This document shows positions 1 through 64,000 of a stretch of 64,000 bases of DNA, one piece after another. The DNA comes from Subtercola endophyticus. Lineage in GTDB: Bacteria; Actinomycetota; Actinomycetes; Actinomycetales; Microbacteriaceae. A model generated the notes under the pieces. It worked only from the letters and a program-made list of their open reading frames with translations, was not told where the DNA came from and searched no databases. The translations under genes and the position numbers were made by a program. The stretch covers positions 3,162,001 to 3,226,000 of the forward strand of contig NZ_CP087997.1 in NCBI RefSeq assembly GCF_021044565.1. The letters run 5' to 3'. Numbering within the stretch: the first letter of the stretch is position 1; every line of letters begins with the position of its first letter.

Positions 1-33
1 CTGACCCGCCGCGCAATCGACGAAAGATCTGAA

Positions 34-2079
34 ATGGCAAAATACCGCGTCTCTATGGACATCGGCGGAACCTTCACCGACGTCATCGCCTTCAACGAAG
101 AAACCGGCGCCTACTCGGCCGGCAAGGCGTCCACCACACCCGACGACCTGACCCGCGGCGTCTTCGCCGGCCTTGCCCAGGTCGTCGACTCGCCCGAAGA
201 CATCTCCTTCATCGTGCACGGCACGACCCAGGGCCTGAACGCATTTCTGCAGCGTCGCGGCGAGAAGGTCTTGCTCCTTGCGACCGAGGGTGCCGGCGAC
301 ATCTACCAGATCGCCCGCGGTCACCGCACCCGGCTCTACGACGTGCGCTACCGCAAGCCCGAACCGCTGGTCAGCCGCGCCGACACGGTGGAGATCGGCG
401 GTCGCCTGGGCCCCGACGGCTCCGTGCGCACCCCGCTCGACGTCGAGCAGATTCGTGCGGCCGCCCGGCGCTTCAGCGCCGAAGGGTTCGGTGCGATCGC
501 CGTCGGCCTGCTGTTCAGCTACGTCAACCCCGATCACGAACTCGACGTCGAACGCATTCTGCGCGACGAACTCGGGCCCGACGTGCAGATCACCCTCTCG
601 CACCAGGTCGCCCGCGAGTGGCGCGAGTACGAGCGCACCTCGTCGGCGGTCATCGACGCCTACACCGCACCGATCGTGCGCCGTTACCTCACCAACCTGC
701 AGGCCGAAATGCTCAACCGCGGCCTGTCGGTGACCCTGCACGTGATGCAGTCCTCCGGCGGCATCATCAACGCGAACTCGGCTCGCGAGATGACACTGCA
801 GACCCTCTTCTCAGGGCCTGTCGGCGGTGCGGTGGGCGGTGTGGCCCTCTCGGAACGCCTCCGCAAACCGAATCTCATCGGCGTCGACATGGGCGGCACC
901 TCGTTCGACATCAGTCTGGTGGTCGACGGTAAGCCCGACGTGAGCAACGAAACCGAGCTCGAAGGGTTTCCGTTGCTCATGCCGGTGGTGAACATCCATA
1001 CCATCGGCGCCGGCGGCGGCTCCATCGCCTACGCCGAGTCTGGCGGCCTGCGCGTCGGCCCCGAGAGCGCGGGCGCCAACCCCGGCCCGGCGAGCTACAT
1101 GCGCGGCGGAACCAAGCCCACCGTGACCGATGCCAACCTCGTTCTCGGCCGCGTCGACCCGACCTGGTTCGCCGGCGGAACCATGACCCTCGACAGCACC
1201 GCGGCCGAGACCGCGGTCGGCACGCTCGCCGACACCCTCGGCCTCGACCTGGTGCGCATGGCCGAAGGCATCTGCGATGTGGCCAACGCCAAGATGGCTC
1301 AGGCCATTCGCAACATCACCGTCGAACGCGGCATCGAACCTCGCGACTTCTCGCTGGTCGCCTTCGGCGGTGCCGGCCCGATGCACGCCGTGTTCCTCGC
1401 TCGCGAGCTCGAGATCGGCGAGGTCATCGTGCCGCCGTTCCCCGGCGCGTTCTCGGCGTGGGGCATGCTCGAAACCGAGGTACGCCGCGACTTCTCGCAG
1501 TCGTATTACGGTGCCCTCGCGGCTGCCGACCCCGGCGAACTGGATGCACTGCTCACCCGCATGGCGAGCGATGGCGTCGCCGCGCTCGAGTCAGACGGTC
1601 TCGACGCCGAGGCGATTCGGCTCGAATACTCCCTCGACATGCGTTACATGGGGCAGGAGTACACCCTGACCATTCCGATCGGCGAAGACGTGGCACCTAC
1701 CCAGCCCGACTTCGTCGCAGCGGCCTCCGAGCGCTTCGACACGGCGCACGCCGGTCGCTTCGGGCATTCCAACCCCGGAGCACCGGTGGAGGTCGTGACC
1801 CTGCGAGTCGCAGCGTTCGGTCAAATGGAACGGCCCACGCCGGCGCCGACCCATGCGACCACCGACACGAGCTACCCATTCGAGACCCGCGACATCGTGT
1901 TCGACAAGGCGGTGTACCCCACCCCGGTCATCCGCCGCGACGTTCTGAAGCCCGGGATGCTCGTCGAGGGGCCGGCCGTCATCGTGGAACAGACGGCGAC
2001 CACCGTGCTGCCACCCCACACCAGATTGAGCGTCGACCCGCTCGGTTCGCTCGTCATCGCCGTCGACAAGGAGGCCTGA
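34..2079 (+). CDS. hyuA: Hydantoinase/oxoprolinase HyuA-type subunit
   Basis: Protein of 681 aa with the N-terminal nucleotide-binding motif of the family (DIGGTFTDV, about residues 9-17) and the second conserved glycine-rich block (GVDMGGTSFDIS, about 285-296). This is the A subunit of the N-methylhydantoinase/5-oxoprolinase/acetone carboxylase superfamily, which uses ATP to open cyclic amides. It is full length for the family. The ATG at 34 lies behind a purine-rich GAAAGA. The next gene starts 3 nt after the stop and encodes the B subunit, so the two are an operon and should form a cytoplasmic heteromer. Substrate cannot be read from sequence; the downstream hydantoinase and amidohydrolase favour a hydantoin- or lactam-like compound. 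Confidence 0.9.
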   Translation: MAKYRVSMDIGGTFTDVIAFNEETGAYSAGKASTTPDDLTRGVFAGLAQVVDSPEDISFIVHGTTQGLNAFLQRRGEKVLLLATEGAGDIYQIARGHRTRLYDVRYRKPEPLVSRADTVEIGGRLGPDGSVRTPLDVEQIRAAARRFSAEGFGAIAVGLLFSYVNPDHELDVERILRDELGPDVQITLSHQVAREWREYERTSSAVIDAYTAPIVRRYLTNLQAEMLNRGLSVTLHVMQSSGGIINANSAREMTLQTLFSGPVGGAVGGVALSERLRKPNLIGVDMGGTSFDISLVVDGKPDVSNETELEGFPLLMPVVNIHTIGAGGGSIAYAESGGLRVGPESAGANPGPASYMRGGTKPTVTDANLVLGRVDPTWFAGGTMTLDSTAAETAVGTLADTLGLDLVRMAEGICDVANAKMAQAIRNITVERGIEPRDFSLVAFGGAGPMHAVFLARELEIGEVIVPPFPGAFSAWGMLETEVRRDFSQSYYGALAAADPGELDALLTRMASDGVAALESDGLDAEAIRLEYSLDMRYMGQEYTLTIPIGEDVAPTQPDFVAAASERFDTAHAGRFGHSNPGAPVEVVTLRVAAFGQMERPTPAPTHATTDTSYPFETRDIVFDKAVYPTPVIRRDVLKPGMLVEGPAVIVEQTATTVLPPHTRLSVDPLGSLVIAVDKEA

Positions 2080-2082
2080 GTC

Positions 2083-3786
2083 ATGTCAACCACCATCGCA
2101 ACAGCACCCACCAGCACCATCGACCCCATCACCACCGAGATCATCAGATCGGCGCTCAATTCAGCCGCCGACGAGATGAACTCCACGCTCATCCGCTCGG
2201 CGTACACGCCCGTCATCTACGAGATGAAAGATTGCGCGGTCGGGCTGCTCGACGAGAACCACAAGACGCTCGGCCAGTCTGCGGGCCTGCCCATCTTCTT
2301 GGGCAACCTCGAGATCGTCACCGAGTACACCGAGGCTCTCTACGGTCGCGAGGTGTGGAAAGAGGGCGATGTATGGATCGTCAACGACTCCTATATCGCC
2401 GGCACCCACCTGCACGACATGACGGTGTTCGGGCCGGTCTTCGCCGACGGTGTGCTCTCGGGCTTCTCGACCTGCCGGGCGCACTGGCTCGACGTCGGTG
2501 GTAAAGACGTGGGCTCGACGATGGATTCCGTCGATATCTACCAGGAGGGTCTTCGCGTGGGCGCCCTCAAGGTGATGTCGGCCGGGGAGCTCGTGCCCGA
2601 CGTGGTCGACCTGCTCACTCGCAACAGCCGCTTCTCCTACCCCGCCCGCGGCGACCTGTTCGCACAGATCGCCTGCGTGAAGACGGGCCAAGACCGACTC
2701 GGCCGCATCATTCAGAAGTTCGGTCACGAGACGGTGTCGGCGGCCCGCGACGCGATCTTCGCCCAGACCGCTCGATTCGAGCAGGCCGTGATTGCAAGCG
2801 TGCCCGACGGCGAGTACTTCGCCGAGGGCACGATCGACAGCGACGGCAACGGATCAGACCCGAAGTGGGTTCGCGTGAAAGTCATCGTCGACGGCCAGAA
2901 CATGATCATCGACCTCACCGAGAGCGACGACATGGCCGCCGGTCCCGTGAACTGCGGCGCCTCGCAGGCCATCTCGGCCGCACGGGTCGTCTACAAGCTG
3001 CTGATCAACCCTGACAACCCGGTCGACGGCGGCTCGTTCAGCACCCTCGACGTGATCGTGCGCGACGGCTCGATGCTCGGGGCCATCGAGCCCGCGCCGT
3101 GCGAGTTCTATTTCAGCCCCCTCGGTCTGCTCATCGACCTCACCATCAAGGCACTCGCGCCGGTGATTCCCGACCGCGCCGCGGCCGCGTCGTTCGGCGA
3201 CTCGATGATTCTCGGCCTCGCCGGGGTGGATCCGCGCACCGGCTCGCCCTTTCTCATCCACGAGCCGACCGTGGGCGGCTGGGGCGCCTGGGAGACCGGC
3301 GACGGGCAAGACGGGCTCATCAACAGCGTGAATGGATCGCTGAAAGACATGGCCATCGAGATCATCGAGACCAAGTACCCGATCCACATGCTGAAGTACG
3401 GCTTTCGTCCGGACTCGGGTGGCGCCGGCGAGTTCCGCGGCGGCAACGGCGTCGAGCGAAAGTACCTGCTCGAGGTCGACAGTGCACTGCTGTCGCTGTG
3501 GTTCGAGCGTTCGATCACACCCGCCTGGGGCCTGAACGGCGGACACGACGCCACCCCGCCGGTGGTCGTCGTGAACGAGGGCCGCGACGACGAGCGCACC
3601 ATGCTCAAGGTCAACGCGCTCCGGGTCAAGCGCGGCGACGTCATCACCACTCGAACGGGAGGCGGCGGCGGGTACGGCGACCCGAAGAACCGCAGCCGCG
3701 CCCTCATCGAACGCGACCTTCTCAACGGCCAGCTGACTGCTGCCGGCGCCGTCGAGAAATACGGCTACACCGCATCCCCTGAATAG
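2083..3786 (+). CDS. hyuB: Hydantoinase/oxoprolinase HyuB-type subunit
   Basis: Protein of 567 aa, colinear with hydantoinase B subunits: the N-terminal segment DPITTEIIRSALNSAADEM, a central NDSYIAGTHLHDM block, and the C-terminal GGGGGYGDP signature typical of the family. It pairs with the preceding A subunit for ATP-dependent ring opening of a cyclic amide. Length is normal for HyuB. The start follows the hyuA stop by 3 nt. The stop codon TAG forms part of the first copy of an 18-bp tandem repeat that continues into the intergenic region (separate entry). Confidence 0.9.
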   Translation: MSTTIATAPTSTIDPITTEIIRSALNSAADEMNSTLIRSAYTPVIYEMKDCAVGLLDENHKTLGQSAGLPIFLGNLEIVTEYTEALYGREVWKEGDVWIVNDSYIAGTHLHDMTVFGPVFADGVLSGFSTCRAHWLDVGGKDVGSTMDSVDIYQEGLRVGALKVMSAGELVPDVVDLLTRNSRFSYPARGDLFAQIACVKTGQDRLGRIIQKFGHETVSAARDAIFAQTARFEQAVIASVPDGEYFAEGTIDSDGNGSDPKWVRVKVIVDGQNMIIDLTESDDMAAGPVNCGASQAISAARVVYKLLINPDNPVDGGSFSTLDVIVRDGSMLGAIEPAPCEFYFSPLGLLIDLTIKALAPVIPDRAAAASFGDSMILGLAGVDPRTGSPFLIHEPTVGGWGAWETGDGQDGLINSVNGSLKDMAIEIIETKYPIHMLKYGFRPDSGGAGEFRGGNGVERKYLLEVDSALLSLWFERSITPAWGLNGGHDATPPVVVVNEGRDDERTMLKVNALRVKRGDVITTRTGGGGGYGDPKNRSRALIERDLLNGQLTAAGAVEKYGYTASPE

Positions 3787-3836
3787 CACCGCCCCTTCGA
3801 ATAGCACCACCCCTTCGAAATAGCACCACCCCTTCG
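3782..3836. repeat. 18-bp tandem repeat overlapping the hyuB stop codon
   Basis: Three copies of AATAGCACCACCCCTTCG (3782-3799 with one difference, 3800-3817, 3819-3836 after one extra A). The first copy contains the hyuB stop TAG, so the gene end appears to have been copied downstream. It lies between hyuB and the binding-protein gene. Confidence 0.9.
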
Positions 3837-3879
3837 CACCATCCCTCTCCAGCACCACCCGACTGAAAGAGATGCACTG

Positions 3880-4902
3880 ATGAGAACTCGAACACTGAAG
3901 AAGATCGCCGTCACGGCGATCGCTCTGGGAGCGGTTGTGGGCCTCGCGGCCTGCTCCACTCCCGAGACCTCGGCCAGCAGCACCAGCTCGAGCACGGGCA
4001 GCGCCGACACCGCCGGCAAGATCGCCTTCTTCGGCTTCTCTGCGGCGAACTCGTTCGCACAGGCCAGCTTCACGGGCATCCAGAACTACGCGAAAGCGAA
4101 CAACGCCTCGGCGACGTTCCTCGACGGCAACTTCGACTCGGCCACCCAGGTTCAGCAGATTCAAGACGCCACCACCTCGGGTCAGTACAACGTGTTCATC
4201 GTTCAGGCCAATGACGGCACCGCGGTCATTCCGGCCGTGCAGGCCGCGATCGCCAAGGGCATCACCGTCGTCGCCGAATTCACCCCGGTCGGCACCAAGT
4301 ACGACACCTCGGAGTCTCAGGTGCCGGGCATGTACTACGTCGGCGATGTCATCACGAAGAACGGTGCGGCCCTCGGCCAGATGGGCCTCTCGGCCTGCGC
4401 CGGAATCAGCCCGTGCACCGTGGCGTACCTGCAGGGCAACGCCGCGCTTCCGCTCGACAACGCCCGCACCACAGCAGTGGTGAACGCCCTTCAGGCCGGC
4501 GGCGCAACCGTGGTGAGCAACTTCACCGGCGGCTACACCGCTGACACCGGGCGCACGGCAGCACAGGATCTGCTGCAGGCCGACCCGAACGTGAACGTGA
4601 TCATCGGGTCGAGCCAGGCGATCGCCGGTGTGCAGTCGGTTCTCCCGGCCGGCAGCACCGTCAAGCTGATCGGAAACGGCAGCTCGACACAGGCCATCAC
4701 GGCCGTGCAGAACGGCACCTGGTTCGGCACGTACGACATTCCCGAGGGCGAAGCGGCTGCACTTGCCGCCAAGGTCGGCCTCAGCGTTCTGCGCGGCGGC
4801 ACCGAGCCCACCGGAATCGACACGGGCGACACCCTGACAGACGCACATCGCATCGGCACGAAAGACACCCTGGTGGGCGTGGTCGGCGACTACAGCGACT
4901 GA
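3880..4902 (+). CDS. ABC transporter substrate-binding lipoprotein (sugar type)
   Basis: Protein of 340 aa with a basic N-terminus, a hydrophobic stretch and the lipobox LAAC (Cys25), so it should be a lipoprotein on the outer face of the membrane. A Ser/Thr-rich linker follows, then a periplasmic-binding-protein fold of the RbsB type. It precedes the matching ATPase (4945) and permease (6468). Sitting in a hydantoinase-type operon, it may bind a nitrogen heterocycle or nucleoside-like solute rather than a sugar; RbsB-type proteins are known with both kinds of ligand. Ligand is inference. Confidence 0.88.
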   Translation: MRTRTLKKIAVTAIALGAVVGLAACSTPETSASSTSSSTGSADTAGKIAFFGFSAANSFAQASFTGIQNYAKANNASATFLDGNFDSATQVQQIQDATTSGQYNVFIVQANDGTAVIPAVQAAIAKGITVVAEFTPVGTKYDTSESQVPGMYYVGDVITKNGAALGQMGLSACAGISPCTVAYLQGNAALPLDNARTTAVVNALQAGGATVVSNFTGGYTADTGRTAAQDLLQADPNVNVIIGSSQAIAGVQSVLPAGSTVKLIGNGSSTQAITAVQNGTWFGTYDIPEGEAAALAAKVGLSVLRGGTEPTGIDTGDTLTDAHRIGTKDTLVGVVGDYSD

Positions 4903-4944
4903 CCCAGCCACACGGCCGACTCGAGCACCTGAGACGAGAACGAC

Positions 4945-6471
4945 ATGAACGACGAGTTTCTGCGCATCGACAACATCACCAAGTCGTACGGTGGCAACAC
5001 CGTGCTGCATGGAGTGTCGCTGAGCTTCCGCACCGGGCAGGTCTACGGCATTCTCGGTGAGAACGGTGCCGGCAAGTCGACTCTGATCAAGATCATCTCG
5101 GGCCTCGAGTCGGCCGAAAGCGGAACCATCACGGTCGACGCCGAGACGGTTCACTTCGGTGCCCCGCGCGACGCTCTCGCGCGGGGCATCTCGGTCATCA
5201 CGCAAGAACAGACCCTCGTACTCGACCGGTCGGTCGCCGAGAACGTGATGCTCGGCCACCTCGACCGAAAGTTCGGCTTCGTCAGCGAACGGGCCACCCG
5301 CAAACGCTTCGACGAGCTGCGCGACCGGGTCGGGTTCACGGGCCTCAAGGCCGGTACTCCGGTGCGTTCGCTCTCGATCGCCACCCGCCAGCAGGTCGAG
5401 ATTCTGCGGGCCATCGCCCACGGTTCGCGATTGATCATCATGGACGAGCCCACCGCGATTCTCTCGAGTGTCGAAACCGAGCAGTTGCTCGCCCTCATCC
5501 GGCGGCTAGCGTCGACCGGAATCGTCATTCTGCTCATCTCGCACTTTCTCGAAGACGTGCTGGCCGTGGCGAACGAGGTGACCGTGCTGCGTGACGGCAC
5601 GGTCACCTTCTCGGGGCCAGCCGAAGGTCAGACGACGCAGACTCTCACCCGGCACATGGTCGGCCGCTTCGTCGACGCCGACCACCGCGAACCAGCCCCT
5701 GCGCCCGCCGACGCACCCGTGCGACTGGATGTTCGGGGCATCACCCGCTCCGACGGAATCGGCCCCGTATCGCTCTCGGTGCGGGCCGGAGAGATCGTGG
5801 GAATGGCGGGCCTCATCGGCTCCGGACGCACGGAGGTCGCGCGGGCGATCTTCGGGGTCGACCATTCGACCGCGGGCGAGGTGTGGCTTGACGGCGAGCG
5901 GCTGAAGCTCTCGACTCCGCGCGAAGCCATTCGCCGGGGGATGGCCATGGTGACAGAGAACCGTAAAGAAGATGGATTGTCGCTCATCCACTCCATTCGC
6001 GAGAACGCCACCATCATCGTTCGCCGAAGGTATTCGCGTGCGGGCCTTCGAACGGTGGGCAAAGAGAAGGCGGCCGTCACCGTCGCCACCAAGCTCACCG
6101 AGGTGAAAGCGTCATCGATAGAACAGCCGGTGTGGACGCTCTCGGGCGGAAACCAGCAGAAGGTGCTCTTCACCCGCTGGACCATGAAGCAGCCCGGCGT
6201 GCTGATTGTCGATGAGCCCACCCGCGGCGTCGACGTGGGTGCAAAAGCTCAGATTCATCAACTGATCAGAGACCTGGCCGCGCAGGGCATCGCCGTGCTG
6301 GTCATCTCGTCAGAAATCGAAGAGGTCATGGGGCTTTCGCACCGCCTTCTCGTCATGCGTACCGGGCGCGTCGTCAACGAATTCCGTTGGGGCGAAGCCG
6401 ACCGGCAACAGGTCATCGAAGCCGCCTTCGGCGGCGTGCCAGCACCAGCAGGGGAAGGCGAAACACTATGA
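4945..6471 (+). CDS. ABC transporter ATP-binding protein, RbsA type
   Basis: Protein of 508 aa with two fused nucleotide-binding domains, the normal RbsA/XylG length. Domain 1 has a canonical Walker A (GENGAGKST, Lys44) and Walker B (LIIMDEPTA). Domain 2 has the usual Lys-less P-loop of this family (GLIGSGRTEV), a canonical signature LSGGNQQK and Walker B LIVDEPTRG. It energises import of the ligand bound by the 3880-4902 lipoprotein. Its stop overlaps the permease ATG (ATGA), indicating translational coupling. Confidence 0.92.
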   Translation: MNDEFLRIDNITKSYGGNTVLHGVSLSFRTGQVYGILGENGAGKSTLIKIISGLESAESGTITVDAETVHFGAPRDALARGISVITQEQTLVLDRSVAENVMLGHLDRKFGFVSERATRKRFDELRDRVGFTGLKAGTPVRSLSIATRQQVEILRAIAHGSRLIIMDEPTAILSSVETEQLLALIRRLASTGIVILLISHFLEDVLAVANEVTVLRDGTVTFSGPAEGQTTQTLTRHMVGRFVDADHREPAPAPADAPVRLDVRGITRSDGIGPVSLSVRAGEIVGMAGLIGSGRTEVARAIFGVDHSTAGEVWLDGERLKLSTPREAIRRGMAMVTENRKEDGLSLIHSIRENATIIVRRRYSRAGLRTVGKEKAAVTVATKLTEVKASSIEQPVWTLSGGNQQKVLFTRWTMKQPGVLIVDEPTRGVDVGAKAQIHQLIRDLAAQGIAVLVISSEIEEVMGLSHRLLVMRTGRVVNEFRWGEADRQQVIEAAFGGVPAPAGEGETL

Positions 6472-7418
6472 ACGGCCTCGTTACGCGACTGAAGGCGAAC
6501 GCCCGCGACTACGGCATCGTCTTCACCGCCATCGCGCTGGTGATCATCTTGTCGACCACCACTACGACCTTCTTCACCCAGCAGAACCTCGTGAATCTCT
6601 TCGACCAGATGGTGGTCGTGGGCATTCTGGCCTGTGCGGTCACCATCGCCATGATCGCCGGGGTCATCGACCTCTCGATGAGCGCCATTGCGGCGGTCAG
6701 CGCCATCATCGGCGCCACCGCGATGAACGCCTTCGGTATCGGGCCCGGCGTCGTGGTCGCCATTCTGGTGGGTGTCGCCCTCGGCGCGTTCAACGGGCTC
6801 GCGGTCACCTACGGCAAGGTCAACGCCTTCATCGCAACTCTGGCCACCGGCATGATGTTCCGCGGCTTCGCCGTGGTCATCACGGGCGGGCAGATCGTGG
6901 CCATCAACAACCCGGCTATCGCCGACCTCTCCAAGCGAGGGCCGATACTCAACATCACCTGGGCGTCGTGGGTGCTTCTGCTTGTCGTTCTGATCACGGG
7001 AATCATGCTCTGGCGTTCCGTCTACGGTCGAACGCTCTATGCCGTCGGCGGCAACCCCGCCGCCGCGCGCATCTCGGGAATCAGCGTGGGCTGGGCGCAG
7101 ACGAGTGCCTTCATGATCTCGGGCGGTCTCTCGGCTATCGCCGGCGTGGTTCTCGCGTCGCGCTCGGTGTCGGCGCAACCGAGCATGGGCACCGGGCTCG
7201 AATTCACCGCCATCGCCGCCGCTGTCATCGGCGGCGTGAGTTTCGCGGGTGGCCAGGGCGCCATCTGGCGGGCCATTCTCGGTGTTTTTCTGTTGCAGAT
7301 GATCGCCAACGGTTTCAACCTGCTGGGCCTGCCGACCACCTTTCAGCAGGTGGTACAGGGGCTCCTCATCCTGGTGGCGGTGGCGGTCGACCAGCTCATC
7401 CGCCGCCGAAAGAGTTAG
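6468..7418 (+). CDS. ABC transporter permease, RbsC type
   Basis: Start chosen at the ATG 6468, which overlaps the ATPase stop as ATGA and gives 316 aa beginning MNGLVTRLKANARDYG. The longer upstream reading frame is only the frame-shifted end of the ATPase. Multiple hydrophobic segments and the BPD_transp_2 landmark (AGVIDLSMSAIAA) identify an inner-membrane permease of the ribose/xylose/autoinducer-2 family. It forms the channel with the preceding ATPase and binding protein. Confidence 0.92.
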   Translation: MNGLVTRLKANARDYGIVFTAIALVIILSTTTTTFFTQQNLVNLFDQMVVVGILACAVTIAMIAGVIDLSMSAIAAVSAIIGATAMNAFGIGPGVVVAILVGVALGAFNGLAVTYGKVNAFIATLATGMMFRGFAVVITGGQIVAINNPAIADLSKRGPILNITWASWVLLLVVLITGIMLWRSVYGRTLYAVGGNPAAARISGISVGWAQTSAFMISGGLSAIAGVVLASRSVSAQPSMGTGLEFTAIAAAVIGGVSFAGGQGAIWRAILGVFLLQMIANGFNLLGLPTTFQQVVQGLLILVAVAVDQLIRRRKS

Positions 7419-7460
7419 CGCGTCGTCTTCTGCCCTTCCGTACTCGATCTAAGGAACACC

Positions 7461-8693
7461 GTGACCGCTTCACTGCTCATCACCGACGCGCTCGTATACA
7501 GCGGGCCCGATACCGAACCCTACGAGGCGAGCATTCGCATCGATGACGGGTCGATCACCGAGATCAGCCCGGGCAGGTTCTCTGCGGGCGGCACCGACCC
7601 GGGCATCCCGAGCCTGAACGCTGCCGGGCGGTTTCTGATGCCGGGCCTCATCGATGCCCACTTTCACGCCTACGCCGACACGCTCGATGGCCTCGCACAA
7701 TCGGCGCAGCCGCTGAGTCTGTCGGGAATCGCGGGCGCCCGCCGGCTGACCCGCGCTTTGCGGCGCGGCTTCACGACCGTGCGCGACGTGGCCGGCGGCG
7801 ACATGGGCATTGCAAAGGCCATCAACACCAAACTGTTCGCCTCGCCGCGGTACCTCTATACCGGACCCGCACTCAGCCAGACGGGCGGGCACGGCGACCA
7901 GCGCCCCGGCGACCTCGACATCTGCGTGCACGGCACACACGTCGGCCGTGTCGTCGACGGAGTCGAGGATGTTCGGCTCGCCGTGCGCGAAGCGTTCCGT
8001 GCCGGCGCAACCGCCATCAAGCTCATGACAAGCGGCGGCGTGCTATCCCCCTCCGACCCGCTCGAGAACGCGCAGTTCAGCGCAGACGAGATCAGGGCCG
8101 CCGTCGACGAAGCGACCCGCCGCGGCACCTACGTCGCCGCTCACTCGTATTCGCCTGCCTCGATCACCCATTCGATCACGAACGGAGTGCGCTCGATCGA
8201 GCACGGCAACCTACTCGACGAAACGACCGCACAGCTGATGGTCGAGTACAACGCCTATCTCGTGCCCACTCTCATCACCTATGACAGCATGGCCCGCCGT
8301 GGGGTCTCACTCGGGCTGCCCGACTATGCCTACGAGAAGAACAAGCTCGTTCTCGAAGCCGGGCAGCGCGCGATCGAGATCGCCAGGAATGCGGGGGTGC
8401 CGATCGGCTGGGGCAGCGACCTGCTCGGCGACCTCGAAGAAGAGCAGCTCAACGGGCTGCGCCTGCACCTCGAGGTGGAGACAGTCGGCAACACCATCGA
8501 CTCCATCACCCGGGTGAATGCAGATCTGCTGAACCGGCCCGATCTGGGCCGCATCGAGGTCGGATGCCTCGCCGACCTCGTGCTGCTCGAGCAGAATCCG
8601 AACGAGACGCCGCAGGCACTCTGGAACCTCGTCGACCGCACGGTGATCCAGTCGGGAAGCGTGTTCGACCCCTATGAAAGGACTCAGCTGTGA
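7461..8693 (+). CDS. Metal-dependent amidohydrolase (imidazolonepropionase/prolidase-like)
   Basis: Protein of 410 aa from a GTG start preceded by AAGGAAC. Metal-binding landmarks of the amidohydrolase superfamily are visible: DAHFHA near residue 65, the TAIKLMTSGG segment carrying a candidate bridging Lys, AAHS, EHGN and the late Asp in GWGSDLLG. It belongs with the imidazolonepropionase-like/Xaa-Pro dipeptidase-like group that hydrolyses amide bonds or cyclic imides. The stop overlaps the next start (GTGA), so it is coupled to the DapA-family gene. Natural substrate unknown; cluster context suggests hydrolysis of an intermediate after hydantoinase action. Confidence 0.85.
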   Translation: MTASLLITDALVYSGPDTEPYEASIRIDDGSITEISPGRFSAGGTDPGIPSLNAAGRFLMPGLIDAHFHAYADTLDGLAQSAQPLSLSGIAGARRLTRALRRGFTTVRDVAGGDMGIAKAINTKLFASPRYLYTGPALSQTGGHGDQRPGDLDICVHGTHVGRVVDGVEDVRLAVREAFRAGATAIKLMTSGGVLSPSDPLENAQFSADEIRAAVDEATRRGTYVAAHSYSPASITHSITNGVRSIEHGNLLDETTAQLMVEYNAYLVPTLITYDSMARRGVSLGLPDYAYEKNKLVLEAGQRAIEIARNAGVPIGWGSDLLGDLEEEQLNGLRLHLEVETVGNTIDSITRVNADLLNRPDLGRIEVGCLADLVLLEQNPNETPQALWNLVDRTVIQSGSVFDPYERTQL

Positions 8694-9604
8694 GCGATCT
8701 CACCCCCTGGCGCGGTTACTGGCCGGCCGCGACCACCCCGTTCCAGAAGGCGGGCGCCCTCGACGAGGTCGCCTGGGGTGAGCAGATCGACCTCTACACG
8801 TCGTTCGGCGTGCACGGGGTTCTGGTGAACGGCAGCTCGGGTGAGTGGTTTTCGCAGACTGTCGCCGAGCGCAAGAGGGTCGCCGAGGTCGCGGTGGAGC
8901 ACGTGAACGGCGCGTATCCGGTTGTCGTCGGCTGCAGCACCTTCACACCTGACGCTGTGGTCGAGCTGGCTGATCACGCCGCTGCCGCGGGCGCCGACGG
9001 CGTGCTCTTCACCCCTCCGCCGTACGCCGCGCCGAGCGAGCGCGAGATCTTCTTGTTCTACGAAGAAGTCGCTGCTCGAACCAATATTCCGATAATGGTA
9101 TATAACTGGCCTCGCGGCATTTCGCTCGACATGTCGCGAGAACTACTGGGCAGGCTCGCCCGGCTCGATGGCGTCGTGTCGATCAAAGACAGCACGCCCG
9201 ACTACGGCAGGCACCTCGAGACTCTGGCAGCGCTGGGCACGGAATCGGTCTTCTTCGCCAACTACATCAGCCGTCTCGGCATCGGCGTGATGTCGGAACT
9301 CGGTGGCAGCGGCAGCATCGAGGGAGGCGCTCTCTGCGCCGCCGAAGGCATCGCGTTCTTCAACAGCTTCTGGGCCGGCGACCTCGAGGCAGCGAGAATG
9401 CACGCAACGGTTTACGAAGCGCAACTCGCGTCGTTCATCGGATACAACTTCGGCGGTCGCTTCGGCTCACAGATTCCGCAGATCAAGGCGGCGATGCGCA
9501 TGTTGGGGCAGCCCGGCGGATACAGCCGGCGCCCGTACCAGGAACTCGACGAGGCCGGCCTCGCGGGGCTGCGCGCCAACCTCGTGGCGCAACACCTGCT
9601 GTGA
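8690..9604 (+). CDS. DapA-family class I lyase/synthase
   Basis: Protein of 304 aa, normal for the dihydrodipicolinate synthase/N-acetylneuraminate lyase family. The Schiff-base Lys is in VVSIKDST (Lys166) and the catalytic Tyr in MVYNWP (Tyr138); the GSSGEW variant of the usual substrate-carboxylate loop is near residue 48. GTG start overlaps the amidohydrolase stop and the stop overlaps the next GTG. With an HcnC-like oxidase next door, one known parallel is hydroxyproline catabolism, where a DapA-family deaminase follows a D-hydroxyproline dehydrogenase. The other hydroxyproline genes are not here, so the reaction is left open. Confidence 0.85.
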   Translation: MSDLTPWRGYWPAATTPFQKAGALDEVAWGEQIDLYTSFGVHGVLVNGSSGEWFSQTVAERKRVAEVAVEHVNGAYPVVVGCSTFTPDAVVELADHAAAAGADGVLFTPPPYAAPSEREIFLFYEEVAARTNIPIMVYNWPRGISLDMSRELLGRLARLDGVVSIKDSTPDYGRHLETLAALGTESVFFANYISRLGIGVMSELGGSGSIEGGALCAAEGIAFFNSFWAGDLEAARMHATVYEAQLASFIGYNFGGRFGSQIPQIKAAMRMLGQPGGYSRRPYQELDEAGLAGLRANLVAQHLL

Positions 9605-10761
9605 CCACCTCGGTGCTGATTGTGGGTGCGGGCATCGTCGGATGCTCGGCTGCCCACTACCTCGCCGCCCGGGGTGTCTCGGTGACCGTGCTCGACGCGG
9701 GCGCCATCGGTGGGCAGGCCTCCACCCAGACGGCCGGCAACCTGCACTTTCAGCTCAGCTACACGGCGATGAAAGGATCCAAGGCAGAGTTCGAGCAGCA
9801 CACCAAAATACTCGAGCTCAACCTCGACGCCAATCGGCGCTGGCGCGAGCTTGCCACCGACTTTTCCGGCGCCATCGACATCACCCAGAACGGCGGCGTG
9901 GTGGTCGCTGAGACCGACGGCGATCGTGACGCTCTACGGCAGAAGAGCGAGCTGGAGCGCCGCGCGGGCTTTACCACCACCTACCTCGACCGGGAAGAGC
10001 TCGCCGAGCGGGTTCCCGAGGTCTCCGACACGATCGTGGGCGGCTCGTGGCATGCCGACGAGGGCTGGGTGAACGCGCGCACGGTGTGTTACGAGCTGGC
10101 CCGCCGGGCCGAATTCGACGGAGCGCAGTTCGTTCTGAACTCGTTCGTCACGGGCATCCGGCGCCGAGGCGGCAGCTGGGCGGTGCGCGCCGGCGATCGG
10201 AGCTTCGTCGCCGACACGATCATCGTCGCGGCCGGAGCATGGACGCAGAAGGTCGCGGCGCTCGCCGACGCCGTTGTTCCCATGCATGCTTCCGCACTCA
10301 CGATGAGCGTGTCGAACTCGTCCCCGCCCATCATGTCGCGGCTGGTGATGCACGCATCACGGCCGCTTTCACTGAAGCAGGTCTCGTCGGGCAACGTGAT
10401 GATCGGCGGGGGCAGACGGGCGACCTTGCTCGAAGCCGCGTCGCCACTGGGCTGGTCGACGGAACCGGTGCTCGAGAGCATCGTAGGCGGCATCGACGAC
10501 TGCGGGCGGGTGGTTCCGGCCGCGCGGGGGCTGTCGGTCATCCGCTCGTGGCAGGGGCTGCTCGGCTCGCCGGCCGACGAGATTCCGGTGATCGGCGAGG
10601 TTCCCGGGCGGCCCGGGATGATCGTGGCGGTCGCCGGGCACACCGGATACACCCTCGGACCCAGCTGCGGCTGGGCCGCGGCGCAAATCGCCATGCGCGA
10701 GCGCACCGACGTCGACGCTGCTCGTTTCACTCCGAGCCGTTTCGCGGGGGCGAGTGCATGA
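9601..10761 (+). CDS. FAD-dependent amino-acid/amine oxidoreductase, HcnC/DadA-like
   Basis: Protein of 386 aa with an N-terminal FAD dinucleotide-binding motif (VGAGIVGCSAAHYLAARG) and the DAO-family C-terminal block (PVIGEVPGRPGMIVAVAGHTG). Such proteins oxidise amines or D-/imino acids to imines. They are commonly the catalytic beta subunit of heteromeric dehydrogenases of the HcnABC/opine oxidase type. The neighbouring gene encodes the HcnB-like partner, supporting that assignment. Coupled by GTGA to the upstream lyase and ATGA to the downstream gene. Confidence 0.85.
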   Translation: MTTSVLIVGAGIVGCSAAHYLAARGVSVTVLDAGAIGGQASTQTAGNLHFQLSYTAMKGSKAEFEQHTKILELNLDANRRWRELATDFSGAIDITQNGGVVVAETDGDRDALRQKSELERRAGFTTTYLDREELAERVPEVSDTIVGGSWHADEGWVNARTVCYELARRAEFDGAQFVLNSFVTGIRRRGGSWAVRAGDRSFVADTIIVAAGAWTQKVAALADAVVPMHASALTMSVSNSSPPIMSRLVMHASRPLSLKQVSSGNVMIGGGRRATLLEAASPLGWSTEPVLESIVGGIDDCGRVVPAARGLSVIRSWQGLLGSPADEIPVIGEVPGRPGMIVAVAGHTGYTLGPSCGWAAAQIAMRERTDVDAARFTPSRFAGASA

Positions 10762-11849
10762 GCGGCGCACTGAATGCTGATGTGGTCATCGTCGGGGCCG
10801 GACACGCTGGGCGCGCGGCGGCATCGTGGTTGTGGAATGCCGGGCTGCGGGTGATCGTGGTCGATGAGTCGGCGGCGCCAGCGGAGCCGCCGCGCGCAGG
10901 GCGGCGGAAGCCGCACACGGTACGGTGGCCGAGTACGGGGCCGGTGCACCCGCCGACACGTCGGCCGGTTCGATATGCGTCGGCGGTCTGGGCGGTCGAG
11001 CGCACCGACGGAGCCTTCACCGTGCATGTTTCGCGGGCGGGGGTCGGGGTCCAGACCGGGACCGGGACCGGGTTCGGGCGAGAGGTCATCGTGTGCCGAG
11101 CCGTGCTCATTGCGACGGGGAGCGCAGAGGTGCCGATGCTCGGCGGTGGGTCGTCGAGGCGAAGCGCCGCGAGTCATCTGGCCCGCGCTACCGGATGCGC
11201 GGCAACCTACGACGACCTGCGTGGCGGCTGGGTGGTCGGCCACGATCGCTACCAGCGCACCACAGTGGCCGGAATCTCTGTGGCCGGCGATGTCTGCGGT
11301 CTCCGGAGCCCCCGTGGCGCAGAACTGCAGGGTCGACTCGCCGCCATCTCCCTCGCGCGCGGCCTGACGGGGCGAGCCCACACGGCGGCCGAGCGACGAA
11401 CGCGCGCTTCACTCGGCCGACGGGCCCTGCTGACTCGAGGCCCGCTTTCAACCCTCATGCGCAGACGATCGCGCATGTCGGCTCAAGACCGCGCCGGCTC
11501 CGTGCCGGGCGACGCCATCGTGTGCCGGTGTGAGGGCATCACGCTCGGGCAACTGGATGCTCGCCTCGAAGGCGTGCCGGGCATCCAGAACCTCCGCGAT
11601 GTGAAGCTCGCGACCCGTGCCGGAATGGGCGGGTGCCAAGGCACCTTCTGCGAGCCGCTGCTCAGAGAATTGTGCGCCGGGAGGGTGCCGGGGCACGCCA
11701 CGCTCGCCGGGGTCGACCCGGGTGGCCTCACGCCGCGCATCCCCGTGCGGCCGCTGCCGATAGGCGGCGAGGTCGTCGAGGGTGTCAGCCGATCATCCAC
11801 TGCGCGCGACATCACCCCCACTAGCTCCCCACTGAAAGGCTCTCGCTGA
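10758..11849 (+). CDS. HcnB/OoxA-like oxidoreductase subunit with BFD [2Fe-2S] domain, internally shortened
   Basis: Start taken at ATG 10758 overlapping the previous stop; 363 aa. The N-terminus has a dinucleotide-binding motif (VIVGAGHAGRAAASW). The C-terminus has a BFD-like [2Fe-2S] domain with CRCEG and GMGGCQGTFC supplying four Cys. HcnB-like subunits are usually about 450-470 aa. Here the central NAD(P)-type domain, normally found after the ATGS block, is missing: the text passes almost directly from LIATGSAEVP to GISVAGDVCG. The start is also Arg/Pro-rich after the first motif. No HcnA-like small ferredoxin gene is adjacent. It could be a compact functional electron-transfer subunit or a decaying one. 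Confidence 0.75.
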   Translation: MSGALNADVVIVGAGHAGRAAASWLWNAGLRVIVVDESAAPAEPPRAGRRKPHTVRWPSTGPVHPPTRRPVRYASAVWAVERTDGAFTVHVSRAGVGVQTGTGTGFGREVIVCRAVLIATGSAEVPMLGGGSSRRSAASHLARATGCAATYDDLRGGWVVGHDRYQRTTVAGISVAGDVCGLRSPRGAELQGRLAAISLARGLTGRAHTAAERRTRASLGRRALLTRGPLSTLMRRRSRMSAQDRAGSVPGDAIVCRCEGITLGQLDARLEGVPGIQNLRDVKLATRAGMGGCQGTFCEPLLRELCAGRVPGHATLAGVDPGGLTPRIPVRPLPIGGEVVEGVSRSSTARDITPTSSPLKGSR

Positions 11850-13231
11850 TGCAACGAACACTTCTCTCTGGCGGCCAGGTCGTGAATTCCGCCTCGACGC
11901 AGACCGCCGACGTACTCATCGAAGACGGCCGCATCGTCGCCGTGGGCGAGCTGGCGGGCGTCGTCGGCGAGAACTGCGAGCGCATCGACGTGCGCGGCAA
12001 GCTTCTCGTGCCGGGCGGCGTCGACGTGCACACTCATCTCGAGTCGCCGCTGAACGGGGCCCCGACAGCCGACGATTTCGAGTCGGGAACGATTGCCGCA
12101 GCCTGCGGCGGCACCACCACCATCGTCGACTTCGCGGCCCAGGTGAAAGGCCAGACCCTGCTCGACGCGCTCGAGGTGCATCACGACAAGGCTCGCGGCA
12201 AGGCAGTGATCGACTACGGGTTTCACATGTGCGTCACCGACCTGGTGAGCGGCAAGCTCGACGAGTTCGCCGAGGTAGTGCAGAGCGGCGTGAGCAGCTT
12301 CAAGGTGTTCATGGCCTACCGCGGAACGCTGATGGTGAACGACGGCGAGCTCTTCGATGTGCTGCGCACGGCGGGGCGCCTCGGTGGCCAGGTGTGCGTT
12401 CACGCCGAGAACGGCGACGTGATCGACCGGCTCGCCTCCGACCTCGTTGCCGAGGGTAAGACCGGCCCGAAGTCACACCTTCTCTCCAGGCCGCCGGAGA
12501 CCGAAGTCGAAGCAGTCGTTCGAGCGATCGCCATCGCAGACATGGCCGACGCACCCATCTATTTCGTGCACCTCTCCACCCAGGGCTCGGTCGAGGCAGT
12601 CGCCGAGGCGCGCTACCGCAATGCGAGTGTCGCCGGCGAGACGTGCACGCACTATCTCACGCTCGATCCGTCGCTGTACGACCAGCCCGGGTTCAAGGCG
12701 GGCGAGGTGGTTCTGACACCGCCGCTGCGCGAGAAAGTGCATCGCGATGCCCTGTGGCGCGGCCTCAACACGGGAGACGTGAGCGTCGTCAGCTCCGACC
12801 ACTGCCCCTACTGCCTCGCCGAGAAAGAGCGCCTCGGAGCCCACGACTTTCGCGAGATCCCCAACGGCGGCCCCGGCATCGAGCACCGCATGAGCCTGCT
12901 GTACGGCGAGGGCGTGCGCGGCGAGCGCATCACCCTCGAGAAGTACGTGGAGCTCACGTCGGCGGCCCCCGCGAAGCAGTTCGGGCTCTACCCGAAGAAG
13001 GGCGTCATCGCCGCCGGGTCTGACGCCGACATCGTGGTGCTCGATCCTGCCGGCGAGACCACGATCAGCGCCGCGACTCAGAACCAGAGACTTGACTACA
13101 CGCCGTACGAGGGCTGGGTGTTACCGGGTCGAATCGAGCAGGTGTTCTCCCGGGGAGATCTGATCGCAGCATCCGGAACCTATGTGGGCGCGCGCGGGCG
13201 GGGAAACTACCTGCCGCGGGCGACGGTGTGA
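11849..13231 (+). CDS. hydA: Dihydropyrimidinase / D-hydantoinase
   Basis: Protein of 460 aa, normal for the family. All catalytic landmarks are present: HTHLESP (His61, His63), the carboxylated Lys in SSFKVFM (Lys152), CVHAEN (His185), FVHLST (His241) and SSDHCPY (Asp317). These bind the binuclear metal centre that opens dihydropyrimidine or 5-substituted hydantoin rings to N-carbamoyl products. ATG overlaps the upstream stop as TGATG. It strengthens the view that the whole plus-strand cluster handles hydantoin-like or pyrimidine-derived rings. No N-carbamoylase is seen in the window. Confidence 0.93.
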   Translation: MQRTLLSGGQVVNSASTQTADVLIEDGRIVAVGELAGVVGENCERIDVRGKLLVPGGVDVHTHLESPLNGAPTADDFESGTIAAACGGTTTIVDFAAQVKGQTLLDALEVHHDKARGKAVIDYGFHMCVTDLVSGKLDEFAEVVQSGVSSFKVFMAYRGTLMVNDGELFDVLRTAGRLGGQVCVHAENGDVIDRLASDLVAEGKTGPKSHLLSRPPETEVEAVVRAIAIADMADAPIYFVHLSTQGSVEAVAEARYRNASVAGETCTHYLTLDPSLYDQPGFKAGEVVLTPPLREKVHRDALWRGLNTGDVSVVSSDHCPYCLAEKERLGAHDFREIPNGGPGIEHRMSLLYGEGVRGERITLEKYVELTSAAPAKQFGLYPKKGVIAAGSDADIVVLDPAGETTISAATQNQRLDYTPYEGWVLPGRIEQVFSRGDLIAASGTYVGARGRGNYLPRATV

Positions 13232-13273
13232 TGCCGGAACCGCTGGCGCTGCTGTCGTCGCGGCAGAAGTCGC

Positions 13274-13314
13274 GGTCATGTCATCTGTCATCGCTGTCAT
13301 GGCTGTCATCGCTG
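13274..13314. repeat. Short imperfect TGTCATCGC repeats
   Basis: Intergenic run of four to five TGTCAT-containing units of about 6-9 bp between the hydantoinase stop and the GTG start of the cyclodeaminase. It leaves little obvious Shine-Dalgarno sequence upstream of the latter. No regulator site recognised. Confidence 0.7.
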
Positions 13315-13330
13315 AGCTGCTGAGCCTCCG

Positions 13331-14584
13331 GTGCTGTTACTGAGCGCGAGCGACGTCGCCGAGCTTCTCACCCTCGACGCCGTCTTCGAGGCGACGCGTG
13401 AAGCAGCGATCGCGCACAGCGAGTTTCGCACGCAGCGAATCGCCCGAACCGCGCTTCAGCTGCTGGCGCGCGGTCGCTCTGAGAACGCGGCGCGGCCCGC
13501 GACACCGGATGCCCGGGGCGAACTGCTGGTCATGCCCGAGGTCGTCGATCAGAGCGTGTTCGCGGTGAAGACCTGGCATTCGTTCGAGCATTCGTTCGAG
13601 CATTCGGTCGCGGGTTCGGGCGTACGTTCGGGCGTACGTTCTGGCGCGGGTTCTGGCGCGGGTTCTGCATCGCGGCTCGCGCAGACGGGTTCGCTCATCT
13701 ACCTGATCGACGGCGAGTCAGGCGAGCAGGCGATTCTCGACGGCTCGCAGATCACCGACTGGCGAACGGGAGCGTTGTCTGGTCTCGCGGCGACACTTTA
13801 CGCGCCCGAGAATTCACGCCGGCTCGCCGTCATCGGCACGGGTCGCCAGGCACGCAGCCAGGCGCTCGCACTGGTGCACGCCGTGCCGACGCTCGAATGG
13901 GTAAGTGTGTGGTCACGGTCACCCAGGCGACGAGAAGACTTCGCGGCGCGGCTGACCCGCGACCTCGCCGAGATGTCGGCCGCGGGGTCTCGCCCGGTCG
14001 CAGTGACGGTCACGGCAGCCAATTCGGCGCCCAAAGCTGTCATCGGGGCTGACATCGTGGTCGCCGCTACCACCTCCACCCGGCCTGTCGTCATCGACGC
14101 CTGGCTCGCGGGCCCGGTTCTCGTCTGCGGCGTGGGCAGCCACTCGATCACCGCGGCCGAGATCGACCCGCGCGCAGTCGCCCGAGCCGACACGGTGGTG
14201 GTGGACACCATCGCGGGTGCCGTCGATACCTCGGGCGACATCTCGCTCGCCATCGCGCGGCATGGACTCGACCGGGCGCGGGTGGTGGAGCTCGGGGCAG
14301 TGCTGGGTGCGGTCGGCGGCGTTGAGGCCGGCGGCGGCGAAGGCGTCGGCGGCCGGGGCGTCGGCGGTGAGAGCAGCGACGTTGGTGTCGGTGTCGGTGC
14401 CAGTTCCGGTGTCGGTGCCGACGGCGAATCTGCGGCAACTCGCGCTGGCCACGCCCGGCGCGACGGAATGACCGTCTTCAAGAGCGTCGGCTTCGCGGCG
14501 GCCGACGTGGCTGTCGCTGCCGCGGTGACTCGCCTCGCCGTCGCTCGCGGCGCGGGAACGCGAATCGAGTTGTCGGCACAGTAA
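13331..14584 (+). CDS. Ornithine cyclodeaminase/mu-crystallin family protein with repetitive inserts
   Basis: Protein of 417 aa, against about 310-340 aa usual for the family. The Rossmann motif is AVIGTGRQARSQ, and the fold continues through GADIVVAATTS. The extra length is low complexity: a repeat block around residues 80-112 (EHSFEHSV, GVRSGVRS, GAGSGAGS) and a Gly/Val-rich block around 320-365. Family members reduce ketimines, deaminate ornithine or dehydrogenate N-alkylamino acids. In this cluster it could process the imine made by the HcnC-like oxidase. The repeats are in frame, and the rest of the protein looks intact. Confidence 0.82.
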   Translation: MLLLSASDVAELLTLDAVFEATREAAIAHSEFRTQRIARTALQLLARGRSENAARPATPDARGELLVMPEVVDQSVFAVKTWHSFEHSFEHSVAGSGVRSGVRSGAGSGAGSASRLAQTGSLIYLIDGESGEQAILDGSQITDWRTGALSGLAATLYAPENSRRLAVIGTGRQARSQALALVHAVPTLEWVSVWSRSPRRREDFAARLTRDLAEMSAAGSRPVAVTVTAANSAPKAVIGADIVVAATTSTRPVVIDAWLAGPVLVCGVGSHSITAAEIDPRAVARADTVVVDTIAGAVDTSGDISLAIARHGLDRARVVELGAVLGAVGGVEAGGGEGVGGRGVGGESSDVGVGVGASSGVGADGESAATRAGHARRDGMTVFKSVGFAAADVAVAAAVTRLAVARGAGTRIELSAQ

Positions 14585-14631
14585 GAGGCGCCGAACGAGC
14601 ACGACGCGAGAGATCGGGTCTGGGCTGAAGG

Positions 14632-14682
14632 ATGTCTCGCCACCTCATTCACTTACCCAATTCGCTCGAAGTGGCGAGACAT
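14632..14682. terminator. Long inverted repeat after the hydantoin cluster
   Basis: Perfect 12-bp arms ATGTCTCGCCAC (14632-14643) and its complement (14671-14682) separated by 27 nt. It sits between the last gene of the plus-strand cluster and the epoxide hydrolase, where a terminator is expected. There is no long T-tract after it (ATTCTCATATTATT follows), so intrinsic termination is plausible but not textbook. Confidence 0.55.
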
Positions 14683-14776
14683 TCTCATATTATTCATTGC
14701 CGGAGGATGCGTCAACACTGGTGAAGGCTCGCCCTTCAGGACAAGAAACGTCCTATTTGCGCGCGAGGCTGTGACC

Positions 14777-15994
14777 ATGACGAACACAGACATCGTTCCC
14801 TTCAGCATCGCGATCGCGCAGGCCGAGCTGGATGACCTGCAGTACCGCCTCGACCACGCCCGGTTCGAGCCACCGCTGCCCGGCACCGAACCCGGCACCG
14901 AACCCGGCACCGACCGCGGCCCCGACGCGTCCGCCACCGACGACTGGAGCACCGGCGTGCCCGTGGCCTACCTGCGCGAGCTCGTCGACTACTGGCGCAC
15001 GCACTACGACTGGCGCGCCGAAGAGGCGAAGCTCAATACGTTCGAGCAGTTCACGACGGTGATCGAGGGGCAGAGCATCCACTTTCTGCACGTGCGGTCG
15101 GGCGAACCGGATGCCGTGGCCCTCGTTCTGACGCACGGCTGGCCCGGCTCGTTCGTCGAGTTTCTCGACCTTGTCGGGCCGCTGACCGACCCGGTGGCGC
15201 ACGGTGGCAGGGCAGAGGATGCGTTCGACGTGGTGATCCCGAGCATCCCGGGGTTCGGTTTTTCGAGCCCCGTCACCGGGCCGAACTGGGGCACCGAGCG
15301 TATTGCGGGCGCCTGGCTCGAGCTGATGACGCGGCTCGGCTACGAGCGGTTCGGGGTTCAGGGCGGCGACCTCGGCTCGGCTATCTCGCCCGAGATCGCG
15401 CGGCTGGCGCCCGACCGCGTGATCGGCGTGCACGTCAACGGGTCGCTCGGGATGCCCGTGTGGGCGGTGAGCGACGAGGAGAAGGCCTCACTCACCGAGC
15501 TCGAGCGCGACCGGGTGGCGCGGGTCGAGGCGTTCATGCGTGAGGAGTACGGGTACATCTCTATTCAGTCGACACGGCCGCAGACCCTCGGCGCCGGGCT
15601 CACCGACTCGCCCGTGGGGCAGCTGGCGTGGATCGTCGACAAGTTTCGCGAATGGACTTTTCCGCGCGCGGCGCTGCCCGACGCCGTTGTCGGCCGCGAC
15701 AGGCTGCTGACCAACGTGATGCTGTACTGGCTGACGCGCACCGGCGGGTCGGCGGCGTGGATCGGCTACGCCCAGCTGGCCGCATGGGGTGCAGCCAAGG
15801 CCGTCTCGGGGGTTCCGACCGCGGGGTTGATGCTCGCGCACGACGTAGGCATTCGGCGTTACGCCGAGCGGGAGAACCGCATCACGCGCTGGACCGACGT
15901 CGACGTGGGCGGCCACTTCGCCGCACTCGAGCAGCCGGGCATCCTCGTCGACGACCTGCGCGCCTTCTTCGCCCCGCTACGAGCGAGCCGATAG
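14777..15994 (+). CDS. Epoxide hydrolase, alpha/beta fold (EHN type)
   Basis: Start placed at ATG 14777 because GAGG lies 8 nt upstream; 405 aa. It has an N-terminal EHN domain, the oxyanion-hole motif HGWPGSF (about 120-126), the nucleophile Asp198 in GGDLGS and the catalytic His in VGGHFAALEQP near the C-terminus. It should open epoxides to diols in the cytoplasm. A 6-residue PGTEPGTEPGT-type repeat interrupts the EHN domain (about residues 35-47). It converges on manD. It is separated from the preceding cluster by a 192-bp gap with a hairpin, so it is probably its own unit. Confidence 0.88.
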   Translation: MTNTDIVPFSIAIAQAELDDLQYRLDHARFEPPLPGTEPGTEPGTDRGPDASATDDWSTGVPVAYLRELVDYWRTHYDWRAEEAKLNTFEQFTTVIEGQSIHFLHVRSGEPDAVALVLTHGWPGSFVEFLDLVGPLTDPVAHGGRAEDAFDVVIPSIPGFGFSSPVTGPNWGTERIAGAWLELMTRLGYERFGVQGGDLGSAISPEIARLAPDRVIGVHVNGSLGMPVWAVSDEEKASLTELERDRVARVEAFMREEYGYISIQSTRPQTLGAGLTDSPVGQLAWIVDKFREWTFPRAALPDAVVGRDRLLTNVMLYWLTRTGGSAAWIGYAQLAAWGAAKAVSGVPTAGLMLAHDVGIRRYAERENRITRWTDVDVGGHFAALEQPGILVDDLRAFFAPLRASR

Positions 15995-16047
15995 AGAGTC
16001 CACCGCCAGCCATCACGCTCGACGGCCTGCCGGGACGCCCGGCGGGG

Positions 16048-16090
16048 ACGGGCGAAGCCAGAAATAAACACCACGGGCGAAGCCAGAAAT
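16048..16090. repeat. 18-bp direct repeat adjoining the manD stop codon
   Basis: ACGGGCGAAGCCAGAAAT occurs at 16048-16065 and 16073-16090, a 25-bp period. The second copy directly abuts the complement of the manD stop codon at 16091-16093. It is between two convergent genes. Confidence 0.9.
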
Positions 16091-17329
16091 TTACCAGTCG
16101 TGCACGGTGCCATCCGCCAAGCGATTGTACGGCAGGTAAGCCTTCACGTAGGGGTATTTGCCCGCTTCATCCACATCGAGCGAGACGCCGAGACCCGGCT
16201 CGGAGCCCGGGTGCAGAAAGCCGTCTTCGAACGTGAACGATTGCTCGAAGACGGCATCCGTTTTCGCTCCGTGCTTCATGTACTCCTGAATGCCGAAGTT
16301 GTGGATGGCCAGGCCGAGGTGCATTGCGGCCGCCATACCGACCGGCGAGACATCCGTCGGGCCGTGCATGCCCGACTTGATCTGGTATTGCGAGGCGTAT
16401 TCGAGCAGCTTCTTGAGGTGCGTGATGCCGCCGGTGTGCGTGACGGCGCTGCGCACGTAATCGATGAGCTGCTCGCGGATGATCAACTGGTAGTCCCAGA
16501 TGGTGTTGAAGATCTCACCGATGGCCAGCGGCGTAGTTGTGTGCTGGCGCACGAGCCGCAGCGCCTCCTGGTTCTCGGCGGGGGTGCAGTCTTCGAGCCA
16601 GAACAGGTCGTAGGGCTCGAGCGACTTGCCGAGCTGCGCGGCCTGAATGGGCGTCATGCGGTGGTGACCGTCGTGCAGCAGCGGAAGCTCGGGCCCGAAC
16701 TCGTTGCGCACCGCCTCGAACACGGTGGGAACGTGGCGAAGGTAGCTGCGGGTGTCCCAGTCTTCTTCGGCGGGCAGCGCGCCGCGCTGGGCGGGCTCGT
16801 GGTCGTAGCGCACGCCCGAGTTGGCCTCGTAGGTCGCGTTCGAGGCGATGCCGTAGATCGACTTTAGGCCGGGCACTCCGGTCTGCACCCGAATCGCGCG
16901 GTACCCCTGCTCTTGGTGGTCGCGAATCGAGTCGAAGAGCTCGTCGGTGGTCTTGCCCGAGGCGTGTCCGTAGGCGAGCAGGCCGGTTCGGGATGCCCCA
17001 CCGAGCAGTTGGTAGAGGGGCATGCCGGCCGCTTTGGCCTTGATGTCCCACAGTGCCACGTCGACCGCGGCGATGGCGGCCATCGTCACAGGGCCGCGCC
17101 GCCAGTAGGCGCTGCGGTACAAGAACTGCCAGGTGTCTTCGATGCGGCTCGCATCGCGCCCGATCAGCAGCGGCACGATGTACTCGGTGAGGTACGTGAC
17201 CACGGCGAGCTCGCGGCCGTTGAGCGTGGCATCGCCGAGGCCGGTCAGGCCGTCGTCGGTGGAGAGTTTCAGGGTGACGAAGTTACGATCGGGGCTGGTG
17301 ACGATCACTTCTGCTTTGTCGATGATCAT
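16091..17329 (-). CDS. manD: D-mannonate dehydratase, enolase superfamily (ManD)
   Basis: Start at ATG 17329, overlapping the uxuB stop (ATGA); 412 aa. Residues expected for ManD are in place: Arg147 and Tyr159 as the acid/base pair, Asp220 and His222 in LLHDGHHR, Glu246 in WLEDCTP and Glu272 in IGEIFN as metal ligands. The C-terminal MHGPTDVSP and QEYMKH blocks are also there. It converts D-mannonate to 2-keto-3-deoxy-gluconate, completing the three-step route started by UxaC and UxuB. It takes the place of the unrelated UxuA dehydratase. No KDG kinase or aldolase is in the window. Confidence 0.92.
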
Positions 17330-18798
17330 GGGTTCTCCTTCTGCGACAGGCTCTGCCACGTCGCTTCGCTGCGGTCGACCAGATTGAGGAACGAGGAGTC
17401 GCCGCCGAGCGCCGCGTCGAGCGCCGTCACCGCCTCGACGGTCGACAGCGATTCGGCGATCTCGCCGCTGTGACGCGACCAGGCCAGCCACGCACCGACG
17501 GCGTTCGCGCAGGCGGCTGCAGGATGCCCGGCAGCACGCTCGCGCTCGGCCACCGGTAAAACGCGCAACTGCAGCTTCGTGGCCGCGTTCTGGCCGATCT
17601 GCTCGAGGTGGTGCTCGATGCGCGGGTTCTCAAAGCGCTCGAGCAGGGCCGCGCGGTAGGTGTCGAGGTCGAGGTCGGGGCTCGAGGTGGCGGTGAGGTG
17701 GCGGGCATCCTCGTTCCAGAGCGCTTCGACGGCCTCACGGCAGACCGGGTCGAGCACGGCTTGGGCGACGGTTGCGTGACCGCGGAGGCGGCCCGCGGCT
17801 GCGAGCAGCGTGTGGGCGCCGTTGAGCATCCACAGTTTTCGGTTCTCCCACGGCTCGATATCGTCGACGAAGCGAGCGCCGGCGGTATGCCAGGCCGGTC
17901 GCCCGGCGGGAAAGTCGCCGCTCAGCACCCAGTCGGTGAAGGGCTCGGTGACGACGGGGGCGTCGTCGATCCAGCCGGTGGCGCGGGTGACGTCGGCGCG
18001 GTCGGCCGGGGCGCTGCGTGGAGTGATGCGGTCGACGGAGGTGGAGACGAACGAGACGTTCTCGCGCATCCAGTCGCGCAGCGGTTCGGCGTTGCCGGCG
18101 GCCATGGCGGCGGCGACCGCCGCGGCGAGCTCCTCGAGCGCCGCGCGCACGACGCTCCCGTTCCCCGGGATGTTGTCACACGGCACGATAGCAATCGGCG
18201 ACCCTCCCCCGCGCCGCCGCGCCTCGAGCCCCACCAGAACCCGCCCCAACGCCGTGCGCACCTCGCCGAGCCCGTCGACTTTGCGAAAAGGGCCGTTCCC
18301 GACGAGGTTTGGGGATCTTTTCGCAAAGTCGACGGAGAAGAGCCGGGTGAGTTCGTTGATGTCGTGGCGCACGTCTTCGGCGGCGAGGTTCAGGCGGGAA
18401 TCGGGGCGGAGGTGGTAGGCCGATTCGGTGATGGTGAGGGTGAGCACGGCCACCGCGGGCGACGCGAGCAGGCGGATGAACGTGAGCAGGTCGCCGCCGG
18501 TGTGGGCTTCGACGATGCTGTCTACCACCTCGAAGCGGTCGGTTTCGGCGCCGCGCACGATGAGGGTGTAGAGGCCGTCTTGGGCTTCTAGCGCGCCGGC
18601 GAGGGCGGTCGAGTGGCCGGTGAAGGCGGCAATTCCCCACTCGGCGGCGTCGTCGGCCCGCGCGGTGTACCAGGCCTGGTGGGCGCGGTGGAACGCTCCG
18701 AGCCCGAGATGCACGAGGCGCACGGGCGGCTTCTGCCGGGCGTCACCCCGCTCAGCACGAGCAGCTCGAGTCAGAAGGGTGGGTGTGACGTCGCTCAC
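17326..18798 (-). CDS. uxuB: D-fructuronate/mannitol reductase (UxuB family)
   Basis: GTG start at 18798 overlaps the uxaC stop (GTGA); 490 aa, the normal length for long-chain mannitol dehydrogenase-family enzymes. N-terminal [11 protein letters not shown] belongs to the NAD-binding region. The catalytic KLWMLNGAH block and the following AAAGRL helix are in the C-terminal domain. With UxaC upstream and ManD downstream the likely reaction is fructuronate to mannonate using NAD(P)H. The longer upstream frame seen in this strand is antisense-like extension and was not used. Confidence 0.9.
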
Positions 18799-20285
18799 AG
18801 CTTGAACACCGCCCGCGGAATCGTGGTCACCAGGTCGCGCACGATGGTCTCTGCCGCAGAACGCGTGATGCGGCCCTCGTGCACGAGTCGGGCCACGAAC
18901 CCGGCATCCACTCGGCGAGCCGTGTCGTGGCGGGCCGGAATCGACAAGAACGCACGAGTGTCGTCGATGAAACCGGATGACCGGTAGAACCCGGCCGTCT
19001 CGGTGGTTGCGGCGCGAAACCGCGTCATGGCGTCGGGCGCATCGAGAAACCACCACGGAGCCCCGATGTACACGCTCGGATAGAACCCGGCCAGCGGCGC
19101 GATCTCGCGCGAGTATGTGGTCTCGTCGACCGTGAAGAGCACGAGATGAAGGCTCGGCTCGAGGCCGTATTTCTCGAGCAGGGGGCGGAGTCCGCGCGTG
19201 AACGTGGTGGCTACGGGGATGTCGTGACCTGTGTCGGGCCCGAAGCGGTTGAAGGTCGCCGTGCTGTGGTTGCGCAGCACCCCGGCGTGCAGGGTCATGA
19301 CGAGGCCGTCGTCGACGCTCATCCGGGCCGACTGAAGCAGCATGTGGCCGCGGAAGACCCGCCGCTCGCCGGCATCGGCCGTGCCGGCCAGGGCCGCCTG
19401 AAACAGACGCTCGGCCTCGACGGCATCAAGATCGACGGTGAACGGCTCGAGCACTCCGTGGTCGGCAGAGACGGCTCCGTGCTCGATGAAGTACCGGCGG
19501 CGCTGTTCGAGAGCGCCGAGGTAGCCGGCGAACGTGGCGGAAGCGCCGGTGCGGGCGAGCAGGGTGGCGACTCCCTCGGCGAACCCGCGGGCATCCGGGT
19601 CGAGGTAGCGGTCGGGCCGGAACGTGGGCGCCACGGCCCCGAACTCCGCGCTGCCGCCTGCGCTGCCACCCGCGCCACCTCGCGGGCCACCGCCCGGCGC
19701 GCCGCCAGCCGACCCGGCGCCGAACCCCGCCGCACCGAACCCCGCGGCGCGCAGCGCATCGTGCTGGTCGAGTTCGTCGAGCGGATCGTCGGTAGTGGCC
19801 AGAAACTCGATGCCGAACTGGTCGAACAGCGCCCGCGGCAGAAACGCGGGCGAGGCGAGCCGCTCAGCGACCTGGTCATAGATCGTGTCGGCCGTCTCGG
19901 CGCTCACCTCGAGTTCGATGCCCAGCACCCCGGTGAGCTCCTCGTCGAGCCAGTACCCCGACGCGGTGCCGGCGAACAGCTGCCAGTTCGAGGCCAGCAG
20001 GCGCCAGGCCTCGCGCGGGTCGAAGTGGATGCCGCCCACGCCGAGCGCGCCGAGGTCGACGCCGGCGGCATGCAGCAGGCGCGTGACGTAGTGGTCGTGC
20101 GTGACGAAGAGCTCGGCCGCGTTGGCGAACGCACGATTCTCGGCGAGCAGCCGGGCCGGAACGTGTCCGTGCGGCGAGATGATCGGCAGCCCGCTCACGC
20201 TGTCGTAGAGTTCGCGGGCGGTTCGCCGAAGGGCAGGATCGCTCGGCAGAAGCCGGTCTGGGTCGCGACGCTGCGAGAGGTACAC
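18795..20285 (-). CDS. uxaC: Glucuronate isomerase with Gly/Ala-rich insertion
   Basis: GTG start at 20285, 496 aa. Family landmarks are the metal-binding SPHGHV near the N-terminus, the TFRPDRYLDP segment and the C-terminal GAPWWF block. It isomerises glucuronate/galacturonate to fructuronate/tagaturonate. About 30 residues of Gly/Ala-rich repeat are inserted between the conserved ALRAAGF helix and TFRPD, explaining the extra length. The start lies only 4 nt beyond the stop of an Asp23-type gene, with no room for its own promoter, so it may be read through from the sigma-factor operon. Confidence 0.88.
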   Translation of the reverse strand: MYLSQRRDPDRLLPSDPALRRTARELYDSVSGLPIISPHGHVPARLLAENRAFANAAELFVTHDHYVTRLLHAAGVDLGALGVGGIHFDPREAWRLLASNWQLFAGTASGYWLDEELTGVLGIELEVSAETADTIYDQVAERLASPAFLPRALFDQFGIEFLATTDDPLDELDQHDALRAAGFGAAGFGAGSAGGAPGGGPRGGAGGSAGGSAEFGAVAPTFRPDRYLDPDARGFAEGVATLLARTGASATFAGYLGALEQRRRYFIEHGAVSADHGVLEPFTVDLDAVEAERLFQAALAGTADAGERRVFRGHMLLQSARMSVDDGLVMTLHAGVLRNHSTATFNRFGPDTGHDIPVATTFTRGLRPLLEKYGLEPSLHLVLFTVDETTYSREIAPLAGFYPSVYIGAPWWFLDAPDAMTRFRAATTETAGFYRSSGFIDDTRAFLSIPARHDTARRVDAGFVARLVHEGRITRSAAETIVRDLVTTIPRAVFKL

Positions 20286-20289
20286 GCGT

Positions 20290-20748
20290 CTAGCCGACCA
20301 TGCCGATGCGCACGGTGATGTGAGCGGGCAGCGCGCCGATCGAGGCGAGGTACTCCCGAACCGCTTCGTGTGCCGCCTGTGCGGTCTCCCGCGCCGACGA
20401 GTCGACGCCGACACCGATCACCGCGGTGACGGTGGTGACCGCGGCGCCGGAGCCGGCGCCAGCGCCGGCGGGGTCGGCGGGGTCGGGGTCGGCCGGGTCG
20501 GTGGCGCCAGCGGTATAGGCGGCGGCGGTCGCATCCCCGGCCTCCGTCGCGGCGGCGTCCGCAACGACCAGCGATACCGACACCAGGGAAGGCACTTCGA
20601 CCAGGGTGGTCGCGGCGAGCACCCGGCCCACCACCGCTGCCGGCAGAGAGGCGCTGGGATACACCGCCACCACACCCGGAACGGAATGCAGCAGATCTTG
20701 CAGCGCCTGAGCAACAGCCCGGCTCGGTGTCTCGACGGCGTCAGACAT
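20290..20748 (-). CDS. Small Asp23/Gls24-associated protein
   Basis: 152 aa starting at ATG 20748, overlapping the preceding Asp23 gene by 8 nt. The N-terminal half (VPGVVAVYPS, VPSLVSVSLVV) and the C-terminal half (AVIGVGVDS, ITVRIGMVG) look like the alternating strands of an Asp23-type domain. They are separated by an Ala/Asp/Pro-rich linker that resembles an expansion. It is the last gene of the minus-strand sigma/Asp23 set. Function unknown; role in the envelope-stress cluster is inferred from position. Confidence 0.6.
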   Translation of the reverse strand: MSDAVETPSRAVAQALQDLLHSVPGVVAVYPSASLPAAVVGRVLAATTLVEVPSLVSVSLVVADAAATEAGDATAAAYTAGATDPADPDPADPAGAGAGSGAAVTTVTAVIGVGVDSSARETAQAAHEAVREYLASIGALPAHITVRIGMVG

Positions 20749-21496
20749 CGGCACTCCCCTCAACATCGGCCCGGGCATCCGGAGCCGCCGGCTGCACGTC
20801 GTGCACCGTGACGTCGACCGCGATCACGTTGAGGCGGGTATGCCGGGCCAGATCGGCCAGAATCGCCTGCCGAACGACCTCGGCCGTCTGCCGGATACTC
20901 TGCCCCCACAACACGCTGGCATCGACTTCGACCACCACGGGTTCGCCGGCAACGGTGACGTCGCCGACGAACCGGCAGCGCCCGATGAACAGCCCGGGTA
21001 CGCGGTCGCCCGCGGCGCGCACGATGGCCCGCACCGCGCCCTCGGTGATGACGAGGTTCGACGTCGTCGACTCTGCCTCGAGCAGCGGAATGTCGCGCCC
21101 GGCACGGGCCTGCAGGCTGATCTGGTTCAGGATGCCCGAGACCCACCCCTCGTCGACCCCCGACTGCGACGCCTCGTCGTCGGCGGCCAGCTGAGCGGTC
21201 AGCGCACGCAGTCGGGCGATCGCCGCGAGCGCGATCTGGCAGCCCGCGGAGTCGTCGATCGAGGCGTCGGGCGGCGTGAGACCGGCGTCGTAGTAGTCCG
21301 CGAGTTCATCGATGGTGTGGCCGTTGAGGTCGGCGCTGGTGAGCTCGAGACCGCCCAGCACGAGCGCGTCGTCGGCGGGAAGGCCTGTGTCGGCGGGAAG
21401 GCCGGTGCCGGCGGGAAGGCCGGTGCCGGCGGGCACACCGGGCACGCCGACGGCGCCGAGGCTCTCGGGAGGGGTCTGGTCGTTGATCGGGGTCAT
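20741..21496 (-). CDS. Asp23/Gls24 family envelope stress protein
   Basis: Start at ATG 21496, which overlaps the sigma-factor stop (ATGA) and has GGAGG at proper spacing; an ATG 6 nt earlier is too close to it. 251 aa. The C-terminal Asp23 domain is recognisable (NLVITEGAVRAIVRAAGDRVPG, then VDASVLWG and RLNVIAVDVTVHDV). The N-terminal part contains a 6-residue repeat (GLPAGTGLPAGTGLPADTG) followed by an acidic region. Asp23-type proteins are anchored at the membrane by small partner proteins and respond to alkaline or cell-wall stress. Confidence 0.8.
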   Translation of the reverse strand: MTPINDQTPPESLGAVGVPGVPAGTGLPAGTGLPADTGLPADDALVLGGLELTSADLNGHTIDELADYYDAGLTPPDASIDDSAGCQIALAAIARLRALTAQLAADDEASQSGVDEGWVSGILNQISLQARAGRDIPLLEAESTTSNLVITEGAVRAIVRAAGDRVPGLFIGRCRFVGDVTVAGEPVVVEVDASVLWGQSIRQTAEVVRQAILADLARHTRLNVIAVDVTVHDVQPAAPDARADVEGSADV

Positions 21497-22050
21497 CGCC
21501 ATGCCTCCATCTCTGAGATCACGCGCTTTCGCGCCCGTGACAATAAGCCTCGCACCGTGCTGACCGGCAGGCCGAGCTCGTCGGCGATGTCGTCGTAACT
21601 GTAACCCGCGACCTCCTTCATCAGCCAACACTGGCGCTGCTGCTCGGGCAGACGGGCGAGCACACGCGAGAGCTCGGACTGCACGGCGTGGTGCTCGGCG
21701 ACGGCCTCTGGCGAGTGCTGAACGGGCGCCGGCAGAGCGCGGCCGGTCGAGGAGTCGAGCTCGTCGTGCGGGTGCCGGGCACGAATGCGGTCGAGGGCCT
21801 TGCGGTTGACGATGCGCATCATCCAGCTCTTCACGACGCCCGGATCAGACAGCGAGGGCAATTGCTGCCAGGCCGTGATGAAGGCGGCCTGAACAACGTC
21901 GTCGACCTCATCGGTCGATTGGAGCATCCGCCCCGCGTAGCCGCGCATGAGGCCGGCGTAACGACGCACCAGAACCTCGAACGCACGAACGTCACCGTCT
22001 GCGGCGCGACCAGCGAGAGTTCGGTCGTCGGCGTCGGAGATCGGTGCCAC
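21493..22050 (-). CDS. ECF-family RNA polymerase sigma factor
   Basis: Likely GTG start at 22050 (185 aa); an upstream GTG at 22101 would add a Cys-rich extension. Region 2 is visible as AFEVLVRRYAGLMRGYA and DEVDDVVQAAFITAW, and region 4 as LPEQQRQCWLMKEVAGYSYD with the HTH GLPVSTVRGLLSRARKR. It directs polymerase to a small regulon, most simply the flanking Asp23 genes on both strands. No anti-sigma factor gene with a zinc motif is adjacent; the Asp23-type proteins themselves or a distant gene may control it. Confidence 0.88.
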   Translation of the reverse strand: MAPISDADDRTLAGRAADGDVRAFEVLVRRYAGLMRGYAGRMLQSTDEVDDVVQAAFITAWQQLPSLSDPGVVKSWMMRIVNRKALDRIRARHPHDELDSSTGRALPAPVQHSPEAVAEHHAVQSELSRVLARLPEQQRQCWLMKEVAGYSYDDIADELGLPVSTVRGLLSRARKRVISEMEAWR

Positions 22051-22208
22051 CCGCCACCGCCTCTCACGAAACGCGGCAGAGGAACAGCCGCACTTCAACA
22101 CAACTCTTGCACCGAGCGTGACGAATGCCCTACTGACCGCGTCTTACTGGCAACACCCCATCATCGCCCATCACCGTGGGCCGATCAATACAGTTCAGGA
22201 GCACCATC

Positions 22209-22658
22209 ATGGCGAACACGTCAAGCACCCCCGTTGCATCCACCCCCCTCGGCACGCCGCTCGACTCGCAGACCACCTTCGGCAAGACCGTGATCAACGA
22301 CAGCGTCGTGGCGAAGGTCGCCGGCATTGCGGCCCGCGAGGCATCCGGAGTGCACGCCCTCGGCGGCGGCGCGGCTCGCGCGCTCGGCGCCATTCGCGGC
22401 GTCATCGGCAACACCGACCTGTCGCAGGGCATCAGCGTCGAGGTCGGCGAAACCCAGGTCGCGGTCGACGTCGCCATCGTCGCCGAGTACCCGGTTCCGC
22501 TGCAGGTCGTGGCGGCGGATGTTCGGGCCGCCGTTATTTCTGCCGTCGAGACCATCATCGGCATGGAGGTCACCGAGGTCAACGTGACCGTGAACGACGT
22601 GTACATCGCCAGCGAAGACAACAGCAGCGACGACCAGGGCGAGGCGCGAGTCCAGTGA
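22209..22658 (+). CDS. Asp23/Gls24 family envelope stress protein
   Basis: 149 aa from ATG 22209 with AGGAG 8 nt upstream. Typical Asp23 text: TVINDSVVAKVAGIAAREASGVHALG, then VEVGETQVAVDVAIVAEYPVPL, and a C-terminal EVTEVNVTVNDVYI. It is first in the plus-strand arm of the cluster and divergent from the sigma factor; the shared 158-bp region must hold both promoters. Stop overlaps the DUF2273 start (GTGA). Confidence 0.88.
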   Translation: MANTSSTPVASTPLGTPLDSQTTFGKTVINDSVVAKVAGIAAREASGVHALGGGAARALGAIRGVIGNTDLSQGISVEVGETQVAVDVAIVAEYPVPLQVVAADVRAAVISAVETIIGMEVTEVNVTVNDVYIASEDNSSDDQGEARVQ

Positions 22659-22846
22659 CCGCCACGAAGTTCGGCATCATCATCGGGGCGGTTCTCGCCC
22701 TGGTCTGGATCATCTTCGGCTTCTGGGCGTTCTTCTTCGTGTTGATCGCCATGATCGTCGGAGCCGTCATCGGCCGATTCGTCGATGGCAAACTCGACGT
22801 CGGCACTCTCGTCGGAGCGTTCCAAGGGAAACGCTCCTCGTCGTGA
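22655..22846 (+). CDS. DUF2273 small membrane protein
   Basis: 63 aa from GTG 22655. Almost entirely hydrophobic (two adjacent membrane segments, FGIIIGAVLALVWIIFGF and FFFVLIAMIVGAVIGRF) with a short charged tail. DUF2273 proteins regularly accompany Asp23 genes and probably serve as membrane partners. Coupled on both sides by 4-nt overlaps. Confidence 0.85.
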   Translation: MTATKFGIIIGAVLALVWIIFGFWAFFFVLIAMIVGAVIGRFVDGKLDVGTLVGAFQGKRSSS

Positions 22847-23295
22847 CGGCCGCGCAAGGCGCGGTCGCGCGTGGCGTGCCGTTCGGCGGAGCGCTCGGAC
22901 GCGCCCCCGGTGACACAGTCGGGCGCGGGGCCGAAAACGCTCTCGACCGCGCTGGTTCGCGCGGGCGCACCCGCGTCACGTCGAAGGCCATCACCCGAGT
23001 CGCGACCGCGCTCGGCGCCGAGGCACTCGACGTCGCCATCCGCAGCGTGAGCGTGCGTTTAAGCGACGACAACGGGATGCTCGCGGTCACGGTTTCGGGG
23101 CCCATCAGGGTATCCGCGCTGAATGACCTGGTCGACGCCGCAGTGGTGTCGCCCGGAGAAACGATCCTCGAGCGCTGCGAACGGGCGCAATCGCACATTC
23201 GAGAGGTCACCTCGGCATTGACCGGCGCGAGCATTTCGCGGGTCACCGTTCACCTCACCGGTATCGAAACCACCCAGAAGGAGCGCGTGAAGTGA
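22843..23295 (+). CDS. Asp23-like protein
   Basis: 150 aa from GTG 22843 (GTGA overlap). A basic, Gly-rich N-terminus is followed by a degenerate Asp23 domain (VTSKAITRVATALGAEALDV, RVSALNDLVDAAVV, SISRVTVHLTGIE). It is co-translated with DUF2273 and the DUF6286-type gene. Less conserved than the 22209 paralog; assignment partly from context. Confidence 0.7.
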   Translation: MTAAQGAVARGVPFGGALGRAPGDTVGRGAENALDRAGSRGRTRVTSKAITRVATALGAEALDVAIRSVSVRLSDDNGMLAVTVSGPIRVSALNDLVDAAVVSPGETILERCERAQSHIREVTSALTGASISRVTVHLTGIETTQKERVK

Positions 23296-23957
23296 GCGCC
23301 ACAACTCCGAGCGAGGTCAGAACTCCCAGAGCTCCCGCGGCGAACACCAGCTCGCACTCGCCCGCCGCCGAGAACAGCGCGGGCACAGCACGGTTGTACC
23401 GCCGGGTCGCCCGGCGCGAAACGCACTCGCCGCGGTCGACGGTCGCCATCGTGCTCGCTGTGCTCGTGCTGCTGTTCTTCGTGTACGGCGGCACCGAGAT
23501 CGTGCTCAACATGCTCGGGCTGCGCGCGCTCGTCGCGAGCCCGACGCAGGTGGCCGACGCCATCGGCGCCGCGACCACCGACGACAGCGGCACCGTGCTC
23601 GCCGTGGGTATCGCCGCAGCGGTCATCGGCCTGGTCTTCGTGCTGATCGGCCTCACCGGCGCCAGGCGCGCCAGGCATCTGCTGCCGGATGATCGATCCG
23701 TCGTCGTGGTCGACAACGAGGTCATCGCCTCCGCCGTCGCCCGGCACGCCTCGCTCGCCGGCGAAGTCGACCCCGACAACACCCTCGTCACCGTGACGCA
23801 TCGCCGGGCTCAGGTTCGGCTGACGCCGTCGTCCGGGCATCCGGTCGACCGTGCGGCGGTCGTCGCGGCCGCAGAGCGCGAGCTCGCCACCGCGCAGTAC
23901 CAGCCCGCGATCTCGGCGAGCGTTCAGATCGCCAGCCAAGGAAAGGTCGGAGCATGA
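23292..23957 (+). CDS. DUF6286-like membrane protein of the Asp23 cluster
   Basis: 221 aa, GTG start in a GTGA overlap. Cytoplasmic Ser/Ala/Arg-rich N-terminus, then two membrane helices (around residues 52-72 and 110-128), then a soluble domain with VTVTHRRAQVRLTPSSG text. Matches the DUF6286-type proteins that accompany actinobacterial Asp23 genes. Probably an anchor or sensor for the Asp23 proteins. Confidence 0.7.
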   Translation: MSATTPSEVRTPRAPAANTSSHSPAAENSAGTARLYRRVARRETHSPRSTVAIVLAVLVLLFFVYGGTEIVLNMLGLRALVASPTQVADAIGAATTDDSGTVLAVGIAAAVIGLVFVLIGLTGARRARHLLPDDRSVVVVDNEVIASAVARHASLAGEVDPDNTLVTVTHRRAQVRLTPSSGHPVDRAAVVAAAERELATAQYQPAISASVQIASQGKVGA

Positions 23958-24559
23958 ACAGCACCAATCGCGGTGCGAACCGCCTCGTGATCATCGTGTT
24001 CGGCCTGGTGCTGATGGCGCTCGGGGCGGCAGCTATTCTCGCCGCGACGCCGACCGTCGTTCGTGACAACTGGGCCTCGGGGTACGCGTCGACACGCTCG
24101 ACGATCGTCTCGTGGCTGCAGCAGACGCCGCTGAACGGGCCCGGCACGAGCTGGCTCTGGCTGATCGGTCTCGCCGCTCTCGTGGTGGTCGGGGTGCTGC
24201 TCGTGCTCTTCATCACGCGGCAGGGGCGCGGGCACACGGGCCTGCTCTACTCGCAGACGCCGTCGTCGGCTGGCCAAACCCTCGTCGACGCCGCGGTCGC
24301 GGAGCGGGCGCTCGGCGATTCCCTGCGCGACCGTCCTGAGTTCGTCACGTCGAACGTGTCGACATACCGGGTCTCGCGGCAGCCGATGCTCAAGATCTCG
24401 GTCACGTGCCGTCGCGGTGTTTCACCGCGCGATGCGGTGGCGGTCGTGACGGGCCGCCTGCGCGCCTTCGACGCCTTGTTCGGCCAGACGACTCCCGCGC
24501 TCATCCAGGTGAGCGGCGGCTTCCGCGCACGCACCACCCGCGCGACCCGCATCGGCTGA
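23954..24559 (+). CDS. AmaP-like membrane protein of the Asp23 cluster
   Basis: 201 aa from ATG 23954 (ATGA overlap). Two membrane helices (about residues 10-30 and 67-86) and a C-terminal soluble domain with an Asp23-type strand pattern. The layout (two helices near the N-terminus, Asp23-interacting tail) resembles AmaP anchors of the alkaline shock system. Last gene of the plus arm; a hairpin follows at 24609. Confidence 0.65.
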   Translation: MNSTNRGANRLVIIVFGLVLMALGAAAILAATPTVVRDNWASGYASTRSTIVSWLQQTPLNGPGTSWLWLIGLAALVVVGVLLVLFITRQGRGHTGLLYSQTPSSAGQTLVDAAVAERALGDSLRDRPEFVTSNVSTYRVSRQPMLKISVTCRRGVSPRDAVAVVTGRLRAFDALFGQTTPALIQVSGGFRARTTRATRIG

Positions 24560-24608
24560 CGCCCGCCGGGTCGCCCGCGTAGCCCAACCTCCCGGCAACA
24601 CAAAAAGT

Positions 24609-24661
24609 AGGAGGATTCGACACCGTGACGGCAATAGGCCGACACCGTGTCGAATCCTCCT
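24609..24661. terminator. Long inverted repeat after the Asp23 operon
   Basis: Perfect 15-bp arms AGGAGGATTCGACAC (24609-24623) and complement (24647-24661), followed by CTTTTCTC. Good candidate intrinsic terminator for the plus-strand operon. The arm resembles the repeat at 33739, which suggests a dispersed element family. Confidence 0.6.
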
Positions 24662-24730
24662 CTTTTCTCGAAGCCATGGCCGGGGGATCGTGAGAGAATT
24701 GACACTTCCCGAATCGAAGCAGGCCCTACC

Positions 24731-24874
24731 GTGAGTTACACCCCACCCGAAGAGCCCGGCGAACCGGGCCAGCGCAAGAAGCCGTCGAACGGGCGCATCG
24801 CGGTGTGGGTGGGTGTCGCCGCTGTTGGGCTCTACTTTCTCATCTCGGGCATCATCGGTATCGTCACCCACTGA
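24731..24874 (+). CDS. Small membrane protein, 47 aa
   Basis: GTG start at 24731 chosen because the earlier in-frame start lies in the hairpin region. The protein has a proline/glutamate-rich start (YTPPEEPGEPGQ), a basic patch RKKPSNGR, and one membrane helix (VWVGVAAVGLYFLISGIIGI). Function unknown. Its stop is followed immediately by a 19-bp tandem repeat. Confidence 0.55.
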   Translation: MSYTPPEEPGEPGQRKKPSNGRIAVWVGVAAVGLYFLISGIIGIVTH

Positions 24875-24877
24875 TGC

Positions 24878-24954
24878 GCGGTAGTTCGGCGCCACCGCGG
24901 TAGTTCGGCGCCACCGCGGTAGTTCGAAAGGGTGCGGATGCGCCCAACTACCGC
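24878..24954. repeat. 19-bp tandem repeat with inverted tail
   Basis: GCGGTAGTTCGGCGCCACC at 24878-24896 and 24897-24915, then a partial third copy (24916-24926). AACTACCGC at 24946-24954 is the inverse of the third copy's start and can form a 9-bp stem with it. Begins 3 nt after a stop codon. Confidence 0.85.
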
Positions 24955-24982
24955 ATCTGCACGGCGGCGAGTCGAGACACCG

Positions 24983-25049
24983 AACCGGCTAGGCCAGGGG
25001 GTTGGGACAACCGGCTAGGCCAGGGGGTTGGGACAACCGGCTAGGCCAG
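24983..25049. repeat. 26-bp tandem repeat overlapping a stop codon
   Basis: Two full 26-bp copies (24983-25008, 25009-25034) starting AACCGGCTAGGCCAGGGG, and a third 15-bp partial copy (25035-25049). The partial copy contains the stop and last codons of the minus-strand ABC gene, so the gene end has been tandemly duplicated downstream. Confidence 0.9.
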
Positions 25050-27131
25050 CGGGCGGATCATGGTCGCCAGCAGGTTCTGCGGCGACGCGTCGAGGGTCGA
25101 GATCTCGGCCGTGATGCGGCCGTCGACCATCGTGTAGACGCGGGTGGTCATGACCAGCAGCTCCTCGATGTCGGCCGACACGAGAAGAACCGCCGTACCC
25201 GAGGCCGCCAACTGCACGATGAGGTCACGCAGCTGCAACGCGGCATCCGGCGCGACACCCCGCGTCGGATGATCGAGAACGACGACCTTGGGCCGGCGCT
25301 CGGGCGGCTGGTCGAGCCAGATCTCGAGCGCCTCGCGCGAGCGGGAGCCGGGCCCGCCGCTCACGCCGCTCACGCCGCCCGCCCCGGCGGCACCCGAGCC
25401 TCCGCGCCCGCTACGGCGAGCGCCCCCGAACTCCGCGATGGCATCAGCGCTGGAATCGGTGGCCGACGGCTCAGCGTCGAGGTCGTCCAGTCCGGGGCCC
25501 GCACCATCGGCGCCGTCGGCCCCGCCGGTAACCCGCGCACCACCACGCGCACCACCGGCACCACCACGCGCACCATCTGCATCGCCGACACCACGCGCAC
25601 CGCCGCTCCCACCGGCACCCCGCGCACCATCGGCATCGCCGACACCACGCGCACCGCCGACACCACCACGCCCCCCGCCAGCCCCGCCGACGCCACCCAC
25701 CGCATCGCCGACACCCCGCGCACCGCCGACCCCGCCAACACCACGCGCATCGCCGGCCCCGCCGACATCACCACGCCCACCGCCGGCCCCGCCAGCACCA
25801 CTCCGCGCACCACCGACAGCACCCCGCCCGCCGCCCGCCCCGCCGAGACCACCCGCCGCATCGCCGCTGCCGGGCATCCGCGCCCCCCGCACGATGTCGG
25901 AGATGCCCCCGAGCCTGAACGCGGGCGCCGCCGTGCGGTAGTCGCGTTTGCGATCAATCAGCCCGAGGCGCGCCAGCCGCGCCAGGGTCGACGGCGAGAT
26001 GCTTGAGGGCAGGCCGCCGAGCAATCCGAGGTCATACGTGGTGTTGGAGTCGGTCGCGAGGCTGAGGCCGGCCGCGATCGACTCCGCCGGGCTGCGCGCG
26101 GCGAACGGATGCCCGCCCAGCAGAATCTCGCCCGACACCGCCGGCCCGTACGACCGCCCGAACAGGCTCAGGGCGAGCTCGCTGATTCCCGAGCCGTCGA
26201 GCCCCGCGAGCCCCACGATCTCGCTGGCCCGAACCGTGAGCGACACGTCGCGCACCACGGCGAGCGCAGGGTCGAGCGGATGAAACGCCGACCACCCCCG
26301 CACATCGAGCACCACGGGCCCCGGCTCGATCGACTCGTGCCGAATGCGGCGCACCACGTGGATGTTCGTGGTCATGTACCCCACCAGCCGCGCTTCGACG
26401 GCCGCAGCCTCAGCCCCCGAATCCTCGAGCCCACCACCACCGCCCGCCACCCGCAGCGTCTCCACCGCGCTCCCCCGCGAGAGCACCGTGATCGACCCCG
26501 CCACCCGCAGCAGCATGTCCGCCCGGTAGGTCGCCACGACCACCGTGACGCCCGCGGCCGCCAGCCCCGCGATACCGCGTGCGACGAGGGCGAGCCCCCG
26601 GGCATCCAACCCGCTGAACGGCTCGTCGATGAGCACGATGCGCCGCCCCGCCACCAGCGCGCGTGCGAGTTCGATCACCCGTCGCTCGCCCGCGTCGAGG
26701 TCACCCGCGGGCTTGCGCACCGGCACGGCCGGCAGCCCGAGGCGGGCGAGCAAGGCGCCCGACTCGGCGTACATGCGGCCGAACCGAACGATGCCGCCGA
26801 ACGACTTCTCGCGCCCCAGAAACACGTTCTCGGCCACCGACAGATGCGGCACGATGCTGGGCTCACCACGCACCACAGCGACGCCGGCCGCCTCTGCGGC
26901 AGCATGCCCCGCGAACGACACGGCGACCCCGTCGATCTCGAGCCGCCCCGCCGTCAGGGGCAAGTACCCGCCGATGACCGCGAGCAGCTCCGACGCTCCC
27001 GACAGGTTCTCGCCGAGCACCCCGTGCACGCCGCCGCGTGCCACCTCGAACGACACAGAACGGATGCCCGTGCCCGCACTCGACCGGGCTGAGATCGAAC
27101 TCAGCCGCAGTGAGAGCGGGGGCACGGGCAT
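25041..27131 (-). CDS. Degenerate RbsA/MmsA-like ABC protein with giant Gly/Ala-rich insert
   Basis: 696 aa against about 500 for the family. Domain 1 keeps Walker B (VLIDEPFSGLD, about 165-175) but its P-loop reads GENLSGASE (40-48), so the ATP-binding Lys is replaced by Ala46 and the following Thr by Glu. The Q-loop region (VVRGEPSIV) also lacks Gln. Domain 2 keeps GLDGSGISEL and LDHPTRG, but its LSGGNQQK signature is gone. That place is filled by roughly 180 residues of GGARGVGDADGARG-like repeats (nt about 25345-25880). It follows the permease of a complete ChvE-MmsAB importer 73 nt downstream. Probably a non-ATPase accessory or a decaying duplicate. Confidence 0.8.
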   Translation of the reverse strand: MPVPPLSLRLSSISARSSAGTGIRSVSFEVARGGVHGVLGENLSGASELLAVIGGYLPLTAGRLEIDGVAVSFAGHAAAEAAGVAVVRGEPSIVPHLSVAENVFLGREKSFGGIVRFGRMYAESGALLARLGLPAVPVRKPAGDLDAGERRVIELARALVAGRRIVLIDEPFSGLDARGLALVARGIAGLAAAGVTVVVATYRADMLLRVAGSITVLSRGSAVETLRVAGGGGGLEDSGAEAAAVEARLVGYMTTNIHVVRRIRHESIEPGPVVLDVRGWSAFHPLDPALAVVRDVSLTVRASEIVGLAGLDGSGISELALSLFGRSYGPAVSGEILLGGHPFAARSPAESIAAGLSLATDSNTTYDLGLLGGLPSSISPSTLARLARLGLIDRKRDYRTAAPAFRLGGISDIVRGARMPGSGDAAGGLGGAGGGRGAVGGARSGAGGAGGGRGDVGGAGDARGVGGVGGARGVGDAVGGVGGAGGGRGGVGGARGVGDADGARGAGGSGGARGVGDADGARGGAGGARGGARVTGGADGADGAGPGLDDLDAEPSATDSSADAIAEFGGARRSGRGGSGAAGAGGVSGVSGGPGSRSREALEIWLDQPPERRPKVVVLDHPTRGVAPDAALQLRDLIVQLAASGTAVLLVSADIEELLVMTTRVYTMVDGRITAEISTLDASPQNLLATMIRPLA

Positions 27132-27204
27132 CCGTTCAGGCTAAACGAAACGCGGCAGATACGCAGAGGCAAACACAGATGCACCGCAAAGCGAACGCAA
27201 CCGC

Positions 27205-28446
27205 CTACCGACCACCCGACCGCCGCTTGTTGTACACGTCGAACGCCACGGCGAGCAGCAGCACCAGACCCTTGACCGCCTGCTGCCACTCGATGCCGAT
27301 GCCCATGATCGACATACCGTTGTTCAGCACACCGATGATCAGACCACCGACAATCGCGCCGCCGATCGTTCCGACGCCGCCCGTCACCGCCGCACCACCG
27401 ATGAACGCCGCCGAGATGGCTTCGAGCTCGAAGCCGTCACCGGCTTTCGGCCCGGCCAGGTTCAGACGAGCCGTGAACACCAGACCGGCAAGCCCCGCGA
27501 GAAAGCCCATGTTCACGAACAGCCAGAACGTCACGATGCGGGTCTTGATGCCCGAGAGCTCCGCCGCGTGCAAGTTGCCGCCGATGGCGTAGATGTGCCG
27601 GCCGAACACCGAACGGTTCATCACGATGCCGTAGATCAGAATGAGAACCGCGAGCACGATCAGGGTGACCGGGATGCCCTTGAAAGTGGCCAGAGCGTAC
27701 GCGAACAGCAGCACGGCGGCGGTCACGAGCACCAATTTGGCAATGAACCAGCCGAGCGGCTCCACGGCCTGACCGTAACTCTGGCGCCCCCGTCGCGTGC
27801 GGATCGACTGCACCACCAGCACCACGATCGCAATGATTGCGACACCGATGGTGAGCGGGTCGACCTGCAGCTTGCCGAAGACGTCGGTGATGAATCCGTT
27901 GCCCAATGCCCGGTAGAAGTCGGGGAACGAACCGATGTTCTGGTTGCCGAGCACCACAAGCGTGAGTCCGCGGAAGATGAGCATGCCGGCCAGCGTCACG
28001 ATGAACGCCGGTATGCCCACGTAGGCGATCCAGAAGCCCTGCCAGGCTCCCACCAGGGCGCCGATCGCGAGCGACAGCACAATGGCGAGCCAGGCCGGCA
28101 GCCCCATGCTGACCGCGAACACACCCGAGAGCGCCCCGACGAAGGCGGCGACCGACCCGACCGACAGGTCGATGTGGCCCGCCACGATGACCATCACCAT
28201 ACCGATGGCCAGAATCAGGATGTAGCCGTTCTGAACGATGAGGTTCGACACGTTCTGCGGCCGCAACAGCACGCCGTTCGTGAGGATCTCGAACACCACC
28301 ACGACCAGAATCAGCGCGATGAAGATGCCGTTCTTGCCCAGGTCTGACAGAACATGGCTGAGCGAACGGGTGAACTTGTTGTCGACCGGGTTGACCCGGC
28401 CGCCGGCGGCAGTGTCGTCTGCCGGCTTCGTCTCGAGATCGGACAT
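27205..28446 (-). CDS. mmsB: Monosaccharide ABC transporter permease, MmsB/GguB type
   Basis: 413 aa with about ten or more hydrophobic segments and the family landmark VAGHIDLSVGSVAAFVGA. The length and the cytoplasmic N-terminal tail match XylH/GguB-type permeases rather than the shorter RbsC. The start overlaps the ATPase stop (TGATG). With ChvE-like binding protein and MmsA it imports pentoses or hexoses such as arabinose, xylose, galactose or glucose. Confidence 0.92.
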   Translation of the reverse strand: MSDLETKPADDTAAGGRVNPVDNKFTRSLSHVLSDLGKNGIFIALILVVVVFEILTNGVLLRPQNVSNLIVQNGYILILAIGMVMVIVAGHIDLSVGSVAAFVGALSGVFAVSMGLPAWLAIVLSLAIGALVGAWQGFWIAYVGIPAFIVTLAGMLIFRGLTLVVLGNQNIGSFPDFYRALGNGFITDVFGKLQVDPLTIGVAIIAIVVLVVQSIRTRRGRQSYGQAVEPLGWFIAKLVLVTAAVLLFAYALATFKGIPVTLIVLAVLILIYGIVMNRSVFGRHIYAIGGNLHAAELSGIKTRIVTFWLFVNMGFLAGLAGLVFTARLNLAGPKAGDGFELEAISAAFIGGAAVTGGVGTIGGAIVGGLIIGVLNNGMSIMGIGIEWQQAVKGLVLLLAVAFDVYNKRRSGGR

Positions 28447-29978
28447 CAGATTCGTTCCTTTTCCATGGTCATGTACTTGATGAGCGTTTCGGGGGTGGCC
28501 TCGGCGATGGGCACCTCACCGGTGATGCGGCCCTCGGCGATGGCGTAGATGCGGTCGCAGATGCCGAGCAACTCGGGCAGCTCGCTCGAGATCACGATGA
28601 CGCCCTTGCCCTCGGCGGCCAGCCGGTTGATGATCGTGTAGATCTCGTACTTCGCGCCCACGTCGATGCCGCGGGTCGGCTCGTCGAGAATCAGCACGTC
28701 GGGGTCGGAGTAGATCCACTTGCTCAGCACGACCTTCTGCTGGTTGCCGCCACTGAGCTTGCCGACCTTCGAGAGCACCGAGGGCGCCTTGATGTTCATC
28801 GACTTTCGGTAGCCGTCGGCGACCTCGTACTCCTTGTTGTCGTCGACCAGACCGCCGCGCTCGAGCTTCTTCAGCGAAGCCATCGAGATGTTGCGCTTGA
28901 TGTCTTCGATGAGGTTGAGCCCGTAGAACTTGCGGTCTTCGGTGGCGTAGGCGAGCCCGTTGGCGATGGCCTCCGACACCGTGCGGGTCTTGATCTCCAC
29001 GCCGTGTTTGAACACCTGCCCCGAGATCTTGGTGCCGTACGACCGCCCGAACAGGCTCATCGCGAACTCGGTACGGCCGGCGCCCATGAGGCCCGCGATG
29101 CCGACGATCTCGCCGCGCTTCACGTTCAGATTGACGTTGTCGACCATGATTCGCGAGGGGTCTTGCGGGTGGTACGCCGTCCAGTTCTCGACGCGCAAGA
29201 TCTCCTCGCCGATGTGCGGGGTGTGGTCGGGGTACCGGTGCTCGAGGTCACGGCCCACCATGTCTTTGATGATGCGCTCTTCGGTCACATCGAGCTTCGG
29301 AATGGTCTCGATGGCCTTGCCGTCGCGAATGACGGTGACCGTGTCCGAGATCTTCTTGATCTCGTTGAGCTTGTGGCTGATGATGATCGACGTGATGTTC
29401 TGGCCCTTGAGCGAGAGAATCAGGTCGAGCAGATGATCGCTGTCTTCGTCGTTGAGGGCGGCGGTCGGTTCATCCAGAATCAGCAGCTTCACCCGCTTCG
29501 AGAGGGCCTTCGCGATCTCGACGAGCTGCTGCTTGCCCACGCCGAGGTCGAGCACCTTCGTGGTGGGGTTCTCCCGCAGGCCGACACGCGCGAGCAGCTT
29601 GGAGGCCTCGGTGTTGGTCTTGTTCCAGTCGATCAGGCCGAACGGGCCCTTGATCTCGTTGTTCAGAAAGATGTTCTCGGCGATCGACAGGTAGGGGCTG
29701 AGCGCGAGCTCTTGGTGGATGATCACGATGCCCTTGGCCTCGCTGTCGCGGATGTCGCGGAACTCGACCGTCTCGTTCTCGAAGACGATGTCGCCGTCGT
29801 AGGTACCGAACGGGTAGACGCCGCTGAGCACCTTCATGAGGGTCGATTTGCCCGCGCCGTTCTCACCGCAGATCGCGTGCACTTCACCGCGAGCGACGTC
29901 GAGGGTGACGGCCTGCAGGGCTTTGACGCCCGGAAAGGTCTTGGTGATGTTACGCATTTCCAGAATATTGGTGGTCAC
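28446..29978 (-). CDS. mmsA: Monosaccharide ABC transporter ATP-binding protein, MmsA/GguA type
   Basis: 510 aa, two nucleotide-binding domains. Domain 1 has Walker [10 protein letters not shown] (Lys44) and Walker [10 protein letters not shown]; domain 2 has LMGAGRTEF, an intact LSGGNQQK signature and [10 protein letters not shown]. It contrasts with the degenerate relative at 25041 and is evidently the working ATPase of the importer. Upstream lies the ChvE-like gene, downstream the permease, all in one direction. Confidence 0.93.
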
Positions 29979-30093
29979 AATATGTCTCCTTCAATGGTGT
30001 AGCTGCGGATGGTGTGGATGTTCGGGTCCGAGAATGCCGGCCCGCCCGTTCGACGGGTCGGGCCGGCACGCTCAGTGAGTGGGTTCGGGCTGA

Positions 30094-31221
30094 CTAGCCG
30101 TTGACCTGTGCCGCGGTGTAGTAGCCACCGTCGATCAGCACGCTCTGAATGTTGTCTTTCGTCACGACGACCGGCTGCAGCAGCTGCGAGGGAACGACCT
30201 TCACGCCGTTGTCGTAGGTCTTGGTGTCGTTCGTCTCCGGCGTTCCACCGGTCAGCAGGGCGGTTGCCATGCCCACAGCGACCTTCGCGAGCTCGCGAGT
30301 GTCTTTGTAGATGGTGGAGTACTGCTCGCCCGCATTGATGGCCTTGACCGAGTCGAGCTCGGCGTCCTGACCCGTGATGATGGGGATGTCGGCCGTGGTG
30401 TACCCGGCCGAGGTGAGAGCCGAGATGATTCCTCGCGAGAGACCGTCATAGGGCGAGAGAACGCCGTTGACCTTGGATCCGTCGGAGTACGTCGACGTGA
30501 GGATGTTCTCCATGCGGGCCTGGGCGGTAGCCGGATCCCAGCGCAGTGTCGCCACCGTGTTGAAGTCGGTCTGACCGCTCTTCACGACGATGGTGCCGTC
30601 GGCGATGTAGGGCTTGAGGGTCTCCATGGCGCCGTTGAAGAAGAACGTCGCGTTGTTGTCGTCGGGGCTGCCGGCGAACAGTTCGACGTTGAACGGGCCC
30701 TTCGTGCCGGTCTTGTTGCCGGTCGCGTCGAGAACACCGAGCCCGGTGAGCAGCGAGGTGGCCTGCTGAACGCCAACCTTCTCGTTGTCGAACGTGGCGT
30801 AGTAATCGACGTTCGGCGAGTTGCGAATCAGGCGGTCATAGGCGATGACGGGAATGTCGTTGTCTTTGGCGTTCTGCAGCGTGTTGGTGAGCGTCGTGCC
30901 GTCGATCGAGGCGATGATCAGGGCTTTTGCGCCCTTGGTGATCATGTTCTCGATCTGGCTGACCTGGGTGGGAATGTCGTCTTCTGCGTACTCGAGGTCG
31001 ACGGTGTAGCCGGCCGCTTCGAGCTGCTTCTTGATGTTGTCGCCGTCAGCGATCCAGCGCTCGGACGACTTGGTGGGCATCGCGACGCCGATGAGGCTGC
31101 CGTCGCCGGCGGCTGCTGCGCCGCTCGAGGAGGTTCCCGATGAGGAGCCGCCCGCGCATCCGGCCAGTGAGACCACCATGGCCCCGGCGGCCAGAAGTGA
31201 AAGTACGAATTTTTTCTTCAC
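30094..31221 (-). CDS. chvE: Sugar-binding lipoprotein, ChvE type
   Basis: GTG start at 31221 chosen because AAAGGAC precedes it and it opens directly into a signal peptide; 375 aa. Lipobox LAGC (Cys22), Ser/Gly-rich linker, then a type I periplasmic-binding fold with [12 protein letters not shown] and [10 protein letters not shown] text typical of ChvE/XylF proteins. It is the extracellular receptor for the MmsAB transporter. Only 65 bp separate it from araD, so it is probably in the same transcript and under the LacI regulator. Confidence 0.92.
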
Positions 31222-31286
31222 TGTGTGTCCTTTTCTGTGTGTGAATGACTTCGTTGTCAGCAGGTGTGCTGTGGTGAAGGTGTTTC

Positions 31287-32084
31287 TCATTCCACCGGCG
31301 TCGCGCGTTTGCGGGGCCGGGGGGCTTTTTTCGCGCCGATCGGCGCAAAGGTCGTGGTTTCGCCGGGAGGCGAAGCGGAGGGCGAGCTGAGGGCGGGCGG
31401 CACCCGCGCGTAGAGCGCGTCGATCGTCGACACCGCCAGCGGAACGGGCTCGCCGAGCTGGCGCGAGATGTGCACGGTTCGAGCGGAATCTTCGGCCAAG
31501 ACCGCGCGTCGCACGGCCCGCTTCGCCGTGGAGCCGACCGTGAAGACGCCGTGGTTCTGCAGCAGCACGGCCCGCGACCGCTGAGCGGTCAGCACAGCGA
31601 CGAGCGACGAACCGATGGCGACGCCGTCGACGAGTGCCAGCGGGTCGGCTTCGGCCAGCGGAGCCACCGGAATCTGGCCGCCGAACTCGTCGGCCATGGC
31701 GGTGAGCACACACGGAACCGCCTCTCCCCGCGCCGCCCAGGCCGTGGCGTAGGTGGAGTGCGTGTGCACGACCCCGCCGATCTCGGGAAGATGCCGGTAG
31801 AGGTACGCGTGCGCCGAGGTGACGGCGGTTGGGGCACGCTGGCTGCCGAGCGTGTTCACCACCACGTCGCCGTCGAGGTCGCACAGAATCATGTTCTCGG
31901 GGCTCAGCTCGTCGTAGCTCACGTCGGTCGGCTTGATGACGAACAGGTCGGCGCCGGGCACGCGTGACGACACCGATCCGCTCGTCCAGACGACCAGTCC
32001 GTAGCGCACCAGTTCGTCGTGCAGGCGTGCCACTTCGGCGCGCATGCGGGCGATGGCGACCTCGATCTCTGCTCCGAAGTTCAC
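31287..32084 (-). CDS. araD: Class II aldolase, L-ribulose-5-phosphate 4-epimerase-like
   Basis: GTG start at 32084, 265 aa; the standard enzyme is about 231 aa and the surplus is a Pro/Ala/Lys-rich C-terminal tail. Motifs of the AraD/FucA family: TSGSVSSR phosphate loop, [11 protein letters not shown], the zinc site HTHSTYA and the late QNHGVFTVG. It likely epimerises L-ribulose-5-P to D-xylulose-5-P. The kinase and isomerase genes (araB, araA) are not in the window. Coupled by GTGA to a 67-residue ORF upstream. Confidence 0.85.
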
Positions 32085-32284
32085 GCCGTCACCTCGCGGT
32101 GGGTATGCGTGGCCGCTGCCGCTGGCGGCACCGCGAGCGGCGCAGAGGTCGGCGAGTGGATGCCCGCCAGAACCACCGCGAAAGGAGCGACCAGCCCGTG
32201 GCCACCAACGAGCCGGCCGCCGTCGAAACCAGATTCGGCGGTCACGCCGACGGAGTTCTGGCTGTGAGCGAAAACGACATTCAC
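32081..32284 (-). CDS. Small ORF translationally coupled to araD
   Basis: 67 aa from GTG 32284, with an excellent Shine-Dalgarno (AAAGGAG, 8-nt spacing). Its stop overlaps the araD start as GTGA. The protein is His/Ala/Gly-rich, has no recognised domain and no clear membrane helix. It may be a genuine small protein, a translational leader for araD, or the fused remains of a larger first gene of the operon. The ribosome-binding site and overlap argue that it is translated. Confidence 0.55.
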
Positions 32285-32367
32285 GCGTCAAACTCCTTTG
32301 TCTGGTCGGGTCTGGGCAGCACAAATCAACCGCTGTGCGGTGTCGATGCCATCCGATTGTGACTTTC

Positions 32368-32383
32368 ATGTGAACGGTCACAT
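32368..32383. promoter_or_regulatory. LacI-type operator upstream of araD operon
   Basis: ATGTGAACGGTCACAT: 6-bp inverted arms around a central CG, the usual LacI-family operator form. It lies 84 nt upstream of the first small ORF of the araD-chvE-mmsAB unit. It matches 15 of 16 positions with a second site ahead of the LacI gene at 33605. Confidence 0.7.
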
Positions 32384-32518
32384 CGGGCTGCCCTTATGGT
32401 GCCCCACGTTCGCCGAACATGTCAACCCGGGCTTCAGTCACGTTTTGGTAACCGCGCGAAAACGCGCCGCCGGGCATCCATTCGCCGACGGCGAAGCCGA
32501 CTGGTCGCCCCGAAAGGC

Positions 32519-33532
32519 TCAGAAGATCGGCGGGGCGGTGCTGCCACGAACGATGAGATCAGGCACGAGGCCGGGTTGCGCGGCGATCTGATCGTCGAGA
32601 GTGCCCAGCAGCAGGGCGATGGCCCGGCGGCCGAGTTCGGCGAAATCCTGCCGAACCGTGGTGAGCGGAGGCCAGAAGTGCGCCGACTCGGGAATGTCGT
32701 CGAAACCCACGACGCTCACGTCGCGCGGCACGTCGAGCCCGGCCTCGCGAATGGCGTGGATGAGCCCCAGCGCCATCTGGTCGTTCGACGAGAAGATGGC
32801 CGTGAAGTCGCGCACCCGCAGCAACTCGCGGCCGGCGTAGTAGCCGAACTCGGCCGTCCAGTCGCCGAGAATCGGCGCGGTCGCGGCGACATCGCGGTCA
32901 GACATCTCCGAGAGAAAGCCGTGCATGCGCGCTTCGGCCTCGATCCAGTCCTGCGGGCCGGCGAGGTGGTAGATGTTGCGATGTCCGAGGTCGATGAGGT
33001 GCCGGGTGGCGAGGCGCGCGCCAGTGATCTGGTCGACCGAAAGCGCGTTCTGCGAGGCCACAGTGCTCTGCAGCGTGACGAACGGCAGCGAGATGTTCAT
33101 GTCGTGGAACGTCTCGAACACGCGCACCTGCGGCGCGATCACCACGAGACCTTCGACCGCCTGGTCGAGCAGGTGATTGAGGCCGCGCTCGATCGAGTCG
33201 CGATCCGTGCCGTCGAGGTTGACCGTGTTGACGAAGTATCCCTCGGCGCGCGCGGCCTGCTCCAGAGCCTGGATGCTCGACGCGGGCCCGTACATCGACG
33301 CCGCCGACGCCAGCACTCCGATGGTCTGCGACCGGCTCGTGACGAGCACGCGGGCGGCGCGGTTGGGGCGGTACTGCAGATCATCCATCACCTGCTGCAC
33401 ACGGGCTCGGGTCTCGACCCGAATGCTCGGGTGGTCGTTCAGAACCCGCGAGACGGTCTGGTGCGAGACCCCGGCGAGCCGTGCGACATCACGGATGCTC
33501 GGCGCTCGGCCCGCCCGCGACTCGTCTGCCAC
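32519..33532 (-). CDS. LacI-family transcriptional regulator
   Basis: 337 aa from a GTG at 33532. The N-terminal HTH and hinge are standard (IRDVARLAGVSHQTVSRVLND, then YRPNRAAR), followed by a periplasmic-binding-type effector domain. It is transcribed toward the araD-chvE-mmsAB genes and almost identical palindromes sit before both units. It is the probable sugar-responsive repressor of the importer and its own gene. Effector likely arabinose or another imported sugar; inferred. Confidence 0.92.
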   Translation of the reverse strand: MADESRAGRAPSIRDVARLAGVSHQTVSRVLNDHPSIRVETRARVQQVMDDLQYRPNRAARVLVTSRSQTIGVLASAASMYGPASSIQALEQAARAEGYFVNTVNLDGTDRDSIERGLNHLLDQAVEGLVVIAPQVRVFETFHDMNISLPFVTLQSTVASQNALSVDQITGARLATRHLIDLGHRNIYHLAGPQDWIEAEARMHGFLSEMSDRDVAATAPILGDWTAEFGYYAGRELLRVRDFTAIFSSNDQMALGLIHAIREAGLDVPRDVSVVGFDDIPESAHFWPPLTTVRQDFAELGRRAIALLLGTLDDQIAAQPGLVPDLIVRGSTAPPIF

Positions 33533-33604
33533 GATCTGCTCGTTCTCGTTCGGAGCCGCAAGGAGCGACTCGGTTCGTGCGTGCTGATGACGCCGCGTGC
33601 GCCA

Positions 33605-33620
33605 ATGTGCACGGTCACAT
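33605..33620. promoter_or_regulatory. LacI-type operator upstream of the lacI-family gene
   Basis: ATGTGCACGGTCACAT, 73 nt upstream of the regulator start, differing in one base from the site at 32368. Suggests autoregulation. Confidence 0.65.
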
Positions 33621-33671
33621 CGCGGTGAAACCCATTATGGCGCGGGTCGCCGACCCACGCGAACACCCAGC

Positions 33672-33714
33672 ATGTTACTGTCACATTTCTCAGAAATCGA
33701 TGTGACAGTCACAT
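33672..33714. promoter_or_regulatory. Two further 15-bp palindromes (ATGTGACAGTCACAT type)
   Basis: 33672-33686 reads ATGTTACTGTCACAT and 33700-33714 reads ATGTGACAGTCACAT, the latter a perfect palindrome. They share half-sites (TGTGA/TCACA) with the LacI operators but have a 3-nt centre instead of 4. Centre-to-centre spacing is 28 bp. They could be extra operators for the same repressor or sites for another regulator once tied to the deleted SDR/TetR pair. Confidence 0.5.
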
Positions 33715-33738
33715 TTGCGCCAGCCACCAGCGAAAACG

Positions 33739-33793
33739 GAGGAGCATTCGATACCGTGGGCCGCGGAGCGCGTCACGCCCTCGAATGCTCCTC
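33739..33793. repeat. Long inverted repeat, relative of the 24609 element
   Basis: Perfect 13-bp arms GAGGAGCATTCGA (33739-33751) and complement (33781-33793) with a 29-nt loop beginning TACCGTG. The arm and the ACCGTG at its loop edge resemble the hairpin at 24609. It sits at the end of the truncated SDR fragment. Confidence 0.75.
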
Positions 33794-33816
33794 TGTTTCT
33801 GCGAGCAGGGCCTGCG

Positions 33817-34098
33817 ACAAGGCCCACAGGCGGCGAGCAGCACCGAGGTGGCGGCGCCCTGCTCGACCGTCTTCACCGAGACCCCAGTGGTTCCTGCCGG
33901 ATCGAACGTGGCGGGCGGCAGAGCCAGGTGGCGGCTCAGGTTGGTCGCCGCGATGCGCCCGGGGTTCAGTGCGTTCACCACGATGCCGTCGGCCCCCCAG
34001 CGCCACGCGGCTTCGACGGCGAAGAAGATGTTCGCGGTCTTCGACTGGCTGTACGCCACCCACGGGTCATACGGGGTGCGCGCGAAGTCGACGTCGAC
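33817..34098 (-). pseudogene. Internal fragment of a short-chain dehydrogenase
   Basis: About 94 codons with clear SDR text: the catalytic YxxxK in AYSQSKTANIFF, then GIVVNALNPGRIAATNLSRH and VEQGAATSVLLAA. The Rossmann N-terminus with the glycine motif is missing and so is the normal C-terminus. The frame runs into the 33739 inverted repeat. The fragment resembles retinol-dehydrogenase/oxidoreductase-type SDRs that act on small alcohols. Not functional as it stands. Confidence 0.75.
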
Positions 34099-34101
34099 GT
34101 G

Positions 34102-34206
34102 ATGATGGCGATCGGCGGCGTGACTCCCATCTCGCAGCACGAGAACCAGCGCGAACTCGCCACCCGCCTCATCGACATCGTCATCGCCGGGCTGGCGGCC
34201 CGCTAA
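34102..34206 (+). pseudogene. C-terminal scrap of a TetR-like regulator
   Basis: 34 codons ending NQRELATRLIDIVIAGLAAR, which looks like the last helix of a TetR-family ligand domain. It starts where the oppositely oriented SDR fragment ends. The N-terminal HTH is absent. Identification rests on a short helix and is tentative. Confidence 0.4.
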
Positions 34207-34217
34207 CGGTGGACAAA

Positions 34218-34272
34218 TAAGGAAATACTGCCTGCCGCGCCACCTGCGGGCTCGCCGCCGCGTATTTCCTTA
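34218..34272. terminator. Inverted repeat TAAGGAAATAC
   Basis: Perfect 11-bp arms at 34218-34228 and 34262-34272 with a GC-rich loop of 33 nt. It lies between the TetR scrap (+) and the end of glcD (-), so it could terminate transcription from either side. Confidence 0.5.
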
Positions 34273-34304
34273 GTTATCGACGGCAACCATCGACCGCGTC
34301 GAGC

Positions 34305-35864
34305 CTAGATGGCCTTGCCGGGGTTGAGGATGCCGTTCGGGTCGAACAGGGTTTTGACCTCGCGCATGAGCTGCCGGGCATCCGCCCCCACCTCGCGCTC
34401 GACCCAGCCGCGCTTGAGCAGACCGATACCGTGTTCGCCCGTGAGCGTTCCGCCCAGTCTGAGCGCGAGCTCGAACAGCTCGTCGGCGGCGGCCTGCGCC
34501 TCGGGCGGCACGGTCGTCACCGCGACGCCCCGCGCCCCGGGAATCAGAATGATCGGATGCACGTTTCCGTCGCCGGCGTGCGCAAAAGCGTAGATCTCGA
34601 CCCCGGTACGTGCCGAGATCTCGGCCACGCCTTCGAACGCCTCGGCGAGCCGCGAGCGCGGCACCGCGATGTCTTCGATGAGCGCCCAACCTCGCGCCTC
34701 GATGGCCGGCAGCGCATCGCGGCGTGCGGCCGACAAGGCGGCGGCGGTTGCCGGATCGTCGCTGGTCTCGACCGAGAGCGCGGTGCGGCGCAGCACCTCG
34801 GCGACCACGTCGATCTCTTCGAGCGCGCCGAATCCGTCGGTCTGCACGAGCAGAAATGCTCCGCCACGGGCCGCCAGATCGGTACCGCGAAGGTCGTCGA
34901 TGGCCCCGAGCGTCTTGCCGTCGACGAGCTCCACGACGCTCGGCCGCACGCCCGCTGTCGCCAGGGCGACGGATGCCCGTGCCGCCGTCGCCACGGAATC
35001 GAAGAAGGCCGCCGCCGTCGCCTGCGCGATCGGTCGCGGCAGCAGGCGCACGGTCGCGCCGACCACCACGCCCAGAGTGCCCTCGGAGCCGACGAAGAGC
35101 GAAAGCAGGTCGTAGCCGACCACGCCCTTGACGGTTCCGGGGCCGAGATGCAGCTGCCGACCATCGGCCAGCACCACGTCGAGCGCCAGTACGGCGTCAC
35201 GCGTCACGCCGTACTTCGCGCCCCGCAGACCGCCGGCGTTCGTGGCGATGTTGCCGCCCACCGTCGAGAGCTCGACGCTGCCGGGGTCGGGAGCGAAAAA
35301 GAGGCCGTGGGCGGCCGCGGCCCGGTCGAGATCGGCCGTGATGACCCCCGGCTCGACATACGCGGTGCCGTCGACGGGGTTGATTTCGCGAATCGCGTTC
35401 AGCGCGCTGAGGTCGAGCACGATCTCCCCCGCTCCCGCAACGGCGCCGCCCGTGAGACCCGATCCGGAGCCGCGCGTCACCACGGGCACGCGGTGCGCGT
35501 TCGCGAAGGTGAGGGTAGCGACGACGTCGTCGACCGAGTGCGCGTACACGACGGCTGCCGGATGCCCGGCTCCCGCCGTGCCGGAGCGGTCACTTGCGAC
35601 GGCAGCGGTCTGCTCCGCGCCGACAGACGCCGACGAGACGGACTCGAGCAGCAGCTGAAGGGTGGCCGCGTCGATCGGTGAGGCGTGAGCGGCGGCGGGG
35701 TCGGCATGGTCCGCGACGGCGACGGCGACGGCGCCGGCGTCAGCCTCGGCCACGGTGCCAGCGGCGGCATCGGTCACAGCGGCAGCGGCGGCATCGTTGG
35801 CCTCGGCGGGGCCGCCTGCGGCGGGCACGTCTTCGAGCAGTTCTGGCGAGGGCAACGTCGTCAC
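34305..35864 (-). CDS. glcD: FAD-linked oxidase, glycolate oxidase GlcD/D-lactate dehydrogenase type
   Basis: 519 aa from GTG 35864. FAD_binding_4 domain with VTRGSGSGLTGGAV and the FAD loop STVGGNIATNAGGLRGAKYG, then FAD-oxidase C-terminal domain ending GTLTGEHGIGLLKRGW and DPNGILNPGKAI. It oxidises a 2-hydroxy acid (glycolate, D-lactate or similar). The first about 60 residues are an Ala/Val/Asp-rich expansion absent from ordinary GlcD. It stands alone, with no GlcE/GlcF partners nearby, which favours the single-subunit type. Confidence 0.88.
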   Translation of the reverse strand: MTTLPSPELLEDVPAAGGPAEANDAAAAAVTDAAAGTVAEADAGAVAVAVADHADPAAAHASPIDAATLQLLLESVSSASVGAEQTAAVASDRSGTAGAGHPAAVVYAHSVDDVVATLTFANAHRVPVVTRGSGSGLTGGAVAGAGEIVLDLSALNAIREINPVDGTAYVEPGVITADLDRAAAAHGLFFAPDPGSVELSTVGGNIATNAGGLRGAKYGVTRDAVLALDVVLADGRQLHLGPGTVKGVVGYDLLSLFVGSEGTLGVVVGATVRLLPRPIAQATAAAFFDSVATAARASVALATAGVRPSVVELVDGKTLGAIDDLRGTDLAARGGAFLLVQTDGFGALEEIDVVAEVLRRTALSVETSDDPATAAALSAARRDALPAIEARGWALIEDIAVPRSRLAEAFEGVAEISARTGVEIYAFAHAGDGNVHPIILIPGARGVAVTTVPPEAQAAADELFELALRLGGTLTGEHGIGLLKRGWVEREVGADARQLMREVKTLFDPNGILNPGKAI

Positions 35865-35868
35865 ACCG

Positions 35869-36027
35869 TCACGCTACCGTCTCTGTCGCGACAGCGCGCG
35901 GTACCACGGGCGCCACGGGCGCCACTGGCCCCACGGGCACGACGAGGGTGCCGCGGGCGGCGATGCCCTCTGGCCCGTTCCATTCCGCCACGCGCACCGG
36001 ACTCTGCACCGCTACATCATTCGTCAT
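35869..36027 (-). pseudogene. 52-codon ORF, possible alpha/beta-hydrolase N-terminal remnant
   Basis: ATG 36027 to stop 35869. The N-terminal half (VAEWNGPEGIAARGTLVV) resembles the opening strand of lysophospholipase-like hydrolases. It then dissolves into a PVGPVAPVAPVV repeat and stops 4 nt before the glcD start. Weak ribosome-binding site. May be a scrap, a leader or chance. Confidence 0.3.
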
Positions 36028-36055
36028 GCTGACATTCTCTTTCTCAACTACTCCA

Positions 36056-36114
36056 TCGAGCTACGAGTTTGGGCCGGTGCTGAGCCGCTTCACCGACACA
36101 AACTCGTAGCTCGA
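36056..36114. terminator. 15-bp inverted repeat at the end of the importer operon
   Basis: Perfect arms TCGAGCTACGAGTTT (36056-36070) and complement (36100-36114), loop 29 nt. It starts 1 nt after the stop codon of the last gene of the minus-strand operon, the right place for a terminator, though no T-run follows on that strand. Confidence 0.6.
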
Positions 36115-36115
36115 T

Positions 36116-37189
36116 TCAGGTCAGGGCTTCGGCGACGGGCTCGCGAGCAAACGCAGGCACGGGCTCGCGAGCAAGCGCAGGCACCGGCGCTGCCGCTGCG
36201 GCATAGAGCTCGGCGATCGGCACGCGCCCGGGGGCAGCGCCGTCGCGGGATTCGGCACCCAGAAGGCGCTGCAGCCGCTCGTTGAGCGGAGCATCCACCC
36301 CGGCCAGCCGCGCCGCCAGCACGACTTCGCCGTTGAGGTAGTCCACCTCGCTCGAGGCGCCGCGCGCAAAGCTCTGCCAGGTCGACAGGCGGCCGAGGGT
36401 GTGCCCGGGCACCGGCTCGACCGTGAGCGAGCGACTGTTACTGCCCGCTGCGGTCACCGCCGCAGCATCCGGAACCGCCACCCCCGCGGCCGCCAGCACC
36501 GCCGTCGCCTCTGCGACCACGAGCTTGCGCGCCTCGGCACGTTCCGCATCGCTCGCGTCGAGCACATCGAGCCCGTTGACCACGTTGCCGAGCAGTTTGC
36601 GCGCCTTCCAGGCGCGAATGTCGTGCACGCTGCGCACGTCGTAACCGGCGCTCAGAAGGTCGGCGACGTACCGCTCTTGCTCGTCATCTGCACGCGGATA
36701 CCGCCCGAGCCATGCCACACCCACCGTCGGATACGACGGTGAGACGACCTCGCCCGGCGACAGATAGCTCGCCGCGATGCCGATCGAAACCCCGTACACC
36801 CGAGCGAACCGGCGCAGCGCCAGGTCTTCGGTGCTGAGGCCGTTCTGAAAGGTCAGAATGGGCAGATCGGCACCGAGCAGCGTGGTCTCACCGTTGGCAT
36901 CGAGCACGGGCAGCCAGGCCCACGTGCTGAGAACCGCCTCGGCATCTTGGGTCTTCGTCGCCAGTACGAGTACGTCGTCGTGCCGCAGCTCGAGCTCGTC
37001 GGGCGAGCCGACCACGGCCACCGGCACGGTCTCGGTGACGGCCGGCCGACGCACGGTCAGCCCACGGCTCCGGATGCTCGCGAGATTCTCACCGCGTGCA
37101 ACGAGTACGGCGTCGATACCCGCGAGGTGCAGCTGGGCGGCGAGGGTCGCGCCGATCGCGCCCGCCCCGATGACAACGTACCGCGTCAT
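36116..37189 (-). CDS. Ketopantoate reductase family (PanE/ApbA) oxidoreductase
   Basis: 357 aa. N-terminal Rossmann motif VIGAGAIGATLAAQLH, VLATKTQDAE, QNGLSTED, and the C-terminal domain with KARKLLGNVVNGLD and GASSEVDYLNGEVV, typical of 2-dehydropantoate 2-reductases. The last about 25 residues are a repeat (AREPVPA-type units). It ends the sulfur-type importer/monooxygenase operon and overlaps the ATPase stop (ATGA). It may therefore reduce an imported keto acid rather than serve pantothenate synthesis. Confidence 0.85.
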   Translation of the reverse strand: MTRYVVIGAGAIGATLAAQLHLAGIDAVLVARGENLASIRSRGLTVRRPAVTETVPVAVVGSPDELELRHDDVLVLATKTQDAEAVLSTWAWLPVLDANGETTLLGADLPILTFQNGLSTEDLALRRFARVYGVSIGIAASYLSPGEVVSPSYPTVGVAWLGRYPRADDEQERYVADLLSAGYDVRSVHDIRAWKARKLLGNVVNGLDVLDASDAERAEARKLVVAEATAVLAAAGVAVPDAAAVTAAGSNSRSLTVEPVPGHTLGRLSTWQSFARGASSEVDYLNGEVVLAARLAGVDAPLNERLQRLLGAESRDGAAPGRVPIAELYAAAAAPVPALAREPVPAFAREPVAEALT

Positions 37190-39090
37190 GATGGGACCTC
37201 CTCACGTGAATCGGTAGGTGCCGACGCGGTGCCCGACGCCACGCCGGAAGAAGCCGCGGAAGACGTGGCCGCGGCGACCGACGCTGTGCCGGAAGAAACG
37301 GCGCGAGACGTGGCCGCGGCGACACCGTCCCTCGCCGGCGCTACGGCCGTCGACCGCCCGGGAATCGCGTCGAGCAGCGCCTTCGTGTAGTCGCTCTGCG
37401 GGTTCGCGAACACGTCGATGGTGGCACCCTGCTCCACCAGCACCCCGCGGTTGAGCACGGCGACCCGATGGGCCAGCTGGGCTACGACCGCGAGGTCATG
37501 CGAAATGAACAGGTAGCTGAGCCCGAGCTCGTCTTGCAGCGTGGCCAGCAGCGTCAGAATCTGCTCTTGCACCGACACGTCGAGCGCCGACACCGGCTCG
37601 TCGAGAAACACCAGGTCGGGCTTCAGCGCAAGTGCCCGCGCAATGGCGACTCGCTGGCGCTGCCCGCCCGAGAGCTCGGCGGGGCGGCGGTCGGCGAAGG
37701 CAGTCGGCAATGCGACCTGATCGAGCAGTTCGCGCAGGCGGGCCGAGCGGGATGCCCGATCCCCCACGCCGAACGACACGAGTGGCTCGAGAATCGACTG
37801 CCCGACCGTGAACTTGGGGTCGAGCGACGAGAACGGATTCTGATGCACGAGCTGAAACCGCTTGCGCAACGGACGCAGCTCGCGCCAGCCCGCGTCGGTG
37901 ATGTCGACGCCTTCGAACAGCACTCGGCCGGCTGTGGGTTTCTCGAGCCCCAGCGCGACACGCAGCGTGGTGGTCTTGCCCGACCCCGACTCGCCGACCA
38001 GCCCGACGGTCTGGCCCGCGGGTACATCGATCGACACCGAGTCGATCGCCCGGAACGTACGCTGCCCCTCAGGTGAGCGCGGCAGCCGGTAATCTTTCGT
38101 GACTCCGACGATCGAGAGAATCGGCGTGGCCGTCTCGGCGGCATCGGCAGCGGCAACGGCGGCAGGCGCGCCCGCGCGGTCGGCGACCGCAGCCGAACCG
38201 CCCGCATGCCTAATCTTCACCCGCCCGTCGCTGCTCAGCCCCGGCGCCGCGGCGATCAGCCGCCGTGTGTAGTCCTCTGCCGGCGCCACCAGAATCTCGG
38301 CCGGCCGGCCCTGCTCCACCACGCGGCCGCCCTGCATCACCAGCACCCGGTCGGCGCGGTCGGCCGCGACACCCAGGTCGTGCGTGATGATGAGCAGCGA
38401 AATGCCGCGATCCCGAACCAGCGACTGCAGGTGGTCGAGAATGCGCTTCTGCACGGTGACATCGAGCGCGCTGGTCGGCTCGTCGGCCACGATCAGCTGC
38501 GGCCGCCCGGCCAAGGCGATGGCGATCAGCACCCGCTGCCGCATGCCGCCCGACAGCTCGTGCGGGTATTGCCGTGCCCGAAGTACGGGGTTGTCGAGGC
38601 CTGCCGCTTCGAGCACCTCCACCACTTCGGAGTCGAGCGAGCGCTTCGGCACGTCTCCGCGGCGGCGAACCGCCTCGGCCACCTGCGGCCCGATGCGCAG
38701 CGTCGGGTTGAGGGCGACCATCGGGTCTTGCGGTACAAGCCCGATCACGCGGCCCCGGATGCTCCGCAGCACCTTCTCTGACGCGTGGGTCGTGTCGGCG
38801 CCATCGATGCGGATCGACCCGCCCGACACCTCTCCGCCGCTCGGCAGCAGCCCGAGCAGGGCGTTCGCCGTGGTGCTCTTTCCCGAACCGGACTCGCCCA
38901 CGATCGCGACCGTCTCGCCCGCGGCGATGGCCAGCGTCAGGTCGGAGACGGCGGCAGACTTGCGCCCCTCGCGGCTATACGTCACCGAGAGATTGGTGAT
39001 CTCGACGATGGGCGTCTGCCGGGCATCCGGAGCGGTGACGACACCTTTCGAATCCGCGAGCCGAGGCACGCCAGTCACCTGCGCGCTCAT
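37186..39090 (-). CDS. Fused oligopeptide/nickel-type ABC ATPase (DppD-DppF)
   Basis: Start at ATG 39090 overlapping the permease stop; 634 aa. Domain 1: Walker A GESGSGKST, signature LSGGMRQRV, Walker B LIVADEPTSALD. Domain 2: GESGSGKTT, LSGGQRQRV, LVFLDEPVSALD. Both domains look active. It replaces the usual separate D and F ATPases. The C-terminus carries duplicated Ala/Ser/Thr-rich units (VAAATSRAVSSG, VAAATSSAASSG). Energises import of the ligand bound by the 41124-42782 lipoprotein. Confidence 0.92.
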   Translation of the reverse strand: MSAQVTGVPRLADSKGVVTAPDARQTPIVEITNLSVTYSREGRKSAAVSDLTLAIAAGETVAIVGESGSGKSTTANALLGLLPSGGEVSGGSIRIDGADTTHASEKVLRSIRGRVIGLVPQDPMVALNPTLRIGPQVAEAVRRRGDVPKRSLDSEVVEVLEAAGLDNPVLRARQYPHELSGGMRQRVLIAIALAGRPQLIVADEPTSALDVTVQKRILDHLQSLVRDRGISLLIITHDLGVAADRADRVLVMQGGRVVEQGRPAEILVAPAEDYTRRLIAAAPGLSSDGRVKIRHAGGSAAVADRAGAPAAVAAADAAETATPILSIVGVTKDYRLPRSPEGQRTFRAIDSVSIDVPAGQTVGLVGESGSGKTTTLRVALGLEKPTAGRVLFEGVDITDAGWRELRPLRKRFQLVHQNPFSSLDPKFTVGQSILEPLVSFGVGDRASRSARLRELLDQVALPTAFADRRPAELSGGQRQRVAIARALALKPDLVFLDEPVSALDVSVQEQILTLLATLQDELGLSYLFISHDLAVVAQLAHRVAVLNRGVLVEQGATIDVFANPQSDYTKALLDAIPGRSTAVAPARDGVAAATSRAVSSGTASVAAATSSAASSGVASGTASAPTDSREEVPS

Positions 39091-40067
39091 CGCTGCAGCT
39101 CCTCGATCGACTTCGAGATGTGGTTCAGGCTGAACACCACGAGCCCGACGAAGAGCCCGGGCAGCAGACTCAGCCACGGCGAGGTGATCAAGAAGTTGCG
39201 CCCGTTCGCGATCAGCGTGCCCCACTCGGCCGCGGGCGGAGCCGCACCGAAGCCCAAGAAGCTCAGCGCGGAGATGGCCAGAATCGCCACACCGAAGTCG
39301 AGCACGGCGAGCACGAACACCGGCCCCCACGAGTTCGGCAGAATGTGCCGCACCAGAATGCGCAACCACGACGCGCCGCCGGTGCGAGCAGCCTCGATGT
39401 ACGGCAGATTCTTCACCTTCAGCACCTCGGAGCGGGTGATGCGGGCGAACCCGGGCACGATGCCCACTGCGACCGCGATCGAGATGGGTATCGTTCCGAA
39501 GCCAAGCGCAGTCACGATGACCAGAGCCAGCAGCAGACGCGGAATGGCCAGCATCACGTCGACGAAGCGCATGAAGATCACGTCGATCCAGCCGCCGAAG
39601 AAGCCGGTCACCACGCCGAGAGCAAGGCCCACGATGATGGCGATCGCCACCGCGGCGAGCGTCGCCTGAATGGTGAGCGTCGACCCGTACAGCACCCGGG
39701 TGAACAGGTCGCGACCCAGTTCGTCGGTGCCGAACAGGTGCGCGAGACTCGGCGCCTTCAGCTTGTCGACCGGAACCGTCGCATACGGGTCGTAGTGGGT
39801 GAACACGAACGGAAAGACCGCCGAGATGATCACGAAGACGATGAGCAGTATCGCGACGACCAGTCCCGGCCGGCGAAGCACTCGGCGTGCGGTGTAGGCG
39901 AATCGCTCGCGCCTGGCGCTGCGAGCGGCGACCGGATGCCCGGCCTTCGCCGCGCGCTCAGCATCGCTCGCCGCGCTCTCGCCCGGTGCATCCGGAGCGT
40001 CGTGAGGCGCAAAGGTGCGCTCCTCAGCCTCTTCGAGACTGGTGGTGAAGGCGGTATCGAGTGCCAT
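39087..40067 (-). CDS. Peptide/nickel-type ABC permease, DppC
   Basis: 326 aa: a long cytoplasmic N-terminus, OppC-N type first helix, LFGTDELGRDLFTR, and the EAA loop EAARTGGASWLRILVRHILPNS that contacts the ATPase. The 97-bp gap to the DppB gene upstream contains degenerate GTCGAG-centred repeats. Confidence 0.93.
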   Translation of the reverse strand: MALDTAFTTSLEEAEERTFAPHDAPDAPGESAASDAERAAKAGHPVAARSARRERFAYTARRVLRRPGLVVAILLIVFVIISAVFPFVFTHYDPYATVPVDKLKAPSLAHLFGTDELGRDLFTRVLYGSTLTIQATLAAVAIAIIVGLALGVVTGFFGGWIDVIFMRFVDVMLAIPRLLLALVIVTALGFGTIPISIAVAVGIVPGFARITRSEVLKVKNLPYIEAARTGGASWLRILVRHILPNSWGPVFVLAVLDFGVAILAISALSFLGFGAAPPAAEWGTLIANGRNFLITSPWLSLLPGLFVGLVVFSLNHISKSIEELQR

Positions 40068-40164
40068 GGTGTGCCTTTCGACAGTGGGTCGAGGTGCGGG
40101 AGGTCGAGTTACGGTGGGCCGAACTGCGGAGGGTCGAGCTGCGAGAAGCCGGGGGTCGAACAGA

Positions 40165-41118
40165 TCAGGTGACGCGCTGCCCGTGCACGATGCGAGGGTC
40201 GAGCAGCGGATAGATGAGGTCGATCACGAGGTTGACGACCACGAACAAGGCGGCAGCCATCACGACGATGGCCTGCACCACCGGAATGTCTTGCGCCAGC
40301 ACCGACTCCTGCGCCAGCTCGCCGATGCCGTTGCGAGTGAACACCGTCTCGGCGACCACCGCTTCGGTGAGTGTCGCCCCGAGCAGCAACCCGAGCAGGG
40401 TCAGCGCGGGCAGTGCCGCATTGCGGAAGGCGTGCTTCCACTGGATGACCGAACGTGACAGCCCCTTGGCCCGGGCCGTGACGACATACGGTTCGGCCAG
40501 CGCGTCTTCGAGGCTGCGGGTCAGCACCTGAGCGAGCAGGGCCGCCGTCGGAATCGCCATCATGATCGAGGGCAGCACCAGCGACTGCGGGCCCTTGTCG
40601 CCGGTAGCCGGAAACCAGCGCAGCTGAAAAGCGAACACCTGAATGAGCAGCAGGCCCACGAAGAACGGCGGCAGCGAGACGCCGATGGAGGGCAACCGAG
40701 AAAGAGCGACCTTCAGCCACTTGACGCGGGCGAACACCGCGAGGGATGCCGTACCCACGCCGAGCACGATGGCCAGTGCCACGGCAGAGGCGCCGAGTGC
40801 GAGCGTCGACGGCAGCCGTTGCGAGAGCAGCTGCGTCACCGGAACGTTCTTCGAAATGGACTCACCGAAGTTGCCCGTCACGAAATTGAACAGCTGCGTG
40901 AAGTACTGCACGTACACCGGCTGGTCGAGACCGTACTGGTGCTTGAGGCTGGCCAGCTGCTCGGGGCTGACCTGGGTCACGTCGACGTTCCCGGCCGCGA
41001 GCAGCAGCTGTACCGGATCGCTCGGCAGGAGGTAGAGCACGATGAAGGTCACCGTGTAAGCCGCCCACAGAACGAGCACCGCCTGCAATACGCGGCCGGA
41101 AACGTAACGTGCGTACAT
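40165..41118 (-). CDS. Peptide/nickel-type ABC permease, DppB
   Basis: 317 aa with the N-terminal helix, cytoplasmic/outer loop of DppB permeases (DPVQLLLA, YGLDQPVYVQY), and the EAA loop VTARAKGLSRSVIQWKHAFRNA. Starts 5 nt after the binding-protein stop. Forms the channel with DppC. Confidence 0.93.
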   Translation of the reverse strand: MYARYVSGRVLQAVLVLWAAYTVTFIVLYLLPSDPVQLLLAAGNVDVTQVSPEQLASLKHQYGLDQPVYVQYFTQLFNFVTGNFGESISKNVPVTQLLSQRLPSTLALGASAVALAIVLGVGTASLAVFARVKWLKVALSRLPSIGVSLPPFFVGLLLIQVFAFQLRWFPATGDKGPQSLVLPSIMMAIPTAALLAQVLTRSLEDALAEPYVVTARAKGLSRSVIQWKHAFRNAALPALTLLGLLLGATLTEAVVAETVFTRNGIGELAQESVLAQDIPVVQAIVVMAAALFVVVNLVIDLIYPLLDPRIVHGQRVT

Positions 41119-41123
41119 GATTT

Positions 41124-42782
41124 CTACTGCTCCAACCAGATGTCGTTCGCGCGGAGGAACGCCTCAGAGGTGAAGGCGAAGCCGTGCACCTTCGGCGAGA
41201 CCGCCGAGACCTGGAGGCGCTCGTAGAGCGGGAAGGTCACACCCGCGGTGATGAGCGTCTTCTGCAGATCGGCGTAGGCGGCGGCACGCTGCGTGTCGTC
41301 GGTCGTCTGCAGTCCCTTGGCGAAGTCCGCGCTGATCGTCGCAGCGGTTGCCGCGTCTTGGCTGTTGACCGCGGTGGGGGCCTTGGTCAGGGCCTGGTCG
41401 AAGACAGAACCCAGCACGCTCGGATCGGCCCTCGTGTAGTACGTGCCCACCAGGTCGTAGTCGCCGGCGGCGGTCTTCTGCGTGTACTGAGCGGTGGTGA
41501 CCACGTCGAGAGTGAGGTCGATACCGGCCTGCTTCAACTGGTCTTGCAGCAGCTGGTCGCCGGCTCCGCTCGTGGTGAGCGGTTCATCCAGTGTCAGCTT
41601 CTGACCGTTCTTGTAGCGGTACCCGTCGGGGCCGACGGCCCAGCCGGCCTGGTCGAGCAGTTTCTTCGCACCGTCGAGGTCGAAGGCCAGCAGGCTCGAC
41701 TCGTCGGTGGCGAACGGCGTGGTCGACTCGACCGGGCTCTTCACCACGGGGTAGTCCGCCCAGAACACGGTGGAGGCGTAGGTCGGCCGATCGATGGCCT
41801 TCTGCAGCGCCTGGCGAACCAGCGGGTCGGAAAGCGGCTTGGTGCCGGTGATGTTCGAGGTCAGCACGTAGCTGATGCCGGGCAGCGCGCGGGTCTCGAT
41901 GGTGTCGCCGGCCGCCTTTAGCACCTGCTGGTCGGCGTCGGAGATCGGCAGTCGCGGCCAGGCGATGTCGATCTGGCCGCTCGACAGCTCGCCGTTACGA
42001 ACGCTGTCTTCCTTGATGTAGGTGACATCGATCGCGTCGAGGTAGGCGGCGCCCTCGTTCTTCACCAGGCTCGACGGCCACGCATAGTCGGCACGCTTCG
42101 TCAGGTGCGCGCTCGTTGCGGCGGTGTAGTTGTCGAGCGTGAACGCACCCGAGCCGATGATCGCCCCGGCGCAGCGCGCCTCGGGGGTCTCCTGGTAGGT
42201 CTTCGGGGCCAGGATCGCCAGCGTCGTCGTGGAGGTCGCCTGCAAGAAGGCCGCGTTCGGCGTCTTGAAGTTCACTTGCACGTGGGTCGGGTCGATCACC
42301 GTGGTCGAGTCGTAGCCGGCGAGGTAGCTGACGCCGAGCAGCGACTTGGCGCCGAGGGCGTAGGTCGCATCCAGGGCCGTCTTCACCGCGGTGGCGTCGA
42401 ACTTCTCGCCGTCGCTGAATGTGACGCCGTCGCGCAGGGTGAAGGTGAACTGGGTGGCGTTGTCGTTCGTGGTCCAGCTGGTGGCCAGCCACGGCACGAT
42501 CTTGCCGGTGTCGGGGTCTTGGTCGGTGAGCGAGTCGGCGATCTGGCGGTCGATGGAGCGCGACTCGATCCAGTACACCTGGTTCGGGTCGATGCAGCCC
42601 TGCTGGTCGTCCCAGAAGGCGAGCTTGAGGGTGCCGCCGGCCACCGGGGTCGCGGTGTCGCCGGTCGACGAGGCGTCAGACGACGACCCCGAGCATCCGG
42701 TCAGTGCGGTGAGGGCTGCGATCGTGACGACGCTGGCGGCGACCGCCCAGCGACGTTTCAGTCGGAGTGGATTAAACGACAT
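41124..42782 (-). CDS. ABC transporter substrate-binding lipoprotein, SBP family 5
   Basis: 552 aa, signal peptide with lipobox LTGC (Cys30), then the family 5 fold: LATSWTTNDNATQFTFTLRDGVTFSDG and the characteristic late QALQKAIDR. Family 5 proteins bind peptides, nickel complexes, glutathione or, in sulfur operons, organosulfur compounds. Gene neighbours (two flavin monooxygenase-type enzymes) favour an organosulfur ligand here; inference. Confidence 0.9.
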   Translation of the reverse strand: MSFNPLRLKRRWAVAASVVTIAALTALTGCSGSSSDASSTGDTATPVAGGTLKLAFWDDQQGCIDPNQVYWIESRSIDRQIADSLTDQDPDTGKIVPWLATSWTTNDNATQFTFTLRDGVTFSDGEKFDATAVKTALDATYALGAKSLLGVSYLAGYDSTTVIDPTHVQVNFKTPNAAFLQATSTTTLAILAPKTYQETPEARCAGAIIGSGAFTLDNYTAATSAHLTKRADYAWPSSLVKNEGAAYLDAIDVTYIKEDSVRNGELSSGQIDIAWPRLPISDADQQVLKAAGDTIETRALPGISYVLTSNITGTKPLSDPLVRQALQKAIDRPTYASTVFWADYPVVKSPVESTTPFATDESSLLAFDLDGAKKLLDQAGWAVGPDGYRYKNGQKLTLDEPLTTSGAGDQLLQDQLKQAGIDLTLDVVTTAQYTQKTAAGDYDLVGTYYTRADPSVLGSVFDQALTKAPTAVNSQDAATAATISADFAKGLQTTDDTQRAAAYADLQKTLITAGVTFPLYERLQVSAVSPKVHGFAFTSEAFLRANDIWLEQ

Positions 42783-42851
42783 GGTTCTGTGATTTTCCTT
42801 GCTGTGGAGTGGACAGGTGGTGCTGGTGAGCAGGCGTCGGCGCGGAGCGCG

Positions 42852-44111
42852 TCAGACGACCGGAGAAACGTACGAGGCGAGAACGCGCTTGCCGGCGATC
42901 AGCAGAGCGGCGTCGTCTTGCGGGGGGTGCACCCGCGAGCACAACACGTCGCGCAGGTGGCGCTCGAGCGGATTGTTGCGGGTGAGGCCCGGGTTGCCCA
43001 GGGCGCCGACCGCGGTCTGCACGGCAGTAATAGAGGAGCGGGTGATGATGAGCTTCGCGAGCAGCGAGCGCTGCAGGGCATCCTGATCGCCTTGGTCGAT
43101 GCGCGATGCGAGGCCGTAGAGCACTTCTTCGGCCTGCACCAGCTGCGCCTCGATCTCGCCGGCGATCGACTGGATGCGCTCAGTCGTGGCGATCGGCCGC
43201 CCGAGCGAGCTCGGAACCCGCTCGTTGGTGAAGGTCGTGAAGAACTTCTGCGCGGCGCGGGCGACGCCGAGGTAGAGAGCGCTGATCGAGAGGCCGATGC
43301 CGCCGGATCCGCCCTTCTCGTTCGGCGCCTTCGACAGGGGCACACCACGGAAGTTCTCGAACGGAACCTCGACGTTCGTGTAGATGATGTCGTGCGTGCT
43401 CGTGGCGCGGAGGCCCAGGTGATCCCAGGTCTTCACGATCTCGATTCCCGGCGTGCCCGCGGGAACGATGACGTGGCCGATCAGCGGGTCTTCGTCATCG
43501 GTGGCGGCCCAGACCGCGTGATAGACGAGCCCCTCAGAGCCGGTGCCGAAGCCCTTGTGACCGTTGAGCAGCCAGCCGGTGTCGGTGCGCTCGACGCGTG
43601 TGGCGGGCAGGCCGCCGCGGGCCGGAGCGCCCAATTCGGGTTCGGCGCGGATGGCGTTGACCAGCGACGGGCGCTCGAGCGATTCGGCGACGAGCCGCTC
43701 ATAGACGCCGGCGGGCCAGAGTCCGCGGTCGGCTTCGACGCCGCCGGTCGCCGCGGTCGACTGCGCCTGAAAGACGTGCTGAAAGACCGTCATCGCCGTC
43801 AGCAGGGCGACCGACGGGTCACCCTCGCCGAGCGCCTGAAAAACGCGGGCGAACTCGCTGCTCGACACGTTGCGGCCGCCGTAGACCTCGCCGATGCCGA
43901 GTCGTAGCAGCCCGGCATCGTGCACGACCTGGATTCCCGCCCAGGGAAAATCGCCGGTGCGGTCGTATTCGGCAGCGGTCTCGGCGAGTTTCGCGGTCAC
44001 CGCGGCGAGGGCTGCGGGGCTGGTGTCGACGGGCGGCAAGAGTGTTTCTGCGCCGGTGCTCTGCTGGGCATCCGCCCGGCCGTCACCCGGCCGCGATTCG
44101 AGCAGGGTCAT
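42852..44111 (-). CDS. Acyl-CoA dehydrogenase-fold flavoprotein, DszC/SfnB-like
   Basis: 419 aa with acyl-CoA dehydrogenase N-, middle and C-terminal domains (GDFPWAGIQVVHDAGLLRLGI, LNGHKGFGTGSEGL, and the AVGALGNPG helix). SfnB and DszC are members of this fold that act with FMNH2 and oxygen on sulfones or thiophenes. Its start overlaps the LLM monooxygenase stop (ATGA), so the two are co-translated. A plain acyl-CoA dehydrogenase role is unlikely given these partners. Confidence 0.82.
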   Translation of the reverse strand: MTLLESRPGDGRADAQQSTGAETLLPPVDTSPAALAAVTAKLAETAAEYDRTGDFPWAGIQVVHDAGLLRLGIGEVYGGRNVSSSEFARVFQALGEGDPSVALLTAMTVFQHVFQAQSTAATGGVEADRGLWPAGVYERLVAESLERPSLVNAIRAEPELGAPARGGLPATRVERTDTGWLLNGHKGFGTGSEGLVYHAVWAATDDEDPLIGHVIVPAGTPGIEIVKTWDHLGLRATSTHDIIYTNVEVPFENFRGVPLSKAPNEKGGSGGIGLSISALYLGVARAAQKFFTTFTNERVPSSLGRPIATTERIQSIAGEIEAQLVQAEEVLYGLASRIDQGDQDALQRSLLAKLIITRSSITAVQTAVGALGNPGLTRNNPLERHLRDVLCSRVHPPQDDAALLIAGKRVLASYVSPVV

Positions 44112-45292
44112 GACCGAACGCTCGCTTCTGCCAGCGCAACGCTGCCTTCGGCGAGACCGCCGAGGTGCTCGGCCTGCAGCGAGCCCTTCTGGCCCGTGCG
44201 TTCGCGGTGCGCGAGCTCTTCGCGCACCAGGGGGATGACGTAGCGGCCATAGTCGACCGCGTCGTTGAGGTTGTCGTAGCCGCGGATCGAGATGAGGTCG
44301 GCGCCGAGGTCGACGTAGTCGAGAATCGCCGCGGCCACCGTCTCGGGTGTGCCGACGAGAGCGGTCGAGGCGCCCTGAGCTCCCGTGGCCGTCGCGGTCG
44401 GAGTCCAGAGAGCGCGGTCGTGCAGGTCTCCGCCGGCCGCGATGTTCAGCAGGCGCTGCGAGCCGACGTTGGCCGGCGCGTTGCCCGTGGGCACCTGGCG
44501 CCAGAGCGAACCCTTACTGGTTCCGCCTGTGGCCCGCTCCTGCAGAATCGAGAGCGTGTTGTGCGCCTTCTCCCAGGCGAGCTCCTCGGTCGGCGCGATG
44601 ATCGGACGGAACGTCACCCAGGTGCGCGGCGTATCGGTACGACCGGCGAGACGGGACTGCTCCGCGACGCGGTCGATCTGCTCCTGCGTCTCTTTCAGTG
44701 GCTCGCCCCAGAGCCCGAAGATGTCGCCGAGCGCTCCTCCGACCCGGTAGGCGTCAGCGGATGATCCGCCCACCGAGATCGGAATCGTACCGTTCACCGG
44801 CCGGACCACCGACACGAAATCCTCGAACGAGTAATACGTGCCCTTGTGGTCGAAGCGCTCGGTGTTGTTCCACACCTTGCGGAGAATCTGGATGTACTCC
44901 TCCTGCCGCGCGTACCGCTCGGTCTTGTTCAGGCGGTCACCCTCCCGCGCCTGCTCCGCGTCACTGCCGCCTGCGATGAAGTGCACCACGGCCCGGCCGT
45001 TGCTCAGCTGATCGAGCGTCGCCAACGCCTTCGCGGCCACCGTCGGGTAGATCGTGTTCGGGCGCAGAGCGATGATCGGCTTGATGCGCTCGGTGTACTG
45101 CGTGACCGCCGCGGCGATGGTGAACGGGTCGTGGCCCGGCGAACCGTAGGGCACCAGCGTGTAATCGAAGCCGCCGTCTTCGAGAATGCGCGAGTAACGC
45201 TTCAGGTAGACGGGGTCGAGCCGAAAGTCATTGACGCCATTGATCTCGTTGGCGGCGTTGACGTTGATGGCGCTGATGAATTCGACAGACAT
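44108..45292 (-). CDS. LLM-class FMNH2-dependent monooxygenase, SsuD-like
   Basis: 394 aa, luciferase-like fold: N-terminal FISAINVNA, DYTLVPYGSPGHDPFTIAA, and the conserved VHFIAGGSDAEQAREGD segment found in SsuD/SfnG-type alkanesulfonate and sulfone monooxygenases. Releases sulfite from organosulfonates using reduced flavin. First gene of the importer operon; 128 nt separate it from a Cys-rich leader ORF. No flavin reductase gene is in the operon. Confidence 0.87.
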   Translation of the reverse strand: MSVEFISAINVNAANEINGVNDFRLDPVYLKRYSRILEDGGFDYTLVPYGSPGHDPFTIAAAVTQYTERIKPIIALRPNTIYPTVAAKALATLDQLSNGRAVVHFIAGGSDAEQAREGDRLNKTERYARQEEYIQILRKVWNNTERFDHKGTYYSFEDFVSVVRPVNGTIPISVGGSSADAYRVGGALGDIFGLWGEPLKETQEQIDRVAEQSRLAGRTDTPRTWVTFRPIIAPTEELAWEKAHNTLSILQERATGGTSKGSLWRQVPTGNAPANVGSQRLLNIAAGGDLHDRALWTPTATATGAQGASTALVGTPETVAAAILDYVDLGADLISIRGYDNLNDAVDYGRYVIPLVREELAHRERTGQKGSLQAEHLGGLAEGSVALAEASVRS

Positions 45293-45420
45293 GGGTGTGC
45301 TTTCTGATGGGGGCCGGCGGGGCAGATGCCGAAAACGGCAGAGAGAACAAACGTGGCAACGAGCCGCGTCAGTGCGGGAGAGAGGTGAGGGTGATCAGGC
45401 GGCGAAGCTCGAGCGGAGCC

Positions 45421-45534
45421 TCAGGCTGCTGAACACAGACAGGAACATCGACACGCGACGCTCCCGCTCAGCATTCGTGCGCGCATCATCGACTCAGCCG
45501 CAACGGGCGAGGTTTCGAGAGCGATCACGGACAT
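45421..45534 (-). CDS. Cysteine-rich leader peptide
   Basis: 37-aa ORF from ATG 45534 (internal Met starts would give 22 or 17 aa). It ends ACRCSCLCSAA: four Cys in seven residues just before the stop. It sits on the same strand and 128 nt upstream of the SsuD-like gene. Polycysteine uORFs upstream of sulfur-acquisition operons are known in actinobacteria, where slow decoding of Cys codons when cysteine is scarce controls downstream expression. Ribosome-binding site is weak (GGGG). A strong terminator/antiterminator pair is not evident downstream; only a small GCCG-TTTT-CGGC stem is. Confidence 0.65.
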   Translation of the reverse strand: MSVIALETSPVAAESMMRARMLSGSVACRCSCLCSAA

Positions 45535-45862
45535 AACCCCAAAACTACTTCGCAGTCCCAAAGGGCGTCCAACTGTATTACCTAATGTGAATCGATCAGC
45601 CCCAGCGATGGTTCGCCGCCGCCGTCTCTCCATCGATCGTGCACTTGATCTTCCTCGCGCAGACGCTTATTCTCTTTCGGGGGGCAAAAACAACAAATAG
45701 TCGCTTTTGCCATGATTGGTTTCGGGGCTCTGTTAATGGCGTTAATGGCGCACGTTCGCTCTCTTGTCGTGACCGCACTGACGGATCTCACTGTCAGCAT
45801 GGAAACAGCGTCACGAGGAAGAGTCCAAGCAACCACACCTCGATCACTTGGGATCTCGGGCA
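45535..45862. other. Gene-free stretch before the accessory patch
   Basis: 328 bp with lower GC than its surroundings and no ORF with a convincing protein pattern on either strand. It must contain the promoter for the leader ORF/sulfur operon (minus) and perhaps one for the 45863 gene (plus). Confidence 0.5.
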
Positions 45863-46234
45863 ATGAGCATAGGTGCTGAATCTCCCGAGCTTGTTGGCAT
45901 TGACCTCGAAGACAGCTCTGTACTGAACGTCGAGTCGTTCCCATCGAATGTATGGATCTCGTTCGACTTCGTGCTCACCGAGGAACATCCAAGTTACGCG
46001 CCGCCCGACACTGATTCCCAGTTCTGCTTTAGACGAGGCAGAATTGTGTTCCACGGCGTTACGCATTGCGATTGGTCGCGTCAGGGAGAGTTAGTACCAG
46101 CACGAGACGCCAACAATGAAATCGACTACGGCCATCTCGATGAGTTTTCAAATCAAGGTAAGCGGTACTCGGTTTCGGGCGAGTTCGGTGCAATGAAAAT
46201 CGACGCTGATCGCTTTGAGGTCGAGCTTGAGTGA
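45863..46234 (+). CDS. Hypothetical protein, immunity-like
   Basis: 123 aa from ATG 45863 (a TTG 15 nt earlier is less likely). Acidic, beta-rich pattern without membrane helices: SNVWISFDFVLTEEHP, RGRIVFHGVTHCDWSRQ, and a C-terminal ADRFEVELE. The size, acidity and position in a row of unrelated small genes of lower GC resemble orphan immunity genes, but no named family is recognised. Confidence 0.55.
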   Translation: MSIGAESPELVGIDLEDSSVLNVESFPSNVWISFDFVLTEEHPSYAPPDTDSQFCFRRGRIVFHGVTHCDWSRQGELVPARDANNEIDYGHLDEFSNQGKRYSVSGEFGAMKIDADRFEVELE

Positions 46235-46457
46235 TTTAGCGACTGATTCTGATAGGTCGAGTAAACCGTCTACGGTCTTCTGCCGCTTCTATGCGCGATT
46301 AGTTCAGCTGCCCGCGATACTCCGTCCGACGAAGCCCAAGAAATGGGTCTGATGGACAGAATTCTGTTCAGTTCGATACGGGCGGGACCAGGGTTATCTT
46401 CAACGAAGACAACCCTTGGCGTAGTGCCGCATACTACCCCGGTAAATGAGGTGCGCA

Positions 46458-46868
46458 ATGGGTGACAACACGCTCGACAACGTCATGGTGAGCCTTTCCG
46501 ATACGCGCGAGATCAGGTTATCGAAGCTCTTAAGTGCGTGGAGTCAGCATGTCGAGCGATTGCGAAATGAAGTCATGACAAGTAATTCGGATTCCTCTTG
46601 GACCCCGCACGACCTTGTTGCTGCGCTGATTTTACGAGATCGAGTCTCTGATGCGCTCAACGAATTTCCCCTTCTTTCTGACGCCGCCAACGCAGCCGGA
46701 CTAACTGCGGCTGATCGGGTCTTCAAGGCGATCACGATTGAAGATCCCGATGAACTGGTGGTCAGCTTCGCTTCGAAACAACGTCCTGCTCAGTGGTGGT
46801 GGAGCCGCTTGCCAAAGAGCGGTTCGATAAGGGACGATCTCGTGGCATTCGGCAGGAATTTTACGTAG
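46458..46868 (+). CDS. Hypothetical protein
   Basis: 136 aa from ATG 46458, preceded by GAGGTG at 7 nt. Mostly helical and soluble (REIRLSKLLSAWSQHVERLRNEV), with a C-terminal QWWWSRLPKSGS patch. Family not recognised. GC lower than the flanking metabolic genes. Followed after 62 bp by the left end of the IS256-family element. Confidence 0.6.
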   Translation: MGDNTLDNVMVSLSDTREIRLSKLLSAWSQHVERLRNEVMTSNSDSSWTPHDLVAALILRDRVSDALNEFPLLSDAANAAGLTAADRVFKAITIEDPDELVVSFASKQRPAQWWWSRLPKSGSIRDDLVAFGRNFT

Positions 46869-46930
46869 AACAGTGATGAGCCCTGCTGGATTTGAGGTAT
46901 GAGCAGGGGTCCGGAATGGCAATGAGATCA

Positions 46931-48348
46931 GGTCACGTCCCGTTGTGTGGTGGAGTTTCTCGACACCGTGCGGGGATCAATTCATTGATTATGCGGCAGC
47001 GAGTTCTGGGATAACAACCACCTCCTCGACCTCGTTGAGTGTGGTGTCGAGTTCCTTCATTGAGGCTTCGGAAAAGTAGCGTCGCTCGCCGGCTTCCCAT
47101 TCGTCGTGCTGCTCGACGAGGACAGATCCGGCGAGGCGGAGCATCGCTGCTGGGTTCGGGAACACGCCGACGACGTCGGTGCGGCGTTTGATTTCTTTGT
47201 TCACCCGTTCCAGCGGGTTCGTGGACCAGATCTGACGCCAATGCTTCGGCGGGAAGCTCGCGAACGCGAGCAGGTCCGGGCGGGCGTCGTTCAGCATCGT
47301 CGCGACTTTCGGGTGGGAGCGTTCCAGCATTTTCGTGACCTCGTCGAACTGGCCGTTCACGTGCTCTTTGTCGGGTTGGGCGAAGATCGTGCGAATGATC
47401 GAGCCAACCATCTCCTGCGATCCTTTCGGGATCACCGCGAGCACGTTGCGCATGAAATGCACCCGGCACCGCTGCCACGACGCACCCTGCACCGTCACGG
47501 TGATCGCCTTGATCAGGCCGGCGTGCGCGTCGGAGATCACGAGCCTCACGCCGTTCAGGCCGCGGGCTTTCAGGCCGCGGAGGAACTCGGTCCAGAATGC
47601 CTCGTTTTCGCTGTCACCGACGTCGAAACCGAGGACTTCACGGTGCCCGTCAGCGGCGACACCGACCGCGACAACGATCGCCTGTGACACGACCCGATGA
47701 TTCACGCGTGCTTTGCAATAGGTTGCGTCGAGGAACACGTACGGGTACGCCTGCCCGGCAAGGTCGCGGTCCCGGAACGCAGCGACCTCGGCATCGAGGT
47801 CAGCGCAGATGCGTGACACCTCCGATTTCGATATCCCGGTGTCGGCGCCGAGCGCTTTGACGAGATCGTCGACCTTTCGGGTCGAGACGCCGTGCAGGTA
47901 CGCCTCCATCACGACTGCGAACAGTGCCTGATCAACCCGTCGGCGGCGTTCCAGCAGCGACGGGAAGAACGTGCCCGCCCGCAGCTTTGGGATCTTCAGC
48001 TGCAGATCCCCAGCCGTTGTGCTCAGCAGGCGTTGCCGGACCCCGTTTCGTTGCGTGACCCGATCGGTACTGCGTTCGTAGGGTCCGGCGCCGATGAACG
48101 CGGCAGCTTCCGCGTCGATCAGCTCTTGGTACAGCGTTTCGGTCGCGACCCTGACCCGGTCGCTGACATCAGTGAGTTTCAGTTGGCCAAGCAGCTCGAG
48201 CAAGGCAGAATTATCCAGAGCCATCGTGCGTGAGTCCATTCCATGAGTAGCTTTAGTCGGTGCTCATCGACCATCGCACGATGGCTCACCACGTCGACAA
48301 CACGACGCTCAGCTAGCCAAAAATTCCACCACCCACGGGGACGCAACC
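46931..48348. mobile_element. IS256-family insertion sequence, complete
   Basis: Bounded by imperfect 30-bp inverted repeats, 46931-46960 and 48319-48348 (23 of 30 positions match). Flanked by a perfect 8-bp direct repeat TGAGATCA at 46923-46930 and 48349-48356, the target duplication. One transposase gene fills it. Element length 1418 bp, normal for the family. It interrupts intergenic DNA between two small hypothetical genes and broke no recognisable ORF. Confidence 0.92.
46989..48239 (-). CDS. IS256-family transposase
   Basis: 416 aa, full length. DDE-type residues are visible: Asp in VFLDATYCKARV, Asp in LVISDAHAGL, Glu in WSTNPLERVNKEIKRR; between them the family block CRVHFMRNVLAVIPK. 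N-terminal region (ALLELLGQLKLTD) binds the inverted repeats. No frameshift or truncation, so the element may still be mobile. Confidence 0.96.
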   Translation of the reverse strand: MDSRTMALDNSALLELLGQLKLTDVSDRVRVATETLYQELIDAEAAAFIGAGPYERSTDRVTQRNGVRQRLLSTTAGDLQLKIPKLRAGTFFPSLLERRRRVDQALFAVVMEAYLHGVSTRKVDDLVKALGADTGISKSEVSRICADLDAEVAAFRDRDLAGQAYPYVFLDATYCKARVNHRVVSQAIVVAVGVAADGHREVLGFDVGDSENEAFWTEFLRGLKARGLNGVRLVISDAHAGLIKAITVTVQGASWQRCRVHFMRNVLAVIPKGSQEMVGSIIRTIFAQPDKEHVNGQFDEVTKMLERSHPKVATMLNDARPDLLAFASFPPKHWRQIWSTNPLERVNKEIKRRTDVVGVFPNPAAMLRLAGSVLVEQHDEWEAGERRYFSEASMKELDTTLNEVEEVVVIPELAAA

Positions 48349-48405
48349 TGAGATCACCAACGCTGGACAGAATTCATCACCCTTCCTCAAGTGAAAGGTG
48401 AACAT

Positions 48406-48864
48406 ATGGACATGGGATTTTCGGCACTCGAGATTCGAGATGGTTCGCTGCTCTTTCTTGAAAAGTTCGAGACCACCGCTGGCGACGACCTGACCACTTT
48501 GATCGGTGACACCGATCGAAGTGTCTGGGCGGACGGAGGAACTACTGACCCCGCGGCTTGGTTCAACTGGATCAGATGCCTGTGGCTGATGAAGGGGATA
48601 TCCAGCGTGTGGAAGGGCGGTCAGAAGGTAGAAGTGCAAACCGATACCGGAGATCTGGCCGTCTTAGAGTGGCTGCCGTGTAGGAATACCGACTGGCCGC
48701 CGGGATACGATGCGGTGGCTGTAGGGCGTCCGTTTACAGAGCTATCGGGATTTGAAATGTTTGTTTCCGCTTTGCGAGAATTTGACTCACGCGGAACCGC
48801 CGGAGGGATTAAGCAATTCCGGTCAAACCTTTCCGATTCGGGGTGGCCCTCGGTCCACTTGTAG
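48406..48864 (+). CDS. Hypothetical protein, immunity-like
   Basis: 152 aa from ATG 48406 with AAGGTG 5 nt upstream; a GTG at 48391 is less likely. Soluble, acidic, Trp-rich (WFNWIRCLWLMKGISSVWKGG), no signal. No family recognised. Lies just right of the IS element. Small size, low GC and lack of relatives nearby fit an orphan immunity or contact-system gene, without proof. Confidence 0.55.
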   Translation: MDMGFSALEIRDGSLLFLEKFETTAGDDLTTLIGDTDRSVWADGGTTDPAAWFNWIRCLWLMKGISSVWKGGQKVEVQTDTGDLAVLEWLPCRNTDWPPGYDAVAVGRPFTELSGFEMFVSALREFDSRGTAGGIKQFRSNLSDSGWPSVHL

Positions 48865-48929
48865 ATCGGGTTTGCGAAGGGAAGCGTAGCTCGCCCAGAA
48901 CAGTGAGCGCGCCGGGGACAACCCGTTAG

Positions 48930-48995
48930 ATGCGCAAACTTTTCACGGTTTACCACGCCTATTTCTACGAAACTGATGGTTGGGATACCAGGTAA
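48930..48995 (+). pseudogene. N-terminal remnant, DUF7336-like
   Basis: 21 codons, MRKLFTVYHAYFYETDGWD and two more, stopping at TAA directly before the next ATG. The opening resembles the short conserved start of DUF7336-type proteins, which normally continue with an IGVYSS motif that is absent here. Too short for certainty. Confidence 0.35.
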
Positions 48996-49298
48996 ATGAC
49001 GGGCTCAAAGATAGCGATAGAGCAATGGTCTTCGGTAGAGGATCGCCCCTATGAGAACCTCTTGCCTATAGTTTCTGCGCTTGTGGGGAAGGGCAATGAG
49101 GTCATTGGGCAAGATTTCGTTCTGAACAAAAGTGGCTGGATCTGTCAGCTCAAGCGTGAAGTAGACACCGAATTCGTAAGAAGAACGTTTGCCCTTCCAC
49201 CAAACATCGAGGTCGGGCCATACGACGCAATCTTGGATCGATTTTCATGGTCAGTGATTCAAGGTCCGAGGGCACTTGAACTCATGCGAATACGATGA
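48996..49298 (+). CDS. Hypothetical protein
   Basis: 100 aa from ATG 48996, immediately after the stop of the 21-codon remnant. Soluble, contains QDFVLNKSGWICQLKRE and a C-terminal PRALELMRIR. No Shine-Dalgarno of its own, so translation probably depends on the upstream ORF. Family not recognised. Confidence 0.5.
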   Translation: MTGSKIAIEQWSSVEDRPYENLLPIVSALVGKGNEVIGQDFVLNKSGWICQLKREVDTEFVRRTFALPPNIEVGPYDAILDRFSWSVIQGPRALELMRIR

Positions 49299-49551
49299 CC
49301 ACCGATTTTCGGGATGCTTCAGGCAACGCCCGGGATCACCGAATGTTGAATCGGAATCTAAACCACCCACATTGAGCCGGCGTCTTCGACCGCAGCGGAA
49401 CGCATCCGTTCCTAAGACCCACGAAGGCGACGCTTTCGTATCCTTTGAGATATCTCGGGGCGGCTCCCTGGCAGCGAACACCTGGGGTGGCTACAAAGTA
49501 GATATCGACATCCAAACTGGAGAGGTTAGGGGCTCCACGTTTGTCAAGTAG
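49276..49551 (+). pseudogene. Possible fragment with a conserved-looking C-terminus
   Basis: 91-codon frame overlapping the previous gene end. The first half is Arg/Pro/Ser-rich and not protein-like. The second half (DAFVSFEISRGGSL, then GYKVDIDIQTGEVRGSTFVK) looks like the end of a real beta-rich protein. Probably the 3' part of a decayed gene. Confidence 0.35.
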
Positions 49552-49791
49552 CCAGCAATGCTCGACGGCCCAAGAAGGCCAATAAGGTGGAAAGAGGGGC
49601 TCTGGCCCGTCATGGGTCGAAATGTTACGGGCCACGACTTGTGAACTGGCCTCGCAGACGGTTACTGTCGGGGGGATCGCAGCACGACGCGAAGCCTTGC
49701 GCCCGGGTGAAGAACACCGGGCACGCGCTGCGGCTCCCTGAACAACAATTCAGCGGGCCGCTTTGGCTCGCCCGAACAGAATCGGTCTGTC
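49552..49791. other. Gene-free, structured leader region of mesX
   Basis: 240 bp with no credible ORF. It holds a 7-bp perfect stem GGCCCGT/ACGGGCC and a second GC-rich hairpin (CCCGGGTGAAGAACACCGGG). The mesX GTG has no clear Shine-Dalgarno. A regulatory RNA is possible, but no known riboswitch consensus could be matched by eye. Confidence 0.35.
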
Positions 49792-50790
49792 GTGCATCTA
49801 GCATTCTCACTTGAGAGCACTCGTTTCGACGAGAACTATCGCCCCCGCAGCGATACGCGCATTACGACGAACTTCGCCAACCTCGCCCGGGGCGAGAATC
49901 GTGAACAGAACCTGCGCAGCGCGCTGACGATGATCGACAACCGGATGAACGATCTCGCCTCGTCGGAGAACGAAAGCGGCGATCGATACTCGCTCGAACT
50001 CGACATTATCTCTGTGAGCGTCGAATTCGATGGCAGTCTCGACGCGCTGCCGCTGATCGAGGTACTGCAGACGACGATCGTGGACCACCGATCCGGCGAA
50101 CGTGTGCCGGGCATCGTGGGCAACAATTTCTCGTCGTACGTGCGGGACTACGACTTCAGCGTTTTGCTCCCCGAGTACACGAGTCAATTCGGGCCCGGCC
50201 TCCCCGACGACTTCGGAGACCTGCACGGAAACCTGTTCAAGAGCTTCGTGCGCTCCGACTGCTACGCGCAGCATTTCGCCAAGCCGCCCGTCATCTGCCT
50301 GAGTGTCTCCACCAGCAAGACATACCACCGCACCGAGAACCAGCACCCGATTCTGGGCGTCGAGTATCGGCAGAGCGAGTACTCCCAGACAGACGCGTAC
50401 TTTGCGAAGATGGGATTGCAGGTGCGCTTCTTCATGCCGCCGAACAGCGTGGCGCCTTTGGCGTTCTACCACCTCGGCGATCTGCTCGGCGACTACACCG
50501 ACCTCGAGCTGGCCTCCACGATCAGCACGATGGAGACATTTCAGAAGATCTACAGGCCAGAGATTTACAACGCGAACTCCGCGGCAGGGGAGTCGTATCG
50601 GCCGAGCCTTCACAATCCGGATTTTTCGGCGATGCCGATCGACTACGACCGGGAAGAGCGCAGCCGACTGGGGCTCGAGCAGGGCAGGTTCGCCGACGAG
50701 CACTTCATCACGCCGCACAAGGCAGCCCTCGAACAATGGTCGACTGACTTCGCGCTGCATTATCTCGATCTGCAAGGAGAACGGCTGTGA
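49792..50790 (+). CDS. mesX: MesX, DUF1852 partner of the MesD methionine synthase
   Basis: 332 aa from GTG 49792. The sequence follows the DUF1852 pattern from the start: FSLESTRFDENYRP, TRITTNFANLARGENR, and later LPEYTSQFGPGLPD. MesX is reported to be required, with oxygen, for methionine formation by MesD; its chemistry is not established. Its stop overlaps the mesD start (GTGA), so equal synthesis is expected. Start choice fits the usual short N-terminus of the family, though the ribosome-binding site is poor. Confidence 0.88.
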   Translation: MHLAFSLESTRFDENYRPRSDTRITTNFANLARGENREQNLRSALTMIDNRMNDLASSENESGDRYSLELDIISVSVEFDGSLDALPLIEVLQTTIVDHRSGERVPGIVGNNFSSYVRDYDFSVLLPEYTSQFGPGLPDDFGDLHGNLFKSFVRSDCYAQHFAKPPVICLSVSTSKTYHRTENQHPILGVEYRQSEYSQTDAYFAKMGLQVRFFMPPNSVAPLAFYHLGDLLGDYTDLELASTISTMETFQKIYRPEIYNANSAAGESYRPSLHNPDFSAMPIDYDREERSRLGLEQGRFADEHFITPHKAALEQWSTDFALHYLDLQGERL

Positions 50791-51815
50791 ACAAGCTTCT
50801 TCCCACCTCAACGGCCGGCAGCCTGCCCAAGCCCTCGTGGCTCGCGCAGCCCGAGACTCTCTGGTCACCCTGGGAGCTGCACGATGAGCAGTTGGCCGAG
50901 GGCAAGAAGGATGCCCTGCGGCTCTCTTTGGCAGACCAGCGCGAGGCCGGCATCGACATTGTGAGCGACGGCGAACAGACCCGCCAGCACTTCGTCACCA
51001 CCTTCATCGAGCACCTCGGCGGAGTGGATTTCGAGAGACGTGAGACGGTCAGAATCCGCAATCGTTATGACGCCTCCGTGCCGACGGTGGTCGGCGCTGT
51101 GACCCGCGAGCGGCCGGTCTTCGTCGACGATGCTCGGTTTCTTCGCGAGCACACCGACCAGCCCATCAAGTGGGCCCTCCCCGGTCCGATGACCATGATC
51201 GACACCCTCTACGACGCTCATTACCGCAGTCGCGAGAAGCTGGCCTGGGAATTCGCCGCCATCCTCAATGAGGAGGCCAAAGAGTTGCAGGCCGCTGGCG
51301 TCGACATCATCCAGTTCGACGAGCCCTCCTTCAATGTCTTCTTCGACGAAGTGAACGACTGGGGCGTCGCCACTCTGGAGAGGGCCATCGAAGGGCTCAC
51401 CTGCGAGACAGCCGTGCACGTCTGCTACGGCTATGGCATCAAGGCGAATACGGATTGGAAGCAGACTCTGGGCCAAGAGTGGCGTCAATACGAAAAGATC
51501 TTCCCCAAGATTCAGGCGTCGGGTATCGACATCGTCTCGCTCGAGTGCCAGCACTCGCACGTGCCGATGGACCTCATCGAGCTCATCCGGGGCAAGAAGG
51601 TGATGGTCGGGGCTATCGACGTGGCGACCACCACCATCGAGACGCCCGAAGAGGTGGCCGATACTCTGCGTGAGTCACTTCAGTTCGTCGACGCCGACAA
51701 GCTCTACCCCTCCACCAATTGCGGAATGGCACCCCTGCCCCGGGGCGTCGCGCGAGCCAAGCTCACGGCGCTCGGAGCAGGGGCAGAGATCGTTCGAAAC
51801 GAGCTCTCCGCTTAG
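50787..51815 (+). CDS. mesD: MesD, core-type B12- and folate-independent methionine synthase
   Basis: 342 aa, the size of a single MetE catalytic barrel rather than the 750-aa MetE. Zinc ligands can be placed by comparison with MetE: His211 and Cys213 in HVCYGYG, Glu253 in SLECQHSH, Cys312 in STNCGMAPLPR. IQFDEPSF near 175-182 is the family acid motif. It methylates homocysteine from a donor other than folate. MesD proteins depend on MesX, encoded directly upstream. It meets the convergent sulfurtransferase gene with a 4-nt overlap. Confidence 0.9.
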   Translation: MNKLLPTSTAGSLPKPSWLAQPETLWSPWELHDEQLAEGKKDALRLSLADQREAGIDIVSDGEQTRQHFVTTFIEHLGGVDFERRETVRIRNRYDASVPTVVGAVTRERPVFVDDARFLREHTDQPIKWALPGPMTMIDTLYDAHYRSREKLAWEFAAILNEEAKELQAAGVDIIQFDEPSFNVFFDEVNDWGVATLERAIEGLTCETAVHVCYGYGIKANTDWKQTLGQEWRQYEKIFPKIQASGIDIVSLECQHSHVPMDLIELIRGKKVMVGAIDVATTTIETPEEVADTLRESLQFVDADKLYPSTNCGMAPLPRGVARAKLTALGAGAEIVRNELSA

Positions 51816-52642
51816 GCGCCGGTGGCGACGGGTCGGTCTGGGGTGTTCGACCAGGCCGACCACGAGCCGGGGAACAGGGCGGGCTTGAAGCCCGCGAGAG
51901 TCAGAGCCACCGCGTCGGCCGCTGCCGTGACACCCGAGCCGCAGTAGACGCCCACCGGGGCATCCGGTCGCACGCCCGCCGCCACGAACTGCGCACGCAG
52001 CTCGTCGGCCGGTAAGAAGTGCCCGTTCGCGTCGACATTCGCGGTCGCCGGCGCATTGAAAGCCCCGGGAATGTGGCCGGCCCGCGGGTCGATCGGCTCG
52101 ACGTCGCCGCGGAATCGCTCCGGGGCGCGGGCGTCGAGCAGCACGCCCACCTCGGGGAAGGCCGCGGCCTCGTCGATGGTGAGCGTCGGCAGCGAGCCGT
52201 ACTCGAGTGTCACGTTTCCGGGCGTGACGTTCGACTCGCCCGACTCGAGCTCGTAGCCCGCGCCGGTCCAGGCGCGCAGCGAGCCGTCGAGCAGCTTCAC
52301 ATCGGCGATGCCGGCGTTGGTCAGCAGCCACCAAGCCCGGGCTGACGAGAGGTTCTTGAGGTCGTCGTAGACCACGACCGTGTCGCCGTCGTTGATGCCC
52401 CAGCTGCGGGCGGCAGCCTGCAGGTCGGCGATCTCGGGCACCGGATGCCGGCCCTCGGCCGGTTCGCCGTGCCGGGCGAGCTCGGTGTCGAGATCGACAT
52501 ATACCGCTGTGGGAATGTGCCCTTCGAGGTAGAGCGGATGCCCGGCGGGGCCGCCAAGGCGCCAGCGAACGTCGAGCACCCGAACGGGTGCGCCCGAGTC
52601 GATCAGCGACTTCAGTTCTTCGGCGGTGGTGAGAATCGACAT
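51812..52642 (-). CDS. sseA: 3-mercaptopyruvate/thiosulfate sulfurtransferase
   Basis: 276 aa with two rhodanese domains. The active-site loop CGSGVT in VYCGSGVTA is the mercaptopyruvate-sulfurtransferase form, with the second-domain motif LLDARAPERFRG. Transfers sulfane sulfur to thiols or cyanide in the cytoplasm. Lies 53 nt downstream of the LysR gene on the same strand, so likely co-transcribed with it and the monooxygenase. Confidence 0.92.
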   Translation of the reverse strand: MSILTTAEELKSLIDSGAPVRVLDVRWRLGGPAGHPLYLEGHIPTAVYVDLDTELARHGEPAEGRHPVPEIADLQAAARSWGINDGDTVVVYDDLKNLSSARAWWLLTNAGIADVKLLDGSLRAWTGAGYELESGESNVTPGNVTLEYGSLPTLTIDEAAAFPEVGVLLDARAPERFRGDVEPIDPRAGHIPGAFNAPATANVDANGHFLPADELRAQFVAAGVRPDAPVGVYCGSGVTAAADAVALTLAGFKPALFPGSWSAWSNTPDRPVATGA

Positions 52643-52695
52643 GGTGCTCCTTCTATACAGGTTCGATGGGAGAGGGGTAGACAGCGAACGGGTGA

Positions 52696-53601
52696 TCAGA
52701 ACGACGACGGATGAATAGAGACCAGGGGCGGCGGCGCCACCGTGTGCGTGGCGAAGAACTCTTCGAGGGCCACCAGCGCCACCTGCTCGATCTCCACGTC
52801 GAGCCCGCGCCGCGTTGCGAGCCGCAGCGTCATCATCCCCAGCGACGGCAGGTCACGCCGAACGATGAGCCCGTCAGGTGGATGCCCGGCGTTCGGCATC
52901 GCGGCAACGCCGAGCCCCGCACGGGCCGCCGCGATGACGCCCTCCAGACTCGTCGACTCGGCGACCACGGTAACGGTGCGCCCGTGTGCCGTCAGCACCT
53001 CGAGCGCGCGCTGGCGCATTCCGCAGGGCGCGACGTAGGCGACGAGTGGCCACTCGTCGGAATCGGTCGGCGGCGACCATCCGGGGGCCGAGTACCAGTC
53101 GAGCGGCAGAGTGCCCACCGGGCTGCCGGGAGCATCGGGAGACAGGCCGAGCACGATCGCCAGGTCGATGGCGCCGCGAGCCACCGCGTCTTCCATCTGC
53201 GTCGAGCGATCGATCAGAAACTGCACCTTTCTGTCGGGAAAGGCGTCGCGCATCGTCTCGAGCAGCTGCGGCAGAATCTGGTCTGCGGCCGTCTCGGTCG
53301 AACCGATCACGATGGTGCGCTCGTGCGACACATCGAGACTGAGCAACGCATCGTCGTGCACGGTGAGAATCCGCCGGGCCTGCACCAGCAGCCGATCGCC
53401 CGCGGCGGTGAATGCCGCCTGACGCCCGGCCTTCTCAACGAGAGTCTGGCCGAGCTTGCGCTCGAGCAGCCGCACATGCTGGCTCACCGTGGGCTGGCTG
53501 AGGTGCAGCGCCGAGGCCGCGCGGCCGAATCCGCCGCAATCCGCGATCGCGACGAAGGTGCGCAGCTGCACGATGTCGAGGCTGTCGGCCACTAGACGCA
53601 C
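52696..53601 (-). CDS. LysR-family transcriptional regulator
   Basis: 301 aa. N-terminal winged HTH (LRTFVAIADCGGFGRAASALHLSQPTVSQHVR) and an effector domain of PBP type 2. Encoded between a sulfur-type monooxygenase (3 nt upstream) and a sulfurtransferase, and close to metY. By position it should control sulfur assimilation, analogous to CysB/CbL-type LysR regulators, but orthology cannot be claimed. Confidence 0.93.
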   Translation of the reverse strand: MRLVADSLDIVQLRTFVAIADCGGFGRAASALHLSQPTVSQHVRLLERKLGQTLVEKAGRQAAFTAAGDRLLVQARRILTVHDDALLSLDVSHERTIVIGSTETAADQILPQLLETMRDAFPDRKVQFLIDRSTQMEDAVARGAIDLAIVLGLSPDAPGSPVGTLPLDWYSAPGWSPPTDSDEWPLVAYVAPCGMRQRALEVLTAHGRTVTVVAESTSLEGVIAAARAGLGVAAMPNAGHPPDGLIVRRDLPSLGMMTLRLATRRGLDVEIEQVALVALEEFFATHTVAPPPLVSIHPSSF

Positions 53602-53604
53602 ATC

Positions 53605-54930
53605 CTAGAAGTCCTGAAGATTGGCGCGCAGGCCGCCACCGCCGAAGGAGTCACGCAGGATGCCACGGCCTCGCAGTTCGGGAACGACCTCGTCGAGCAT
53701 CCGGTGCAGGGTGACGGGGTGCAAGTCGCCGTTGATGATGAAGCCGTCGTTGTCGGCGGTCTCGCCGAGCCCCTCCACGAAGTCGGCGAACTGGGCGGCG
53801 GTGCCGACGAAGCCCGAGCCGTCGGAGAGCCTGCCTTTTCGGGCCTTGCGAGTGGCGATCTGCCGCAGCGTGTCGTTCTCGAGATCGCCGCCGCGACCCA
53901 CCAGGTTGTTGATGGTGCCCTGCGACACGTGCGGGGCGAAGACGCCCGGGCCGAGGGGGCGGTCGAGGTCGAGCACCGTCAGGTCGGTCTCGAGATCGCT
54001 CGACTGCGCCGCCAGCACGCTGACGAGCACCTCGTCAGACGGATGCTCGGACTCGAGCACCAGCCGGTCGACTTCTGCGTCGCTGTCGACGATCTCCGGC
54101 TTGATCACGAACAGAATCTTGATGTCTGACGGTCGCCGACCGTGCGCCACCGCCGAGTCGTGGATCTTCTGGCGATAGGCCCGCACGCTCTCGGTGTCGA
54201 GCGACGCGAGCGCCAGTTGCACATCGCTCTGGTGTCCGGCGAACGCCAGCCCGCGGCCCGATCCGCCGGGCGAGACCACCACCGGGTCGCCGACACCCTC
54301 GTCGAAGGGCAGCGCGTTGAGCGGGCCGTCCAGGGTGAAGTACTCGCCCTCGTGGTGAAAGGCGTCGAGCTTCGAGGCGTCGGCGAACTGGCCGGTGGCC
54401 TGGTCGCCGAGGTAGGCGCCCTCGCCCCAGCTGTGCCAGAGCCGGCGGATGACGCTCAACCACTCTTCGGCACGATCGTACGCCGCGTCGTGGCCGAGCT
54501 CGTCGAGGCCGAAGTGTCGTGCGCTCTTCACATCGGTGACGACGTTGACGCCGAAGCGGTTCGAGCTCAGGTGCGCAAGCGTGGCGAACTGCCGCGCTGC
54601 GACGTACGGCGGGTAGGCGCCGGCGTTCACGGTCGGTGCGACACCGAGGTGGGATGTCGCGGCGAACAGGTAGGGCGCGAGCAGCAACGGGTCGTGCTTG
54701 GGGCCGCCATAGGCCGAGTTGACGCGCAGATTCAGCGTTTCGGGCGAGCCGAGCGAAAGCGCGTCTTCGATGATGAGCAGATCGAACCCCGCCTGCTCGA
54801 GCTCACGCGCGGACTGCTGGTAGATGTCGGGGCGCTGCCAGGCGTAGTTCCAGCGGTAGTCGGCGCGCCCCCACGCTTGTGGTCCGAAGCCACGACCGAA
54901 GAACCAGCCGAAGTGTTGCAGGTGTGCCAT
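53605..54930 (-). CDS. LLM flavin-dependent monooxygenase, NtaA/SnaA/DszA type
   Basis: Start at ATG 54930, giving 441 aa opening MAHLQHFGWFFGRGFGPQ as in this family. Characteristic blocks: IIEDALSLGSP, LRVNSAYGGPKHDP, and RFGVNVVTDVKSARHFG. These enzymes use externally supplied FMNH2 to cleave C-S or C-N bonds (dibenzothiophene sulfone, nitrilotriacetate). Neighbours point to sulfur release. Divergent from metY across 125 bp. Confidence 0.88.
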   Translation of the reverse strand: MAHLQHFGWFFGRGFGPQAWGRADYRWNYAWQRPDIYQQSARELEQAGFDLLIIEDALSLGSPETLNLRVNSAYGGPKHDPLLLAPYLFAATSHLGVAPTVNAGAYPPYVAARQFATLAHLSSNRFGVNVVTDVKSARHFGLDELGHDAAYDRAEEWLSVIRRLWHSWGEGAYLGDQATGQFADASKLDAFHHEGEYFTLDGPLNALPFDEGVGDPVVVSPGGSGRGLAFAGHQSDVQLALASLDTESVRAYRQKIHDSAVAHGRRPSDIKILFVIKPEIVDSDAEVDRLVLESEHPSDEVLVSVLAAQSSDLETDLTVLDLDRPLGPGVFAPHVSQGTINNLVGRGGDLENDTLRQIATRKARKGRLSDGSGFVGTAAQFADFVEGLGETADNDGFIINGDLHPVTLHRMLDEVVPELRGRGILRDSFGGGGLRANLQDF

Positions 54931-54969
54931 GCATCTCAGTCTGTTCGACTCTGGGCTGCACTCGCGCCA

Positions 54970-55020
54970 ATGTTTCGTTGTGTGAATTCGCGACTGGGTG
55001 TTGCGGCCATACCCCCGTAG
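54970..55020 (+). CDS. Possible leader peptide before metY
   Basis: 16-aa ORF MFRCVNSRLGVAAIPP, with stop 35 nt before the metY ATG on the same strand. It has the look of the short Arg/Val-rich leader peptides annotated ahead of actinobacterial sulfur genes, but has only one Cys. Could be chance. Confidence 0.35.
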   Translation: MFRCVNSRLGVAAIPP

Positions 55021-55055
55021 CGTTGCCCAATCGAGAAAGAGCACGGAAACGAACA

Positions 55056-56477
55056 ATGACCACCACCCAGCAGGCCTACGGCGAAGACAATTTCGGGTTC
55101 AGCACCGAGCAGGTGCACGCCGGCGAGATCACCGGCGGCGACTTCGGAGCACGAATCACCCCGATCTACCTGACGGCCGGGTTCGTTTTCGACTCCTTCG
55201 ACCACGCCCAGCAGCGCTTCGCGGGCGAAGACGGCGGACTGGTCTACACGCGCTACGCCAACCCGACGAATCAGGCCGTCGAGGCCAAGCTGACCGCGCT
55301 CGAACACGGAGTGGATTCGCTGCTCGTGGCCAGCGGACAGGCAGCGATCACCGTCGCCCTGCTCGGCATACTGAAGTCGGGTGACCACTTTCTCTCGACC
55401 CCGAGCCTCTACGAGGGCTCGAAAACGCTCTTTCGCGAGAACTTCGAGCGCTTCGGCATCGAGGTCGAGTTCGTCACCGACCCACACGACCTCGACGAGT
55501 GGAAGCGCCGCGTGCGCCCCAACACCCGCGCCATCTACGGCGAGACCATTCCGAACCCGAAAAACGACCTGATCGACATCGACCTCGTTGCCGGCTTCGC
55601 ACGCGAACAGGGCCTGCCGTTCGTCATCGACAGCACGGCGTCGACGCCCTACCTCATCAGGCCCATCGAGCACGGCGCGAACATCGTCGTGCACTCGGCG
55701 AGCAAGTTCTTGAGCGGCCACGGCGCCTCGCTCGCGGGCGTCGTTGTCGACGGCGGAAACTTCGATTGGGCACGCTACCCCGAGAAGTTCCCGCAGTTCT
55801 CCACGCCGACAGACGGCGAGGGCAGCCCGACGCTGGTCGAGCGCTTCGGCGCCAAGGCCTACCTCGAGTACACCCGCAGCATCATCGCCGGCCGCCTCGG
55901 CCCCACACTCTCGCCGCTGAACGCCTTTCTGCTGCAGCAGGGGCTCGAGACCCTCTCGCTGCGGGTCGAACGGCACTGCCGCAACTCCCTCGCCGTCGCG
56001 ACCTGGCTCGAGCAGCAGCCCGAGGTGCTCTCGGTCGACTACCCGGGACTAGCGTCGAATCCCTCGCACGCCATCGCGGTGAAACACTATCCTCGCGGCA
56101 CCGGCTCGGTGTTCGGGTTCACGCTGCGCGGCGGTCTCGACGACGCTCGCACGGTCATCGACGCGGTCGAGTTGTTCAGCCGCATGTCGCACATGGGCGA
56201 CGTTCGATCGCTCATTCTGCACCCCGGCACGACCTCCCACGCTCACCTCAGCGAGACGCAAAGACTCGAGCTGGGCATCCACCCCGGCCTCGTGCGCCTC
56301 TCGATCGGGCTCGAAGACGAAGCCGACCTCATCGACGACCTCGAGCGCGCCTTCGCCGCCCTTCGGCGCACGGATGCTCTGCTCGAGCGCGCGCAGTCCG
56401 TCCTCCCGACGCCCTCCGCCGCCGCCCCCGTGCGCACTCCCGTGGCTCCAGCTCCCACCCCGCAAAGCGCGTTCTGA
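55056..56477 (+). CDS. metY: O-acetylhomoserine sulfhydrylase (PLP-dependent)
   Basis: Start at ATG 55056 (473 aa), opening TTQQAYGEDNFGFSTEQVHAG as in MetY proteins. Cys/Met-metabolism PLP family: YTRYANPTNQAVEAKL, the PLP-binding Lys in VVHSASKFLSGHG, and MSHMGDVRSLILHPGTTSH near the C-terminus. Forms homocysteine from O-acetylhomoserine and sulfide, feeding MesD. The last about 30 residues are Ala/Pro/Thr-rich. Together with the monooxygenases it links organosulfur breakdown to methionine. Confidence 0.93.
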   Translation: MTTTQQAYGEDNFGFSTEQVHAGEITGGDFGARITPIYLTAGFVFDSFDHAQQRFAGEDGGLVYTRYANPTNQAVEAKLTALEHGVDSLLVASGQAAITVALLGILKSGDHFLSTPSLYEGSKTLFRENFERFGIEVEFVTDPHDLDEWKRRVRPNTRAIYGETIPNPKNDLIDIDLVAGFAREQGLPFVIDSTASTPYLIRPIEHGANIVVHSASKFLSGHGASLAGVVVDGGNFDWARYPEKFPQFSTPTDGEGSPTLVERFGAKAYLEYTRSIIAGRLGPTLSPLNAFLLQQGLETLSLRVERHCRNSLAVATWLEQQPEVLSVDYPGLASNPSHAIAVKHYPRGTGSVFGFTLRGGLDDARTVIDAVELFSRMSHMGDVRSLILHPGTTSHAHLSETQRLELGIHPGLVRLSIGLEDEADLIDDLERAFAALRRTDALLERAQSVLPTPSAAAPVRTPVAPAPTPQSAF

Positions 56478-56537
56478 CGCCTCGCGTTCACGTGCGCTCC
56501 GTTTCGCGTTCGTGTGCGCGCAGTTTCGGGTGTCGAG

Positions 56538-56798
56538 TCAGCTCGCTTTGGCGCGCGCCTGTTCGAGGTCATACCGCATCTGCATCTTCAGCCACAGCTC
56601 GGCGGTGCCAATGTGGTTCGCTTCGAGGGTCAGCGCGAGCTTGGTGCTGATGCTCGCATGACCGTTGAGCACTCGCGAAAGCGCGGGGCGAGACATACCT
56701 AGCTTCAACGCCGCCTCCACGACGGTCAGCCCGAGCCCTTCTTCACCCAGCTGCTCGGCAAGCACTTCGCCCGGATGCGGCCTGTTGTGCATCGTCAC
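56538..56798 (-). CDS. higA: HigA-type antitoxin
   Basis: 86 aa, XRE-type HTH of the VapI/HigA group: HPGEVLAEQLGEEGLGLTV, KLGMSRPALSRVLNG, and LALTLEANHIGTAELWLKMQ. Neutralises the HigB ribonuclease and represses the operon. Toxin gene precedes it, as usual for hig modules; 10 nt apart. Confidence 0.93.
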   Translation of the reverse strand: MTMHNRPHPGEVLAEQLGEEGLGLTVVEAALKLGMSRPALSRVLNGHASISTKLALTLEANHIGTAELWLKMQMRYDLEQARAKAS

Positions 56799-56808
56799 AT
56801 TCTCCTCT

Positions 56809-57087
56809 TCAGTGATAGTCCAAATAGTCCACGAGAATCACATCCTCGTCATCGAAAGCAAAGATCACCCGCCAGTTGCCATTCACCCTCACAGAGAACA
56901 TTCCGGCCAGCTCTCCCTTCAACGGGTGAAGGTCGAAGGCAGGCAAGTCGGCACCGGCGGGTGTGGCCGCGTCATCGAGAGTCGCGAGAATCAATCGCAA
57001 CCTTCTCGCATGCTGCGGCACGATTCCCTTTGCAGACCCTGTCGCGTAGAACACGGCAAGACCTTTGTGAGCAAAGCTCTTGATCAC
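56809..57087 (-). CDS. higB: HigB-type mRNA interferase toxin
   Basis: Start at GTG 57087 gives 92 aa beginning VIKSFAHKGLAVFYATGS, matching the normal HigB/RelE-type length; the longer frame adds an atypical N-terminus. Conserved HPLKGELAG and NGNWRVIFAFDDEDVILVDYLDYH. Ribosome-dependent mRNA cleavage when HigA is degraded. No inactivating change visible. Confidence 0.93.
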   Translation of the reverse strand: MIKSFAHKGLAVFYATGSAKGIVPQHARRLRLILATLDDAATPAGADLPAFDLHPLKGELAGMFSVRVNGNWRVIFAFDDEDVILVDYLDYH

Positions 57088-57268
57088 CTGACTACTGTAA
57101 CGCGTAACGGCACGGAGTACCACCCCGTCGCGCGTTTGTCGGCAGACGAACGTCTTCAAGAATCACTTTTTCCTCCAGTCAGGCGCCAAGGCCCGATCCT
57201 TTCAGTTATTTGGGTATTCCTCATCTTATGATGCCGTGAAGGTGCCGACAGAATGGAGAAGCGGTTGG

Positions 57269-57310
57269 TTGATGCGCGTCAATTAACTCCTTATAGTTGA
57301 CGCAGATCAA
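57269..57310. promoter_or_regulatory. Two operator-like palindromes ahead of the exporter
   Basis: TTGATGCGCGTCAA (57269-57282) and TTGACGCAGATCAA (57297-57310) share the form TTGA-N6-TCAA and lie 28 bp apart. The second ends 12 nt before the GTG start. Form and spacing fit dimers of the MarR-type regulator encoded two genes downstream (59095), though a TetR site is not excluded. Confidence 0.65.
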
Positions 57311-57322
57311 TTAGGGAGCATA

Positions 57323-59095
57323 GTGGCGACAGACATCACCGAGACCGTGAACGAACCGGAACTCGCGGCTAAGACGAGGCGACAGGTTCTCGTGCCGCTG
57401 TCGGGACTGCTGCTGGGCATGTTCGTCGCGCTGCTGGCCAGCACGGTCGTCTCGAGTTCGCTGCCGAAGATCATCGGCGACCTCGGCGGAACGCAGTCGG
57501 GTTACACCTGGGTGGTCACGGCCACGCTGCTCGCCACGACGGTGAGCACGCCGATCTGGGGCAAGCTCGCCGACCTGACGAACCGCAAGCTGCTCATTCA
57601 GCTCTCGCTGGTCATCTTCGTCGTCGGTTCGGGGCTCGCGGGCCTCTCGCAGAGCACGGAGATGCTCATCTTCTTCCGCGTGCTGCAGGGTCTGGGCGCC
57701 GGCGGTCTGACCGCTCTCGTTCAAGTGGTGATGGCCGACATCATCCCGCCCCGTGAGCGCGGGCGCTACATGGGCCTGCTCGGTGCGGTGATGGCCGTCG
57801 CAACAGTCGGCGGTCCGCTGCTGGGCGGCGTGATCACCGACTCGGCCGGCTGGCGGTGGAACTTCTACATCTCGGTGCCCTTCGCGGTCGTGGCGATCAT
57901 CCTGCTGCAGAAAACGCTGCACCTGCCGACCGTGCGCCGCAAGGTGACCATCGACTACCTCGGCGCTGTGCTCATCGCCGGGGGCGTCTCGTTGTTGCTG
58001 ATCTGGATCACCTTGGCCGGCAACAACTTCGAGTGGGGCTCGGTCACGAGCATCGCCATGGTGGCCGGAGCGGTGGTGCTGCTCGCCGCGGCCGTGGTCG
58101 TCGAACTCAAGGTCAAAGAGCCGATCATCCCGATGACCCTGTTCAAGAACCGCACTTTCTACCTCGCCGTCATCGCCAGCATCTCTGTGGGCGTCGCCAT
58201 GTTCGGCACCTCGGTCTTTCTCAGCCAGTACATGCAGCTCGCCCGCGGCAAGACGCCGACCGAGTCGGGTCTGCTCACCATTCCCATGATCGGTGGCGTG
58301 CTGGTTTCGTCGGTCATCATCGGTCAGGTCATCAGCCGCACCGGCAAGTGGAAGCGCTACATGGTGGCGGGCTCGATTCTGCTCACCATCGGTCTCGCCC
58401 TCATGGGCACGATCCGTTACGACACGAGCTTCGTTTTGGTGGGCGTCTACATGTTCGTAATGGGAGCCGGCGTCGGCATGGTGATGCAGAACCTCGTTCT
58501 CATCGTACAGAACGCAGTGGATGCCCGGCAGATCGGCACCGCAAGCGCCTCCGTCGCGTTCTTCCGCAGCCTCGGCGGCACCATCGGAGTGTCGGTGATG
58601 GGCGCGGTGCTCGGTTCGCGCATCACCACGCTCGTGACCCAGGGGTTGGCGAACATCGGAATCGACCCCTCCCAGCTGGGCAGCAGCGGAAGCATCCCCG
58701 AGCTCAGCACGCTGCCCGCGCCGATTCGAACGGTTGTCGAGTCGGCGTACGGCGAGGGCATCGGAGATGTCTTCTTGCTCGCTGTTCCGCTGGCGCTCAT
58801 CTCGATCGTCGCCATCGCCTTTCTGCCCAACCTGAAGCTCGGCAACAAGACTTCGGTCGAACAGCTCGCCGAGCAAGAGTCGGTCGCCGAGATGCTCATC
58901 GCGGCGAGCGGGGCCGAGGTCGCCGGCGACACCACGAGCGAGGCGCTGCTCGACGAGTACGACACTGCACCGACATCCGCTTCGCCGCAGACAGCAGGAG
59001 GCGCGTCAGCTGCCGGTGCCGCTGCCGCTGCACCCGACTCCCGACGAGCCGCGCGAGCAGCGGAAGCGACGGGCGGCAGTCAGGAACGTTCCTGA
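57323..59095 (+). CDS. DHA2-family MFS drug exporter (EmrB/QacA type)
   Basis: 590 aa, GTG start behind AGGGAG. Fourteen hydrophobic segments; motif A-like GKLADLTNRKLL after helix 2, motif C-like GAVMAVATVGGPLLGGVITD in helix 5, and the loop DYLGAVLIAGGVSLLLI of the 14-helix class. Cytoplasmic C-terminal tail of about 80 residues ends Ala/Ser-rich. Proton-driven efflux of drugs or lipophilic metabolites. Overlaps the MarR gene (TGATG), so exporter and regulators are one operon. Confidence 0.93.
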   Translation: MATDITETVNEPELAAKTRRQVLVPLSGLLLGMFVALLASTVVSSSLPKIIGDLGGTQSGYTWVVTATLLATTVSTPIWGKLADLTNRKLLIQLSLVIFVVGSGLAGLSQSTEMLIFFRVLQGLGAGGLTALVQVVMADIIPPRERGRYMGLLGAVMAVATVGGPLLGGVITDSAGWRWNFYISVPFAVVAIILLQKTLHLPTVRRKVTIDYLGAVLIAGGVSLLLIWITLAGNNFEWGSVTSIAMVAGAVVLLAAAVVVELKVKEPIIPMTLFKNRTFYLAVIASISVGVAMFGTSVFLSQYMQLARGKTPTESGLLTIPMIGGVLVSSVIIGQVISRTGKWKRYMVAGSILLTIGLALMGTIRYDTSFVLVGVYMFVMGAGVGMVMQNLVLIVQNAVDARQIGTASASVAFFRSLGGTIGVSVMGAVLGSRITTLVTQGLANIGIDPSQLGSSGSIPELSTLPAPIRTVVESAYGEGIGDVFLLAVPLALISIVAIAFLPNLKLGNKTSVEQLAEQESVAEMLIAASGAEVAGDTTSEALLDEYDTAPTSASPQTAGGASAAGAAAAAPDSRRAARAAEATGGSQERS

Positions 59096-59565
59096 TGCTG
59101 GCGCCTACGATGGGGGTCGTGGAGCCGAAAATACGCAGCGAGGCCATCGGTTCGATCGAAGACGCCATCGGCCGACTCATCCGAACCGTACGCACGAATC
59201 TGAGCGACAACGCTTCGGCGTTCGCGCCGGGCTTGACACCGAGCGCGTATTCGATCATGAGCGTCATCGATCGGATGCATCCCGTCACTCCGGCGGCGAT
59301 CATCGAGGCCACCCGTATCGACAAGAGTCTGGTGAGCCGCCAGCTGAGAATCCTGAAAGACGGCGGCTTCATCACCAGTGCGCCCGATCCGCACGACCGC
59401 CGAGCAGATCTCTTCTCGCCGACACCCGACGCTGGTGCTCGATTCGCCGAGATCCGGTCGCAGAACCGGGCACGGTTCGCCAGCGGATTCGATAGCTGGA
59501 GCGAAGACGAGCTCACCACCTTCGCGACCCTGCTCGACAAGTTCATGGGCAGGGCGGAGAACTGA
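59095..59565 (+). CDS. MarR-family transcriptional regulator
   Basis: 156 aa from ATG 59095, overlapping the exporter stop. Winged helix with TPAAIIEATRIDKSLVSRQLRILKDGGF and the wing DPHDRRADLFSPT. Probably represses the operon through the TTGA-N6-TCAA sites at 57269-57310. Coupled to the TetR gene by TGATG. Confidence 0.9.
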   Translation: MLAPTMGVVEPKIRSEAIGSIEDAIGRLIRTVRTNLSDNASAFAPGLTPSAYSIMSVIDRMHPVTPAAIIEATRIDKSLVSRQLRILKDGGFITSAPDPHDRRADLFSPTPDAGARFAEIRSQNRARFASGFDSWSEDELTTFATLLDKFMGRAEN

Positions 59566-60224
59566 TGGTGACCGCACCCGCAGCCCCTGCTTCTGGCGAG
59601 AGAGCCGTCGACGATCTGGCCCCCGCGCCGCCCTCGTTGCGGGAGCGAAAGAAGCGCGAGACTCGGCTCGCCATTCACGAATCCGCCTTGCGTCTGGTGG
59701 CCGAAAACGGCGTCGAGGGGGCGTCTGTCGACGCCATCTGCTCAGAAGCCGGCGTCTCGGGCCGCACGTTCTTCAACTATTACCCGTCGAAGTTCGCCGC
59801 CATCGTGGGCATCGGCGCCGTGCAGATCAGCGACGCCCAGCGCGCGGAGTTCTTACGCGGTGCCGGCGAAAAGAATCTGATGCGTGACCTCTGCCGGTTG
59901 ATGGCTCAGCTGAGCGAGAGCAGCGGCGACCTGGCTGGAGAGTCGCGCGACAATGCTCGCGCCGACCGCCAGACGCTGCGTGAACTGCTCACCCGCAGGC
60001 CCGAGCTCGTGCCCGGGTTGTTCACCATGATGCTCGATCTGCGCCACCAGTTCATCGAACTCGCCACACTTCGAACCAGCCCCGACCGCGCCCGGTTCGC
60101 CACCTCGTTGCTCATGGCGGCGCTCATCTGCTCGCTCGACACCCCGCTCGACCCTCGCGTCGACAACCTCGAGCACTGGCTCTTCGATGCCGTGCACACC
60201 ATGCAGGGCATCGACAACTCCTGA
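59565..60224 (+). CDS. TetR-family transcriptional regulator
   Basis: 219 aa. Low-complexity N-terminus, then the HTH (RETRLAIHESALRLVAENG, VDAICSEAGVSGRTFFNYYPSK). The helical C-terminal domain would bind a small ligand. It lies in the exporter operon beside a MarR regulator, so the pump may be under double control. A strong inverted repeat begins 2 nt after its stop. Confidence 0.92.
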   Translation: MVTAPAAPASGERAVDDLAPAPPSLRERKKRETRLAIHESALRLVAENGVEGASVDAICSEAGVSGRTFFNYYPSKFAAIVGIGAVQISDAQRAEFLRGAGEKNLMRDLCRLMAQLSESSGDLAGESRDNARADRQTLRELLTRRPELVPGLFTMMLDLRHQFIELATLRTSPDRARFATSLLMAALICSLDTPLDPRVDNLEHWLFDAVHTMQGIDNS

Positions 60225-60225
60225 C

Positions 60226-60285
60226 AGCGACCTCTTCGGACGAGAGGAGCCGCCGCGGCGGTCGCTTTCGTCCGAATCGGTCGCT
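60226..60285. terminator. Long hairpin between convergent genes
   Basis: 18-nt arms AGCGACCTCTTCGGACGA (60226-60243) and near-complement (60268-60285), 16 of 18 paired, loop 24 nt. It starts right after the TetR stop and precedes the end of the convergent thiolase operon. Bidirectional terminator candidate; no T-tract. Confidence 0.6.
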
Positions 60286-60342
60286 CTCGCGGGCGGCGCG
60301 GCGCGTGGTGCGCGGGCGGCGCGGGGGCGGGGGCGGGGCGGG

Positions 60343-61515
60343 TCAGAGGGACTGCAGGATGACCGCGGAACCCTGTCCGCCGCCGCCGCAGATGCCGGCG
60401 GCACCCACCGAGCCGGATCCGAGAGCGGCGAGCCGCCGGGCAAGGTGACCCACGATGCGCGTACCGGAGGCTCCGATGGGGTGACCCAGGGCGATAGCGC
60501 CGCCATGGGCGTTCACAATGGATTCGTCGACCCCGAGCATCCGCGTCGATTGAACCGAAACGGCGGCGAACGCCTCGTTGATCTCGACCGCCGTCAGGTC
60601 AGACGTTTCGAATGACGTCTTCGCCAGCGCGGCCGTGATGGCATTCGCGGGCTGCGCGTGCAACGTCACGTCGGGGCCCGCGACAAACGCGTGGGCCAGC
60701 ACGCGCGCGATCGGCGTGACACCGAGGCGTTCGGCTGCCGCCTCGCTCATCAGCACGATGGCGGCGGCGCCGTCGGTGATCTGCGACGAGCTGCCGGCGG
60801 TGATGGTTCCCGATGCGCCGAACGCCGGCCGCAGACCGGCAAGCGATTCGGGCGTCGTGTCGGCGCGCAGCCCGTCGTCGGCCGATACCGTGGTGGTGCC
60901 CTTGCGTCCGACGATCTCGAACGGAGCGATCTCGCCGGCGAGAAACTCGGTACTGGCCGCGAGAGTCTGGTGGGAGCGTGCCGCCCAGGCGTCTTGGTCG
61001 GCACGGGTGATCGCAAGGCCCTCGTTGCGCTCTTCGGTCGAGAGGCCCATCGAGCGCTTCTCGAAGGCGTCGGTGAGCCCGTCGTGCTCCATGGTGTCGA
61101 TGAACTCGATCGCACCGTACTTCTGGCCCGCGCGCGAGCCCGACCAGGCGTGCGGGGCGAGCGTCATCGACTCCTGGCCTGCCGCGACGACCACATCCGC
61201 CTCCCCCGCGTTGATGAGACGCACGGCGTTGACCACGGCCTCCATGCCTGAGAGGCACACGGCGTTGAGGGTGATGGCCGGTACGGTCAGCGGGATGCCC
61301 GCGCCCACGGCCGACTGACGCGCCGGGTTCTGGCCCGCCCCGCCTTGCAGGACCTGCCCGGCGAACACCATCTGCACAGCCGAGGCCTCGACCCCGGCCG
61401 CGGCGAGCGCCGCCCGGATGGCGTGGGCACCCAGCTCGGTCGCCGGAATCGACGCGAACACGCCGTTGAACTTCACGAACGGCGTGCGTGCGTAGCCCAC
61501 GATGACGGCGGTCAT
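60343..61515 (-). CDS. Acetyl-CoA C-acyltransferase (thiolase)
   Basis: 390 aa, full length. Acylated Cys in [12 protein letters not shown], His in [16 protein letters not shown], second catalytic Cys in [13 protein letters not shown]. Last gene of an operon with a two-subunit CoA-transferase, so probably cleaves acetoacetyl-CoA (ketone-body use) or beta-ketoadipyl-CoA. No other aromatic-degradation genes are in view. Overlaps scoB (ATGA). Confidence 0.94.
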
Positions 61516-62240
61516 CGGGCCACCGCCGGTGCGACGCCGGTGTTCGAGTCGGCTGCAAAACGGGCATCCATACCGCCCGCCGGGCCCGAAACCCCGACCT
61601 CACCGTCGAGCTCGACCGTGAACGGCGCGCCCGTCTTCTGCTCGAGCTCGTCGAGAGTGACACCGGGCGCAACGGCACGCAACACGAGACCGTTGGGGGT
61701 CACGTCGAACACCGCGAGGTCGCTGATGATGCGCTGCACCACCTTGGCGCCGGTGAGCGGCAGGTCGCACTTCGCGACGATCTTGGCTGAGCCGTCTTTG
61801 GCGTTGTGCTCGGTGATCACAATCACGCGGGGAGTTCCGGCGACGAGATCCATCGCGCCGCCCATGCCCTTCACGAGCTTGCCCGGAATGGTCCAGTTGG
61901 CGAGGTCGCCGTTGGCCGCGACCTGCAGGGCACCGAGAATGGCGATCTGTACGTGGCCACCGCGAATCATCGAGAACGAGGTGGCCGAGTCGAAGAAGCT
62001 GCCACCATCGACGAGGGTCACCGTCTGCTTGCCGGCGTTCACGAGGTCGGCGTCTTCTTCGCCTTCGAACGGAAACGGACCCATGCCGAGCAGACCGTTC
62101 TCGCTCTGCAGGGTGACGGTCACGCCGTCGGGGAGGTGGTTGGCGACCATCGTCGGAATGCCGATTCCGAGGTTGACGTATTCGCCGTCGTGCAGCTCTT
62201 GGGCGGCGATTGCCGCCATCTCATCGCGTGACCACGCCAT
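61512..62240 (-). CDS. scoB: 3-oxoacid CoA-transferase subunit B
   Basis: 242 aa. The catalytic Glu is in the SENGLLGMG motif; N-terminal [19 protein letters not shown] is typical for the beta subunit. It moves CoA from succinyl-CoA to a 3-oxoacid with subunit A (62296). A 55-nt gap separates them. Confidence 0.94.
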
Positions 62241-62295
62241 GGTTTTGCTCTCTTTCGTTGTCGTTCGCGGGGAAGGTGCGCGGGTCGGCTGCGTG

Positions 62296-63009
62296 TCAGC
62301 CGGCGACCGCGACGCGCGGTCTGACGGTTCGCTGTTCGATCTCTTTGACCCGGTCGGTGGCCTGCACCAGGCGCTGAACGAAGATGCCCGGGGTGACGAT
62401 GATGTTCGGGTCGATCCATCCGCCGTGCACGATCTCTTCGGCCTCAGCGATGGTCACCCGGCCCGCGGTTGCGACGTTCGGGTTGAAGTTGCGGGCCGCG
62501 TGGCGGTAGATCAGATTGCCGGATTCGTCGGCCCGGTACGCATGCACGAGGGCGATGTCGGCGACGATGCCGCGCTCGAGCACATACGTCTCCCCGTCGA
62601 ACTCGTGCAGCTCTTTGCCCTCGGCCACGGGGGTGCCGACGCCCGTCTTCGTATAGAACCCGGCGATGCCCGCCCCGCCCGCCCGAAGGCGTTCGGCGAG
62701 CGTGCCCTGCGGCACGAACTCCACGTCGAGTTCGCCGCTGAGGTACTGCTGGGCGAACAGCTTGTTCTCGCCGACGTACGAGGCGAGCACCTTGCTCACC
62801 TGGTGGTTCTCGAGCAGAATGCCCAAGCCCTTTCCGTCGACGCCCATGTTGTTCGACACGATGGTGAGCCCGGTCGCGCCGCTGTCACGCACCGCTTCGA
62901 TCAGGTCGTAGGGGTTTCCGCTCAGGCCGAAACCCCCGACCGCGATCGTCGCACCGTCGTGAATGACGTCGCGCACGGCATCCGCTGCGCTCTGCCAGAT
63001 CTGCGTCAT
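62296..63009 (-). CDS. scoA: 3-oxoacid CoA-transferase subunit A
   Basis: Start at ATG 63009, preceded by AGGAGTG in the transcript sense; 237 aa. Landmarks [18 protein letters not shown] and [25 protein letters not shown] define the alpha subunit. First gene of the operon, divergent from the IclR gene across about 200 bp containing a palindrome. Confidence 0.94.
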
Positions 63010-63151
63010 CTGCACTCCTTCGTGTGTGGCCCGAACAGCTGCCCAGAAAGTGGGCAGCCCTCGATGCTCTCGTGAACATACGCGCGCGCAGTCACGCCGG
63101 TCAACGGATGCCCGCCCAAGTGTTTGCAGTGTGGGCGAACTTCGAGGCACC

Positions 63152-63166
63152 GTCCGTAATATGGAC
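63152..63166. promoter_or_regulatory. IclR-type operator candidate
   Basis: GTCCGTAATATGGAC, an imperfect 15-bp palindrome (6 of 7 half-site pairs if T-A centre mismatches are counted leniently), in the scoA/iclR intergenic region. Suited to control both directions. Confidence 0.45.
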
Positions 63167-63206
63167 ACATCGAGGACATATCTGAGCCCGCCGAAGGAGA
63201 TCACCG

Positions 63207-64000
63207 ATGGCCCAAGCACTGCAAGGAGCTCAGATGATCGCGCGCGCCGGGCTCGTTCTGCGTGCCGTCAGCGCGCGTATGCCCGACGGAGTCTCCACGG
63301 CCGACGTGGCTCGCGACACGGCGCTTGCTCGCCCGACGGCTCATCGGCTGCTCGCTTCGCTGGCGGCCGAAGGGTTTCTCGACCTCGACAGCGCTCGGGG
63401 TCGCTGGTTTCTCGGCCCAGAACTGTTTCTGATGGGATCGCTCGCGGCCGAGCGCTATGACATGACCGACCTCGCGCGTGACAGCGTGGAACTCTTGGCA
63501 CGCGAGACCGGCGAGAGCGCCTTTCTTTCGGCCCGCCGCGGATACGAAACCGTGTGCGTGACGCGGGTCGAGGGCAGTTTTCCCGTGCGATCGCACGTGC
63601 TGTACGAAGGCGTTCGGTTTCCGCTGGGCGTGGCATCCGCAGGCCTGGCGATCGTGTCGTTCTTGTCGCCGGCCGAGATCGACACCTATCTTGCGGGCGA
63701 CCCGCTCGTCGAGCGCTGGGGCGAACCGCACTCGGCAGCCGCGCTGCGCAAGCGGATCGCCGAGACGCGCTCCCTCGGTTACGCCGTCAACCCGGCCTTG
63801 ATCGTCGAGGGCAGCTGGGGCATGGGCGCCGCCATCTTCGACGACTCCGGCCGCCCGATCTGGGCGCTCAGCCTCACCGGCATCGAATCCCGTTTCGCCG
63901 CCCACCGCCGCCCCCAGCTCGGCAAGCTCCTGCTCGAGCAGGCCCACCTCGTGACCCGCCGCCTCACCACCCGCGCCGTCTCCTTCACCCCGCCCCGCCG
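63207..64000 (+). CDS. IclR-family transcriptional regulator (3' end outside window)
   Basis: Open frame from ATG 63207 (AAGGAG upstream) to the window end, 264 codons without stop. Winged HTH VSTADVARDTALARPTAHRL with LAAEGFLDLDSARGRWFLG, then the IclR effector domain (LARETGESAFLSARRG, EGVRFPLGVASAGLAIVSF). IclR proteins of the PcaR/KdgR group control CoA-transferase/thiolase operons; divergence from scoA supports that role. Only the extreme C-terminus can be missing. Confidence 0.92.
   Translation, partial: MAQALQGAQMIARAGLVLRAVSARMPDGVSTADVARDTALARPTAHRLLASLAAEGFLDLDSARGRWFLGPELFLMGSLAAERYDMTDLARDSVELLARETGESAFLSARRGYETVCVTRVEGSFPVRSHVLYEGVRFPLGVASAGLAIVSFLSPAEIDTYLAGDPLVERWGEPHSAAALRKRIAETRSLGYAVNPALIVEGSWGMGAAIFDDSGRPIWALSLTGIESRFAAHRRPQLGKLLLEQAHLVTRRLTTRAVSFTPPR

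Follow-up and report, generated by a model that had tools for sequence, protein, structure and literature searches.

The mesX–mesD locus

The window, a 64,000-nucleotide stretch of the Subtercola endophyticus genome, carries on its forward strand mesX (49792..50790, + strand), which starts with GTG and encodes 332 amino acids, and mesD (50787..51815, + strand), a core methionine synthase gene encoding 342 amino acids. The two ORFs share the four bases GTGA, the overlap from which an earlier note, made from the sequence alone, had proposed translational coupling. The mesX product matches PF08908 with 540 bits against a Pfam cut-off of 25, in agreement with that note's assignment to the DUF1852 family, and is 58–78% identical to the relatives aligned. 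The family PF08908, formerly DUF1852, is now named MesX.

The 342-residue protein, taken in the note for a MesD of MetE-core size, matches the NCBIfam equivalog NF006589 with 680 bits (cut-off 392; next model 221 bits), and its best relative among solved structures is 3RPD from Shewanella sp. W3-18-1 (632 bits over residues 3–341; next 84 bits), a protein named MesD in PMC7857596. By these scores, the MesD subfamily is closer than MetE fragments of other kinds. PF01717 is the sole Pfam match (128 bits, cut-off 21, residues 5–328), so that MesD consists of the catalytic domain alone, without the MetE N-terminal domain or a folate domain. His211, Cys213, Glu253, and Cys312, proposed beforehand as likely zinc ligands, are all present and align with identical residues of 3RPD (4/4), from which the window protein shows no notable difference.

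By sequence, the pair is a member of the known mesX–mesD system, predicted to make methionine without folate or vitamin B12. This folate-independent methionine synthase was published in 2021 (Price, Deutschbauer and Arkin, PMC7857596), where methionine synthesis by MesD is reported to require MesX and oxygen and to dispense with MetF and B12; no other open-licence literature treating MesD, MesX, and methionine synthase together was found, and PMC11003636 goes no further than citing the 2021 work. Compared with the system described there, the window agrees in both proteins, their adjacency, the zinc ligands, and the missing folate domain, and its genome agrees in having no other recognized synthase and no full-length MetF. 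The window differs in that a conserved leader rather than a LysR gene lies upstream of mesX and in that no flavin reductase gene was found beside the pair. What is added to the known system is a pattern of displacement within the family and the leader, the latter being new here.

Methionine synthases in the genome and in the family

A search for metE and metH elsewhere, which the earlier note had called for, was run on the genome of the window, a 98%-complete assembly in a single contig of 4.32 Mb. It found neither MetH (PF02965) nor the MetE N-terminal domain (PF08267), and nothing for PF02574 either. For MetF (PF02219), only a partial match below the cut-off was obtained (22.3 bits versus 24). 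Genes for making homocysteine are present: a MetX-type gene scores 414 bits (E 8e-124) and falls short of the 500 bits that its model demands, a threshold likewise missed by all 80 family genomes examined (see below) and by all positive controls, and metY, encoding O-acetylhomoserine sulfhydrylase, lies in the window itself (54879..56477, + strand; PF01053 392 bits; TIGR01326 495.1 bits, equal to the printed cut-off of 495.1). The real metY start codon probably lies further in than that of the ORF.

From this we conclude that the pair is a MesX–MesD folate-independent methionine synthase, and that it is very probably this genome's sole, or at least its principal, enzyme for that step (probability about 0.8). 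The main caveat to its being the only one is a second protein with PF01717 alone, L002 (392 aa, positions 3075940–3076947 of the genome), which matches NF005085 with 544 bits (cut-off 313) and carries the motifs HVC, LEYD, and QCGF, candidate equivalents of the same zinc ligands. L002 may be another synthase. That it is the real one, with mesX–mesD serving under particular conditions, would accord with the above-cut-off match and the possible zinc motifs, but no full-length MetF was found in the genome to feed such an enzyme, and we consider this reading improbable.

To place the pair in its family, the distribution of PF08908 was determined. A phylum-wide sample of 396 genomes contains it in three, each a member of the window's family; within that family, 51 of 299 genomes have it. 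In 50/50 same-family loci (regions of 10–20 kb), mesD comes immediately behind mesX in the same orientation, as it does in all of 87 further loci, composed of the best 80 of at least 595 genome records, five plasmids, and two viral contigs. The 80 records are the best-scoring ones and hence not a random sample, and they include three repeats of family genomes already counted.

Eighty family genomes were then compared, namely all 51 with MesX and 29 chosen from the 248 without. Among the 51, MetE is present in two, MetH in two, either in three, and full-length MetF in the same three; G426 also shows a MetE match of 19 bits, which falls within its mesD and was left uncounted. The remaining 48 lack MetE, MetH, and full-length MetF. 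Among the 29 genomes without MesX, 21 hold MetE, four of these also MetH, and the same 21 full-length MetF (split into two adjoining pieces in G420), while eight have none of them. The association of MesX with the absence of MetE and MetH has a Fisher p of 6e-10, a value uncorrected for relatedness and computed on genomes that are not independent. Full-length MetF occurs in all 24 genomes with MetE or MetH and in 0/48 with MesX–MesD alone. The two states alternate even within the window's genus, where mesX without MetE, MetH, or full-length MetF is the state of five genomes (G000, G402, G545, G594, and G676), and MetE plus MetF without mesX that of two (G484 and G638). MesX–MesD thus appears, on gene content, mostly to stand in for the usual methionine synthases in this family. 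The pattern agrees with the tendency toward absence of MetF reported more broadly in PMC7857596, according to which 69% of 85 proteomes with MesD as the sole synthase seem to be without MetF.

Since full-length MetF is absent from all 48 genomes with MesX–MesD only, ordinary 5-methyl-THF is unlikely to be the methyl donor. One might still suppose that a diverged MetF supplies 5-methyl-THF and that MesD uses it after all. Partial PF02219 matches of 20–46 bits do occur in 20 of these 48 genomes, 17 of them above the Pfam cut-off; in the window's genome, the protein L034 matches PF02219 with 22 bits, DUF5981 with 26 bits (above the cut-off of 23), and NF006396 with 58 bits (below 453); and an MTHFR-like gene different from L034 lies near mesX in 4 of the 87 further loci, which include the best 80 of at least 595 genome records. 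Yet PF02219 finds nothing at E 1e-3 in the other 28 of the 48 genomes; MesD lacks a folate domain, and its genome a PF08267 match; and mesXD is reported to rescue an Escherichia coli metF mutant (PMC7857596). The same paper considers such a protein of A. baylyi likely to have another function. The probability of a folate route of this kind is accordingly low.

Genes surrounding mesX–mesD

The earlier note had described the pair as lying amid flavin monooxygenases, a sulfurtransferase, and metY, and the luciferase-like monooxygenases (LLMs), the flavoprotein, the rhodanese, and metY were all matched in the window. Downstream, mesD is followed by genes for a rhodanese (51812–52642), a LysR protein (52696–53601), and, divergent from metY, an NtaA/DmoA-type LLM (53605..54930, − strand; TIGR03860 266 bits, below 279.7). 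A left-hand cluster at about 34–45 kb comprises an ABC transporter, an acyl-CoA-dehydrogenase-like flavoprotein (42852–44111), and an SsuD-like LLM (44108–45292). It looks like an organosulfur uptake cluster by its gene content, with the two oxygenase-like proteins below every specific NCBIfam cut-off. Between this cluster and mesX come an IS256-type transposase gene (46989–48239) and low-GC DNA with four small ORFs without Pfam match, neither of which the earlier note had mentioned; the GC content is 0.549 at 48300–49790 versus 0.663 for the window.

From these surroundings, it had been proposed that the methyl donor may be linked to the breakdown of methylated organosulfur compounds; spelled out as a mechanism, the neighboring flavin monooxygenases would free it from them. 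We compared neighbors (BLAST, E 1e-8, half of the query covered) across 50 same-family mesX loci, mostly with about 10 kb on each side and a few cut by contig ends. The SsuD-like LLM, the acyl-CoA-dehydrogenase-like protein, the solute-binding protein, the rhodanese, the LysR protein of 52696–53601, and the IS256 transposase are found near mesX in 0/50 loci; the two permeases, the NtaA/DmoA-type LLM, and the ORF at 34305 in one locus each; and the ABC ATPase in 3/50. With such neighbors near mesX in 0–3 of 50 loci, the check on related genomes went against the proposal: the sulfur neighbors are not conserved beside mesX, and the inference drawn from them fails for that reason. An MFS gene recurs in eight loci and a metY-like gene in four, one of these close to the window's (57% identity, locus L076) and the other three about 32% identical.

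Locus L076, in genome G513, has the order metY, LLM, mesX, mesD on one strand, with metY and LLM sharing four bases, and looks like one operon by this arrangement. The NtaA/DmoA-type LLM was therefore followed through the family. It is found in 99 of 299 genomes at E 1e-80 and in 71 at 60% identity or more; of these 71, 30 also hold mesX, and in three of the 30 (G000, G513, and G502, the last at about 12 kb) the LLM lies within 15 kb of mesX, with p ~0.002 versus uniform placement. Ten further LLM loci were inspected. The LLM adjoins metY in 10/10 and mesX is present in 0/10 of the stretches taken, five of the ten genomes holding mesX elsewhere (G402, G545, G594, G502, and G525). All five congeners holding the LLM have the metY–LLM pair without mesX in the 20 kb around it, and in G638, which has no mesX, metF and metE sit on that side of the LLM where metY is, 3.5 and 4.5 kb away from the LLM.

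The recurrence of metY and the NtaA/DmoA-type LLM near mesX fits homocysteine supply. These placements suggest that a methionine synthase of either kind may occasionally be placed near a homocysteine-making gene, and a methylated sulfur donor gains nothing in particular from them. The sulfur genes around mesX–mesD form a local cluster, and the NtaA/DmoA-type LLM is a neighbor that can be regarded only as a candidate part of the MesX–MesD system.

The methyl donor and the MesX protein

PMC7857596, like the earlier note, assigns no methyl donor to the system; for naming one, the window's family constitutes a natural experiment, with the displacement pattern pointing to Agreia and Herbiconiux as test hosts. 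The tempting lead to the sulfur neighbors is weakened. In its favor stand the window's monooxygenases, rhodanese, and metY, the apparent operon in G513, the LLM–mesX distance of about 12 kb in G502, and the linkage in 3/30 genomes. Against it stand the lack of conservation among the 50 family loci, the five congeners with a metY–LLM pair away from mesX, the metF and metE genes near the LLM of G638, and both window LLMs falling below every specific family cut-off. In addition, MesX–MesD is reported to function in E. coli on glucose M9 medium (PMC7857596), a finding that speaks for a methyl source within central metabolism. Vitamin B12 lowers expression of the DUF1852 gene of A. baumannii AB5075 (log2 −8.3) and raises sfnG, sfnB, msuE, and ssuD (PMC12892962), which amounts to opposite regulation of mesX and the sulfur genes; with the sulfur genes rising and mesX falling in its table, that study counts against an organosulfur donor. 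A core-MetE-like protein of Phaeobacter, of uncertain relation to MesD, is described as dispensable for DMSP-dependent lag shortening (PMC12366255). Neighbor conservation and the metY–LLM pairs without mesX leave the organosulfur donor unsupported, and we regard it as very unlikely.

In the reading that we prefer, MetX and MetY would make homocysteine, which MesD, as a zinc enzyme, would bind as the thiolate and then methylate. MesX, with oxygen and probably reduced flavin, would make or carry the methyl group, by a chemistry that we infer, and this group would come from a compound of central metabolism. The link of metY to mesX–mesD would then reflect homocysteine supply.

A flavin-linked oxidation has been suggested for MesX–MesD in PMC7857596, where a flavin reductase is said to be often encoded nearby and not to be required. 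Gene counts agree with this in part, as far as gene neighborhoods can tell. A flavin reductase gene lies 3′ of mesD in 36 and an FMN-reductase gene 5′ of mesX in 7 of the 87 further loci, again with the best 80 of at least 595 records among them; in the family, a flavin reductase homologue is near mesX in just 3/50 loci, and two query proteins run at E 1e-8 against 39–62 kb of the window found none. When B12 is supplied to A. baumannii, expression of ABUW_3196, a flavin reductase gene, drops together with that of the DUF1852 gene ABUW_3198 (PMC12892962).

Structure prediction yielded a confident model of MesX (pTM 0.86, mean pLDDT 83.6, from 53 sequences) that is without a match among solved structures. 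Foldseek returned nothing at E 1e-3 in the PDB (best 0.05) or BFVD, with no hit below E 0.02, and assigning the fold by analogy with a solved oxygenase or flavoprotein was consequently dropped. Likewise, no sequence relative was found among PDB structures at E 1; the best hit of a profile search, 2grk (E 0.27), was taken as chance. Pfam labels the family a 'putative oxygenase', and His145, His185, and Cys169 are invariant in the alignments.

A conserved leader upstream of mesX

A LysR gene lies directly 5′ of mesX in 35 of 50 relatives, on the opposite strand in 30 and on the same strand in five; the identity of this upstream LysR was checked in Pfam for one representative. The window and 15 relatives have no LysR gene there, and in 14 of these 16 loci, the window included (14/51 overall), a conserved leader of 54 positions precedes mesX. 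In the window, it occupies 49674..49735 (+ strand), 57 bases before the mesX start, as a candidate cis-regulatory RNA or DNA operator. The block reads CGARGCCTYGCGYCC ... GGRCACGC(G)CTGCGRC, with one letter exception in L075. In a tree of concatenated MesX and MesD with 62 tips, the 14 leader loci group in a single clade (support 1.0), and another (0.996) takes in the 35 loci of LysR type and two loci having neither, so the two arrangements represent a single evolutionary difference rather than many.

A covariance model, R1, was built from 16 leaders, those of the 14 loci and of Herbiconiux daphne and Agreia sp. VKM Ac-1783. It scores its own members at 51–79 bits, and the next match at 17 bits, over 76 sources and 1.45 Mb. 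The match to the window (56.1 bits, E 6e-12) holds by construction, the window leader being among the training copies. R1 finds the leader in 5 of the 87 further loci (best 80 of at least 595 genome records included), all from Agreia or Herbiconiux; two of these are training members and three are training genomes met again, so they add no independent new copy. Among the other 75 of those best 80 of at least 595 records, R1 scores highest in L169, at a site about 3.4 kb 5′ of mesX (23.5 bits, E 0.003). In the loci of metY, metX, and metE/metF that were retrieved, it did not exceed 14 bits. When plasmids were searched by blastn, the window leader gave no match and the L053 leader six short, unrelated-looking ones. 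At the gathering score, neither the window nor the loci of seven relatives matched any Rfam model, and a relaxed threshold brought up only chance-level matches, in the window and L053; a B12 or SAM riboswitch before mesX was rejected on this ground. Nor did we find a riboswitch associated with methionine synthase in Microbacteriaceae in the open-licence literature.

The leader may control mesX–mesD, and judged by the alignments an RNA role is weakly suggested. It could equally be thought of as a mere conserved promoter or operator, or as inherited similarity, without any role as RNA, and we give this view somewhat less than an even chance. RNA folding is indeed unexceptional, with z-scores of −2.2 to +0.6 for the 13 of 16 leaders folded and −2.65 for a longer stretch of the window; the RNAalifold consensus has 12 pairs, two with changes on both sides; and the helix proposed here contains one compensating pair, which marks a difference between two subgroups. 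On the other hand, the covariation exceeds that of all 500 shuffles and of slid versions, though relatedness alone can have that effect, and the block is kept where the flanking DNA differs between the subgroups. The element also has a TANNNT-like box, picked out by eye, on its upstream side; a promoter scan of the window by consensus was negative.

A short ORF in 13 of the 16 leaders ends with Cys-Arg-stop, its stop overlapping the mesX start by ATGA, and is preceded by GAGGAG or GAAGAG in nine cases of 23 codons. The encoded peptide does not qualify as a conserved amino-acid sequence, since variable sites by codon position number 15, 16, and 11 and only the end is kept, a point that also favors the operator view. 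Because the peptide varies before that end, the coupling itself may be more important than the sequence, a point discussed for mycobacteria (PMC4633059). The arrangement resembles the actinobacterial cys leader peptides (PMC1262725, PMC4633059) in that a short ORF with a Cys codon near its stop precedes a sulfur amino-acid gene. It differs from those described there in that the mesX ORFs usually have a single Cys codon (..CR-stop), the rest is not conserved, and the window has no such ORF.

In the preferred mechanism, the leader, standing in place of the family's usual LysR gene, would probably control expression in the window's clade. Going further, the leader of the Agreia/Herbiconiux clade might be a new class of cis-regulatory RNA, either a riboswitch or a translational attenuator with an ATGA-coupled short ORF, that replaces LysR and tunes the methionine synthase to a signal from the methionine cycle or cysteine; the window would have lost the short ORF, whose start codon would now serve mesX. 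We put this forward tentatively, as a rather unlikely possibility. As a conserved element, the leader offers a regulatory handle, and its signal could hint at the limiting factor of the pathway. At the sequence level, the segment at which the ORF starts in L070, CGGTCTCCCGTGCAT, corresponds to CGGTCTGTCGTGCAT in the window, which runs straight into mesX, its GTG being the mesX start.

Within the genus, mesXD occurs in two types. The window and three further congeners carry the leader type, in which a conserved leader element lies upstream of mesX, whereas congener G676 (locus L042) carries the LysR type, with a LysR gene upstream of mesX and a MesX identity of 63%. This difference suggests that the LysR-type mesXD of G676 and the leader-type pair of the other congeners were acquired separately. 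At locus L075, the leader is of the window's subtype, yet the MesX–MesD tree places this locus with the other subtype. In Pandoraea capi, outside the clade, the leader model matches weakly some 3.4 kb upstream of mesX (L169, 4523–4570; 23.5 bits, E 0.003).

In one relative (G513), metY is followed by an NtaA/DmoA-type luciferase-like monooxygenase gene, mesX and mesD (L076, 8809–13672); metY and the monooxygenase gene overlap by 4 bases, and the stretch from metY to mesD is apparently one operon.

Among the 48 family genomes that have MesX and lack MetE, MetH and full-length MetF, the MetF domain PF02219 was matched in 20, always partially and never over its full length. In the window's own genome, locus L034 (1063–2229; ~2.134 Mb in that genome) encodes a protein of 389 aa; its N-terminus carries CPKKMQFGPCGG (DUF5981), and its MTHFR match fell below the cut-off. 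Among 87 further mesX loci, whose genome records are the best 80 of 595, four have a gene resembling MTHFR close to mesX; in two of the four, L117 and L142 (Janthinobacterium), it is within 3 kb. Eight family members (G396, G397, G401, G412, G416, G418, G438 and G503), in which a search found no MesX, MetE, MetH or MetF, all have a MetX-type gene, and could be methionine auxotrophs or users of another synthase.

Upstream of mesX in the window, an IS256-type transposase gene (46989–48239) is surrounded by four small ORFs (45848–46234, 46446–46868, 48391–48864 and 48996–49298) for which no Pfam matches were found; they look like orphan island genes. Part of this stretch (45848–49298) lies in low-GC DNA. 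Elsewhere, mesX is present in 209 plasmid records, led by Pantoea with 71, and in two contigs filed as viral (L087 and L088). A record titled Bacillus subtilis SK6B4 (L114) holds a mesX 68% identical to that of the window, possibly through contamination.
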